Virus record (IMG/VR): IMGVR_UViG_3300027917_000074
Location: 1 to 43,741 of that record
Length of the DNA: 43,741 bases
Reading direction: 5' to 3' (one strand)
From: a virus
Shown here: in pieces, positions 1 through 43,741 of the stretch
Numbering within the stretch: the stretch's first letter is position 1
Layout: each line of letters starts with the position of its first letter
Translations under genes and position numbers: made by a program
Notes under the pieces: model-generated
The model's database searches: none
What the model was told of the DNA's origin: nothing
The model's input: only the letters and a program-made list of their open reading frames with translations

Positions 1-732
1 GTTCATGTAGAGGACAAGGATGGGAATAACATAGAAAATGCACAGGTGTACATCCAAAAATCAGCAGCAGGTTCTTCTTATGCTTATACAGCAGATCCTG
101 TGAATGCTTCTGGGAATTCCACATTTCTAGTAAATGAAACTGTTGCAACTGATCTACCTTCTTCAGGATGGTTACATGTTTATGATTGGGATGAAAATAC
201 CAAACAAAACTATAGGTATACTTCATGGGCAGCAAAGACTTTTACATTATATAATGAAGTAACAGCTTCCTGCACAGGTGGTGGAACAGCTACTAAATTA
301 CAGGATACTGGTGGTATTGATTTTACTGCTACAAATATAGAGGAAGGAGATACTGTCCGTAATATAGAAGATGGTAGTTGGGCAGTTGTAGACGAAATAG
401 TAAGTGCAACAAAGATTTTAACAACTAGATTACGAAATGGTAATGATAATACTTGGGAATCGGGAGATACTTATTCCTTCCATAGACTAGCTAGAGACTA
501 CACAGCTAGTGATCTAGTAGATATCCCACTTATGAATATGCAAACAGACACCAGTGGTGATGTGGATGGGTCATATAATTGGGGGGCTATTGGACAATCT
601 CTCCCCATAACAGTAAGGATAAGAAGTAATGAAGGTTCAACTAAATATGAACCGTATCAGACTAGTGGAACTATTACTACTTCTGGTTACACATTAACTG
701 CAGTTTTAACAGAGGATGATGTGGCATCATGA
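1..732 (+). CDS. Virion structural protein, 5' end outside window (partial)
   Basis: The frame is open from base 1, so the GTG at 46 is only an internal codon and the true start lies upstream; 243 residues are visible. The first residues (VHVEDKDGNNIENAQVYI) read like an Ig- or carboxypeptidase-regulatory-type beta sandwich. The last ~190 residues align by eye with the last ~190 residues (about 745-933) of the protein at 954-3755: both share an NYRYTSW/RYRYSSW motif, a GDxxRxxxDxxW block, a YxASD block, and a Y(E)PxxTxG near the end. It is therefore a paralogue in a block of virion appendage genes. The role (head fibre, collar or tail-associated) is inferred from position upstream of connector genes. 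The stop overlaps the next start by 4 bases (ATGA). Confidence 0.8.
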   Translation, partial: VHVEDKDGNNIENAQVYIQKSAAGSSYAYTADPVNASGNSTFLVNETVATDLPSSGWLHVYDWDENTKQNYRYTSWAAKTFTLYNEVTASCTGGGTATKLQDTGGIDFTATNIEEGDTVRNIEDGSWAVVDEIVSATKILTTRLRNGNDNTWESGDTYSFHRLARDYTASDLVDIPLMNMQTDTSGDVDGSYNWGAIGQSLPITVRIRSNEGSTKYEPYQTSGTITTSGYTLTAVLTEDDVAS

Positions 733-935
733 TAGAAGTGATAAGACACCCTAGAACAAACAAAGAAGTTAACATAAAAGATTTAAAGGTGGTAAGTTAT
801 AGCTTACCAAATAAACAAGGAAAAAAACGTAAAACTAAGTGTGTTGAATTTGTTGTTATAGGAAATAATAGTGAATGGATAGACTGGTCTTTCTATAGAG
901 AATTCAAAAAAATTAATCAACACATAAATATATAA
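729..935 (+). CDS. Small hypothetical protein, 68 aa
   Basis: Not recognised. Its ATG overlaps the stop of the preceding structural gene in an ATGA, so it is probably translationally coupled to it. It is rich in Lys and Arg in the middle (KQGKKRKTK) and looks like a small beta-rich globular protein ending in a short amphipathic helix. No Cys pair, signal peptide or membrane segment is visible. The position between two paralogous virion proteins suggests a structural or assembly accessory role, but nothing in the sequence itself shows that. Confidence 0.65.
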   Translation: MIEVIRHPRTNKEVNIKDLKVVSYSLPNKQGKKRKTKCVEFVVIGNNSEWIDWSFYREFKKINQHINI

Positions 936-953
936 ATTGGAAGGTGATTATGA

Positions 954-3755
954 ATGGCTACAGGGATAGAAACCGATTTTACAGTATATCCAATCTCAAA
1001 ATGTATTAGGAAAACTAGTTCAACAGATACAGTACATACGGTTCAAGCATTCTATTCTTGGTTAATGGCTTTGTTTGATGAGCCAGGATATATGAGTTAC
1101 AAAAAACCAATAGAATATAAAACTCCAGTTTCATACACAATGACAAATGGATGGTTTATAGATAATGGTGATGGTAGTGAAGCTCTTAAATATCTAACTG
1201 GGGGTTCAATAGATACATCAGGTTATGGGGATGGTAGTGCTGATGAAATTTTAATGATTGATTTAGACGCTACTACAGACTGGGTAGCTAGTGATAAAGA
1301 TAAGAATATACAACATTCTGGGAGTACTACAATTGGTCGACTACTTGCATATAAGAATGATTACCCAACAGATAACTATGCAAGAATTTGGGTTAGAAAT
1401 AATGAAGAAGTAACAGCACCTGTCGATGATAATACAATTGCTACTATTGATGGAATTGGTGCAGGAACTATTGATGAAGATGTAAGTTCTGGTAATGAAA
1501 TATATTGTAATCTTTATACTATTGCGTCTTTTGCTGGTACACCAAACCCACAGGTTTATATTAGACAGAAACATCCTGTTGATACAACCAATAACCCATC
1601 AACTTATGTGCGTATAGAAGAATGGTCTACATTAGATAACTTTGATCCAGGAACTATTGATGTTTTAATACCTGTAAAACTTGGAGGAAACTTAATAGAT
1701 AGTGGTCTTGTAAACGTATATGTAAGACACACAGGAGATACATTTACACATACTGCAAATGTTGATCTTAGTGCTGGTGATAGAACACCAGTTGCTACTG
1801 AAACAGCAGCAGATGAAGTAAATATAACTACTGGTGAACATTATCTATTATATGATAATAGTAGCACAGGAGCTTTTAGTGCAGGTGATTTTATACAAAA
1901 TACTTCTGGAGGGGGTACTGTTGCTCCAGATTGGCATGCAGAAGTTGTTTCTGTAACAGAGTTTTCTGATGACACTACAGGTGTTTTAGTTCTTAGAGCA
2001 TTAAGTGGAACAATACCAGACGGTGATAGTATATATGTTGGTAGTGTGGATTCTGCTGATGCTAATGGAACTGAAGGAGATACATATATAAGTTATAGTA
2101 CTGTAACACAAGCTCCAGATGGTGATGATTTAGGAAAACCTGTTGAAGGAGGAACTAGTGGTGCTCATAGGATTCTTAGAGGGTTTGATACTGCTGAAAA
2201 GAAATGTGTACTGCAGGTATATCATACACATGGTTCAACAGATAGTCAATCATATACTGGGTCTGGTAGAAATTGTTTATACATAACATTTTCTAGTGGG
2301 GAACAAGTAGATGCTCCTAGTGGTGGTAGTTCTGATATGGATGTTGTACTAGATGCTGATTCAACTACCCTTACTTCTGGATTTTCTGATATTACTATAG
2401 CTCATGTAAATGGTACTTTAGATTACAAGAGTAAAAATGGTGATTTAACAGTAGGGGAAAGAGTTACATGGAATGCAGGAGCAGATTCTGCTATAGTTGT
2501 ATATGATGACTCAGAATTTCCTACAACTACAGGTAATATTACATTAGCTAATGTAACTAGTGATCCTGTTGAAGATGATGTATTGACTGGTGATATATCT
2601 GGTAATTCAGTTACAGGAGATTCAGGTGGATTTACGGATGCTTATAAGGAAGGATTTGAATTTTCATTACAATCTACTGGTGCTGAGTATGCTGTATTTA
2701 TTGAAGGAGGTTCTATATATCAAGCAGGTAGAACCTTTGAAGATATTTATGCATATCTACAATTCAAATGTCGTGACGGTGAAACCGATACTTTTAGTAC
2801 GTCAGACGGTTCTGGGTATACAACAGTTCAAGGTCAGTTTTATATTACAGCATATTCATCTTATTCTGTAAGTAAAGTTGCTCCTTTTGGTACGTTAGCT
2901 GGGGGTGTTTTCTTTGGTGCTCAGGGTGTATGGGTGCAGGGAATGCATTCTTCAGATAACAACAGTTTGAAATTAACAGATGATAGTGGTACTTTAAGAC
3001 AACCTTACACATCTATTACTATTACAATCAGTAATACAAGAATTGGTGATACAATAGCAGTATTCTTAGAAGATGGTTCAACAGGCTTACCAGACACTGA
3101 TCAATATACATGTGCTTCACCTGCTCTTGAAGGAGATAGTACTTTAGTAAAAGCTGAACCTGCAACTTCTTTTCCAAACGATACTCCATCTACAGGAGCT
3201 GTTTATGTAGTTGCTCTTGATGAACAACAAAGACATAGATATAGGTATAGTAGCTGGACAGGTACTGTTTTAACATTAGCTGCTCAAGTTAATGGTACAT
3301 GTGACTCAAATACATCTACTACAACTATTATAGATAGTGGTAAATTCTCAGCAGGTGTTGTACGTGGAGATATTTTACGTAGAACTAGTGACAGTGCATG
3401 GTGTTATGTAGCAAGTGTTGTTAATGCTAGTCAGATTAATACTACTGTTCTTAGTAATGGTGATGCGTGGGCACAGAATGATTTATTTGAAATAAATTCA
3501 TTAGTCCAGAATTATAATGCTTCTGATACATTTTTTATTCCATATTTAGAGGCAATAGAATCAACTGGTAGTGATGGTACTCCTGGTAGTGAGACAGAGA
3601 GTTTGACATATGTTTCAAATAGATCAGTTATTATTGTAGCTAGAAATTCTATACATAGTGACTATTATATAGAACCATTTGAAACAACTGGCGATATTTT
3701 GGTTACAGGATTAACTCAGTCAATTATTAGAAATGAAGATACTGTTTACTCTTAA
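954..3755 (+). CDS. Large virion structural protein (appendage/head-fibre type), 933 aa
   Basis: A long Thr/Ser/Gly/Asp-rich, Lys-poor protein typical of phage beta-structured virion components. The N-terminal module (about residues 28-75, with VQAFYSWLMALFDEP and YTMTNGWFID) is a pattern shared with other phage structural proteins. It has the same TVQ-FY core as the next gene's N-terminus (TVQEFYQAVRQWEDDP), so the two probably attach to the same virion site. The C-terminal ~190 residues are paralogous to the partial protein at the window's left edge. The start at 954 is preceded by GGAAGGTGAT; an out-of-frame ATG lies 4 bases earlier at 950. No enzymatic motif was found. Function as an appendage is inferred from family and position. 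Confidence 0.8.
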   Translation: MATGIETDFTVYPISKCIRKTSSTDTVHTVQAFYSWLMALFDEPGYMSYKKPIEYKTPVSYTMTNGWFIDNGDGSEALKYLTGGSIDTSGYGDGSADEILMIDLDATTDWVASDKDKNIQHSGSTTIGRLLAYKNDYPTDNYARIWVRNNEEVTAPVDDNTIATIDGIGAGTIDEDVSSGNEIYCNLYTIASFAGTPNPQVYIRQKHPVDTTNNPSTYVRIEEWSTLDNFDPGTIDVLIPVKLGGNLIDSGLVNVYVRHTGDTFTHTANVDLSAGDRTPVATETAADEVNITTGEHYLLYDNSSTGAFSAGDFIQNTSGGGTVAPDWHAEVVSVTEFSDDTTGVLVLRALSGTIPDGDSIYVGSVDSADANGTEGDTYISYSTVTQAPDGDDLGKPVEGGTSGAHRILRGFDTAEKKCVLQVYHTHGSTDSQSYTGSGRNCLYITFSSGEQVDAPSGGSSDMDVVLDADSTTLTSGFSDITIAHVNGTLDYKSKNGDLTVGERVTWNAGADSAIVVYDDSEFPTTTGNITLANVTSDPVEDDVLTGDISGNSVTGDSGGFTDAYKEGFEFSLQSTGAEYAVFIEGGSIYQAGRTFEDIYAYLQFKCRDGETDTFSTSDGSGYTTVQGQFYITAYSSYSVSKVAPFGTLAGGVFFGAQGVWVQGMHSSDNNSLKLTDDSGTLRQPYTSITITISNTRIGDTIAVFLEDGSTGLPDTDQYTCASPALEGDSTLVKAEPATSFPNDTPSTGAVYVVALDEQQRHRYRYSSWTGTVLTLAAQVNGTCDSNTSTTTIIDSGKFSAGVVRGDILRRTSDSAWCYVASVVNASQINTTVLSNGDAWAQNDLFEINSLVQNYNASDTFFIPYLEAIESTGSDGTPGSETESLTYVSNRSVIIVARNSIHSDYYIEPFETTGDILVTGLTQSIIRNEDTVYS

Positions 3756-3775
3756 TATAGTATGAGGGTAATAAT

Positions 3776-5818
3776 ATGCCTATTGTAATACAAGTATTTC
3801 CTGACTTAGACCCTGCTATTATAGAGGTCAAAGCTCCTACTACAGAAGTTACTGTTCAGGAATTTTATCAAGCTGTAAGACAGTGGGAAGATGATCCAGC
3901 CTCACTGTCTTACAGGTCACTAATTTCTGGTGCTGGTGGTGAAGACTTGGGTGGTAGTACTTCTGTTGGATATACATTTACTATGCAGAATGCTAAAATC
4001 AAGTTTGAGGATCGTACTACTCCATTAGATGATGGTAGTGGTAGAACTTGTGATGCTACTAATTCCCAAGGAATACAGTTATATGTTGATGATGCTGACT
4101 TTGTTACTTCAGGTGTGTATGCTGGTGCAATAGTTGTTAATTTAACAACTAGTGAAAGAGCTACAATAATTGATGTTATAGATGCAAACACAGTAAGACA
4201 TTTTCGTTTGTCAGGGGCTGGTAATCAAGGATGGACTAGTGGGGATGAATATATAATCCTTCCTAATGTTATATGTAATATAACAGGAGGTAATTTAGTA
4301 GCTGTTGATAGTAATGGGGATGCAATTGATCCTGTTTATCAATCAGTAGGAGTTAATGTAATTCGTAGTAGTGCTTCGTCAGGCACAGTGTCACAACAGT
4401 CCTCAATAGAATACTCTTCTTTTAATGGAGGAGTAACTATTGATACAACTTCTTCGTACACTGGCACAACATTTCCTGTGGGAACTCCACAGCAGCCTGT
4501 TAACAACACAACTGATGCTTTAGCTATTGCTGCAGCTAGAGGTTTAACAAAGTTCTTTATAAAAGGAAATATAACTTTAGATTCAGGAACTGATTTTCAG
4601 GAAATGATTATTGAAGGTGAGTCTAAAACAAAAAGCGTCATCACTATATCTGATGCAGCAGATGTTTCTAATTGTGAATTTTATCATGCTGAGATTACTG
4701 GTGTATTAGATGGTGGTAATGTATTGAAGGATTGTTTAATAAGCACACTTAGTTATGTAAATGGTTATATAGAAAATTGTGTCTTGTCTTTTGCTACTAT
4801 AACTTTAGGTGGTAGTTCTGAGGCTCATTTCCTTGATTGTTGGAGTGGTGCAGTTGGTAATGATATTCCTATAATAGATATGGGGGGTTCTGGGCAAGGA
4901 CTTGGGATGAGAAATTATAATGGTGGTATTAAGTTAATTAACAAGTCTGGTGCAGAAAAAGTTAGTATTGATCTAAATAGTGGTCAGGTTGTTTTGGATT
5001 CTACTGTTACTAATGGAGAAATAGTAATAAGAGGTGTAGGAAAGTTAACAGATAATTCTAATGGTGCAACAGTTAATGCTGGTGATCTACTTCGTAGAGA
5101 ATCTATCACAGAGATTACATGGGATACTATATATATTGATACGGTTAACGGTTCAAGTGGAACATCGTTCCCATTAGGAACAGCAGGAAATCCAGTTGAT
5201 AATATTACTGATGCTAGAACTATAGCTGATAGACAAAATATAAGTAAGTACTCTATAAAAGGATCAGTATCTTTAGATCAAAGTTACTCAAATTGGGAAT
5301 TTTTAGGAGCAGGTTCTATTTTAAATGATTCTATTGCTTTGAATGGACAGACACTCTCATTATGTAAATTTGTTGACATAAGTATATCTGGATCTTGTAC
5401 TTCTTCAAATATTCAGTGTGAGAGATGCTACTTAACAAATGTTTCTGGTATTGCTGGAAGCCTTATTGACTCAGCAATTATTGGTACTCTCACATTAGGT
5501 GGTGTTGGTTCAATTTTAGGAGCACAACAGTTAAGAGGAGCATCATTACCAACTATTATAGATATCAATGGTGCTAATAGAATATTTCAAGCAAGTCTTT
5601 TTGGGGGTACATTTCAAATAAATAATTCACAAGCTGGTTCAGTTGTACAACTAGGACTAAGATGGATGGAATCTGTTACATTAGATGCCTCCAACACAGG
5701 AGGTACTGCAATACTTACTGGGAATGGTAATCTTACTGATAATAGTTCTATGTCTGTAACTAATACGCTATATAATGTTGATGGTATTGCAGATGGAGTG
5801 TGGACTTATGAGCGATAG
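3776..5818 (+). CDS. Virion structural protein with two beta-solenoid-like repeats, 680 aa
   Basis: The N-terminal ~220 residues match a recognisable phage structural module: VQEFYQAVRQWEDDP, then GGEDLGG, then GGNLVAVDSNGDAIDP and SIEYSSFNGGVTID. Two long internal repeats follow, about residues 220-430 and 452-665. Each starts with YIDT/TIDT, a G-T-x-FPxGTxxxPV(N/D)N motif and a KxxIKGxxxLD strand, and ends in GxGxLTDNS. The repeats look like short right-handed beta-helices, as in fibre shafts. The protein ends in DGVWTYER, a typical terminal motif before variable tips in this family. It overlaps the next gene by 11 bases. It is probably a head or tail fibre-like protein; the exact attachment site is not known. 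Confidence 0.8.
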   Translation: MPIVIQVFPDLDPAIIEVKAPTTEVTVQEFYQAVRQWEDDPASLSYRSLISGAGGEDLGGSTSVGYTFTMQNAKIKFEDRTTPLDDGSGRTCDATNSQGIQLYVDDADFVTSGVYAGAIVVNLTTSERATIIDVIDANTVRHFRLSGAGNQGWTSGDEYIILPNVICNITGGNLVAVDSNGDAIDPVYQSVGVNVIRSSASSGTVSQQSSIEYSSFNGGVTIDTTSSYTGTTFPVGTPQQPVNNTTDALAIAAARGLTKFFIKGNITLDSGTDFQEMIIEGESKTKSVITISDAADVSNCEFYHAEITGVLDGGNVLKDCLISTLSYVNGYIENCVLSFATITLGGSSEAHFLDCWSGAVGNDIPIIDMGGSGQGLGMRNYNGGIKLINKSGAEKVSIDLNSGQVVLDSTVTNGEIVIRGVGKLTDNSNGATVNAGDLLRRESITEITWDTIYIDTVNGSSGTSFPLGTAGNPVDNITDARTIADRQNISKYSIKGSVSLDQSYSNWEFLGAGSILNDSIALNGQTLSLCKFVDISISGSCTSSNIQCERCYLTNVSGIAGSLIDSAIIGTLTLGGVGSILGAQQLRGASLPTIIDINGANRIFQASLFGGTFQINNSQAGSVVQLGLRWMESVTLDASNTGGTAILTGNGNLTDNSSMSVTNTLYNVDGIADGVWTYER

Positions 5819-6047
5819 TTGGTCATATTTACCAGGAGATTCAGGAGACGCATGGACTAGAATGTGTGGTACTGAGGGTGATGCTTGGGATAGATTGGCA
5901 GGTACTACAGGAGATGCGTGGGAACGTCTTATTGTAGAATGTGGGGAAGTTATAGAAGAAATAATAGATGTATTCCGTGAAATATTCACTCAGATATCCG
6001 AAGTTACTGTATCATTCAGTCAGGAGAGTAAACTATGGAACAGTTAA
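5808..6047 (+). CDS. Small Trp-rich repeat protein, 79 aa
   Basis: The start at ATG 5808 (MSDSWSYLPG) is chosen because it lies inside the end of the previous gene, as usual here, and precedes the repeats; an upstream in-frame ATG at 5775 lies deeper in the preceding gene. The protein carries three 12-residue units with the core GDAWxR(M/L), followed by a hydrophobic amphipathic helix (EVIEEIIDVFREIFTQI). In related virion proteins such W-rich segments follow the GVW motif that ends the previous gene. It may therefore be a detached tip or trimerisation piece of that protein. This is an inference; no known family is recognised with certainty. Confidence 0.6.
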   Translation: MSDSWSYLPGDSGDAWTRMCGTEGDAWDRLAGTTGDAWERLIVECGEVIEEIIDVFREIFTQISEVTVSFSQESKLWNS

Positions 6048-6190
6048 TACAAGATTCAGAGGTAACAACAAGTGTGTTAAGTGATTCCGAAGTATTATTG
6101 ACTAAAACCGATGATTCAGAGGTATTGTTAATTAAATCTCAAGACTCTGAAGTTATGCTAATAAATAATCAAGATTCAAGGATAGAATAA
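6035..6190 (+). CDS. Tiny DSEV-repeat protein, 51 aa
   Basis: ATG 6035 follows an AGGAGAG ribosome site and overlaps the previous gene by 13 bases; the stop is at 6188-6190, 2 bases before the next gene. The 51-residue product is almost wholly a 10-residue repeat: residues 6-10, 16-20, 26-30 and 36-40 each read (Q/S/D)DSEV, and residues 46-50 read QDSRI. Hydrophobic residues (VLL, LLI, MLI) fill the positions between. The regular spacing and strong ribosome site support a real gene. A small oligomeric beta or coiled structure in the virion appendage is plausible. No homologue is recognised. Confidence 0.6.
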   Translation: MEQLIQDSEVTTSVLSDSEVLLTKTDDSEVLLIKSQDSEVMLINNQDSRIE

Positions 6191-6192
6191 TA

Positions 6193-6483
6193 ATGGCTCA
6201 AAAAATATATGTTGGGCAGACAGCACTAATAATGAAATTAGATACTAAAATTGATTTATCTACTGCTGCTACTGCTTTAATGAGATACAGAAAACCAAGT
6301 GGAGCATCTGGGTCATGGGTGTGTGCTACGGATGCGAATAACCTTATTTCATATACTATAGTAAATGCATCGGATTTAGATGAGCCAGGTACATGGACAA
6401 GGTGGGCAGACATAACTTTTGTGGGAGGTACTTGGGCACCAGGTGATCCTGTTACATTTGTTGTACATAGTGTAGGAAGTTAG
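6193..6483 (+). CDS. Small beta-sandwich virion protein, 96 aa
   Basis: The sequence (MAQKIYVGQTALIMKLDTKIDLSTA, then ALMRYRKPSG, ISYTIVNASDLDEPGTW, GGTWAPGDPVTFVV) matches a common phage protein type predicted as a single Ig-like beta sandwich found next to fibre or baseplate genes. The alternating hydrophobic strands and the x(D/E)xPGTW turn are the visible hallmarks. It follows the DSEV-repeat gene with a 2-base gap and ends 1 base before the first glycosyltransferase. It is likely a structural accessory of the appendage complex. The family is recognised by pattern only. Confidence 0.65.
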   Translation: MAQKIYVGQTALIMKLDTKIDLSTAATALMRYRKPSGASGSWVCATDANNLISYTIVNASDLDEPGTWTRWADITFVGGTWAPGDPVTFVVHSVGS

Positions 6484-6484
6484 T

Positions 6485-7360
6485 GTGAAAGTTGCTGTTA
6501 TTTTTTTAGGAGGGTCTTCTACTCAAAATATTTGTTTTTGGCCTTCTTATAAAAGATGTGTATCTGGTTATTATCATCATTTTGTATTTATACACAGGAA
6601 TTGGATAGGTGTTGATGTATCCTGTTTAGGTATCCCAGATCATATATACATAGAAAATAAAATAGACAAAAATGGTAATGATGTTCCTCATGGAGCATTT
6701 GGTGGGTATAGGAAGTACTTCCACAAATATAAGAAAGATTACGACTTGTTTGTTTTTATATCAGACGATGTTGTTCTTAGAAGAGGGGGGTGGTTAAAAG
6801 TAATAGTAGACATTTTAGGAAGTAATGACAAATTAGGATTTGGTGCTAGTCAGATGTTTCACGCACAGCCTCCAAATTATCCTTCACATATACGAGCACC
6901 TTTTTGGTTTGCCAAAACAGAAGCATTGGATAAGATAAATTGGGAGTTTAACAGTGACCATGATGGTGAAATAAAAATAGCAGATCAACTTACTTCTGCA
7001 GGATACTTTGGTGTGCAGGTGGGAAATAAATTAGATTTAGGATATGATTCTTTAGATGCAGATAGTACTCATATTACGTGTGAGTTGGAAAAGAAGTTCT
7101 TTCCAGAGAAGAAGTTTATAGAGAAGTTTGATGAAAAGGAATTTGACATATTTAGAAAAATTTTAAAAGATGGTGATTTGTCTAATACTATAGTTAAGTC
7201 TAGACTTCCTCATATTTCAGATCAAAATTATATTATTGATCTAGAACCTTTCGATAGGTTAGTATATAGACCTAGTTTGGATATAGTTAAAAAATATGAT
7301 AGTAACTATGTGAAAAATATTTATAAGGATATATATGTGTACGAAAGATATATCAATTAA
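6485..7360 (+). CDS. Putative GT-A glycosyltransferase, 291 aa
   Basis: The GTG start at 6485 is preceded by GTAGGAAG. The N-terminus (MKVAVIFLGG) reads as the first strand of a nucleotide-sugar-binding Rossmann-like domain. Residues 86-103 contain DYDLFVFISDDVVLRRGGW, with Asp94-Asp95 in the position of the metal-binding DxD/DD of GT-A (GT2-like) enzymes. A substrate region (SHIRAPFWFAKTEAL, NSDHDGEIKIADQL) follows. It would transfer a sugar from an activated donor to a phage or host surface acceptor. It is the first gene of a four- or five-gene sugar island inside the structural operon and overlaps the next gene by 26 bases. Donor and acceptor are unknown. Confidence 0.6.
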   Translation: MKVAVIFLGGSSTQNICFWPSYKRCVSGYYHHFVFIHRNWIGVDVSCLGIPDHIYIENKIDKNGNDVPHGAFGGYRKYFHKYKKDYDLFVFISDDVVLRRGGWLKVIVDILGSNDKLGFGASQMFHAQPPNYPSHIRAPFWFAKTEALDKINWEFNSDHDGEIKIADQLTSAGYFGVQVGNKLDLGYDSLDADSTHITCELEKKFFPEKKFIEKFDEKEFDIFRKILKDGDLSNTIVKSRLPHISDQNYIIDLEPFDRLVYRPSLDIVKKYDSNYVKNIYKDIYVYERYIN

Positions 7361-8312
7361 TTATATTGTACATAATAAATGGAGAAGGGCATTTTCTCCT
7401 ATTATGGCTCATTTTTTATGTAAAATAAAAGATGAGAACAAAGAAAGAATTTCTTTTACAATACATACATCTTACGATTATAACTATTGGGAAACTTTTG
7501 CCTATAATCTAGTTGATGAGGGTATTGACTCAAGTGTTATTTTATATACTGATACATTAAATTATATGCAAAAAATAAAAGAAGCTTCTGAGATAGATTT
7601 GGGGTATTCAATATCCCTAGATGAAGATGTTATTTTAGGAAACCATGCGTGGGATAATTTTATAGATGGAGTTTATTTATTAAAGTATACTAATAATTTA
7701 CTAGTAACTCCTTTAATATCAGTAGAAGTTGGTAGTGTTGGAACTTTTATAACTGAATTATGTGGGTATGGTTTAGACTTAATAGAATTTCACGATATTT
7801 ATAAGAAAACTGATTTTACTGAAATAGGTAATAAATGGGGAGTTGATTATTCTTCTTTAAATGAATGTGTTAGTAGTATGGAAGGATGGTCTGATAGTGA
7901 ATTTTACTATTTTGTTGAAAAAATAAATCACTATTACAAAGGAATCCACCCAATAAGGATTTCTATAGAAGCTCAGAGGAAGATGGTTAAGACAATATTG
8001 AAGTATTATGATTCTTTTGTCAAAAAAAGAAATCTAACTCCTATTATACATAACAGGCCATACTTTACAAATCATGTTTATGCTATCAGGACTGATGTTT
8101 GGAGAAATATTTTAAAGGATAACTCTTTATTTAGAGATGCTTTTGATGAAGTACCTTTAAATTTATTTAGAAGGAAAACCAATACTAATATTATATTACT
8201 TTTGGGAGCTTTAGGATTGCATGGTACATATACTGGTATTGGTGGAGACAACCAAATGGAAATCGAAGACTTATTGTTGAGAGGATTGTATGAAAAAATT
8301 AATAGCCCATAG
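7335..8312 (+). CDS. Putative glycosyltransferase, 325 aa
   Basis: ATG 7335 lies inside the end of the previous gene, and the stop overlaps the next gene by 23 bases, so the three are probably coupled. Residues 90-107 (GYSISLDEDVILGNHAWDNF) contain an Asp96-Glu97-Asp98 motif after a beta strand, the expected place for a GT-A DxD metal site. The later part has an aromatic-rich helical region (SDSEFYYFVEKINHYY) and a GIGGDNQMEIED segment. Similarity to the preceding protein is general rather than close. A glycosyltransferase role rests on the DED motif and on the neighbours. Other nucleotide-sugar enzymes are possible. Confidence 0.5.
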   Translation: MCTKDISINYIVHNKWRRAFSPIMAHFLCKIKDENKERISFTIHTSYDYNYWETFAYNLVDEGIDSSVILYTDTLNYMQKIKEASEIDLGYSISLDEDVILGNHAWDNFIDGVYLLKYTNNLLVTPLISVEVGSVGTFITELCGYGLDLIEFHDIYKKTDFTEIGNKWGVDYSSLNECVSSMEGWSDSEFYYFVEKINHYYKGIHPIRISIEAQRKMVKTILKYYDSFVKKRNLTPIIHNRPYFTNHVYAIRTDVWRNILKDNSLFRDAFDEVPLNLFRRKTNTNIILLLGALGLHGTYTGIGGDNQMEIEDLLLRGLYEKINSP

Positions 8313-8781
8313 AGGAAATATATATGGAAAGAATCCTGTGTATGAGAACCATCCTGATTACATAGAAGAAGCTATAGGAGCAGGGTACGATGTTGAAGCA
8401 GACGTATGGTTTGCTAATTGGTCTATTACAGGAGGTAGGAGGAAAGACTATAAGGATTACTATTGGTTTACTGGTCATGACTTTCCTACTTACAAAATTA
8501 AAATAGATGGATTGGTTCAGTTCAACAAGATTGGAGCTGTATGGTGTCACGCTAAAAATATAGATACGATGTATGAATTGAATGCATTAGATATTCATTG
8601 TTTTTATCATGATAAAGATAGAGCTGTTTTTACTAACAGAGGTTTTATATGGACATATCCTGGGAATAAGTTAACTTCAAATTCAATATGTGTTTTACCA
8701 GAAACAGGGAAAACACAAGATATACAGATAGCTTATGGTATCTGTAGTGACTATGTAAAAAGATACGAGAAATTACTATGA
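8290..8781 (+). CDS. GDPD/PI-PLC-like phosphodiesterase, 163 aa
   Basis: The N-terminus IAHRGN (His7-Arg8-Gly9), Glu19-Asn20, the strand GYDVEADVW (Glu36, Asp38) and GHDFP (His63) reproduce the order of catalytic and metal ligands of the glycerophosphodiester phosphodiesterase TIM-barrel family (HRG, ExN, ExDV, HD). At 163 residues it is shorter than typical cellular GDPDs (about 250), as is common for viral versions. It would cleave a phosphodiester in a glycerophospho- or sugar-phosphate polymer or headgroup. It sits between glycosyltransferase genes, overlaps the next gene by 4 bases, and probably acts on the same glycan. Family placement is fairly sure; the substrate is not. Confidence 0.7.
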   Translation: MKKLIAHRGNIYGKNPVYENHPDYIEEAIGAGYDVEADVWFANWSITGGRRKDYKDYYWFTGHDFPTYKIKIDGLVQFNKIGAVWCHAKNIDTMYELNALDIHCFYHDKDRAVFTNRGFIWTYPGNKLTSNSICVLPETGKTQDIQIAYGICSDYVKRYEKLL

Positions 8782-9593
8782 TAGCAGTTGTTTTTTCAAA
8801 AGATAGAGCGTTGCAGCTTGACGCTACATTGAATTCTATAGTTTCTAATTGCTTAGACATAGAGAGATTACGTATTTGTGTTATCTATAAAACTTCTTCT
8901 CAATTACACAAAAAACAATATGATACTTTGATAGAAGAACACAAAGAAGTAAGGTTTGTGGAAGAAAATTCTTTCAAGGGAGATTTAATAAGAATAGTAT
9001 TAGGTTCTCTTCAAGGATGTGTGATGTTTGTTACTGATGACACAATATTTACTAGAAATTTCTCTGTTAAAGAAATAGTAGACACTCTTAGTGATAATGA
9101 AACATGTATAGGCTTTTCTTTGAGATTAGGAGGAAATACTACTTATTGTTATATGCAGGATAAGAACCAAAATATTCCAGAAATGGAATTTATTAATGAT
9201 AGAATATTAAAATATAATTGGGTAGGTAAAGAAGGAGATTTTGGATATCCTTTGGAATTATCCTCTTCTGTTTATGGGATTCCAGCTATTATGGTGCTTT
9301 TAACAAGTAAAGGGTATACTAATCCTAATTCTTTAGAAACAGCTATGTATCAATCATTAGCATATTATACAAAAACATCTCCTGATATACTATGCTATAA
9401 AGTTTCTGTGGCGTTTTCAAACCCATGCAATATAGTTCAGGATAAGAAAACAAATAGGCATGGGAATATAGATGCAGAGCAGTTAGCTAGAGATTTTTCA
9501 GCAGGAGATAGAATAGATATAGACAAGTACCAAAATATGACTGTTAATTCGGTTCACCAAGAAGAAGAATTATATTATAAGGAAAATAAATGA
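8778..9593 (+). CDS. Putative GT2-like glycosyltransferase, 271 aa
   Basis: The N-terminus MIAVVFSKDRALQLDATLNSI is typical of GT2-type enzymes (strand, then an R-x-x-x-L-xx-TL-S helix contacting the donor nucleotide). Residues 81-91 (CVMFVTDDTIF) supply the DD metal motif (Asp87-Asp88). The ADQ/ED-type acceptor region is less clear (NSLETAMYQSLAYY). The protein ends in an acidic tail. It overlaps both neighbours by 4 bases (ATGA type), so it is co-translated with the phosphodiesterase and with the next gene. Of the three GT-A candidates in this island it has the clearest fold signature. The acceptor is unknown and could be virion or host surface. Confidence 0.65.
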   Translation: MIAVVFSKDRALQLDATLNSIVSNCLDIERLRICVIYKTSSQLHKKQYDTLIEEHKEVRFVEENSFKGDLIRIVLGSLQGCVMFVTDDTIFTRNFSVKEIVDTLSDNETCIGFSLRLGGNTTYCYMQDKNQNIPEMEFINDRILKYNWVGKEGDFGYPLELSSSVYGIPAIMVLLTSKGYTNPNSLETAMYQSLAYYTKTSPDILCYKVSVAFSNPCNIVQDKKTNRHGNIDAEQLARDFSAGDRIDIDKYQNMTVNSVHQEEELYYKENK

Positions 9594-10117
9594 AAAAACT
9601 AATACTAAGTTTAGATGTTTACTCTTGGGTAAAATACTGCGTCGGTCTTGTGCTGCAGAACTCTTCTGAATTTCAAGTAATGACTGTATATAGAGATTCT
9701 GGGTTAGATGGGATTATGGCTTACCCTAGATTATGTACCGAATCAGTGGAAGCTCAAAGGAGACATGATTTACTTAGAATTAGTAAAAAACTAGGTATTA
9801 GAAGAACTATGAATTTGAATTGTAGTAGAAAGTATATAGATATAGAACAATTATCTATGAACATAAAACTACAGAGTACTTTTAATGGAATAAATGAAAT
9901 ATATTATCAATATGACGAATTACTTACTCCTGTTATTAATACTATCGGGAAGTGTTATGATATAGAAATCTATAGTTTTAAAAATGAGAATGGAATTCCA
10001 AAAAAGACTGTAGATATCTCTAAATTTTATAATGAATTACACGAAATAAAAGACCTTATGATAGGAATACCAGATAGGTCTTACTTAGATTTTCCTAGTG
10101 TAGAAAAATTTTATTAA
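9590..10117 (+). CDS. Hypothetical protein of the sugar island, possibly degenerate PIG-L fold, 175 aa
   Basis: Not firmly recognised. The order of elements (N-terminal strand LILSLD with a following helix, a central ESVEAQRRHDLLRISKKLGIRR segment resembling the R-x-x-E-x-x-x-A-x-x-x-LG block of PIG-L/LmbE N-acetylsugar deacetylases, then NEIYYQYDELL) recalls that family. The metal-binding HPDD and HxxH motifs are absent, so deacetylase activity would not be expected if the link is right. It is the last gene of the sugar island, coupled by a 4-base overlap to the GT upstream. The function is open. Confidence 0.5.
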   Translation: MKKLILSLDVYSWVKYCVGLVLQNSSEFQVMTVYRDSGLDGIMAYPRLCTESVEAQRRHDLLRISKKLGIRRTMNLNCSRKYIDIEQLSMNIKLQSTFNGINEIYYQYDELLTPVINTIGKCYDIEIYSFKNENGIPKKTVDISKFYNELHEIKDLMIGIPDRSYLDFPSVEKFY

Positions 10118-10131
10118 AGGAATGGTTGTGA

Positions 10132-10845
10132 ATGTCTTTAAACATAAAATTAGGAGACCCTAACCAAGATTCTTATGTGTCAGTAGCTTGGGCAGATTCT
10201 TACTTTGAGTCTAAATTAGGAGCTACTGAATGGGATAACTTAACAACAGATAAACAAAAAGAGAATGTGCTAAAAGAAGCAGCTAGGACTTTAGAGTGGT
10301 TTAATTATGATGAAGATAAATATTATGAATCACAAGGCTTATCTTTTCCTTTAGCCAATCACGAAGTTATCACAGGTAATTGTGCTACACCAACTACAAT
10401 AAATTCTTTTAGACATGATAACTTGAAGTCTGATACTTATGGGGAATATCCTGCTAATTACTGGAAATATGGTTCTGTTCATATAGTAACAGGAACTCCA
10501 TTAAATGATGTAAGGCTAATAGCTACTTCTAATGAAACTACAGGTTCTATAGTTGTAACTGAAAATTTTTCTACAGCTTGTAATGCAACTTCTGAATTTG
10601 TAGTGTTTGCTCCTATATATGATTCTGTGGCTCAAGCTCAATGTGAGCAAGCATTATATCTTTTAGATACTCTTGGGTTAAAATCAGCTATGTTGTATGC
10701 TGATACAGGTGCTAAATATACTAGAATTGGGGATGCTGCTGTTTCATACCATGAAGGGTTTGACAGCAAGATAACTTTTTCACCTATAGCCAAAAGATTA
10801 CTGTCAGCATTTATAAATAAGAATTTAAAGGTAGGTAGAGGATAA
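10132..10845 (+). CDS. DnaT-like head-tail adaptor / head completion protein, 237 aa
   Basis: Residues 10-55 (DSYVSVAWADSYFESKLGATEWDNL, then QKENVLKEAARTLE) and 160-185 (DSVAQAQCEQALYLLD) fit the phage protein family annotated as DnaT-like ssDNA-binding. By gene order that family usually acts as the first head-tail connector on the portal. The helical family domain is split by a Thr/Asn-rich beta insertion (about residues 80-157) that is not typical and may add surface decoration. It stands immediately upstream of other connector genes (head closure, gp10-like, terminator), as expected. The start has a GTG 4 bases earlier out of frame. Family placement is good; the DNA-binding name is probably historical. 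Confidence 0.75.
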   Translation: MSLNIKLGDPNQDSYVSVAWADSYFESKLGATEWDNLTTDKQKENVLKEAARTLEWFNYDEDKYYESQGLSFPLANHEVITGNCATPTTINSFRHDNLKSDTYGEYPANYWKYGSVHIVTGTPLNDVRLIATSNETTGSIVVTENFSTACNATSEFVVFAPIYDSVAQAQCEQALYLLDTLGLKSAMLYADTGAKYTRIGDAAVSYHEGFDSKITFSPIAKRLLSAFINKNLKVGRG

Positions 10846-10846
10846 G

Positions 10847-10987
10847 ATGCCTTTCAAAAGTAGGGAACAGAGAATATTTTTAATGATGAATAAGCCTAGC
10901 ATATACAAAAGGTGGAAGAAAGAAGAGGATGCTAAGAGGCGTAGGATGAGGAACAGGCGTAAAAAGCAGAAGAAAAAAAGAACATGA
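10847..10987 (+). CDS. Small basic phage protein of the MPFKS type, 46 aa
   Basis: ATG 10847 begins 1 base after the adaptor stop, and the TGA stop is at 10985-10987. The start MPFKSREQRIFLMMNKPSIYKRW fits a widespread short phage protein with the pattern MPFKSxxQxRxMxxxxPxxAKxW, usually encoded among virion genes and of unknown function. The second half is extremely basic (about 20 Lys/Arg in the last 28 residues), suggesting nucleic-acid contact or charge neutralisation near the connector. It is too short for many gene finders. Confidence 0.7.
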   Translation: MPFKSREQRIFLMMNKPSIYKRWKKEEDAKRRRMRNRRKKQKKKRT

Positions 10988-11005
10988 TAATGAAAAGGAT
11001 GTTGG

Positions 11006-11353
11006 ATGCTACCGAAATTGATAGAGATTAAGAATGCAAAAAATAAGTGGATAGTTGTAAAACTATTAGAAATAAAGAAAAACAATGTGATGGTGATCGA
11101 ATACAAGGGTCACATTATTCAAAGAAAGATAAAACATGTTCACTTTGAACCGACTTACAAAGTTGCAAAACGTCAAGGTTGTGTAGCTGATACTAGTAAT
11201 AGAAAAGATAGGCGTTTTAAGACTAGAAAGAATAGACATAGATTTAAGAAGGTAAAATCTAATAAATTTAGAAGGAAAAATGTTAATAGAGGTCAAACTA
11301 AATCTAGAAGAAGAGTAGTGTGGATTGGTAATATAAAGGTTACTTTTCTCTAG
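11006..11353 (+). CDS. Basic hypothetical protein with SH3-like N-terminus, 115 aa
   Basis: The first ~55 residues alternate short hydrophobic strands (KWIVVKLLEI, NNVMVIEY, HIIQRKIKHVHFEP), as in a small SH3-type barrel. The rest is a long Arg/Lys tail (RKDRRFKTRKNRHRFKKVK and similar) ending in a final strand. ATG 11006 follows AAAAGGATG. Two consecutive genes with very basic tails in the connector region suggest packaged-DNA or RNA contact, though ribosome or transcript binding is also possible. No family name is recognised. Confidence 0.6.
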   Translation: MLPKLIEIKNAKNKWIVVKLLEIKKNNVMVIEYKGHIIQRKIKHVHFEPTYKVAKRQGCVADTSNRKDRRFKTRKNRHRFKKVKSNKFRRKNVNRGQTKSRRRVVWIGNIKVTFL

Positions 11354-11363
11354 ATTTAAACCA

Positions 11364-11394
11364 ACTGACTTTAAATTAAAGGGCTTTAGTCAGT
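11364..11394 (+). promoter_or_regulatory. Intergenic hairpin, 7-bp stem
   Basis: ACTGACT at 11364-11370 is the exact complement of AGTCAGT at 11388-11394, around a 17-base A/T-rich loop. It lies in the 65-base gap between the basic protein and the next gene, whose GGAGG ribosome site follows at about 11407. No U-tract follows the stem, so it is not a standard terminator. It could be an RNA processing or stability element. Confidence 0.4.
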
Positions 11395-11418
11395 AGTCCG
11401 TAAAAAGGAGGAAGTATT

Positions 11419-12297
11419 ATGGTATACCAAAATAAGTTTGTAGCAATAGTAAAGGCTAATGGAAAGATTTTAAGAGAAAGAAATGGGGATGAGGTATTCT
11501 TACCTTTTGGTTCTGAATATTCATTACTATTAAAAAATCTAAATTCTAGAACAGCTAAAGTTAATATTTCAATAGATGGTTCGGATGTTTTAGATGGTAG
11601 TAGTTTAATTATTTATCCAAATACAGACTTAGAATTAGTTGGATTCTTAAAAGGAAATACAATTAAGAATAAATTTAAGTTCATTGAAAAAACTGAAGAG
11701 ATATCTCAACATCGTGGGGATAAAATTGATGACGGTTTAATAAGAATAGAAGTATTTTTTGAAAAAAGTGAGTATAAGTTTAATACTCATTATCATCACT
11801 ATCATCATTACTATGATGATTGGTACTACTATCCTCTGTGGAAACCTTATGAAATTACTTGGTGGAGGTCTCATTCCAATATAATAGACAACACAGGGTG
11901 GAAACCTTATGAAATTACTTGGTGGAGGTCTCATTCCAATATAATAGACAACACAGGGTTGAAACCATATACTGTTTACACAAGTTCATGTGACAATCTT
12001 TCTTTATCTAACAATGTGTCAGATAATTTTAGTTCATGTTACAATGCAAATGTGGAAGATAAGGAAGGTATAACTGTAAAAGGGTCTGAAGTTGAGCAAG
12101 AATTTAATAATGTTGATGGTTATTTATTTGAAGATATGTCAGAAGTTATTGTGATAAAATTAAAAGGAACTGATTCAAGGAACAAAAAAATAGAAAAACC
12201 TGTTACTGTTGACGGAAAATTAAAATGCAAAACTTGTGGGAAAGTAAGTAAATCTTCGTCTAAGTTTTGCTCAAATTGTGGAACATTTTTAGAATAG
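11419..12297 (+). CDS. Virion-associated protein with His/Tyr-rich centre, tandem repeat and C-terminal zinc ribbon, 292 aa
   Basis: The N-terminal ~115 residues (FLPFGSEYSLLLKNLNSRTAKV, then ISIDGSDVL, then HRGDKIDDGLIRIEVFFEK) match a recurrent beta-sandwich domain found in phage and bacterial proteins of unknown function. Next comes a His/Tyr cluster (HYHHYHHYYDDWYYYP) and a 20-residue Trp-rich unit repeated exactly twice (residues 141-180) with the start of a third. The last 26 residues form a zinc ribbon (Cys270, Cys273, Cys284, Cys287). A strong GGAGG site precedes the start. The position among connector genes suggests a virion or assembly role; the zinc ribbon suggests a protein or nucleic-acid contact. 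Confidence 0.7.
   Translation: MVYQNKFVAIVKANGKILRERNGDEVFLPFGSEYSLLLKNLNSRTAKVNISIDGSDVLDGSSLIIYPNTDLELVGFLKGNTIKNKFKFIEKTEEISQHRGDKIDDGLIRIEVFFEKSEYKFNTHYHHYHHYYDDWYYYPLWKPYEITWWRSHSNIIDNTGWKPYEITWWRSHSNIIDNTGLKPYTVYTSSCDNLSLSNNVSDNFSSCYNANVEDKEGITVKGSEVEQEFNNVDGYLFEDMSEVIVIKLKGTDSRNKKIEKPVTVDGKLKCKTCGKVSKSSSKFCSNCGTFLE
11838..11957 (+). repeat. Exact in-frame 60-bp tandem duplication
   Basis: Bases 11838-11897 and 11898-11957 are identical, and 11958-11966 begin a third copy before the match fails. The unit is 60 bp, so the frame is kept and 20 residues are duplicated exactly. Absence of even synonymous differences points to a very recent duplication by slippage or recombination, or to an assembly artefact. 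Confidence 0.9.
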
Positions 12298-12306
12298 GTG
12301 AGTTTA

Positions 12307-12624
12307 ATGACAGGGATAGTTTCATTTTTATACAACCAAACGCTAACTAGCATAAACACAGCCACTCCTGATCTTGAAGGGGATAGAACGTTAACTGCCA
12401 AATATGAAGATGTGAAGTGTCGTTTTCAACTAAAGACTGGTAGTATTACACATAAAAGTGGTAAGGAATTACAATATAGAGGAGTTATTTTTCTAGCCCC
12501 ATCGTATTCAGTAGTTGAAGGAGATAGGATTATATATTCAGGAGAGACGTATGTTGTAGTTGGTATTGAGACTAGATATAATTTTCAGGGGGTTGCAGAC
12601 CACACCCAATTATATGTTGCGTAG
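12307..12624 (+). CDS. Probable head closure / head-tail joining protein, 105 aa
   Basis: The frame also offers a GTG at 12298, but AGGTGA at 12296-12301 is correctly spaced for ATG 12307, so that start is chosen. The product is a compact beta-rich protein (TAKYEDVKCRFQL, GVIFLAPSYSVVEGDRIIYSGETYVVVGIETRYN). The pattern DRIIYxGxxYxVxGI is typical of head closure/stopper proteins of the SPP1 gp16 or HK97 head-tail adaptor type. It is flanked by the gp10-like neck gene, which is the usual order. The fold is inferred from pattern and context. Confidence 0.6.
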   Translation: MTGIVSFLYNQTLTSINTATPDLEGDRTLTAKYEDVKCRFQLKTGSITHKSGKELQYRGVIFLAPSYSVVEGDRIIYSGETYVVVGIETRYNFQGVADHTQLYVA

Positions 12625-12632
12625 GTGATTTT

Positions 12633-13382
12633 ATGGCTTTACAGATCGCATACCAAAAACTTAATTTTTTACAGGGAGTGAATGTTAAACCTTCAGTTAG
12701 CCAAACTAGGTTTAGTAGGTCAACTTCTAGGTCTACTGGTATGCAATCTTTACGTGAGGATGCTGCTTTAGGTAAAAAAAATATGAAGGTGTTTATGAGT
12801 CTTATTGCTATGAAAGTGGTAAAAGCACATCAATCTATAGGAGCTGATCTTCTTGGTCATGCTCAACCTAGAGTACCTTACGATACAGGACAATTAAGAG
12901 AAAGTGGTACAGTTACTACTATAGTAAATGGTAAAGAGTTTATTTCATCTAAAGGTAACAAGGATGGTTATATCGAAACTAACTTTATAACACCAAAAGC
13001 GTCTGAATTACACGGTTCAAGGCGAATTGAGACAATAGTTTCTTATGCAAGGTCTAATATGCAGGGTGAAAACATTGCGTATTGGTGTCATGAAGTATTA
13101 AGACCACAAGATGAAAGAGTATCTAAAGAAAAAGGTAGTGGTATTTCATATGCGAAAAAGGTAGGAACTGGGCCGAAGTACTTAGAAATACCTTTCTTAG
13201 AAAGAAAAAATAGGTATCTAGCATTTGCAACAAATTTAGTTTCTCCTCCTGAATTAGCAAAAGATATAGCTTTAATATCTGAGGTTAGAAAGGCAAGGAG
13301 TGAGAAGCATACTGTTGATAGAATTGAATTAATTCAATCAAAAGTTGCAAACGTTGGTTATTTTGGTAGTTTGGGAATGTAA
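12633..13382 (+). CDS. HK97 gp10-like neck/tail-completion protein, 249 aa
   Basis: Residues around 70-95 (GADLLGHAQPRVPYDTGQLRESG) carry the family hallmark AxxxxPxDTGxLRxS of HK97 gp10-like proteins, which act in the neck between connector and tail terminator. A second conserved part follows (YWCHEVL, then GTGPKYLEIPFLE). It is longer than the usual ~140-residue family member because of a basic Ser/Arg-rich N-terminal extension (about 45 residues) and a C-terminal helical extension after residue 200. It lies directly upstream of the tail terminator, in the standard order. Confidence 0.75.
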   Translation: MALQIAYQKLNFLQGVNVKPSVSQTRFSRSTSRSTGMQSLREDAALGKKNMKVFMSLIAMKVVKAHQSIGADLLGHAQPRVPYDTGQLRESGTVTTIVNGKEFISSKGNKDGYIETNFITPKASELHGSRRIETIVSYARSNMQGENIAYWCHEVLRPQDERVSKEKGSGISYAKKVGTGPKYLEIPFLERKNRYLAFATNLVSPPELAKDIALISEVRKARSEKHTVDRIELIQSKVANVGYFGSLGM

Positions 13383-13393
13383 GGAGCTAAGGT

Positions 13394-13798
13394 ATGACAA
13401 CAAAAACAGCAGCACACTTATTAGCATCATATCTAATAACATTAGATGTTAGTAATGATTTAAACGCATCTTTTGTTGCAGGTAGTAATTTACATATTGG
13501 AAGAGTATTAGGAGATGCTCATAGTGAAGAATCTCTTACTATAAACTTGTATCCTGGGGAATCACCAATAACAAATAGACAAACTGCAGGATTGCAGTTA
13601 ATATTTAAAAGTACAAGTCCTAGTAAAGCAAGAGGGATACTACAATTCCTTATAAATAATTTAGATGGTAGTAGTTTAGGTGGAAGAGGTAGTATGAAAG
13701 CAATTAGTTCAGCACCAGAAATGCTTGCTTCAATGGAAGGTGGGGAACACGTACTAGCTGTGGCAAACTTTAGACTAAAACATGTTATAATTGAATAA
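13394..13798 (+). CDS. Probable tail terminator protein, 134 aa
   Basis: Size, position (after gp10-like, before tail tube) and sequence pattern (an N-terminal helix AAHLLASYLI, strands IGRVL and LTINLYPGESPITN, then helix SKARGILQFLINNLDG and a late strand VLAVANFRLKHVII) fit the small alpha/beta tail terminator / minor capsid family that caps the tail tube and joins it to the neck. The family is recognised mainly from fold pattern and gene order, as these proteins diverge strongly. Confidence 0.65.
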   Translation: MTTKTAAHLLASYLITLDVSNDLNASFVAGSNLHIGRVLGDAHSEESLTINLYPGESPITNRQTAGLQLIFKSTSPSKARGILQFLINNLDGSSLGGRGSMKAISSAPEMLASMEGGEHVLAVANFRLKHVIIE

Positions 13799-13807
13799 GG
13801 GGGTTAT

Positions 13808-14962
13808 ATGATAGAATACAATAAGCCGATACTTGATAGGAACAATAATCCAATAAAATTACTTGAAGCAGGTGCACATTTTTGTATACGAGTAATTAAA
13901 AAATCGAAAGCATTAATTGAGTTAGGGTATGAAGTACACGGTCTTGGGAACAAGTTACCTTTTGGTGCAAACATACTAAGCACTTTTTCAGTATGGCAAT
14001 CTGAATCTCAGTTTAAAAATGCCATTAGAAACTATATTCAATTAGGGATTACTGGTATCACTTGGAATAATGAGCCAGATCATCCTGCAGTATGGATTAA
14101 AGAAGTTATAAGAGATATGGGTATGGAAGATAAGGTCAAGCTTATTGTTGATCTGCATGATTTAGATTCAATTAGAAGAAATATAATTCCCATAGGTGAA
14201 CGAAAAATGTTTAATGCTGCTGACGGTTTAATATATGCGTCAATGCCTATACAAAAGATTACTAATGAACTGCATGAGGTTACAAAACCGAATTTGGTTC
14301 TATATAGCTATTGCAATCGGGGAGTTGCGATATACAATGAAGAAGATATCCCCAAACGTAGAAGATTGGTTTATGAAGGGGGGGCTAACCCTCCGAACAA
14401 CAAGGAGTTAAATATACAGTTTCCATATAGGAATATACACCATATAGCAAAGAAGGTGGTTGAAATGGGTAATGAGTTACATATGTTTATAGGTAACTTA
14501 GATGGATATCAGACATTTCAAGATATTGGTGTTGTTGCTTATCCTCCAACTGATTATATAAAGATGATGGGGGAACTAGTAAAATTCAAATATGGGCTAA
14601 TAATATTTAACAACAAAGATGGGAAACAAAATCAGGTTAACCATACTCTTACTAACAAAGAGTCGGAATATTTACATGCAGGATTACCGTCATTAGTTTG
14701 TTGGTGTCCTGAAACAGAAAAACATGTACGTAAGCATGGTATTGGTTTTGTTTTTTCTGACATAGAGGAGATTGGGAATTGTTCCCAATTAGAAACTCTT
14801 TACCCTGAAGTTATGCAAAATATTAAGGTAAAGAGGGAAGAACTGTGTATGGAAAACTATATAGTTCTTCTTGAAAATTTATATGCTGAAATTCTAGGAT
14901 TAGAAAAGAAAGGCATTCCAGAAGATATACAAAGATTACATGACTTTGAATTCAAAGGTTAA
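13808..14962 (+). CDS. GT-B-type glycosyltransferase inside the tail operon, 384 aa
   Basis: The protein has two Rossmann-like halves. The N-terminal half runs from FCIRVIKKSKALIELGYEVHGL through VKLIVDLHDLDS. The C-terminal half starts at RRRLVYEGGANPP, a donor-domain start, and continues with LHMFIGN, YPPTDYIKMMGELVKFKYGLIIFN and ESEYLHAGLPSLVCW. The (N/E)K-x-x-EYLxAGLPxL segment is the typical donor-binding helix region of GT-B enzymes of the GT1/GT4 type. It probably transfers a sugar from a nucleotide donor. Its place between tail terminator and tail tube is unusual and suggests late expression, so virion glycosylation is a reasonable idea. The GGGGTT before the start serves as ribosome site. 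Confidence 0.7.
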   Translation: MIEYNKPILDRNNNPIKLLEAGAHFCIRVIKKSKALIELGYEVHGLGNKLPFGANILSTFSVWQSESQFKNAIRNYIQLGITGITWNNEPDHPAVWIKEVIRDMGMEDKVKLIVDLHDLDSIRRNIIPIGERKMFNAADGLIYASMPIQKITNELHEVTKPNLVLYSYCNRGVAIYNEEDIPKRRRLVYEGGANPPNNKELNIQFPYRNIHHIAKKVVEMGNELHMFIGNLDGYQTFQDIGVVAYPPTDYIKMMGELVKFKYGLIIFNNKDGKQNQVNHTLTNKESEYLHAGLPSLVCWCPETEKHVRKHGIGFVFSDIEEIGNCSQLETLYPEVMQNIKVKREELCMENYIVLLENLYAEILGLEKKGIPEDIQRLHDFEFKG

Positions 14963-14980
14963 AAAAGGATGTGAGTATGA

Positions 14981-15538
14981 ATGTCTACAATAAATCCAGA
15001 GAACTATACCGTAGGTCAAGGTAGTCTGTATTTTAATACTAATATAGCAAACGCATCCTTAGACGCAAGCCCTTTAGAGTTTCGTAACGCAAACAATAGT
15101 TTAGGTAATATTGTTAATATAGAGATCAATCCAGAAGTTACATATTTGGAACATTTTGTAACACAAAATGGTAAGCGTGTTAAGGATAAGATTGTGGAAC
15201 AGCAGGTTTCTGTAATGGTCAATTTCACATTCGATGAAATGAATGAAGATAATTTGGCTCGATTCCTGTTTGCTACAGAATCAGCAAGTGTTTTGTCTGT
15301 ATTAAGCAGCACTACTGATGAAGGATCGGGTATGTTATATACGACTACTGACGTTGGTCGTGATCTACTGTGGAAGATTCCTAAGTGTTCTCTGAGACCT
15401 GACGGAGCACTTCCTCTTAATGCTGAGGATTGGTGGCAAGCTCCTATGGTGCTTGAGGTTCTTAGGTATCAGTCTGCCGATGGAAGTAACGCTACATGGT
15501 TAGCTAATCCGTTTGGAACACTAACTATAAGCGAATAA
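14981..15538 (+). CDS. Major tail tube protein, 185 aa
   Basis: Length, order (after the terminator, before chaperone and tape measure) and the pattern YTVGQGSLYFNT, GNIVNIEINPEVTYLEHF, VSVMVNFTFDEMNEDNLARFLFAT fit the siphovirus tail tube family, whose copies polymerise into the tail tube. Third codon positions contain visibly more C and G than in neighbouring genes (for example 15340-15430), as expected for a very highly expressed gene. A terminator-like hairpin lies just downstream. AAGGATGTGAG precedes the start; another ATG lies 4 bases upstream out of frame. There is no sign of an added Ig domain. Confidence 0.85.
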   Translation: MSTINPENYTVGQGSLYFNTNIANASLDASPLEFRNANNSLGNIVNIEINPEVTYLEHFVTQNGKRVKDKIVEQQVSVMVNFTFDEMNEDNLARFLFATESASVLSVLSSTTDEGSGMLYTTTDVGRDLLWKIPKCSLRPDGALPLNAEDWWQAPMVLEVLRYQSADGSNATWLANPFGTLTISE

Positions 15539-15542
15539 ATAT

Positions 15543-15574
15543 TTAGAGGGAGTCTTGTGCTCCCTCTAATTTAT
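15543..15574 (+). terminator. Rho-independent-type terminator after tail tube gene
   Basis: A perfect 10-bp stem, TTAGAGGGAG (15543-15552) with CTCCCTCTAA (15560-15569), encloses a 7-base loop and is followed by TTTAT. It lies between the tail tube stop and the GGAGG of the next gene. It probably ends a fraction of transcripts and so sets the high ratio of tube protein to downstream tail proteins, or protects the 3' end of that mRNA. Confidence 0.75.
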
Positions 15575-15592
15575 ACTGGAGGTAATAAATAA

Positions 15593-15802
15593 ATGAAATT
15601 ACCAGATGTGGTTCAATGTCCTTATTGTAAATCTCCAAATAGATTAGGAAGGTCTATATGTAGAAAATGTATGAGACCAGTTCCAACTAAAGAGAGTGTA
15701 ATAGCTGAATTAGAAAAAATGGAGGATGAGGTTAAGGATAAAAGTGGGAGTTCTAAAGATGATAAACCATCTTTTAGATTTAATTTAGATTTGGAGGAAT
15801 AA
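15593..15802 (+). CDS. Small zinc-ribbon protein, 69 aa
   Basis: Cys9-x2-Cys12 and Cys23-x2-Cys26 form a classic zinc ribbon (CPYC and CRKC). A Lys/Glu-rich linker follows, with a short acidic C-terminus (FRFNLDLEE). It abuts the next gene with no gap and has a strong TGGAGG site. The position between tail tube and assembly chaperones suggests a tail-assembly accessory, perhaps binding tube or chaperone through the acidic tail. This is inference; no specific family is recognised. Confidence 0.7.
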   Translation: MKLPDVVQCPYCKSPNRLGRSICRKCMRPVPTKESVIAELEKMEDEVKDKSGSSKDDKPSFRFNLDLEE

Positions 15803-16258
15803 ATGTCTGATAAAGAAGAGAATGTTGATGAGTCAACAAAAAATGATGCTTTACTATTTGATGAGATAGATATTGATGGGGTAAAAATAAAGCAATGGTC
15901 TTTAGGTAAATTATTTGATGTTAGTGAGTACTTAGAAAAGATATTAGATAAATTGGATTCTAAGGGTTTGTCTATTGATAATGTATTGAAAAGTGGTGTG
16001 TCTGCTGATCTAATAACTAGATTGATGGTCACATTGGCTGCGTCTGATGAAATATTAAATATCATATCAATAACTATAGATAAAGATATAGCAGAAGTAA
16101 GAGATATGTCTATGGAGAAGGGTATAGCTTTAATAGTTGGTATAGCACAGCAGAATATAGACACATTAAAAAACGTGTTAACTCCACTTCTAGCAATAGG
16201 ACAGGAAGTGGAGACGGAAAAACCAAAACAAAAAGCAAAAACAAAGAAGTCAAGTTAG
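15803..16258 (+). CDS. Tail assembly chaperone G (unshifted product), 151 aa
   Basis: This is the first frame of the gpG/gpGT pair, lying just upstream of the tape measure gene. It is an acidic, helical protein (SLGKLFDVSEYLEKILDKLDS, then ISADLI-like and LTRLMVTLAASDEILNII helices) ending in a basic tail (KPKQKAKTKKSS). In lambda, G coats the tape measure during tail assembly and is absent from the finished tail. A -1 frameshift at codon 124 makes the longer GT form (see the frameshift signal). The zero-frame stop is TAG at 16256-16258. Confidence 0.8.
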   Translation: MSDKEENVDESTKNDALLFDEIDIDGVKIKQWSLGKLFDVSEYLEKILDKLDSKGLSIDNVLKSGVSADLITRLMVTLAASDEILNIISITIDKDIAEVRDMSMEKGIALIVGIAQQNIDTLKNVLTPLLAIGQEVETEKPKQKAKTKKSS

Positions 16259-16617
16259 ACTTACTTGATATCTTTACTACTCTACTTCGACATAATATTG
16301 GAGATTCAATAGATGATCTAAAAAATAATTATCCTGTTGAATTAATATATGCTTTGTATGATAAGTGTATAACTGCTGAGTATGATTCTTATATGATGGA
16401 TGCTATTGTGATAAGAAATTCGTTGATTAGTATTCCTCAACCTTTAGGAGATGACAAAGTTTCTGCTAGAATAAAGTCTAAAGAGTTCAGTAAGTTTTTA
16501 GACAGTTTAGATTTAAAGAGTAGAGCTAAAAAGTCAGAGAATATGAAAAAAGGAAAAACATTTCTTAATATGTTTGCAAGAGCTGGAGTTCCTATAATAG
16601 ATAAAGGCAAAAAATAG
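15803..16617 (+). CDS. Tail assembly chaperone GT fusion by -1 frameshift, about 271 aa
   Basis: The first 124 codons are those of G. A -1 slip at 16168-16174 moves translation into the frame starting CGT at 16174, which stays open to 16617 (147 more residues). The shifted frame has no credible start of its own: the first in-frame ATG after 16258 is at 16354, has no ribosome site and would lose the conserved-looking LDLLDIFTTLLRHNIGDSID segment. After a Ser/Thr/Lys linker the T part is helical and ends in a basic tail (FARAGVPIIDKGKK). In lambda the GT form recruits tail tube protein to the tape measure. Confidence 0.8.
16168..16213 (+). promoter_or_regulatory. Programmed -1 ribosomal frameshift signal (slippery heptamer plus stem-loop)
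   Basis: In the G frame, A AAA AAC (16168-16174) is a canonical slippery heptamer. After a 7-base spacer comes a perfect 9-bp stem: CTCCACTTC (16182-16190) pairs with GAAGTGGAG (16205-16213) around a 14-base loop. Direction (-1), spacing and the long downstream frame all agree. Confidence 0.85.
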
Positions 16618-16631
16618 GTGGTGTTTAACTA

Positions 16632-19600
16632 ATGCCTACTGTTGATAGTGTTAATGTAAAATTTGGTACTGATCTTAGTAATCTTGAAGCTGGTGCAAAA
16701 CAAGTTGGCAAGATTGTAGAAACTGTTGTTCAAAAGATAGCAAAAGCTAATTTGCATGGGGCTATAAAGGGAGACCCTTTTTCAGGTATCAATAATGCAG
16801 TAAAACAAGCACAAACAGGTATAAAACAATACGCAGATCAATGGATGAAAGAATTATCTAATATAGAGAAGCGTGTTGATAGGTATACTAGACTTTCTAT
16901 ACAGAGTTTTAAAAGATTAGAAGATTCTTTGGGTAGATTATTACAAAGAAAACAGGAACTATATAGTCAAAAGTTTGGTATAGGGGGCACAGGTGGGTTT
17001 GCTGATTTTAAATCTAAGGTTATGGATTTTAGTGCTTTCACCCACCCAGGTACAGGGGAAGATCAAAAAGCAGCATTAGGAGCAGGGATAAATAAAGACT
17101 TTCAAAAATATCTTGAAAACCTAAAAAAGTTATACCCACAAGCTAATAAAGTTATAGACCAATTCTTGCAAAAAGTTACTACTGGCGTTAAACTCTCTAG
17201 AGATCAAGTAGACAAAGATTTAAAAAAGTTGTATGCAGATTTGTCTGGCAAGGCAAAACTTGTTCAAAATCAAATAGATGATTTTGGGAAAAAATTAAAG
17301 GCTAGTGCCGATTCACAAGCCAGAATAAAATTTATGGGTCAGTTATCTGCTGCTAAAGATGAAGAGGCAGCTTTAAAACGTAAAACCCAAGCTCTAAGAG
17401 AGTCTTATGTAGCAGAAGCAAGAGCACGTACAGAAATAAAGTTAGGGATTAATGTTGCTAAAAATAAAATAGTTGTATTAAGAGAACTAGAGAAGAGACA
17501 GAGATTAGGTACAAACTTAACCAAACAACAGACTCTTGAATTAAAAAGGTTAAGGAGTCAGTTTAATAGACTGAATGCAGAGGCAGCAGGAACAAAGCCT
17601 ACTGGGTTTTTAAGCCCTCAATGGTTCAAACAACGTATAGGGTGGTTTATTCAATTGCGTGGATTCTGGATGGCCTGGAGACTAGCTGTTGAATCTTTTA
17701 GAGAAGCATTTGACTTTGAACAGTCAATGAAAAATGTTCAGGCAATTGCACGAACCACAACTGAACAATTTGAGTTACTAAGACAACGTGCTCTAGAAAT
17801 AGGTACTACTACAAAATACTCTGCTAGAGAAGCTTCTGATGCTATGGTTGTAATGGCTCAGGCAGGTTTAGCTACTGATGAAATATTCAATTCAATAAAA
17901 CATACAGCACATTTAGCTACAGGTACACTACATGATTTAAAAGAAACAGCTAAATTAGTTACTACTATTATGAGAGCTTGGAATATTGAATCTCAAGATA
18001 GCCAGAGAATAGTTGATGTTTTAGCTACAGGTATCAACAGAACTAAGTTGAACATGGAAGATTTAGGTACTGCATTTAACTATATTACAGGTGTTGCTCC
18101 TCAATTAAATATTTCCCTTGAAGAAACAGTTGCTATGTTGGGTACTATGAGAAATAGAGGTATTAAAGCATCTACAATGTCTACTTCTTTACGTGCTGTA
18201 TTGTCTTCATTATTGAAACCAACTGACGCTTTTAGAGAACAAGTACATAAGTTGAAGTTGACTATGGATGATGTTAATCCACAATTGTATAATGTACAAA
18301 CTATTTTTAAAACACTAAAAGATGCTGGTTGGCAAGCTGCACATTCTTTTAAGGCGTTTAGACGGAGAGCAGCTAGTGGTGCTACTGTTATGATAGATAG
18401 TGCCGACAATATGGCAGACTTAACTACTCAATTAAATAGTTTTGGTAGAGCTGCTGGTATGGCTGAAGTACAGCTAGATACTGTTCAGAGTCAGTGGAAA
18501 TTGTTTAAAGATGAAGCTGTTAAAATAGCAGCTACTATAAATGAAGATACTACACCTTCTGTTATAGGTCTTATAGGAGTTTTAAAGACATTGCTGCGAT
18601 CTTTGTATGCTTTAAAGCCTATACTATTAGTTGTTGGAAAAATATTTGAGGGATGGAGATATTTAGGTACTATTGCTTTTGAGGGGATATCTGGTCTTGA
18701 AGCTCAATTTCATGATGACAAGATTAGAGAAGCTACAAATGCTTTAGCGGATAACAATAAAGAATCCCAGAGAACTATTGAAAGATACAGGGAATTACAA
18801 AAGGTTTATGGTAAGTATATACAGGCTGTTGATCTAGGTAAGAAACGTGGAGGTAGAATACAATTAGACCAAGAAAAAAGAGCAATGCGTTATGCTGTTG
18901 ATGCTAAACTAATAAAAGAGGAAGAAATAGAAGTTATAAAGAAAAGTAATACAGAAGAGGAAGCTAGAAGAATAATAGAGGAAAAAATAAATACAGCATA
19001 CAAAGCTAGATTAGGGATGTTGGCAGGAGAATATAAACAATTAACTGAGAATCAAAAAGTACTGCAAGAGACACATAGAGCCTTAGTTTTAGCAAAAATT
19101 AGGGATATGGAAAAGGAGTTTACAGAAGTTACCAATAGTATTATTGAAGCGGAAAAATCACAAAAGGATTTGCTGAAAGCTTATGGTGAAGGGGCAGATA
19201 TAGGTCTTGAAGACGATCTTATGAGATTGCAAGTTGAACTCACGAAATTTGGTGAAAGATTTAAACGCTTTTATCAAGTAGAATTATTAGATGCTGAACG
19301 TGAGATGTTATTTGAGACAAGTGAAATTTTTAGGAAGATGGTAGAGATTCTTAGAATAGAATCACTTGAGGGGATTAAGTATGTAGATGCTTTTAGAAAA
19401 TCTTTACAAAATGCAGGAGATATTGTTTTTACTGAAGATGATATAAAAATGCTACAAAGAGTAGCAGGTACTCCCACAGAAGTAGTTGATCCTACTGAAA
19501 CTACTGATGATAAAAAAATAGAGAAGCTTATTGCTAAATACAAAGGACTAGAAGCTGTAAAGAAAAGAGATTTAGTATTAGCAAAAGATAGGAATGCAGA

Positions 19601-20618
19601 TGCTGCTTTATTAAATAAAATTGAGTTGTCTACATTAGAATTGCAAAGAGAAAGAGCACAAAAGCAAAAAGATTTACTTTCTACTGATGAAATAGCAAAA
19701 ATAAAAGATTTACAAACTGAAATTTATGAAATAGACACTCAAATCTTATTGAAGGAAAAGGAGATAGTTAGAAATAGTAGTGCGTGGGCAGGGGCTATGT
19801 ATGACCTGCAAAATTCCTTTAAAACTAGTACTCAAGCATGGAGAGAGTTTATTACAGGTGCTGCTGAATCTATTTCTAGAGCTGGTACTAACGCTATAAC
19901 AGGACTTGTAACAGGATTCCCAGAGGCTAGACAGGAGGCTGAAAATTTAGAAGTACAGTTAGAAGATTTAGAAAAGCAATACAAACAAGCTCTTGGGGAA
20001 GGTAGAGTAGAAGAGGCTAAAAGAATAAAGGAAGAAATGAAAGGGCTGAATAATCAGATAGATGACTTGAGAGATTCAGGAAAACAAGTTGCTAATTCTT
20101 TTAAAGAAATGGCTAAAGGTATTTTAGATTCTCTACAAAAAGTTATTCAAGAATTAATAGCAGCTAGAATGGCAGCTCTTTTATTTGGTGAAGCAGCAGG
20201 AAACAAAGTTAATGTTGGTGATACTTCTGTAGGGCTTGATTGGGGTGGTTTAATTAGTGGTGTTTTGGGAGGTCTTTTTGGTGCTAGTGGTGCTAAAGGG
20301 GGAGTATTTAACCAAATAAAAGCATTTAGGTCTTTTAGTTCAGGAGGTATTACAGGAAATTCTACTATGGCAATATTAGGAGATAACCCAAGTAAAAAAG
20401 AATTAGTAATTCCATCTGAAAATATTAAATCTAATCGTGTTGAAGGATATACTAGAGATAAACAAAGAGAAGACCAGCCAATTACTATACTTAATCTTTT
20501 AACTAAACAAGATATAGTTAGAGCTATGGCATCTTCTGAAGGAAAGCATGTGATCATTAATCATATAGGAAAAGACTTAAACAATCATGGGCCAGTAGCA
20601 AAACGTATAGGTAGGTAG
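16632..20618 (+). CDS. Tail tape measure protein, 1328 aa
   Basis: This is the longest helical protein of the tail operon, directly after G/GT. N-terminal ~340 residues are coiled-coil/helical (Lys/Gln/Ala-rich). Residues about 355-610 are the conserved phage tape measure domain (FDFEQSMKNVQAIARTT, KYSAREASDAMVVMAQAGL, ATGINRTKLNMEDLG, LRAVLSSLLKPTDAF, AEVQLDTVQSQWKLFKDEAVKIA). A hydrophobic segment (LKPILLVVGKIF) follows near 660, then more coiled coil, a Gly/Ala-rich stretch (GGLISGVLGGLFGASGAKGG) and the usual Ser/Gly-rich end with ELVIPSENI. It sets tail length; at roughly 1.5 angstrom per residue this predicts a tail near 200 nm. Confidence 0.9.
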   Translation: MPTVDSVNVKFGTDLSNLEAGAKQVGKIVETVVQKIAKANLHGAIKGDPFSGINNAVKQAQTGIKQYADQWMKELSNIEKRVDRYTRLSIQSFKRLEDSLGRLLQRKQELYSQKFGIGGTGGFADFKSKVMDFSAFTHPGTGEDQKAALGAGINKDFQKYLENLKKLYPQANKVIDQFLQKVTTGVKLSRDQVDKDLKKLYADLSGKAKLVQNQIDDFGKKLKASADSQARIKFMGQLSAAKDEEAALKRKTQALRESYVAEARARTEIKLGINVAKNKIVVLRELEKRQRLGTNLTKQQTLELKRLRSQFNRLNAEAAGTKPTGFLSPQWFKQRIGWFIQLRGFWMAWRLAVESFREAFDFEQSMKNVQAIARTTTEQFELLRQRALEIGTTTKYSAREASDAMVVMAQAGLATDEIFNSIKHTAHLATGTLHDLKETAKLVTTIMRAWNIESQDSQRIVDVLATGINRTKLNMEDLGTAFNYITGVAPQLNISLEETVAMLGTMRNRGIKASTMSTSLRAVLSSLLKPTDAFREQVHKLKLTMDDVNPQLYNVQTIFKTLKDAGWQAAHSFKAFRRRAASGATVMIDSADNMADLTTQLNSFGRAAGMAEVQLDTVQSQWKLFKDEAVKIAATINEDTTPSVIGLIGVLKTLLRSLYALKPILLVVGKIFEGWRYLGTIAFEGISGLEAQFHDDKIREATNALADNNKESQRTIERYRELQKVYGKYIQAVDLGKKRGGRIQLDQEKRAMRYAVDAKLIKEEEIEVIKKSNTEEEARRIIEEKINTAYKARLGMLAGEYKQLTENQKVLQETHRALVLAKIRDMEKEFTEVTNSIIEAEKSQKDLLKAYGEGADIGLEDDLMRLQVELTKFGERFKRFYQVELLDAEREMLFETSEIFRKMVEILRIESLEGIKYVDAFRKSLQNAGDIVFTEDDIKMLQRVAGTPTEVVDPTETTDDKKIEKLIAKYKGLEAVKKRDLVLAKDRNADAALLNKIELSTLELQRERAQKQKDLLSTDEIAKIKDLQTEIYEIDTQILLKEKEIVRNSSAWAGAMYDLQNSFKTSTQAWREFITGAAESISRAGTNAITGLVTGFPEARQEAENLEVQLEDLEKQYKQALGEGRVEEAKRIKEEMKGLNNQIDDLRDSGKQVANSFKEMAKGILDSLQKVIQELIAARMAALLFGEAAGNKVNVGDTSVGLDWGGLISGVLGGLFGASGAKGGVFNQIKAFRSFSSGGITGNSTMAILGDNPSKKELVIPSENIKSNRVEGYTRDKQREDQPITILNLLTKQDIVRAMASSEGKHVIINHIGKDLNNHGPVAKRIGR

Positions 20619-20634
20619 TTTGGAGGTTATGTAG

Positions 20635-21321
20635 ATGGATTTATATCCGATAGGAACAGTATCAGCAGGGTCAAATCAAGGAACTATAGATGGTATTTCT
20701 TATTCAATGTTTGAGCCTAATGCAGGATGTAAGAGCAAAGTTGTATTCTATAATCTTACTACACAATATGAAAACATTACTATTGATACAAGAGAAAAAG
20801 CTCCACAGACCATAAATTTGTCTTTTAATTATGAAGGTATATTTACAAGAGAATACAGACAGTTAGATCATTTTATATACTTTGTTAAAGACGGTTTAAA
20901 CTCCTTTCACGTAGTTGATTTTAGTAAAGGAATGAGTCCAAGTAGCGTAGATACTACATCAAATTGGGTAGCTTATATAGATGATACAAGATTGTTCTCT
21001 ACTATATCAAACCAAAAAGCAAATTGGGTATTCTTCTGGAATACTTCTTCTTGGAAGTTAGGACAGGTTACAACAGTATCAACTAATACATATATCTCAT
21101 GTGATATTAGTGATAACTATGGTGCTATGACTACAGCTCAAGCAGAAACAGTAACTGGAAGTATAAAGACATTAGTTTATCCAGTCTATGAAGTATTTCT
21201 TGTAGGTGGTGTAGATTCGTTTAAAGAGCAAGATTATGTAGATAAGCAAATTAACCTTACTAGTGATGGTGGTACAACATATTCTGGTAATTTGGTTTTT
21301 AATTCTAGGTACAAGGTATAA
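20635..21321 (+). CDS. Minor tail protein, lambda M / distal tail protein position, 228 aa
   Basis: It lies between the tape measure and the L homologue, the position of lambda gpM. The sequence is beta-rich (TINLSFNYEGIFTREYRQLDHFIYFVKDGLNSFHVVDF) and ends in INLTSDGGTTYSGNLVFNSRYKV. A YRQLDHFxxFVxxxxNSFxVVDFSxG stretch resembles distal tail or tail-tip ring proteins that form the platform on which the tip complex assembles. Family membership is inferred from context and fold pattern, not from a catalytic motif. Confidence 0.65.
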   Translation: MDLYPIGTVSAGSNQGTIDGISYSMFEPNAGCKSKVVFYNLTTQYENITIDTREKAPQTINLSFNYEGIFTREYRQLDHFIYFVKDGLNSFHVVDFSKGMSPSSVDTTSNWVAYIDDTRLFSTISNQKANWVFFWNTSSWKLGQVTTVSTNTYISCDISDNYGAMTTAQAETVTGSIKTLVYPVYEVFLVGGVDSFKEQDYVDKQINLTSDGGTTYSGNLVFNSRYKV

Positions 21322-21335
21322 AGAGAGGCTTATAA

Positions 21336-22040
21336 ATGCCATATAATACAACAGATACATTTAATGAGAGTTTAGCTCAGAGAGTAGGAGGATCAGCATT
21401 TGTAGAAATGTATGTTCTTAATGCTTCACTGACTGGTCATGATTATATGTACTACGTAAACTATAATCAAGATATATATGGATATGAATTAGATGCTGAT
21501 GGAAATTTAACTGCTACTGAGATATTATATACTGGCTTTCCTATTACTAGAGATGATATCACATCTGATACTACAGGAGAGGTTACTGAATTACAAATAG
21601 GAATCCCAAATGTAGATAGAGGTATAGAGAGTGTTATTCAAGATTATGATTATTTACGTGGTAGATCAGTTAATTTAATTTTTGCATTTGCTAAGAATCT
21701 TCCATCTGGTAGTACTTCTAATCATATAGGTACAGAACCAGATAAAAATGCTGTTGTTACTGAAAGATTATATATAGATGGTGCACAATCAAATGAGAAT
21801 GCTGTTACTTTCTCATGCAAACCAAAATTTGTAATAAAAAACATAATTTTACCTAGTAGAAGACATACAGTAAATTGTAGTTGGGAATATTTGTCTAGTG
21901 AATGTGATCCTTACAATATTATGAATTCTGCATCTCATCCTACATGTACTAAAACACTAGATGCTTGCAGAGAAAGAGATAATTCAGACAGATTTGGAGG
22001 GTTTCCAGCCATACCAAGAAAGGGAGTATATATAGTATAA
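21336..22040 (+). CDS. Minor tail protein L homologue with probable iron-sulfur site, 234 aa
   Basis: Lambda gpL-type tail-tip protein. The N-terminal part has beta strands with EVTELQIGIPNVDRGI. The C-terminal part has four conserved Cys (181, 190, 204, 211) followed by the signature RDNSDRFGGFPAIP. In lambda and relatives these Cys bind a [4Fe-4S] cluster in the tail tip. It stands between the M-like and K-like genes as in lambda. The stop is followed one base later by the next ATG. The FGGFP signature and Cys spacing make this assignment strong. Confidence 0.85.
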   Translation: MPYNTTDTFNESLAQRVGGSAFVEMYVLNASLTGHDYMYYVNYNQDIYGYELDADGNLTATEILYTGFPITRDDITSDTTGEVTELQIGIPNVDRGIESVIQDYDYLRGRSVNLIFAFAKNLPSGSTSNHIGTEPDKNAVVTERLYIDGAQSNENAVTFSCKPKFVIKNIILPSRRHTVNCSWEYLSSECDPYNIMNSASHPTCTKTLDACRERDNSDRFGGFPAIPRKGVYIV

Positions 22041-22041
22041 C

Positions 22042-22461
22042 ATGAATTTTAGTAAGTATGTCGGTATACCATATAAAGATAAGGAAAGATCATTTAATGG
22101 AGTTGATTGTTTTGGTGTGTGTCATCTAATCTACAAAGAAGAGTTAGGTATTAATTTATACGAGTTTATTGAATATGTAGAATATGATGTGTATGACCCA
22201 GAGGACTCACATAAGGTAATACATCAGAAAATACCAAAAATACTAACTATATTAGATGAAGTTTCTAAGCCATTTAGAGTATTCGATATTATGTTATTCT
22301 ATAAATCAGCTAAGAAAGATATAGTTAATCACATAGGGGTGTATATAGGAGATAATAAATTTATTCACGCTGTTGAAAATCGTGAATCTATGGTGAGTAG
22401 ATTAAGAGGATATTATGAAAGTAAGATATACAAGGTTCTTAGACGGAGAAAAGATGTATAA
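22042..22461 (+). CDS. NlpC/P60 tail-tip peptidase, lambda K homologue, 139 aa
   Basis: The family motif VDCFGVCHLIY gives catalytic Cys23, NHIGVYIG gives His96, and KFIHAVE gives His108, the Cys-His-His order of NlpC/P60 endopeptidases. These cut peptidoglycan stem peptides during DNA entry or act in tip assembly. Lambda K also has an N-terminal JAB-type metallopeptidase domain; here only the NlpC/P60 part (139 aa) is present. It overlaps the J homologue by one base (TAATG) and follows the L homologue by one base. Confidence 0.85.
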   Translation: MNFSKYVGIPYKDKERSFNGVDCFGVCHLIYKEELGINLYEFIEYVEYDVYDPEDSHKVIHQKIPKILTILDEVSKPFRVFDIMLFYKSAKKDIVNHIGVYIGDNKFIHAVENRESMVSRLRGYYESKIYKVLRRRKDV

Positions 22462-25400
22462 TGTCAGAAGGAGATAAATATAAAACTTGTAGTGGAAAGA
22501 ATGGTTGTGGAGATTTTTTACCTTATGATGCTTTTGGTGTGGATAAGAGAACTAAAAGTGGTAGAAAAACTGTTTGTAAAGAATGTGAGAAAAAATACAA
22601 GAAAAATTACTATCTAAAAAACAAAGAAAATACTTATTATGTTACTTATAAAAATGTGTTAGAGGAAGAAACTGACTACACTGTTATTAATTCTAAAGAT
22701 AAATCATTAACTTCTATATGCTATGAGTTTGCTAGAACCTGTGGTAGTGATGAGCTTTATGATGCAGTTATGAAAAGTAAGGTGCATCTGTTAGTTAATG
22801 ATGAACTGGTTGCAATTGAGGAATGGCATAAAAATATATTAAAAGATGATGATAGGATATGTATAGTTTCTGAAGTAGCAATATCTGGTATAGCTGCTGC
22901 TATTGCTGCTATTGTAGCCACAACCTCTGTATATGGTGGGGCAGGATTAATAGTTGCTAGTTATTTTACATTAGTATATACTGTAGCTTATATAGCTATT
23001 TATGCTATTTTTTCATTAGCTGTTTCATTTCTATCTAGTTTACTTACTCCAGATACTCCTGATATGTCTTTTAGTGCAGGAAAAGCTACACAAACTTATA
23101 ATTGGTCTGGTATAAGAACAGTCGCTAGAATAAATTCACCTATACCTGTTTTGTACGGAACACGTTTACTTGGTGGTAATATCATATCTATAGAAACAGA
23201 AGGAGAAAACAATTCTCAGAATAATTATTTAAATATGCTTTTAGCATTGTGTGAAGGTGAAATAGAAGGTATTTGCCAATTAGAGAATGTAAATGAAGTA
23301 TGCACTACTTCAGACAGAAACCATAGAGACTATGTAGAGCCATATATACTGTTAGATGATCAACCTATAAATAATTATAAAAATGTGGAATGGTGGTATA
23401 GAACAGGAACTAATACAGCTACGTTTAATGTAGCAGATCATAATGTATTAGCTACATATAATCAGTATGATATTGTAGCAAAAGACGGTGCTATTTGGGA
23501 ATGTCAAAGAGATGACGTTATAAGCTCCTTACCAGAACCTACTTCTTATGCTTGGAAGAAAACTTTTTATTATCCATTTACACAAACAGTTATCCCACAT
23601 TTTCATGAAGCTGCCATTCAACATGATGATGGTAGAACTATTGATGATAATTGGGTTGTATATACAACAGTAAAAGAAGTAGATAAATTGTTCATTCAGG
23701 TTAGAGTACCACAGTTATATCAAACAAGTGATGAAGGAGTAGACCCTGCTATAGTTGATTATACTATAGAATATAAACCTCTTGATGGGGGGGTTTGGTA
23801 TAAATTAGCAGGAGCAAATGAGTACATAGTAAGAACCACAGGATTGCCTCCCTATGAAAGTGCAGTAACTTCTGGTGAAGCAGTTTCTCTACCAGCTTTA
23901 GTTATGAGTGAGATATACGAAGAAATAGGGATTAGTTATCCTTTAATTGATGATTTATATATGAGATTCTTTGCTTTTGGGGATGGTAAATATACTCACA
24001 CTTCTGCTGAGTCTGCATATGATAAAGTATACTATGTTGAAGTTGTTAGTAATGGTATTACTGTCGATCCATATGGGAATATATATGATAATATATATGA
24101 GAAGCATTGTAGAGTATATGATGCTAACAATAATATTGTAGAAGAAGATGTAGTATTTACTACAACTATATCACAGGTTTGGCATGAAAATACTGGGCCA
24201 TACGATCCTATACCTACTGGGTACATTACTTTGTATTTCCCTGTTGCCTCAACAATAGCTAATGGTGCATATATGGGAGTTGTTAGTCATAATACTCCTA
24301 TAGGATGTAGAGTCAAAGTAGACACAATACAAAATCCATACAGAGATAACTTTCAAATACGTGCTAAAACAAAAACAGGTGTATTTGGTTCTCATGAATT
24401 AGATTGTAATGGTGCTGTTGGTACAATAGGAAAGGCTATATACCAAATAAGAGTTAAGAGAACAGATGGAGGTACTTCTGTTGGTATGGGTGCTTCCGAT
24501 GAATTATTTCTAAGTTCAGTAACTGAAATTGTATATGGCAGTTTTAGATATCCTAATACAGCATTACTCGGATTTAGGATAAAAGCAGACGACCAACTAT
24601 CAGGGCAACCACCAAATATTAATGTGTTAGTTAAAGGAACAAAAGTACCAGTACCGTCTTTAACAGGGTCTGAAGCGTTTGATGATATGTTTTGGAATCC
24701 AACAACTTCTCAATGGGAAAATGCTACTGCTTCCATAACTAGGAGCTGGAATGAGGAAACTTGGCAAACAGAACAACAAGATAAAGAGTTCACAGATAAT
24801 TTTATAGTGATTTCTAGAGATTTGCTGACTCATGAAAGATATGGTCTTGGTAAGTATATGACAACCGATGACATTGATGAAGCAGGTTTTGTTAAAGCTA
24901 TTAAAGAATGCCATAAGAAATATGAAGTTTTTAATACAGATAATGATTACTTTCTATGGTGGGATACTGTAGCAAGTAATATGTGGACTAGATATGTTAC
25001 ATATGATGGGTTAACTAATACTGGAGATGTGTATCTTGATAAGGATACTAGAGACATAAGAATATATACAGACGGGTCTGAAAGAACTAGTGATAGTTCT
25101 AACGTAGCTATTAAGTTAAATTGCATAGAAACATTAAAGAAAGGAAATAATTATACACTTACATGTTCTATAGATTCGGTAACACATCCTATTAATACTG
25201 TAAATACTTATATACAAAATGACTCTGGTGTATGGGGGCTAGTTGACTCCTCTACAACTGTTGGAAACGGTATTATGAGTTCAGAGTTTACAGCAAATAC
25301 TAATGGCTGTAATACTATAATGGTGAATTTTATACGTAATGAAAATGCAACTACTATGACATCTACTATTTGTAGAATTACAGATGTTCATTTGAATTGG

Positions 25401-28400
25401 GTAGACAATAAGTATGATCATTATCATACATTTGATGGAGTTTTTGAGACTTCACAATCCGCAATGAGTGTAGTACTAGAATTATGTGAAGGCTATAGAA
25501 CATGGCCTGTATGGAAATCAGGTGGATTAGATTTTGTAATGGATACAGATGAAACTCCTGTGCATACATTATCTATGAATAATATGATAGAATTTACTCA
25601 ATCTTTTACACCTTTGTCTGAAATTCCGTCAGTTGTCTCAGCTCAATTTTCAAATGAAACAAATGATTATGATCAAGAAATTATACAGGCTGTTTCAGAA
25701 GATACTTCACTAAATGAGTTGAATGAAAAAGTTATAGGTCTGAAAGGCATCACAGATATTCGTAAAGCAGAGCGAGAAGCTTTATGGAAATTAAATAAAG
25801 TTACTAACTGTACACATGCAATACAGGTTAAGTGTGGTCTTGACATGTTACACGCCATTGCAGGTGATATTATTAATGTACAGCATGATTTGCCTTCTTG
25901 GGGGCAAGGTGGTATGATATTAGACTATAACTCTGTTAACTCTAGTATAATTATAGATAAATCTTTTGACTTTACAGCAACAAATTCAACTGCTTCATAC
26001 TTAATTAAGTATAAAAGATCGGATAATTCTTTTGTAACAGCATCTTTAGATGTTACTGCTACTGGTGAAACACAAAATTTAACTGTTACAAATTGGGTTG
26101 GGTCTCCTTGTGAAGATTCTACATACGCATTAGGTGACTCTAATAATTATGTTAAACCGTTTAGAATAATGCGTTCAGTTAGAACAGGAGAAAATGAAGT
26201 TGATTCTGTTTTATTAGAACATGTTACTTCTCTATATACAGAGCCTGTGTTAAAATACAGGGATACTAAAAACTATAGCAGTTTGCCAAATAAACTAGCT
26301 ATACCACCACCTCCTGTAAGTTGTAGAGTCGAACAAACATCTATAGGAGAAGGATTAGGATTTATTGTATCTGCTGGATTACCAAAGACTGATTGTGAAA
26401 TCAAAGATATAGTTGTAGAAATGTCTGAAAGTATGGACAATTTTGCTGATTGGATTGTTGTAGCTCATATACCATATGGTCAGTCTTCTGCTGTATATAT
26501 AAACGAAAATCTAAAAACATTACCACCAAACAATGTTTATCAATTTAGGTTTTATTGCAGAACTCAGTTTAAAAACAGTACTAAAGTATATGTTATGAAT
26601 GTAGTATTAGATAAGGAAAAATATACTTTACCTGCTCCTACTGGTTTACATGTTAAATATTTTGACCCTAATGATGTGGATGATGAGGGTAGAATGAAGT
26701 GGGATGGTAATGATATTACGTTTGTATGGAATCCTTCTGGAGGTCAATTTGAATCATTATTAAAAAACTATAAACTTGAGATATATCATGATGAAATATC
26801 TAGTAGTAATCTGCTTACTGTTAGATATTCTAATACTCCTGAATATACATATTTTCAAGATACCAGTCCATATTATTCTCATCTGGTTGTGAGACTATAT
26901 TCAGTGAGTGTTTATAGCACAGAATCAGCAAGACCTACTGTTGAACATTTTATAAACACAGCTCCATCTACACCAATTAATTTAAGTGCATCACCATTAG
27001 AAGATGCTGTTAAGTTTATGTGGGATTTAAATTCAGAAGTTGATGTTGTTGGGTACAATTACAGTACTAAAGTTGATAGTGGTAGTTGGTCTTCTTGGAG
27101 TAGTATAGATGTCAATGAAGTTACTAGAGAGCTTACTAACTATGAAATAGGTGCTCAGGGGTATGGTCAGTCTAATATTGCTATACGACTCAAGGCATTA
27201 GATAAGTACGGTAATTTATCTGCTACTTCTAATGTTGCTAGTATAGCTTGTTATAACTTCAAACCAGAAATTACAGTTAGTCCAACTCCTGGTCTTGGAC
27301 ATTTTACTACTATTGCTTCGGCTGTTAATGCTGCTTCTGTTAATGGTGGGAAGATTTTATTGAAGGAAGGTACTCATCAATTAACAGCATCAATATTATT
27401 CCCAGATGTTCCTATAATAGTAGAAGGGGTTGACAAAGAATCAGTTATAGTTAGAAACAGTATTAACTCTAACCTATTTGCTTTTTCTGATACCTTCGGG
27501 CAGATAGATACTTATAACTCAAATTTTGAATTTAAGAAGTTTACTATAGAAAGCCAAAATGTAGAACAACCGTATTCAAAGATGTTTTATATGAACATAG
27601 TAGGAACTGGTTCTATGATAATTGATGATGTGAATATTACTTTGGCTACTGATTTTGCTCCACCTTTATCTAAAAATTATGCTCTTAGTGATATAGGAAT
27701 TTATCATTTCGGTTCTTTTGGGGATACTCCTAGATTAACAATCAGAAATTGTAATATTAGAAATGGTCATTGGGGAATTTTAGGATACAACTATTATGAT
27801 ATGGATCGTGGTATATTTATACATGATAATATTTTTACTAACCAATACTACTATGGTGTAAATTTAGGAGAAGTACATAATTTTCATATATACAATAATC
27901 AAGTAGTCGAGTTTCATCATAGAGGTATTTATATTGCTAACTATGTATTAGCTGATATAGAAAATCCTAATTTGTATGTACAAGATAATTTGATTATGTC
28001 AGATAATACCTCTACCACAGCGTCACAAAACACTATAACTGGTATAGGGGCTGAATTTAATAATGATACAGCTGGTGGGGTTATAACTGGCAATTCTATT
28101 TCAATTTTTACTAGTAGGCAAGATTTAAATTCTGTTGATGGTATTGCAAATGTAACAACTTATAATGCTAGATCTACTAATATAAGCCACAATACAATAA
28201 TAGTGGATGCTTCTGTACTGTACGGAGTAGATGGAATTTCTGTCTCAAATGAAGAGTCTATAATTTCCAATAATATTATTGTTATTAATAATACTAAATT
28301 ACATTCATCTTCTGCGAATAGTGGTATAGACTTTCATCCTCATGTAGCTCATAGTTGTTTAGTATCTAATAATTATATAGACTTAATTAATAATACTGCT

Positions 28401-28532
28401 AGTGATATAGGAATAGTGACTAATGATTCTTCTTACCATCATGGTGGGGGGAATATTATAAAAGATTGTGGTATAGGGATACAAGCTAACAATTCTTCAC
28501 ATTCTATAACTGCTACTTATATAACTAGTTAA
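22461..28532 (+). CDS. Fused tail tip I-J protein with N-terminal zinc finger and C-terminal beta-helix, 2023 aa
   Basis: The central tail-tip hub and host-recognition protein. In order: residues 8-45, a Cys-Cys/Cys-Cys zinc finger (Cys10, 16, 39, 42) like those leading HNH nucleases. About 58-140 is a beta-grasp segment, and about 142-200 is a hydrophobic Ala/Ile region (AISGIAAAIAAIVATTSV, then AYIAIYAIFSLAVSFLSSLL); together they match lambda gpI. From ~205 come the J domains (ARINSPIPVLYGTRLLGG, LLALCEGEIEGI, KAEREALWKLNK). Fibronectin-type segments lie near 1390 and 1500. From ~1600 to the end a right-handed beta-helix runs from FTTIASAVNAASVNGGKILLKEGTH, a pectate-lyase-like entry, and could bind or cut surface polysaccharide. 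It is far longer than lambda J (1132). Confidence 0.85.
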   Translation: MSEGDKYKTCSGKNGCGDFLPYDAFGVDKRTKSGRKTVCKECEKKYKKNYYLKNKENTYYVTYKNVLEEETDYTVINSKDKSLTSICYEFARTCGSDELYDAVMKSKVHLLVNDELVAIEEWHKNILKDDDRICIVSEVAISGIAAAIAAIVATTSVYGGAGLIVASYFTLVYTVAYIAIYAIFSLAVSFLSSLLTPDTPDMSFSAGKATQTYNWSGIRTVARINSPIPVLYGTRLLGGNIISIETEGENNSQNNYLNMLLALCEGEIEGICQLENVNEVCTTSDRNHRDYVEPYILLDDQPINNYKNVEWWYRTGTNTATFNVADHNVLATYNQYDIVAKDGAIWECQRDDVISSLPEPTSYAWKKTFYYPFTQTVIPHFHEAAIQHDDGRTIDDNWVVYTTVKEVDKLFIQVRVPQLYQTSDEGVDPAIVDYTIEYKPLDGGVWYKLAGANEYIVRTTGLPPYESAVTSGEAVSLPALVMSEIYEEIGISYPLIDDLYMRFFAFGDGKYTHTSAESAYDKVYYVEVVSNGITVDPYGNIYDNIYEKHCRVYDANNNIVEEDVVFTTTISQVWHENTGPYDPIPTGYITLYFPVASTIANGAYMGVVSHNTPIGCRVKVDTIQNPYRDNFQIRAKTKTGVFGSHELDCNGAVGTIGKAIYQIRVKRTDGGTSVGMGASDELFLSSVTEIVYGSFRYPNTALLGFRIKADDQLSGQPPNINVLVKGTKVPVPSLTGSEAFDDMFWNPTTSQWENATASITRSWNEETWQTEQQDKEFTDNFIVISRDLLTHERYGLGKYMTTDDIDEAGFVKAIKECHKKYEVFNTDNDYFLWWDTVASNMWTRYVTYDGLTNTGDVYLDKDTRDIRIYTDGSERTSDSSNVAIKLNCIETLKKGNNYTLTCSIDSVTHPINTVNTYIQNDSGVWGLVDSSTTVGNGIMSSEFTANTNGCNTIMVNFIRNENATTMTSTICRITDVHLNWVDNKYDHYHTFDGVFETSQSAMSVVLELCEGYRTWPVWKSGGLDFVMDTDETPVHTLSMNNMIEFTQSFTPLSEIPSVVSAQFSNETNDYDQEIIQAVSEDTSLNELNEKVIGLKGITDIRKAEREALWKLNKVTNCTHAIQVKCGLDMLHAIAGDIINVQHDLPSWGQGGMILDYNSVNSSIIIDKSFDFTATNSTASYLIKYKRSDNSFVTASLDVTATGETQNLTVTNWVGSPCEDSTYALGDSNNYVKPFRIMRSVRTGENEVDSVLLEHVTSLYTEPVLKYRDTKNYSSLPNKLAIPPPPVSCRVEQTSIGEGLGFIVSAGLPKTDCEIKDIVVEMSESMDNFADWIVVAHIPYGQSSAVYINENLKTLPPNNVYQFRFYCRTQFKNSTKVYVMNVVLDKEKYTLPAPTGLHVKYFDPNDVDDEGRMKWDGNDITFVWNPSGGQFESLLKNYKLEIYHDEISSSNLLTVRYSNTPEYTYFQDTSPYYSHLVVRLYSVSVYSTESARPTVEHFINTAPSTPINLSASPLEDAVKFMWDLNSEVDVVGYNYSTKVDSGSWSSWSSIDVNEVTRELTNYEIGAQGYGQSNIAIRLKALDKYGNLSATSNVASIACYNFKPEITVSPTPGLGHFTTIASAVNAASVNGGKILLKEGTHQLTASILFPDVPIIVEGVDKESVIVRNSINSNLFAFSDTFGQIDTYNSNFEFKKFTIESQNVEQPYSKMFYMNIVGTGSMIIDDVNITLATDFAPPLSKNYALSDIGIYHFGSFGDTPRLTIRNCNIRNGHWGILGYNYYDMDRGIFIHDNIFTNQYYYGVNLGEVHNFHIYNNQVVEFHHRGIYIANYVLADIENPNLYVQDNLIMSDNTSTTASQNTITGIGAEFNNDTAGGVITGNSISIFTSRQDLNSVDGIANVTTYNARSTNISHNTIIVDASVLYGVDGISVSNEESIISNNIIVINNTKLHSSSANSGIDFHPHVAHSCLVSNNYIDLINNTASDIGIVTNDSSYHHGGGNIIKDCGIGIQANNSSHSITATYITS

Positions 28533-28542
28533 GGGGTTTTAA

Positions 28543-28968
28543 ATGAACTTAATTATATATAGAGAAAATAATGAAAAGATATTTTACTTTATAGCTAATT
28601 ATATAAAAAATGGTAATAGCTATATAGGCTCTAATGGTAGAATAGATGGTGTAAAGCCAGATATTTGGGAGTTTATGTTGACTCTTGATACTCCTACTCC
28701 TATCTATGAAGAAAATACTTTAGTTGGTTATATAGAAAATGTATCAGATATTCAGGAAGCTCCTAAGTTTAAAGACATACATGTTGGTAGTGAAGAAGAT
28801 GTTGATAAAGTAATAAAGAAAGAGATATCTAAAATATATCAGCTAGAAGATGAAATCAAACTTATACGCAGAAAAGATTCTGAGTTTGACAAGTATAATT
28901 CTTTTGTTGAAAATTTAGTCAACGAAGGAAAAATTTTTAAAGAAGAACATTTTAAAGGAAGTGTTTAA
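28543..28968 (+). CDS. Hypothetical tail-region protein, 141 aa
   Basis: Not recognised. The first ~70 residues are a small alpha/beta domain (LIIYRENNEKIFYFIANYIKN, then DIWEFMLTLDTPTPIYEENTLVGYIENVSDI). The rest is highly charged helix (DVDKVIKKEISKIYQLEDEIKLIRR), likely coiled coil. It stands between the tail-tip hub and the tail fibre and may be a fibre assembly chaperone or connector; the coiled coil is the only support. It ends 2 bases before the fibre gene. Confidence 0.6.
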   Translation: MNLIIYRENNEKIFYFIANYIKNGNSYIGSNGRIDGVKPDIWEFMLTLDTPTPIYEENTLVGYIENVSDIQEAPKFKDIHVGSEEDVDKVIKKEISKIYQLEDEIKLIRRKDSEFDKYNSFVENLVNEGKIFKEEHFKGSV

Positions 28969-28970
28969 TA

Positions 28971-30773
28971 ATGACAGTATACAAGACAGGTTCTGTATCT
29001 GTAACATCTGGTTCTGCTGTAGTAACTGGGTCTAATACTAGATTTTTAGAGAGCATAAATAGTGGTGATTTGTTTAGATTACCATCCAGCCCAACATGGT
29101 ACGAAATAGCATCTGTCAATTCAGACACACAGCTTATGTTATCATCTAGGTATTCTAATACCGCATATAATATAAAAAGGTCTGAGAATATTGCTAGTAC
29201 AAATAATGCAACGAAAGTATATTCTGGTACTTTAGGATACACACCTGTAATACAGAGTTATGTTGTCATTAATGCAAGTAATGTTAGATATACAGATGAT
29301 GGTGCAGGAGTTTTAACTGGGACTCCTACTACAGGAACTCCAGTTGGAACAGTAGATTATGACACAGGAGCATGGTCTATAACTACAGCAACAACTTATG
29401 CAGCTTCTGTAAATGTTTCTGCTTCCTACTATAATGGTCAAGTATTAACTAATACAGGATACAGAATAGTACGTGATTTTACACCGAATTATGCGTTTCC
29501 AGAAATGTCTCCTAGTGATGCTAACATACAACAGATTTATACAAGAGGAGTCAGAAAGATAGATGAGAAACTAGCTGACTTAAATGCTTCCATAGATGCT
29601 GTTGAAGCTTCATTAACAGGAGTTTCCGCAACCAATATTGGTGCTTCTGGCGTTGGTGTGTATGATCATGAAGCAGTTGGTAATGAGTTTAGATTTAGAA
29701 ATTTATATGGAGTTGGTGGTGTTAGCACAAGTAGAACAGGAAGTATAATAGAAATAGATATTGATTCTCACATCAATGCATCAGACCCACACAGTTTAGT
29801 AGATAATACAGCATATGGTTCTGAATGGAATGGTTCTAATAATACTGCCCCATCTAGAAATACAGTTTATGATAAGATAGAACTAGTTGTGGCTTCCTTA
29901 GATAATCATGAATCAGACGTATCAACTCATGGTGTCACAGGTACTATACTAGGAACTGAAGATGTTGATGATTCTCCTGCTGATGGTGTAACAAATGCAC
30001 CAATATCTAGTAATTGGGCTTTTGATCATATTAATGCCTCTGATCCACATATGGTGGTAGATGATACTGCATATGGTTCTGAATGGAATGGGTCAACAGA
30101 TACAGCACCTTCTCGGAATGCTGTATATGATAAGATAGAAACTTTAGGAGACACTATTACAGCTACTAATATTCCTGATAGTGGTAATGAAGCTGTTTTA
30201 AGTAGTTTTGAAAATAATGAACTACGTTTTAGAAGATTAGAACAAGGTGAAGGTATAGATATTGTATATAATGCCTCACATATCCTTGTTTCTATAGAAC
30301 AAGCTTCTTATACAAATATAGGTGGGGCTAAATTCAATTCTGCTGACTTTGCTGTTTCTAGTGGAAATGTATCTCTTACACCACATAATAACAGTGCTAC
30401 TCCTCATTTTAGTAATATAAACTATCATACCTTTATTATGGATGGTGGTGGAGATGTTATAGCTACAGGAATAAAAGGAGATTGGATGTTACCAGCAGGT
30501 ACTTTAACTGGTATCTATTTGTTATCAGGCAATACACTATCAGGTACTATAACAGTAGATATATGGTCAGATACATATGCTAACTTCCCTGCTACTAATT
30601 TGGATTCTATAGCATCTGATTTGCCAACAATCAGTTCAAGTAATAAATATAGTGATACATCATTAGGTGGGTGGAGTACTTCTATATCAGAAAGTGATAT
30701 ATGGAGAATAAACGTTGATAATTGTTCAACTCTTACAAGAGTAAGTTTAATTGCTAAGATAGAAAAATCATAA
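28971..30773 (+). CDS. Tail fibre / receptor-binding protein, 600 aa
   Basis: The N-terminal ~90 residues (VYKTGSVSVTSGSAVVTGSNTRFL, DLFRLPSSPTWYEIASV) are a recognisable phage fibre attachment domain. The middle holds two ~39-residue shaft repeats (about residues 265-303 and 350-389) with the core YGSEWNGSxxTAPSRNxVYDKIE, a repeat common in phage fibres. The C-terminal ~115 residues (DGGGDVIATGIKGDWMLPAGTLTG, VDIWSDTYANFP, ISSSNKYSDTSLGGW, DIWRINVDNCSTLTRVSL) match a widespread receptor-binding tip domain. It should form a trimeric fibre that selects the host. The receptor is unknown. Confidence 0.8.
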   Translation: MTVYKTGSVSVTSGSAVVTGSNTRFLESINSGDLFRLPSSPTWYEIASVNSDTQLMLSSRYSNTAYNIKRSENIASTNNATKVYSGTLGYTPVIQSYVVINASNVRYTDDGAGVLTGTPTTGTPVGTVDYDTGAWSITTATTYAASVNVSASYYNGQVLTNTGYRIVRDFTPNYAFPEMSPSDANIQQIYTRGVRKIDEKLADLNASIDAVEASLTGVSATNIGASGVGVYDHEAVGNEFRFRNLYGVGGVSTSRTGSIIEIDIDSHINASDPHSLVDNTAYGSEWNGSNNTAPSRNTVYDKIELVVASLDNHESDVSTHGVTGTILGTEDVDDSPADGVTNAPISSNWAFDHINASDPHMVVDDTAYGSEWNGSTDTAPSRNAVYDKIETLGDTITATNIPDSGNEAVLSSFENNELRFRRLEQGEGIDIVYNASHILVSIEQASYTNIGGAKFNSADFAVSSGNVSLTPHNNSATPHFSNINYHTFIMDGGGDVIATGIKGDWMLPAGTLTGIYLLSGNTLSGTITVDIWSDTYANFPATNLDSIASDLPTISSSNKYSDTSLGGWSTSISESDIWRINVDNCSTLTRVSLIAKIEKS

Positions 30774-30782
30774 GGAGTTAGT

Positions 30783-31268
30783 ATGCATTTTAAAGTAAAT
30801 CATAATGGGTGTAAGGAAAAAAATGGAATGATTCAATTAAGATTTGATTTCTTTTTAGATTCAGGTGAGTATAAATATGATTCTACTTACTATCAATACC
30901 CAATACAAAGTGAACTAGCTAAAGGATATCCTGGTGAAGTTGATGAAAATGGTCAACCTACTGATTATAATGACTATAAGAACTGGTTTGATTCGTTGCC
31001 TAAAGAGTGGAAACATTCTCAATTTTATGGGCATTTTGTTTACGTTCATCCTGATATAACAGATGAAGAAATTTTGTTTCTAGGAGAGTGGATTAGTTTA
31101 CTTGCAAAAAGAAATTGGGATAAGGATTTAGATTTTCGTACTGATGGAGAAATTAAAAACCTACCTGTTCCAAAGGTAAAAATAACTCAAGAAAGAATAG
31201 ATTTGTGTGAGAGTAAATTAACAGATATAAAAACAAAGACATATGAAAAGTTTGATATTACAGAGTAG
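30783..31268 (+). CDS. Hypothetical protein downstream of tail fibre, 161 aa
   Basis: Not recognised. It is a soluble, charged protein with many aromatic residues (YKYDSTYYQYPIQ, KNWFDSLPKEWKHSQFYGHFVYVHPDITDEEILFLGEWISLL). By position (between fibre and accessory fibre genes) it could be a fibre assembly or tip protein. No catalytic motif, signal peptide or repeat was seen. AGGAGTTAGT precedes the start. Confidence 0.6.
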   Translation: MHFKVNHNGCKEKNGMIQLRFDFFLDSGEYKYDSTYYQYPIQSELAKGYPGEVDENGQPTDYNDYKNWFDSLPKEWKHSQFYGHFVYVHPDITDEEILFLGEWISLLAKRNWDKDLDFRTDGEIKNLPVPKVKITQERIDLCESKLTDIKTKTYEKFDITE

Positions 31269-31277
31269 GAGATATAT

Positions 31278-31745
31278 ATGGCAAGTATTGATGTAGGGCC
31301 AGGGGCAGAGGATAGGGCAAATGCTTGGGTATCTGCTAGAACAATCTATGATGAAAATAATCCTTCAAACGAAACAGGTAAGATAACGTCTGTTGAGCTT
31401 TGGATGTATAGTGATGGAACTGGAGTTCGTGTAGGAACAGCAGCTTTTGGTGGTGGTACATCAAGTACACCAAATGATTCAACGACAATAGGAAATGTAA
31501 CTAGTGGTTCTAAACAGGTTTTTGGTGGTCTTAATCTTGATGTTGAAAGTGGTGATCTTATAGGAGCATATCCTGCAACTGGTCAATTTGAGTATGATAA
31601 TAGTGGTGGAACAGGCATGCTTAATGCTGTTGGTGATTATTTAGACTCATCAACATCTTTTACAAGGTTTAGTAATTATGAATTCTCAATATATGGAACA
31701 GGGTCTACAGGAAAAGATAGGTCTTTTATGGTTATAATAGGATAA
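31278..31745 (+). CDS. Gly/Ser/Thr-rich putative fibre tip or carbohydrate-binding protein, 155 aa
   Basis: The protein is Gly/Ser/Thr-rich with strands typical of a jelly-roll (KITSVELWMYSDGTGVRVGTAAF, then SKQVFGGLNLDVESGDLIGAYP, NYEFSIYGTG). As the last gene of the structural operon, after the tail fibre, it may be a receptor-binding or virion decoration protein. The assignment is by composition and place only. The operon terminator begins 7 bases after the stop codon. Confidence 0.55.
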   Translation: MASIDVGPGAEDRANAWVSARTIYDENNPSNETGKITSVELWMYSDGTGVRVGTAAFGGGTSSTPNDSTTIGNVTSGSKQVFGGLNLDVESGDLIGAYPATGQFEYDNSGGTGMLNAVGDYLDSSTSFTRFSNYEFSIYGTGSTGKDRSFMVIIG

Positions 31746-31751
31746 GAATAA

Positions 31752-31779
31752 AAAAGCCACACTATTTAGTGTGGCTTTT
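31752..31779. terminator. Bidirectional terminator between converging operons
   Basis: A perfect 13-bp inverted repeat, AAAAGCCACACTA and TAGTGTGGCTTTT, with a minimal loop. The A-run on one side and T-run on the other supply a U-tract for transcripts arriving from either strand. It separates the + strand structural operon from the - strand operon. Confidence 0.9.
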
Positions 31780-31801
31780 ATGTTTTTAGGTTGTGGTTTA
31801 A

Positions 31802-32035
31802 TCATTCCACCTTGTCTTTCTCTGTTACGTAAAGAACATTTTTAAATGGTATTTTCATTATATCATGTGGTATAATTGAGTTGTTAATATAATTATATAA
31901 GATATAATAACTATCTCCTCCAATAACTCTAGATTTTGTAGTCCTAAAATGAGTTGCTTTTTCAACATATAGTTTTTCACCATTTGTAAATACAACTAAA
32001 ACTCCAAATAAAATTAATAATAATATTTGTTTCAT
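31802..32035 (-). CDS. Small exported or membrane-anchored protein, 77 aa
   Basis: The N-terminus MKQILLLILFGVLVVFTNGEK is a signal peptide or single membrane anchor with a short positive start and a ~15-residue hydrophobic core; there is no lipobox Cys. The remaining ~57 residues are soluble and mixed-charge with several Tyr. The start overlaps the stop of the phosphoesterase gene by 4 bases. It is the last gene of the - strand operon. Function unknown; a periplasmic or envelope role such as superinfection exclusion is possible but unsupported. Confidence 0.6.
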   Translation of the reverse strand: MKQILLLILFGVLVVFTNGEKLYVEKATHFRTTKSRVIGGDSYYILYNYINNSIIPHDIMKIPFKNVLYVTEKDKVE

Positions 32036-33378
32036 AGTCCATCCTCCACTTCCATGTTTATCACAAAGTCTGTCATTTCTCCTAAGACACCTTTATTGAA
32101 TACTTTAAAATTATGTCCTTTATCTATACAGTGAATTGGCTCTATTCCTTTTAGCCCCCATTGTTTAGATAAGTAGGCTATAGTTTGTGTTGGTTCTGAT
32201 ATAGTGTGTAGGTTATTTAAACTGTATTCATTTCCTCCTAATAATGAACCATTTATAATAGTAGTCCAATCATCTATTACCTGCATGGAGTGCCAATGCC
32301 CACATTCTCTGAAATCATAACCAGATACACTTCTAGCGTTCTTCATATTTACAATAGCCCCATCTAAGGAATCAGAGGGTACAAAATCATTTTTAGACAA
32401 CACACTTCTTAACTTTCTTAATTTTTGTTGTTTCGCATTGTCTCTAAAGAATCCGTAAACAGGAAACCCAGACCATGCTTTAATTTGATCTGAATGACCT
32501 AACAAAAAACCCCATCCTTTCCTAACTATCACACACTCAGGGGATTCAGGAATATTGAATTTTATATATCCTTCTTTTATATATTCTGATAAAAACATAG
32601 ATGTTATATGGTAAATTAAAGTATCATAATTGTTTATTACTTTGTTTTTAAATTCAGGTTTTTTAAACAATCTACCATGATTCCCTGGGAGGCATGTAAT
32701 GTTTATGTCTTTGAAATAAGGGAGTAATGATATTATTGCTTGGGCTAGTACATAAGAGAGCATCATAGAGGTTTGTAATATAGGTGCTTCATTCGTTTCA
32801 CTTAATTCTTTATGTATGTTTCCTGAACAAAAGTCACCTAGAAGGTCAATGTGTAGTGTTCCTATATCAAAGCTGTTCCTTTGTGAATTGACTATATACA
32901 CTATACCACGAATTAAATTCCATAATCTTCCTAACATAACGTTTCTATTATACTCATTTCTTCCCTCCATCTGCTCAGATTTAACAACTTCATCTGCATG
33001 GAAGTCAGACCATATAGTTATTACATCTCTTTCTTCTACTTTCCCTTCTTTTGGTTTTATATTAGGTATGGAATCAACTATTTTAAAACTAGGGATCATA
33101 TCTCTTATTTTGTCTAGTAATATTTCACTCGTTGCTATTAGTTTTTGCAGATTCTTTATTTTTGTTGATTGTTTATTACACCTTTCCTGTAATATAGTTT
33201 GCATTCCTAATGACTTTGGTGCTGTATCCCCAACTTTTCTTCTCCATGTAGTTAGGAGAAATCTAGCTTCCATTTCACTGATTCCTAATCTTTGTGCTAA
33301 TTCTTTCCTCCCTATCTTTCCCTTGGTTTCTTCTAATACTGATATTACATCTTCTGAAATATCCAACAATACCTTCAT
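32032..33378 (-). CDS. Calcineurin-like metallophosphoesterase with N-terminal HTH, 448 aa
   Basis: The start at 33378 (MKVLLDIS) is preferred to the upstream in-frame ATGs at 33405 and 33387 because AAAGGAG lies at the right distance and the previous gene ends 2 bases away. Residues ~20-50 form a helix-turn-helix-like segment (GRKELAQRLGISEMEARFLL). The metallophosphoesterase signature follows: SDFHADE (Asp125, His127), LGDFCSG (Asp182), PGNHGR (Asn233, His234), GHSD (His295) and GHWH (His361, His363), all two-metal ligands in canonical order. It probably cuts DNA, RNA or a nucleotide phosphodiester. The N-terminal HTH suggests nucleic-acid binding. Confidence 0.8.
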   Translation of the reverse strand: MKVLLDISEDVISVLEETKGKIGRKELAQRLGISEMEARFLLTTWRRKVGDTAPKSLGMQTILQERCNKQSTKIKNLQKLIATSEILLDKIRDMIPSFKIVDSIPNIKPKEGKVEERDVITIWSDFHADEVVKSEQMEGRNEYNRNVMLGRLWNLIRGIVYIVNSQRNSFDIGTLHIDLLGDFCSGNIHKELSETNEAPILQTSMMLSYVLAQAIISLLPYFKDINITCLPGNHGRLFKKPEFKNKVINNYDTLIYHITSMFLSEYIKEGYIKFNIPESPECVIVRKGWGFLLGHSDQIKAWSGFPVYGFFRDNAKQQKLRKLRSVLSKNDFVPSDSLDGAIVNMKNARSVSGYDFRECGHWHSMQVIDDWTTIINGSLLGGNEYSLNNLHTISEPTQTIAYLSKQWGLKGIEPIHCIDKGHNFKVFNKGVLGEMTDFVINMEVEDGL

Positions 33379-33379
33379 T

Positions 33380-33553
33380 CTATACATCTCCTTTAAAGTT
33401 ATCATCTTTTATTAAAAATACTTCTGAAGGAAATTCTGAGTGTTTTCTTATTGCTAAGTGAAGTCCTGCCCCTATATATTTTAAAGATATCCAATCTTCT
33501 CCGTCTGATTGTATTTCCTTTCTGAAGTATACTATATCTAATAAATCAATCAT
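33380..33553 (-). CDS. Small hypothetical protein, 57 aa
   Basis: ATG 33553 overlaps the previous stop by 8 bases, and the TAG at 33380-33382 comes one base before the phosphoesterase start. The product (MIDLLDIVYFRKEI, then DWISLKYIGAGLHLAIRKH, then FPSEVFLIKDDNF) looks like a compact alpha/beta fold with no Cys. Close packing on both sides and a GAGGAACTTTACG region upstream support translation by coupling. Function unknown. Confidence 0.6.
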   Translation of the reverse strand: MIDLLDIVYFRKEIQSDGEDWISLKYIGAGLHLAIRKHSEFPSEVFLIKDDNFKGDV

Positions 33554-33701
33554 CGTAAAGTTCCTCTAGTTCCTCTTCTATTATTTTTTTCTCTTCTGCT
33601 TTGTTTCTTTTGTAATCTTTCCTAGTTCCTATTACTTTAGTTGGTTTTCCTAATGGTATTCTAATATGTTCATATGGATCATCACGTTTATCTTTAGACA
33701 T
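33546..33701 (-). CDS. Small charged hypothetical protein, 51 aa
   Basis: Of two in-frame ATGs (33707 and 33701), the second has the better distance from AAGGAG. The product starts MSKDKRDDPYEHIRIPLGKP and ends in a strongly charged helix (KAEEKKIIEEELEELYDD). It overlaps the next gene by 8 bases. It could be a small regulator or adaptor, but no family is recognised. Confidence 0.6.
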   Translation of the reverse strand: MSKDKRDDPYEHIRIPLGKPTKVIGTRKDYKRNKAEEKKIIEEELEELYDD

Positions 33702-33713
33702 GTTCATATCTCC

Positions 33714-33920
33714 TTAATTAAATATGTTCATCCATCCAAAAGTCCATAATAATATAATAAGAAGTGTGTTGCCAACAGGTTTAGTATCTGTGTTTAGTAC
33801 GTAAAGTACTCTAGGAATAAACAAGAAACTAACTACACCAATTAAAAAAAGACTGTTCATTAAAAGTGCTAGTACAACAATTATGTACAAGCTTAATAAA
33901 TATACATGTCTAAACTTCAT
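33714..33920 (-). CDS. Small membrane protein, 68 aa
   Basis: The start MKFRHVYLL at 33920 fits AAAGGA 7 bases upstream; a GTG two codons earlier is unlikely. Three hydrophobic stretches are visible (YLLSLYIIVVLALLM, FLIGVVSFLFI, and TLLIILLWTFGW), so two or three membrane passes are predicted. It overlaps the preceding gene by 11 bases. No holin-specific feature is evident. Function unknown. Confidence 0.6.
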   Translation of the reverse strand: MKFRHVYLLSLYIIVVLALLMNSLFLIGVVSFLFIPRVLYVLNTDTKPVGNTLLIILLWTFGWMNIFN

Positions 33921-34167
33921 ATCCACATCCTTTCAATGCATGAGCCAATAAATAAAATACATCTGATTCTAATCTTTTAAATCCACTTACTGTTCCACTT
34001 TTAGAAATAGATAAACTTTCACCATATTCTGATATTTTTTGTAAATTAACTTTATAATTTCCTGTACATTGATCACCAGTTTTTTCATTAATAATTTCTA
34101 TAACACCAAGACTCCTCTTCTTTTCTTCATCCCCATAAGGTAGTAATTCTATAGTACATCTAATCAT
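33910..34167 (-). CDS. Conserved small phage protein, 85 aa
   Basis: The pattern MIRCTIELLPYGDEEKKRSLGVIEI, then GNYKVNL, then GTVSGFKR, then DVFYLLAHAL is one I recognise from short hypothetical proteins spread among phage early regions (beta strand, GDE turn, IGxxxI strand, GNYxV strand, W/F-xLL helix at the end). The function of that family is unknown to me. It overlaps the RNA ligase gene by 8 bases. Confidence 0.65.
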   Translation of the reverse strand: MIRCTIELLPYGDEEKKRSLGVIEIINEKTGDQCTGNYKVNLQKISEYGESLSISKSGTVSGFKRLESDVFYLLAHALKGCGYEV

Positions 34168-35083
34168 TCTTTATCTCCTTTACAAAATTATTTTCCAACA
34201 ACTTTTCCTTATAATACTCAGGAAATCCCACTATGCTCTTTCTAAGTATTTGATCTTTAAATATTTTCCATAGAGCTATTTTTATTTCTTCTTGTTCTTC
34301 TGCAACTATGTCGGATTGTATGTGTTTAATCAATTTACCGATATCTTTAGGATCGTTCTCTAATTGATCTAGTTCTTTCAAAGCCTGTATAGCTTTATCC
34401 CAACGTGCCTCTGATCTGAATGCTTCTATTAGTACCTCAAGCTTCCCTTTTCCTGTGTGTGTTGTCTTCCATTCTTTATTTTGGACTTCCTTGAATTTCT
34501 CAGAAACGTACTTACCACACATCACTCTATAAATATGTCCTCCAATATCTATACCTTTATTGTAATTCTTAGCCACTATCCCTTCAATTTTAACTCCACC
34601 TAGAAATGATTCAGTTTCAAGAAGTTTAAATATATCTTCAGGATTGTCTACTTTTCCGTAGAATAATAAAGGTACTACATCAATATCTAATTCTTTTGCG
34701 TATTCTTTCAATACATCATAATCAGAAACATACTCATCTTCACTTTTAACAGAAAAAAGAGCCATATGATTTTTAGGTATTTTATCATATTTTAATAAAT
34801 TATGTTTCGGTTTTTGTAAGTACTCAACTGTAACTTGTGTGTTATTTGGTATTCTGTCTTGTATTTTTATTGAATACTCTACAGCCTCTATAAACATTTT
34901 CTCAGGAGCATCCAATACTATTTCTTTTCCTTTACTCCTGCACTTAAGTTCATTGTCAAACTTACCTAGTGAGTACTGCGATCCATCGACTTTTTCTGTA
35001 ACTTCTACTTCATCTTCAAAAATACCTCTAATATAATTATTTCCTATAGCAAAAATCTTTGGGAATTTTGTTAATTGATTCAT
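34160..35083 (-). CDS. RNA ligase (nucleotidyltransferase superfamily), 307 aa
   Basis: ATP-dependent RNA ligase motifs stand in order: motif I EKVDGS with adenylated Lys31; a motif III-like region VTVEYLQKPKHNLLKY (84-99) and MALFSV (107-112); motif IV KIEGIVAK (165-172); and motif V around Lys191/Lys196 (MCGKYVSEKFKEV). The size matches phage Rnl2/Rnl5-type enzymes. It would seal 3'-OH/5'-phosphate RNA ends, as in tRNA repair after host nuclease attack. The C-terminal ~100 residues are helical and may set substrate choice. It lies 10 bases after the RNR gene in the same transcription unit. Confidence 0.8.
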   Translation of the reverse strand: MNQLTKFPKIFAIGNNYIRGIFEDEVEVTEKVDGSQYSLGKFDNELKCRSKGKEIVLDAPEKMFIEAVEYSIKIQDRIPNNTQVTVEYLQKPKHNLLKYDKIPKNHMALFSVKSEDEYVSDYDVLKEYAKELDIDVVPLLFYGKVDNPEDIFKLLETESFLGGVKIEGIVAKNYNKGIDIGGHIYRVMCGKYVSEKFKEVQNKEWKTTHTGKGKLEVLIEAFRSEARWDKAIQALKELDQLENDPKDIGKLIKHIQSDIVAEEQEEIKIALWKIFKDQILRKSIVGFPEYYKEKLLENNFVKEIKND

Positions 35084-35093
35084 CTATCCTCCT

Positions 35094-37766
35094 TTATATT
35101 TCACACATACCTGTCTTACATTGAACGTCTTCTTCATTTAAAGTCTTCTTAGCTTCTTTTGTGTACTTCTTTATTTCAGCATCAGTCAGTCTATAATACA
35201 CTTGTTTTTCTCTACTATTATCTCTATAAACTGTTACTCCTTTAAGGTCTGATAGGTATTCCATTAAATATTTGTCCAAATCTTTAACAGTTGTTTTCTC
35301 AGGTAGTATAATAGTTTTTGATACACCTGAATCTGTATACTTTTGTATAGTTGCCTGTACTTCTAAATGTTCTTCAGGTTTTAAGTCTAAACTGTCAACA
35401 AACCAATCTTCCTTAACATTTTCTATAGCTAGTGGATGAATATAAATTCTCTCACTAACTCTGTCTTTTCTTCTATAACCTTTAAATGGAAGAGGTTCAA
35501 TACCCCCCACTACATCTGCTAATAAGCTAGTTGTACCTGTGGGAGCTTGTGTTATTAAGCAGGAGTTTCGTATTGAATGTTCTCTTATCTCCATTCTTAT
35601 TTTAGCAGGAAGTTTTTTTATAAAGGATGCTCTCATGTAGTCTATTTTATTATATTTCGGAAAAGCTCCCTTTTCCTTAGCTAATTCCACAGAAGCTAAA
35701 TATGATGTGTCTCTTATAAATTTGTATAATTTTTCTATTTCATTTATACATTTATCCGATCCATATCTTATCTTTTTCATAAACAAATAATCTGCTAACC
35801 CCATAGTACCTAAGCCTATACGTCTTGCATTTTTGGCTATTTCTTCTTGTTTAGGTATGGGAAAGAAAGATAAATCAATAATATTATCCATAAATCTAAT
35901 TGATTTATATATAACATCTTCCAACTTTTTCCAATCAGTATTTACATTTGTAACAAACTTAGGAAGGACTAATGAACCTAGATTGCAAGTATCGAATTCA
36001 CCAAGAGGCTGTTCACCGCAATTAGATACATTTAACCCACCAGACCAATAAGTATGACTATACCCACTTACTGTAATATCATACACATCTTCAGTAGATA
36101 TATATTCTTTTTCAATAATCTCAAAAGAAGTTTTAGACCTACCTATATACTTTCTTTTTTTTATAGCTTTTTGTAAAGATTCTACTTTATACTTTTGTAA
36201 AAAACCAATATGCTTATCAAATAAATGTATATCTGTAGAAATATTGACATCGTAGCTGTTTTTACAGGCATAAATACCATTACTAAACTTAGTTGTTTTA
36301 CTAATATTTTTTGTAATATAAGAACTTATTCCTACAGAAGATAACATCTCTTGAACATCCTCAACAATTCTATAAGAAGAAGCTCTCAAAGAAACTCTGC
36401 TATACTTCTCTAAGACAGTTCCATTTGCTGTAAAAAGTCCTCTTAGAAAGGACTTAACTATTATAGGAGTACTAAATTTGAATCTATTAGGTACATATCT
36501 ATAATACGTTTTAGGTAACTCTTTATAGTTTATAGAGGTTGCTACTTCAAATGCTCCTTTTTTTAGTTTATCTCTATTTTTTAACAGTAAATGTGATATT
36601 TCTGAATCAAAGTAATCTTTGTCATTCTCCCCAATAATTAAATATACTAAATTATTAGAGGCTTTATGTACAGACCCATCTCCAATTACTAACCCATCTA
36701 TAACAATATTATCTATAAACTCTTCATTATTTGTAATAGACCCCCGTAAACTATCTATAGTCTCCGCTTCATCTACTTTTATTTTTTCTCCATTAGATAA
36801 AATCTTATGATTTTTAGTTCCATAGAATGAACCTGCAGTTGTTTTATATTTATAAACTTCTTTTACTCCTGAATAATGTATATTAGTTACTTGAGTCCAC
36901 CCATTCTCACTCCATATAGAATCCCCTACTTGTAGTGCTCCTAGAGTACTAATCCCTCTTGGTGTCAATACCGTAGCCCATTTAGGCTGGCATGGGTTAG
37001 TACAAACAATTGGGGAGAAGTAATACGTATTATTTTTCCTTAAATTATCCCAATTTACTAAGCCTGGTTCTGCGTGATCAATCATATTTTGTAATATCCT
37101 ATCCCATATATTTCTTGCTTTAACTGTAGTATATACTTTTCCTGCAAATTTAAGCTCCCAATCTTCATTATTTTCTACTGCTCTAAGAAATGTGGAATCT
37201 ATTGCTACTGAGATATTGAATTGAGTTAATTTATTATGTTCTATTTTTGCGTCTATAAAATCTAGTACTTCAGGGTGGTACACACTACACATAGCCATTC
37301 CTGCTGATCTTCTAGCTCCTCCTGTTTCTAGTCGTTTCCCAACTTCATCAAACATCTCTATAAATGATATCATTCCACTCGACTTACCTCCTCTTGTTTG
37401 AAGAGGAGTTCCTTTTGGTCTTAAATTAGAAAAGTTTATTCCGTTACCACCACCATAAGCAGATACCACACCATAATACTTTAATGTTTCTAGTATTGAT
37501 TCTATAGAGTCTTCAATTGGCAAAACATTACAATTACTAGTAGCAGGTTTTAGCTTCCCTACATTCCTTAATATTCTTCCTGCAGGGATAAAATACATAG
37601 GGTCTATAATTGATATAAAATCGTCACAATGTTTTTCTTGGTTTGATCTTTCATTTTTTGAGGTTTCTTTACATATTCTTTCTGATAATTGTTCCCATTT
37701 AGTTTCTTCTTCCCAAAAGTATCTGCTTTTAGCTATTTCGTAAGCATTATCACTCAACTCCACCAT
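35094..37766 (-). CDS. nrdJ: Class II ribonucleotide reductase containing an intein, 890 aa precursor
   Basis: Removing the intein (residues 259-582) leaves a 566-residue enzyme. The catalytic layout follows adenosylcobalamin-dependent RNRs: Cys79 (TSNCNVLP) and Cys594 (CNLGS) as the reducing pair, Cys583 in NPCGE as thiyl radical Cys with Glu585, and C-terminal Cys883/Cys888 for re-reduction. The 11-residue spacing 583-594 and 5-residue spacing of the tail pair match the Lactobacillus class II enzyme (408/419, 731/736). TGGARRSAGMAM and APTGTTSLLA are further family blocks. It reduces ribonucleotides to deoxyribonucleotides for phage DNA synthesis without oxygen. It is shorter than most class II enzymes, as in other phages. 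Confidence 0.85.
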   Translation of the reverse strand: MVELSDNAYEIAKSRYFWEEETKWEQLSERICKETSKNERSNQEKHCDDFISIIDPMYFIPAGRILRNVGKLKPATSNCNVLPIEDSIESILETLKYYGVVSAYGGGNGINFSNLRPKGTPLQTRGGKSSGMISFIEMFDEVGKRLETGGARRSAGMAMCSVYHPEVLDFIDAKIEHNKLTQFNISVAIDSTFLRAVENNEDWELKFAGKVYTTVKARNIWDRILQNMIDHAEPGLVNWDNLRKNNTYYFSPIVCTNPCQPKWATVLTPRGISTLGALQVGDSIWSENGWTQVTNIHYSGVKEVYKYKTTAGSFYGTKNHKILSNGEKIKVDEAETIDSLRGSITNNEEFIDNIVIDGLVIGDGSVHKASNNLVYLIIGENDKDYFDSEISHLLLKNRDKLKKGAFEVATSINYKELPKTYYRYVPNRFKFSTPIIVKSFLRGLFTANGTVLEKYSRVSLRASSYRIVEDVQEMLSSVGISSYITKNISKTTKFSNGIYACKNSYDVNISTDIHLFDKHIGFLQKYKVESLQKAIKKRKYIGRSKTSFEIIEKEYISTEDVYDITVSGYSHTYWSGGLNVSNCGEQPLGEFDTCNLGSLVLPKFVTNVNTDWKKLEDVIYKSIRFMDNIIDLSFFPIPKQEEIAKNARRIGLGTMGLADYLFMKKIRYGSDKCINEIEKLYKFIRDTSYLASVELAKEKGAFPKYNKIDYMRASFIKKLPAKIRMEIREHSIRNSCLITQAPTGTTSLLADVVGGIEPLPFKGYRRKDRVSERIYIHPLAIENVKEDWFVDSLDLKPEEHLEVQATIQKYTDSGVSKTIILPEKTTVKDLDKYLMEYLSDLKGVTVYRDNSREKQVYYRLTDAEIKKYTKEAKKTLNEEDVQCKTGMCEI
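36021..36992 (-). mobile_element. Intein with LAGLIDADG endonuclease inside the RNR gene, 324 aa
   Basis: The intein starts at Cys259 (CQPKWATVLTP, block A) and ends at Asn582, just before catalytic Cys583; splicing would join NP to CGEQ. Block B is GSFYGTKNHKIL (Thr, His). Block F is VYDITVSGYSHTYWSGG with its His. The penultimate residue is Ser, not the usual His. A dodecapeptide endonuclease domain is present: first motif IDGLVIGDG (about 356-364), second LRGLFTANG (441-449). The second motif has Asn where the catalytic Asp/Glu is expected, so DNA cutting may be lost or reduced to nicking. The site is the RNR active-site motif, a known hot spot for inteins. Confidence 0.88.
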
Positions 37767-37890
37767 CTATTTCCTCTCCTTTGTTCAATCCTTCCTTGTC
37801 AATAAATTGTTGTATAATGTAACTATATTCGGGGTAGTCTTCCTCATTTGGTTTATAGTATGTTTCTTCCCATACAAATTCCTCATTTAT
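37750..37890 (-). pseudogene. Small acidic gene lacking a standard start codon, 46 codons
   Basis: The frame INEEFVWEETYYKPNEEDYPEYSY and onward to GGVE, with TGA at 37750-37752, looks coding: acidic, aromatic, and overlapping the RNR start as other genes here overlap. The first codon at the expected distance (9 bases) after AGGAG is ATA at 37888-37890, not ATG. A 33-codon ATG frame at 37886 exists in another phase but looks unlike a protein. Either ATA is used, or an ATG was lost by G-to-A on the coding strand. Function unknown. Confidence 0.5.
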
Positions 37891-38068
37891 TATTTTTTAC
37901 TCCTAAGTATTTTTGGCTAATTATAAATGCATCATCTTTACATTTCTCACATACTTTTGTTACAGACCCATAAAATCTCATTAGAGAGTATTTGAGTTCT
38001 TCTTTCTCATATTCTTTGTGGCATAGAGGGCATTTTACCTTATCCCATTCTTTTATCTTTCTTCTCAT
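37883..38068 (-). CDS. Small zinc-finger protein, 61 aa
   Basis: The product MRRKIKEWDKVKCPLC and onward has Cys13-x2-Cys16 and Cys40-x2-Cys43, a four-Cys zinc ribbon, then a short C-terminal helix. The start is uncertain: ATG 38068 is chosen because longer versions (ATG 38086 or 38125) overlap the previous gene deeply and lack a ribosome site; only a weak AGAAAAAG precedes 38068. This gene is intact, unlike most of its neighbours. Function unknown; several four-Cys ribbons occur in this operon. Confidence 0.55.
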   Translation of the reverse strand: MRRKIKEWDKVKCPLCHKEYEKEELKYSLMRFYGSVTKVCEKCKDDAFIISQKYLGVKNNK

Positions 38069-38285
38069 AATATTTCTTTTTCTCATAATGAAGGATAATT
38101 CTATAATCGTTAATTCTATGATCATAAATACTTTTGAATTCTTCTACAGGTAGAAATGATATCGGTGTTTTATATTCTTGAATTCCATAAGTTATAAGTC
38201 TAAATGCTATTAATTCTCCTTCAACATCAAATACTTCTACTTCTGCTTCGTCTACTCCTTGGGCTATTTTAAATTTCATACTCAT
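38040..38285 (-). CDS. Small hypothetical protein, 81 aa
   Basis: The start at 38285 (MSMKFKIAQG) follows AAAAGGAAAATAAGT, which is also the end of the upstream interrupted zinc-ribbon gene. The product has alternating strands (AEVEVFDVEGELIAFRLITYGIQEY) and then a helix (PVEEFKSIYDHRINDY) and a Lys-rich end. Codon reading is clean with no internal stop. Function unknown. Confidence 0.6.
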   Translation of the reverse strand: MSMKFKIAQGVDEAEVEVFDVEGELIAFRLITYGIQEYKTPISFLPVEEFKSIYDHRINDYRIILHYEKKKYYEKKDKRMG

Positions 38286-38287
38286 AC

Positions 38288-38449
38288 TTATTTTCCTTTT
38301 GTGTTGCACACAGGGCAAGTAGGTTTAAAGTTATCTCTATTCCTGTTTCTTTTAGATAATAATAGTCGCTATAAATACCTACAGCATCTCCATTCTTTTA
38401 CTGTGAATACATGCCTACCATTTACATGTTTAAAATATAAAGTTTTTAT
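38288..38449 (-). pseudogene. Zinc-ribbon gene interrupted by in-frame TAG, 53 codons plus stop
   Basis: Reading from 38449 gives IKTLYFKHVNGRHVFTVKEW, then RCCRYL, a TAG at 38369-38371, then RLLLSKRN, and it ends KPTCPVCNTKGK with TAA at 38288-38290. The two halves lie in one frame, and Cys-Cys plus CPVC make a plausible zinc site. No ATG is in frame; the candidate first codon is ATA at 38447-38449. A Trp (TGG) at the TAG would fit the context. The gene ends 2 bases before the start of the next, as for intact genes here. Confidence 0.5.
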
Positions 38450-38450
38450 C

Positions 38451-38648
38451 CTACATTATATATTCTCCTAGAACAGCCTCCATTTCTGCTGCACATAAAA
38501 CATCTGATTCATCTGTCGGACAACCAAAATCTATCCATCGTTCCACGATGTCTATATCCTTAAAGATTCAACCATTTTTTTCAGCTATCCATTTAGCTGT
38601 GTTTAAAATAAATGCATCTGCCTCTTCTTTGTTTTTAAACTTCTTCAA
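38451..38648 (-). pseudogene. Small gene interrupted by in-frame TGA, 64 residues if read through
   Basis: A TTG start at 38648, 8 bases after AGGTGG, opens MKKFKNKEEADAFIL, then NTAKWIAEKNG, a TGA at 38568-38570, and continues in the same frame IFKDIDIVERWIDFG, PTDESDVLCAAEMEAVLGEYIM to TAG 38451-38453. Both sides are clearly coding in character (amphipathic helices, acidic). Trp in place of TGA (NG-W-IF) would fit. Function unknown. Confidence 0.5.
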
Positions 38649-38660
38649 TTATAACACCAC

Positions 38661-38840
38661 CTAGTTTGTAACCCAAAATATTATAATAAGGAGGGCAGTA
38701 TTAAAACTTCCTCCTAAATAAATATCCATATTTGTAGTTAAGGGGAATTCAATAAAACTCATAGAAATAAAAGAGAGTACCCATAGTGTTACTACAAATG
38801 TTCTAGCTATTTATTTACTTAGACTTTTTTTGTTTAACAT
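38661..38840 (-). pseudogene. Small membrane-protein gene interrupted by early TAA, 58 residues if read through
   Basis: ATG 38840 follows AAAGGAG and gives MLNKKSLSK, then TAA at 38811-38813, then in the same frame IARTFVVTLWVLSFISMSFIE, a break, and GSFNTALLIIIFWVTN to TAG at 38661-38663. The part after the TAA holds two hydrophobic segments typical of a small two-pass membrane protein. Alternatively the ATA at 38808-38810 replaces a start ATG directly after the previous gene. Either way one codon is wrong for normal expression. Confidence 0.5.
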
Positions 38841-39603
38841 TTTTCTCCTTTATAGGTTCTCCCACTTGTTCATATGTAGCTCCATTTAATTTCCTGTCTT
38901 CTACGTCAGCATAGATTTTATCCAATACTGTATCTAAAGAGAGATCACAATATTTATCTATCCAATCTGCTATGAAGTACAGTCTTCTAGAACACTTCAT
39001 TACACCAAATAGAATAGGGTCTTTCTTCTTTTCTATTTCTTTCTTAGTTAGTTTAGTTGATTTACCTTTAGGATCATAGTGTAATATAACGAAATTGTCA
39101 AATGTTTTTAAATTCTTAGCACGTTGTAGTTCTTGTAATACAGGTTCAGGAATTATTCTACAGAAGTTCTCTATCCAATCCAATTTTATACTCTTACTTA
39201 TAACATCCTTAAACTCTATTAAGTCTTCTTCTGTTAAAAACAATTCAAAGCCATTTGTCTTTAGGTATATTTCTTTTTGTATCCTCTCCTGTTCTTTTTC
39301 AAACGTTTCGTATAAAGCAGTTTGCCCACTATCTTTTGCTTGTTTCATTAGTTTTTGTAGCTTTTCTAATGATTCTATTTGAAGAGGACTCATTCTTAGT
39401 CTCATTGCTTTGAGTTCTTTAAAGAACTTTGTTGGTGAGTATCGTAGCTGTCTTAATGCTTTAAACACATCTCCTGGGTATTTTATTATAACTTCTAATA
39501 GTTTGGCAATATTTATCTTGAATTTAGCTTTATCAAGATTAGTAGAGAATGTGCTATTTGATATTTGGTAAGTAGCAGAAGGTGTACTATCAGCAGTTAA
39601 CAC
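38815..39603 (-). CDS. Conserved phage protein, main open part, 262 aa
   Basis: The clean frame opens with GTG 39603, with a GAGG 8 bases upstream that could allow restart. The true gene seems to begin at ATG 39705 and to be cut by a TGA at 39616-39618 (see next entry). The protein is helical and charged, with a C-terminal domain containing DPILFGVMKCSRRLYFIADWIDKYCDLSLDTVLDKI, a block seen in large-phage proteins of unknown function. No catalytic motif is evident. It overlaps the following small membrane-protein frame by 26 bases. Confidence 0.65.
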   Translation of the reverse strand: MLTADSTPSATYQISNSTFSTNLDKAKFKINIAKLLEVIIKYPGDVFKALRQLRYSPTKFFKELKAMRLRMSPLQIESLEKLQKLMKQAKDSGQTALYETFEKEQERIQKEIYLKTNGFELFLTEEDLIEFKDVISKSIKLDWIENFCRIIPEPVLQELQRAKNLKTFDNFVILHYDPKGKSTKLTKKEIEKKKDPILFGVMKCSRRLYFIADWIDKYCDLSLDTVLDKIYADVEDRKLNGATYEQVGEPIKEKNVKQKKSK

Positions 39604-39615
39604 CCCACTTGTTCC

Positions 39616-39705
39616 TCAATCTGTAGAAGTAGTGTCGTCACTTGTGTCTACACTTACTCTAAAATTGTCAAATACTTTCAATGATGTACCATCTGATGAT
39701 ATCAT
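39616..39705 (-). pseudogene. N-terminal 29 codons of the preceding protein, cut by TGA
   Basis: ATG 39705, with an AAGGAGAAAGAAA ribosome site and a 4-base overlap with the upstream gene, starts MISSDGTSLKVFDNF, then RVSVDTSDDTTSTD, then TGA at 39616-39618. After it the same frame continues GTSGVLTADSTPSATY into the 262-residue protein. The signals at this ATG are much better than at GTG 39603, so this is probably the authentic start of a 296-residue protein with one stop inside. Confidence 0.55.
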
Positions 39706-39824
39706 TTTCTTTCTCCTTTTTTCTTTCGTAGTATAACTTTTCTTTCGGAAGGTTCTTCTGTATGAAATTCATATCCTAGTTTATTTGTTAATAGATATAA
39801 TTTATTATATACATCCAAAGTGGA
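39702..39824 (-). pseudogene. C-terminal part of a frameshifted gene
   Basis: This frame reads DVYNKLYLLTNKLGYEFHTEE, cut here for length at Glu, then PSERKVILRKKKGERK and TGA 39702-39704, which overlaps the next ATG in the usual ATGA. It has no good start. It continues the protein begun at 39991 if one base is restored near 39805-39815 (for instance GG in place of G after TGGAT). Total length would then be 96 residues. Confidence 0.5.
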
Positions 39825-39991
39825 TTAGTACATGAGATAATATAAGGTTCAAAATCTTTATTATCTATTACTCTTTTCTTGAGTAGTGAGTGTTCAAGTT
39901 TCTTATATTTATTATGCAAACGTGTAAATTCAAATACTAATTCCTCAAAGTTCTTTTTTCTTACGAATTTAGGAAATTTTAAACACTTCAT
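39788..39991 (-). CDS. N-terminal part of a frameshifted small gene, 67 aa as read
   Basis: ATG 39991 has a strong AAGGAGG site. The product MKCLKFPKFVRKKNFEELVF continues as a basic/acidic helical protein to about CTNPLWM and then runs into an unconvincing tail (YIINYIY) and stop. The downstream frame carries a better continuation to 39702. It is therefore probably a 96-residue protein broken by a one-base deletion. Function unknown. Confidence 0.5.
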   Translation of the reverse strand: MKCLKFPKFVRKKNFEELVFEFTRLHNKYKKLEHSLLKKRVIDNKDFEPYIISCTNPLWMYIINYIY

Positions 39992-40003
39992 TTCTTTCCT
40001 CCT

Positions 40004-40378
40004 TTATTTAAAAAATATTTTCCACCATTTTTCTTTATTTTCTGTAGCTTCTTCTTTAGTTGTTTCTTCTCCTGTTTCTTTATCAAAAAATCTAGCTCCT
40101 GTGCTTTCTGGTAAGAATCCCATTACTATAGAATTAAATTGATCTACTGCTAAACCTAAAACTTCTTCATACTTTTTTATACATTTCTTACACAAATCCA
40201 TATGTGCATATTGTGTTTTACATTTTTGATATTCTATTTCCCATTTAAGAACAACACCACTTTTCTTCTTCTTTGTTCTTTCTAGTAACATTACAGGCTC
40301 ATGAACTACAGCTAATTCATCTACATTTTCTGTTTCAAAATCACAAAAGTCACATTTATGTATGCTTTTTGTTGCCAT
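40004..40378 (-). CDS. Zinc-finger hypothetical protein, 124 aa
   Basis: Cys-x2-Cys near the start (HKCDFCDF, Cys9 and Cys12) and CKKC in the middle (DLCKKCIKKYEE) form a four-Cys zinc site resembling those of bacterial Zn-finger proteins that begin with a CDxC knuckle. A long helix follows CKKC. The last ~35 residues are Glu/Lys-rich (ETGEETTKEEATENKEKWWKIFF). GAGGATATAA precedes the start. The gene is intact. Function unknown. Confidence 0.65.
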   Translation of the reverse strand: MATKSIHKCDFCDFETENVDELAVVHEPVMLLERTKKKKSGVVLKWEIEYQKCKTQYAHMDLCKKCIKKYEEVLGLAVDQFNSIVMGFLPESTGARFFDKETGEETTKEEATENKEKWWKIFFK

Positions 40379-40386
40379 TTATATCC

Positions 40387-40620
40387 TCAAATGTTTTTGT
40401 ATATTATTTTTTCAAATTTTTTATTAATTTCTTCTTCTATATTTGGATTTTCTTTTTTCTCTTGTTTAATCATATCCTCTATTCTATTTAACAATTTACC
40501 GATAATTAGGATGTAATACACAGTTCCAACATACCCTGCTATTTCGTAATGTTCTTTTCTTAGAAGATATAATCCGAATTGTATTTGGTCTGCTTCTTCT
40601 ATATCTATTTCTAATTTCAT
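40387..40620 (-). CDS. Small hypothetical protein, mostly helical, 77 aa
   Basis: The start overlaps the stop of the protease-like gene by 4 bases, and AGGAAGGATAAA lies upstream. It has a mixed helix (IEEADQIQFGLYLLRKEHYEIA), a moderately hydrophobic segment (YVGTVYYILIIGKLLNRIEDM) and a Lys/Glu-rich end. The hydrophobic part is marginal for a membrane pass. Function unknown. Confidence 0.6.
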   Translation of the reverse strand: MKLEIDIEEADQIQFGLYLLRKEHYEIAGYVGTVYYILIIGKLLNRIEDMIKQEKKENPNIEEEINKKFEKIIYKNI

Positions 40621-41006
40621 TTTATCCTTCCTACTTTCAAATAATGTTTTGGCCTATCTGGATATAATAATGTTATATCTTCATCCCAAGGGTCTTTTAT
40701 TACACCTTTATTGTTTCTCACTACCCAATGCCAATTTATATCATTATCCCTGTAATCTACAGCTAGTATGGATAATTTAGGTAAGTCTTTATATCCTTTA
40801 AATTTTAATCTTTTTTTACTTATACTCAATCCAAACTTCTTTCCTATTCTAGATAAGTCTGCCCCATTAGTATCACACATAGTCTTTCTTTTCAACAGAT
40901 TATTTTCTCTAGCTATTTTTCTTACTGTTTTATATCCTACTCCTGCAAGCATAGCAATACAAGCTAGGCCACAACCAGTATCATCTAATTGTCTCACATA
41001 TCTCAT
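40617..41006 (-). CDS. C39-like cysteine protease fold protein, 129 aa
   Basis: The start RQLDDTGCGLACIAMLAG matches the peptidase C39/papain-like entry motif Q-x-D-x-x-x-CG-x-A-C-x-A-M: Gln6 (oxyanion hole), Cys12 or Cys16 as nucleophile. His93 in INWHWVVRN and Asp105 in KDPWDED stand where the His and Asp/Asn of the triad are expected. Related phage and bacterial proteins cut Gly-Gly leader peptides or act as small cysteine hydrolases. The start overlaps the HAD gene by 4 bases. The substrate is unknown; an anti-host or protein-processing role is speculative. Confidence 0.65.
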   Translation of the reverse strand: MRYVRQLDDTGCGLACIAMLAGVGYKTVRKIARENNLLKRKTMCDTNGADLSRIGKKFGLSISKKRLKFKGYKDLPKLSILAVDYRDNDINWHWVVRNNKGVIKDPWDEDITLLYPDRPKHYLKVGRIK

Positions 41007-41587
41007 TTGACTATTTTTCCTATAGCTTCTTTTAATGATTTAACTCTTTCAACATTATCGTTTTCTCTTCTTCCTAGATTCCACATACGATTAATCAAAT
41101 ACACTTTATCTATTTGGTTTGATATTCTATTAGCATTTCTTAACCTATCTTCCACAAAAATGTTAAATTTGTTTTCCTTTAAGAATTTAGTTTTTTCATC
41201 ATGTCCTGCAAAACAGACATTGAATTTTATATTTGGGAAATTTTTATTTAACCATGCATAAGTAGCATCACACACTTCCTCTTGTCTGCTGTATTTTCTA
41301 GCTGTTACTATTTCAATAGGTTTTTTGTAGTAGTTGTAGAATAAGTTCAAAGCCTCAACAGCATCAGGATAAGGATGTATCTCTTCCCAATATTGAGTGA
41401 TTACTTTAAATATAGTATATGAAATATCCTTATCAGATACATTTGGTAGGAATATTTTATATGTTGTTATTTTGTATTTAGGATGTTTGGCTATATCTAT
41501 GTTATACAACTTTATAAACTCTAGTCTGTATACTGAGTAGGTATCAGATATAACTCCATCTAAATCAAAAGCTATCTTATTCTTCAT
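41003..41587 (-). CDS. HAD-superfamily 5'-nucleotidase-like phosphatase, 194 aa
   Basis: The start MKNKIAFDLDGVISD (ATG 41587) is preferred; an upstream in-frame ATG at 41611 would lie deeper in the previous gene. DLDGV gives Asp8 (nucleophile) and Asp10 (acid/base). Motif II is IEIVTARKYSRQEE (Thr-Ala-Arg), a Lys follows in KTKFLKENK, and motif III is FVEDRLRNA. The pattern, with a helical cap (residues ~18-75), is that of 5'(3')-deoxyribonucleotidases and phage HAD phosphatases. It likely removes phosphate from nucleotides or nucleic-acid ends. Overlaps: 11 bases with the gene before, 4 with the next. Confidence 0.75.
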   Translation of the reverse strand: MKNKIAFDLDGVISDTYSVYRLEFIKLYNIDIAKHPKYKITTYKIFLPNVSDKDISYTIFKVITQYWEEIHPYPDAVEALNLFYNYYKKPIEIVTARKYSRQEEVCDATYAWLNKNFPNIKFNVCFAGHDEKTKFLKENKFNIFVEDRLRNANRISNQIDKVYLINRMWNLGRRENDNVERVKSLKEAIGKIVK

Positions 41588-41747
41588 CTTTTTCTTCTTC
41601 TTCAGTCTCATTGAACTTTTTTAGATAATAATCATAAGCTACGTTAGTTGCAGGTAGTGCTTTATCTTTTCCATATATAGCAGAAGCTATAGCTGCAACA
41701 TATTTATTTAATAATTTTATAGAAATCCATGATTCAAGATACTTCAT
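41577..41747 (-). CDS. Small hypothetical protein, 56 aa
   Basis: ATG 41747 follows AAGGGAGAAGAAGA; the stop TAA is at 41577-41579. The product MKYLESWISIKLLNKYVAAI and onward has an Ala-rich helix and a strongly acidic end (NETEEEEKDEE). It overlaps the DUF3310 gene by 14 bases and the HAD gene by 11 bases, fully within the packed operon. Function unknown. Confidence 0.6.
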   Translation of the reverse strand: MKYLESWISIKLLNKYVAAIASAIYGKDKALPATNVAYDYYLKKFNETEEEEKDEE

Positions 41748-42132
41748 TCTTCTTCTCCCTTATTAGTTTTATTCGTTTTCCTACTTCAAAATATTTACAT
41801 TCTTTTCTGTTAGGTTTAGAAGGATGTGTTATTTGGCAAAAATCACCAATAATAAAATACCCACATTCATTACATATATATGTTTCTTCTTTTATATTTT
41901 TTGGTTCTAATTCTTCTAATTCTATAAGCATATCAATTTCGTGTTTAGATTTTTCTAAGTCTTCGTAAGCCGATCCTTTTTTGTCATATCTGCACATTCT
42001 TTTTATAACACATCCTGCTATAAATCCTATTCCGTTTCTATGGATGAATTCTGTGGGTTGTATAACAAAATCTTTATAGTGGTCTTCCCCAACTTGCGTG
42101 TCAAGTGCTCTCTTTTTTTCTTCATTTTTCAT
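41734..42132 (-). CDS. DUF3310-family protein with C-terminal zinc ribbon, 132 aa
   Basis: ATG 42132 with AAGGAG 7 bases upstream is preferred to the ATG at 42150. Residues ~13-65 (DHYKDFVIQPTEFIHRN, GFIAGCVIKRMCRYDKKG, YEDLEKSKHEIDMLIELE) are the DUF3310 signature found in many phages, sometimes annotated as SaV-like or nucleotide-kinase-associated. The fixed YI/CVIKxxxRYxxKG-DLxKxxHxIxxL pattern is clear. A Cys-rich end (YICNECGYFIIGDFC, then KECKYFE) adds a zinc site. The biochemical role of DUF3310 is unknown. Confidence 0.75.
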   Translation of the reverse strand: MKNEEKKRALDTQVGEDHYKDFVIQPTEFIHRNGIGFIAGCVIKRMCRYDKKGSAYEDLEKSKHEIDMLIELEELEPKNIKEETYICNECGYFIIGDFCQITHPSKPNRKECKYFEVGKRIKLIREKKNEVS

Positions 42133-42421
42133 CTTTATGCTCCTTATCATGACAGTCTACACACAATGTTTCCATATATTTAGGGTCTACTAATAGTGTT
42201 TCTCTTATGTATTTAATAATATCTTTCCAAATTATTTTCTTTTTGTGGTGGACTTGAACATACACTTCCTTTCCCTTAGCTCTGCTCTGTTTTTTCCCAC
42301 ATTTTTGACAAGTGTAGTTATCATTCTTTAATGTCTTCGCTCTTTCCCTAGATTGTAAAAACATTTTTCTTAAATGATTTACTATTTTACTATTAGGTGT
42401 GTACTCTAAACGCTTACTCAT
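42122..42421 (-). CDS. HNH endonuclease, 99 aa
   Basis: A compact HNH nuclease: Cys38-x2-Cys41 (YTCQKCGKK), the His-His pair 58/59 (VQVHHKKKI), then ETLCVDCHDKEH with Cys87, Cys90, His91 and His95. This is the ββα-metal fold with a structural zinc between two CxxC pairs. It would cut or nick DNA. In phages such small HNH proteins serve packaging or homing. The terminase is not in view, and the gene sits in an early-type operon, so a homing or recombination role is as likely. It overlaps the DUF3310 gene by 11 bases. Confidence 0.8.
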   Translation of the reverse strand: MSKRLEYTPNSKIVNHLRKMFLQSRERAKTLKNDNYTCQKCGKKQSRAKGKEVYVQVHHKKKIIWKDIIKYIRETLLVDPKYMETLCVDCHDKEHKDEK

Positions 42422-42423
42422 TT

Positions 42424-42903
42424 CTATTCACTTTCTTCATACTTCTTAGCATCAAATCCTATTGTACCTCCTGTTACTTCCAACACAAAGTTTCTCCACA
42501 TGTGCTTCCACTTTCCTCTATTGAACCAATTATACTTGTCTGCTTTTTCAGGATTCTTTCCAAAATCTTTAGGTAGTCCTAAAGTTTCTCCCCCCATACC
42601 TTCAAACTGTCCTACAAAAACATCCAAATCAAATTGGTTGAGTTTGCAATCCACATTTACACAAGAATGAGCTAACGAGCAGTATTTATCTATAGGATCA
42701 ACTTTAATTGTTGTCATTCCTATTGTTGGCTTTATATAGTCTAAAGGTGTAAAGAAAAACACACCTGCTGTCCAATGACATATCCCATAGTAGAATTGTG
42801 AATACTTCTTGTTGTTTCCATATTTAAATATAACTCTCCCATCAAGCCAAGTAATGCCACAGCTTACTAGGTTAGTCAAGTCTTTATCTTTTTTTACTAC
42901 CAT
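42424..42903 (-). CDS. Hypothetical protein linked to Mom-like gene, 159 aa
   Basis: Not recognised. AAAAGGAG precedes ATG 42903, and the start shares one base with the Mom-like gene's stop. It is aromatic-rich (FYYGICHWTAGVFFFTPLDY, RGKWKHMWRNFVL) with a Cys cluster (KYCSLAHSCVNVDCKLNQFD) that may bind metal. Tight linkage to the Mom-like gene suggests it works with it. There is no nuclease or transferase motif I can name. Confidence 0.55.
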   Translation of the reverse strand: MVVKKDKDLTNLVSCGITWLDGRVIFKYGNNKKYSQFYYGICHWTAGVFFFTPLDYIKPTIGMTTIKVDPIDKYCSLAHSCVNVDCKLNQFDLDVFVGQFEGMGGETLGLPKDFGKNPEKADKYNWFNRGKWKHMWRNFVLEVTGGTIGFDAKKYEESE

Positions 42904-43676
42904 TACATTCTCCTTTTAGGATATGGTTTTATGAGAGGCTCAAGAACACTATACATTTCTTTCTTTTCTTTTTTTGAACCAAGTAGCTTTATGTATCTAG
43001 CTTTTGGTAATCTCTCTTTTACAAAAAGATTAGGTTTATCCTCCACAAACTTTTCCATCTTCTTTCTTCCACAGAATTTATATTTCTTGTAGAAGTCTCT
43101 GTCATTCATCCATATCTTTCCATCTTTAGTATACACATCATAATGTTTTGTTTTTCCAAATCCCAAGTAATACCAATTAGTTGCCTGATATAGAGTTCCT
43201 ATTTCTCCTGCTAGTGGGTCAGAAAAAGCTATACAGTATTTATATCCGTCTTTTTCAACTCTTTTTAAACCATATGCTATCAGCTTGCTTCCACTATGGG
43301 GATGTGCCCAATGACAACAAGCTCCTCTAGTAAGTTGTATTCCTTTTTTAGCATACTTTTCTCCTATTAAAGGGGCATAAGGGTGTCCTCCCTTATTGGT
43401 ATTCATTGCTTGGAAGTATCCAAAACAAACTACACCTGCTAAATACCCATCGTAGAAAATACCATAGTGTCTTTGTGTAGTTCCCATTGTGCCTAACCAT
43501 TCATATTCTAGTATAACACCTTTAGCGTCTTGGTAAGACACTTCATCTAGTTCCGCTTTTTTTATATCTGACTCTGGGTATTTACACGGAAATAACTCAC
43601 CAAAGAATCTTACATCACTTTTCTCTTCTCTAATTAATCTTTGGTGGGCTTTACCAATATCTAGTGCCTGTTCCAT
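42903..43676 (-). CDS. GNAT-fold protein related to phage Mom DNA modification, 257 aa
   Basis: Residues ~70-190 match the Mom-type GNAT layout: HYGIFYDGYLAGVVCFG (strands with a G-V/F-x-G turn), ITRGACCHWAHPHSGSKLIAYGL (central strand then acetyl-CoA-type loop and helix), YKYCIAFSDPLAGEIGTLYQATNWYYLG (the F(A/S)DxxxGxxGTxYxAxxWxxLG block shared with Mom). In phage Mu, Mom alters adenine so that restriction enzymes cannot cut. Here the N- and C-terminal parts differ, so modification of another target is possible. ATG 43676 is used because no other in-frame start exists, though the nearest AAGGAG is over 20 bases away. Confidence 0.65.
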   Translation of the reverse strand: MEQALDIGKAHQRLIREEKSDVRFFGELFPCKYPESDIKKAELDEVSYQDAKGVILEYEWLGTMGTTQRHYGIFYDGYLAGVVCFGYFQAMNTNKGGHPYAPLIGEKYAKKGIQLTRGACCHWAHPHSGSKLIAYGLKRVEKDGYKYCIAFSDPLAGEIGTLYQATNWYYLGFGKTKHYDVYTKDGKIWMNDRDFYKKYKFCGRKKMEKFVEDKPNLFVKERLPKARYIKLLGSKKEKKEMYSVLEPLIKPYPKRRM

Positions 43677-43741
43677 ATTAATTAATGTTTGAAACGTTAT
43701 CTCCTTTTTTGTTTATGTACATTACATTATCAAATTTGTTT
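43677..43741 (-). other. Leader upstream of the Mom-like gene, edge of window
   Basis: These 65 bases contain a strong ribosome site (AAAAAAGGAGATAACG on the - strand) placed 24 bases before the Mom-like ATG, too far for direct use. No complete gene fits here; a promoter cannot be judged at the window edge. Confidence 0.3.

What the first reader, a model, noticed from the sequence alone, without database searches (positions are those of the whole stretch)
37750..39991. Cluster of six small genes each carrying one disabling lesion, most of them compatible with G-to-A on the coding strand
Seen directly: TGA at 39616-39618, TAA at 38811-38813, TGA at 38568-38570 and TAG at 38369-38371 each interrupt a frame that reads as protein on both sides. 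ATA stands at the start position at 37888-37890 (and possibly 38447-38449). One gene (39702-39991) has a frameshift. The neighbouring genes at 37883-38285 are intact, and the other ~41 kb of the window shows no such lesions. If the lost codons were TGG (Trp) and ATG (Met), all changes but the frameshift are G-to-A on the coding strand. Competing explanations: gene decay after a change of host, deaminase-type hypermutation, local sequencing or assembly error, or A-to-I RNA editing that would restore Trp and Met in every case.
Basis: partly seen in the sequence, partly recalled or inferred. Interest (0 to 1): 0.78.

Follow-up and report, generated by a model that had tools for sequence, protein, structure and literature searches.

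The report
Clustered broken accessory genes in phage
A 2.2-kb block of small genes in an otherwise intact, poorly related bacterial virus carries about five disabling changes. They are most simply read as ordinary gene decay or local consensus error, and there is no positive evidence for a special G-to-A mutation process or RNA editing.

Summary
The cluster is real, but smaller and less uniform than described. All the named triplets are present. Independent evidence supports five lesions: TGA 39616-39618, TGA 38568-38570, a one-base-type frameshift in 39702-39991, loss of a normal start codon at about 37888-37893, and, more weakly, TAA 38811-38813. The TAG at 38369-38371 and the ATA at 38447-38449 lie in a stretch that is not clearly coding in that frame.

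TGA 39616 is the best case. The peptide before it matches a conserved N-terminus (HMM E = 6.6e-6) that is joined to its core in 42 relatives, with no stop in any. No comparable lesions appear elsewhere in the window.

The G-to-A reading is nearly tautological: any TGA or TAG is one G-to-A from TGG, and any ATA is one from ATG. Coding-strand G is not depleted (17.9% against 19.4%, p = 0.19), third-position G is unchanged, and the conserved core of the one gene with relatives is intact. RNA editing cannot explain the frameshift, and nothing supports it.

Both TGAs are followed within 8 codons by a GTG with a Shine-Dalgarno-like sequence, so partial expression by restart is possible. Best reading: recent loss of dispensable early genes. 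Local consensus error cannot be excluded without reads.

The parts
39702..39991 (-). Small gene split by a frameshift (net loss of one base, or gain of two); the switch lies between about 39788 and 39827
   Evidence: Strong SD and ATG at 39991; coding score positive in one frame before and another after
38815..39705 (-). Member of a widespread phage family (phrog_10081, labelled transposase) whose N-terminal segment is cut off by TGA
   Evidence: Core: PHROG E = 5.4e-21, relatives to 48% identity. N-terminus: HMM E = 6.6e-6
39616..39618 (-). In-frame TGA after codon 29
39601..39603 (-). GTG with an upstream AGGA, a possible restart for the 262-aa core
38661..38840 (-). Probable small membrane protein gene interrupted by TAA 38811-38813
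   Evidence: AAAGGAG plus ATG at 38840, hydrophobic open frame after the stop; weak coding score
38451..38648 (-). Small gene (TTG start) interrupted by TGA 38568-38570, with a possible GTG restart at 38544-38546
   Evidence: 0.30 per codon on both sides; restart scan
38288..38449 (-).
38040..38279 (-). Intact small gene inside the block
37883..38068 (-). Intact small gene with paired cysteines inside the block
37750..37893 (-). Small gene with ATA ATA where the start codon is expected; it overlaps the ribonucleotide reductase start
   Evidence: AGGAG just upstream, coding score 0.19 per codon

Best explanation
A block of small, dispensable early genes of a siphovirus-like phage has recently lost function through ordinary mutations: two or three nonsense changes, one frameshift and one lost start codon. 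Shown: the lesions are in the sequence, coding signal persists on both sides of the well-supported ones, and the genes beside them are intact. Inferred: that the lesions are real in the virus rather than in the consensus, and that these genes are not needed in its present setting. The core of the gene at 38815-39705 may still be made by restart at GTG 39603, without its N-terminal segment.
For: Coding potential flanks the stops and the frame switch. A family N-terminus is separated from its core by a stop only here: 0 of 42 relatives have a stop between them. The core keeps 28 of 30 conserved positions, so the damage is recent or partial. Lesions are confined to 37.75-39.99 kb. Nonsense changes outnumber frameshifts, unlike the indel-led damage of raw long reads.
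Against: Phages usually delete dead genes quickly. If the lesions fell at random, 6% of substitutions giving a stop implies roughly 35-60 changes in 2.2 kb, which cannot be checked because no close relative was found. This is a single virus record, probably metagenome-derived.
Confidence: 0.48

Rival explanations
1. Local error in the consensus of a metagenome contig, for example where coverage drops because most of the population lacks this block or carries a divergent version.
For: Single virus record. No second copy was found in IMG/VR. Another contig of the same collection, L089, shows frame breaks in the same family (match length 446, not a multiple of three), and gene-fragmenting errors in assemblies are documented (PMC12007338, abstract seen).
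Against: One frameshift against two to three nonsense changes and a start loss is not the indel-led pattern of long-read errors. The short-read error rate would be too low to give so many stops. The other 41 kb is clean.
Confidence: 0.32
2. Gene fission with restart: the two TGAs separate short upstream frames from downstream frames that start at GTG and are still translated, so at least the gene at 38815-39705 is not dead.
For: Both TGAs have an in-frame GTG within 8 codons preceded by an SD-like AGGA. Random in-frame positions show this for GTG 0.2-0.4% of the time, and for ATG/GTG/TTG 1.6%. Many family members consist of the core alone.
Against: Noticed after the fact; spacing of 9-10 bases is long. 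The second fragment of the gene at 38451-38648 would be only about 31 residues. It does not cover the TAA, the frameshift or the missing start.
Confidence: 0.1
3. A burst of strand-biased cytosine deamination (C-to-T on the + strand, G-to-A on the coding strand) across the block.
For: TGA 39616, TGA 38568 and ATA 37888-37893 are each one such step from TGG or ATG. One invariant acidic residue (67 of 67 relatives E or D) is Lys at 38953-38955, also one such step.
Against: Compatibility is automatic for these codons. G is not depleted (17.9% against 19.4%, p = 0.19; third position 12.7% against 13.1%). Six of 64 family members (the window among them) have one such unique departure. No shared neighbouring-base context. 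The frameshift is not explained.
Confidence: 0.07
4. RNA editing, readthrough or an altered code restores all the proteins.
For: Frames continue after the stops.
Against: All three stops terminate intact genes. The frameshift is not repairable by editing, and no slippery heptamer was seen by eye in its overlap. No tRNA genes were found.
Confidence: 0.02

Closest known systems
Pseudogenes and decayed accessory genes in phage genomes
   Same: Small non-structural genes interrupted by stops, frameshift or start loss, with coding signal still visible on both sides
   Different: About five close together in an otherwise intact 43.7-kb genome; reality in the virus not verified
Gene-fragmenting consensus errors in assemblies (PMC12007338)
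   Same: Premature stops and frameshifts in one contig
   Different: Local to 2.2 kb and dominated by nonsense, whereas long-read errors are mostly indels
APOBEC-type G-to-A hypermutation
   Same: Stops at possible Trp positions
   Different: No G depletion, no motif, and a frameshift present
PHROG 10081 family (the gene at 38815-39705)
   Same: Core matched at E = 5.4e-21, 28 of 30 conserved positions kept
   Different: N-terminal segment separated by a stop

Membership tests
Pseudogene cluster (gene decay) | Frames with coding signal on both sides of a disabling change | tested here: met
   Met for TGA 39616, TGA 38568 and the frameshift, weak for TAA 38811, not met for TAG 38369
Pseudogene cluster (gene decay) | Intact orthologues in relatives | tested here: inconclusive
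   Met for the gene at 38815-39705; no relatives found for the other broken genes that were searched
Pseudogene cluster (gene decay) | Lesions present in the reads | not testable with these tools
   No reads available
G-to-A hypermutation | G depleted and A enriched on the affected strand | tested here: not met
   G 17.9% against 19.4%, A 41.6% against 41.0%, p = 0.19; a loss of about 10% would escape the test
G-to-A hypermutation | Changes in a consistent neighbouring-base context | tested here: not met
   The base after the changed position varies: G at 39616, A at 38568 and at the ATA start
Recoded stop codon | The codon is not used as a terminator | tested here: not met
   TAA, TAG and TGA all terminate intact genes
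A-to-I mRNA editing | A-to-G difference between cDNA and DNA | not testable with these tools
   No RNA data
PHROG 10081 | Significant profile match over the core | tested here: met
   E = 5.4e-21, residues 55-230

The most novel reading that the evidence does not exclude
A strand-coordinated cluster of cytosine deamination in a phage genome, limited to one early-gene block, left by a host DNA deaminase and disabling several genes at once.
Probability: 0.06. Interest if true: 0.6.

Novelty: new member of a known kind. Interest (0 to 1): 0.2.

Why it matters
If the lesions are real, the block marks genes that this phage can lose, and it catches phage gene decay before deletion. If they are errors, the record should be flagged. 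The case also shows that 'all compatible with G-to-A' says little, because TGA, TAG and ATA are always one such step from TGG or ATG.

Tried and rejected
Searches for close relatives of the phage failed. Megablast of 30-43.7 kb in INPHARED gave no match. IMG/VR scans with the genes at 40004, 34160, 954, 32032 and 38450 found no relatives. The Mom-like gene and the 38815 gene have relatives, but without shared gene order. Four of the small broken genes, read through with X, gave no significant match in phages, and one of them none in GTDB genomes. G-to-A hypermutation was tested by composition and not supported (a first composition table used wrong frames for several genes and was replaced). 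Stop recoding was rejected by terminator usage. A programmed -1 frameshift was considered; no slippery heptamer was seen by eye in the overlap. A regex search for relatives of the frameshifted gene's tail and of the CPVC stretch in the fetched loci gave nothing. The literature searches found only general background.

Full report
WHAT THE WINDOW IS. The window is a whole virus record of 43,741 bases with about 30 rightward genes (tail tape measure, J-like tail fibre) and about 25 leftward genes. The leftward genes include an exonuclease-family protein, an RNA ligase, a ribonucleotide reductase with a LAGLIDADG-bearing insertion, and a Mom-family protein. No close relative was found in INPHARED or IMG/VR.

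CHECKING EACH LESION. A codon model was trained on 19 intact leftward genes. In 26-codon pieces, true frames have a median of 0.17 per codon and wrong frames -0.18. TGA 39616 has 0.29 before and 0.17 after. TGA 38568 has 0.30 on both sides. The frameshifted gene has 0.13 in its first frame and 0.16 in its second. The frame starting at ATA 37893 has 0.19. For TAA 38811 the downstream frame scores only 0.04 and the upstream piece is 9 codons long, but AAAGGAG and ATG at 38840 mark a start. The stretch with TAG 38369 scores 0.04 and -0.01, and a sliding view shows another frame scoring best near 38395. I therefore do not count that TAG or the ATA at 38447 as established lesions.

RELATIVES. Of the broken genes, only the one at 38815-39705 has detectable relatives. 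Its core belongs to phrog_10081; the label 'transposase' is an annotation, not a tested function. Many relatives carry an N-terminal segment of the type MI..D..KL.IFENF. A profile made from 24 of them, without the window, finds the pre-stop peptide of the window as its top hit among all window frames, E = 6.6e-6, with the next hit at 0.63. In 42 relatives the segment lies in the core's own frame with no stop between; one, L089, has it in another frame. TGA 39616 therefore interrupts what is one gene elsewhere. Core-only relatives also exist, so the N-terminal segment may be dispensable.

CLUSTERING. A strict detector of frames that continue through a stop found two cases in the window, 1.05 kb apart, and 16 in 1.23 Mb of other viral loci (0.13 per 10 kb), with no two so close in the three loci that had two. 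The rest of the window is covered by complete ORFs.

G-TO-A. The pattern is weaker than it looks. Every TGA and TAG is one G-to-A step from TGG, and every ATA is one step from ATG, whatever the true history. TAA would need two steps and the frameshift none. In the affected frames coding-strand G is 17.9% against 19.4% in intact leftward genes (p = 0.19), third-position G is 12.7% against 13.1%, and Trp is 1.31 against 1.36 per 100 codons. This excludes a heavy burst but not one that changed about a tenth of the G. One invariant acidic position of the family is Lys here (38953-38955), also one such step, but 6 of 64 family members, the window among them, have one such unique departure.

RESTART. 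Both TGAs are followed within 8 codons by GTG with an SD-like AGGA 9-10 bases upstream. Random in-frame positions in this genome show such a site for GTG 0.2-0.4% of the time, and for ATG, GTG or TTG 1.6%. This was noticed after the fact, so it is a lead, not proof. It suggests that the 262-aa core may still be expressed.

ERROR OR DECAY. About 6% of random substitutions in these genes give a stop, so two to three stops imply some 35-60 substitutions if they fell at random, against one indel. That is not the pattern of uncorrected long reads, and it is too dense for short reads even at single-read depth (own knowledge). It fits relaxed selection or selection for loss better. Without reads or a close relative I cannot exclude a local consensus fault, and I put decay at about 0.48 and error at about 0.32.

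VERDICT. This is a real cluster of about five disabling changes in apparently dispensable small phage genes, ordinary in kind. The special mechanisms proposed (deaminase hypermutation, RNA editing) have no positive support.

Noticed in passing
35094-37766: Ribonucleotide reductase large subunit interrupted in frame by a LAGLIDADG-bearing insertion, intein-like.
   Followed up: no
42903-43676: Mom-family protein (E = 5.9e-21) with relatives up to 69% identical in viral contigs that share no other gene order with the window, suggesting it moves horizontally.
   Followed up: partly
34160-35083: RNA ligase-family protein (PF09414) without close relatives in IMG/VR.
   Followed up: no
954-5818: Two large genes (933 and 680 aa) near the left end without Pfam or PHROG match.
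   Followed up: no
L089: In this contig the same family is broken by frame changes: the N-terminal motif lies in another frame and the core match length is not a multiple of three.
   Followed up: partly
38953-38955: Lys codon at a position that is Glu or Asp in 67 of 67 relatives.
   Followed up: partly
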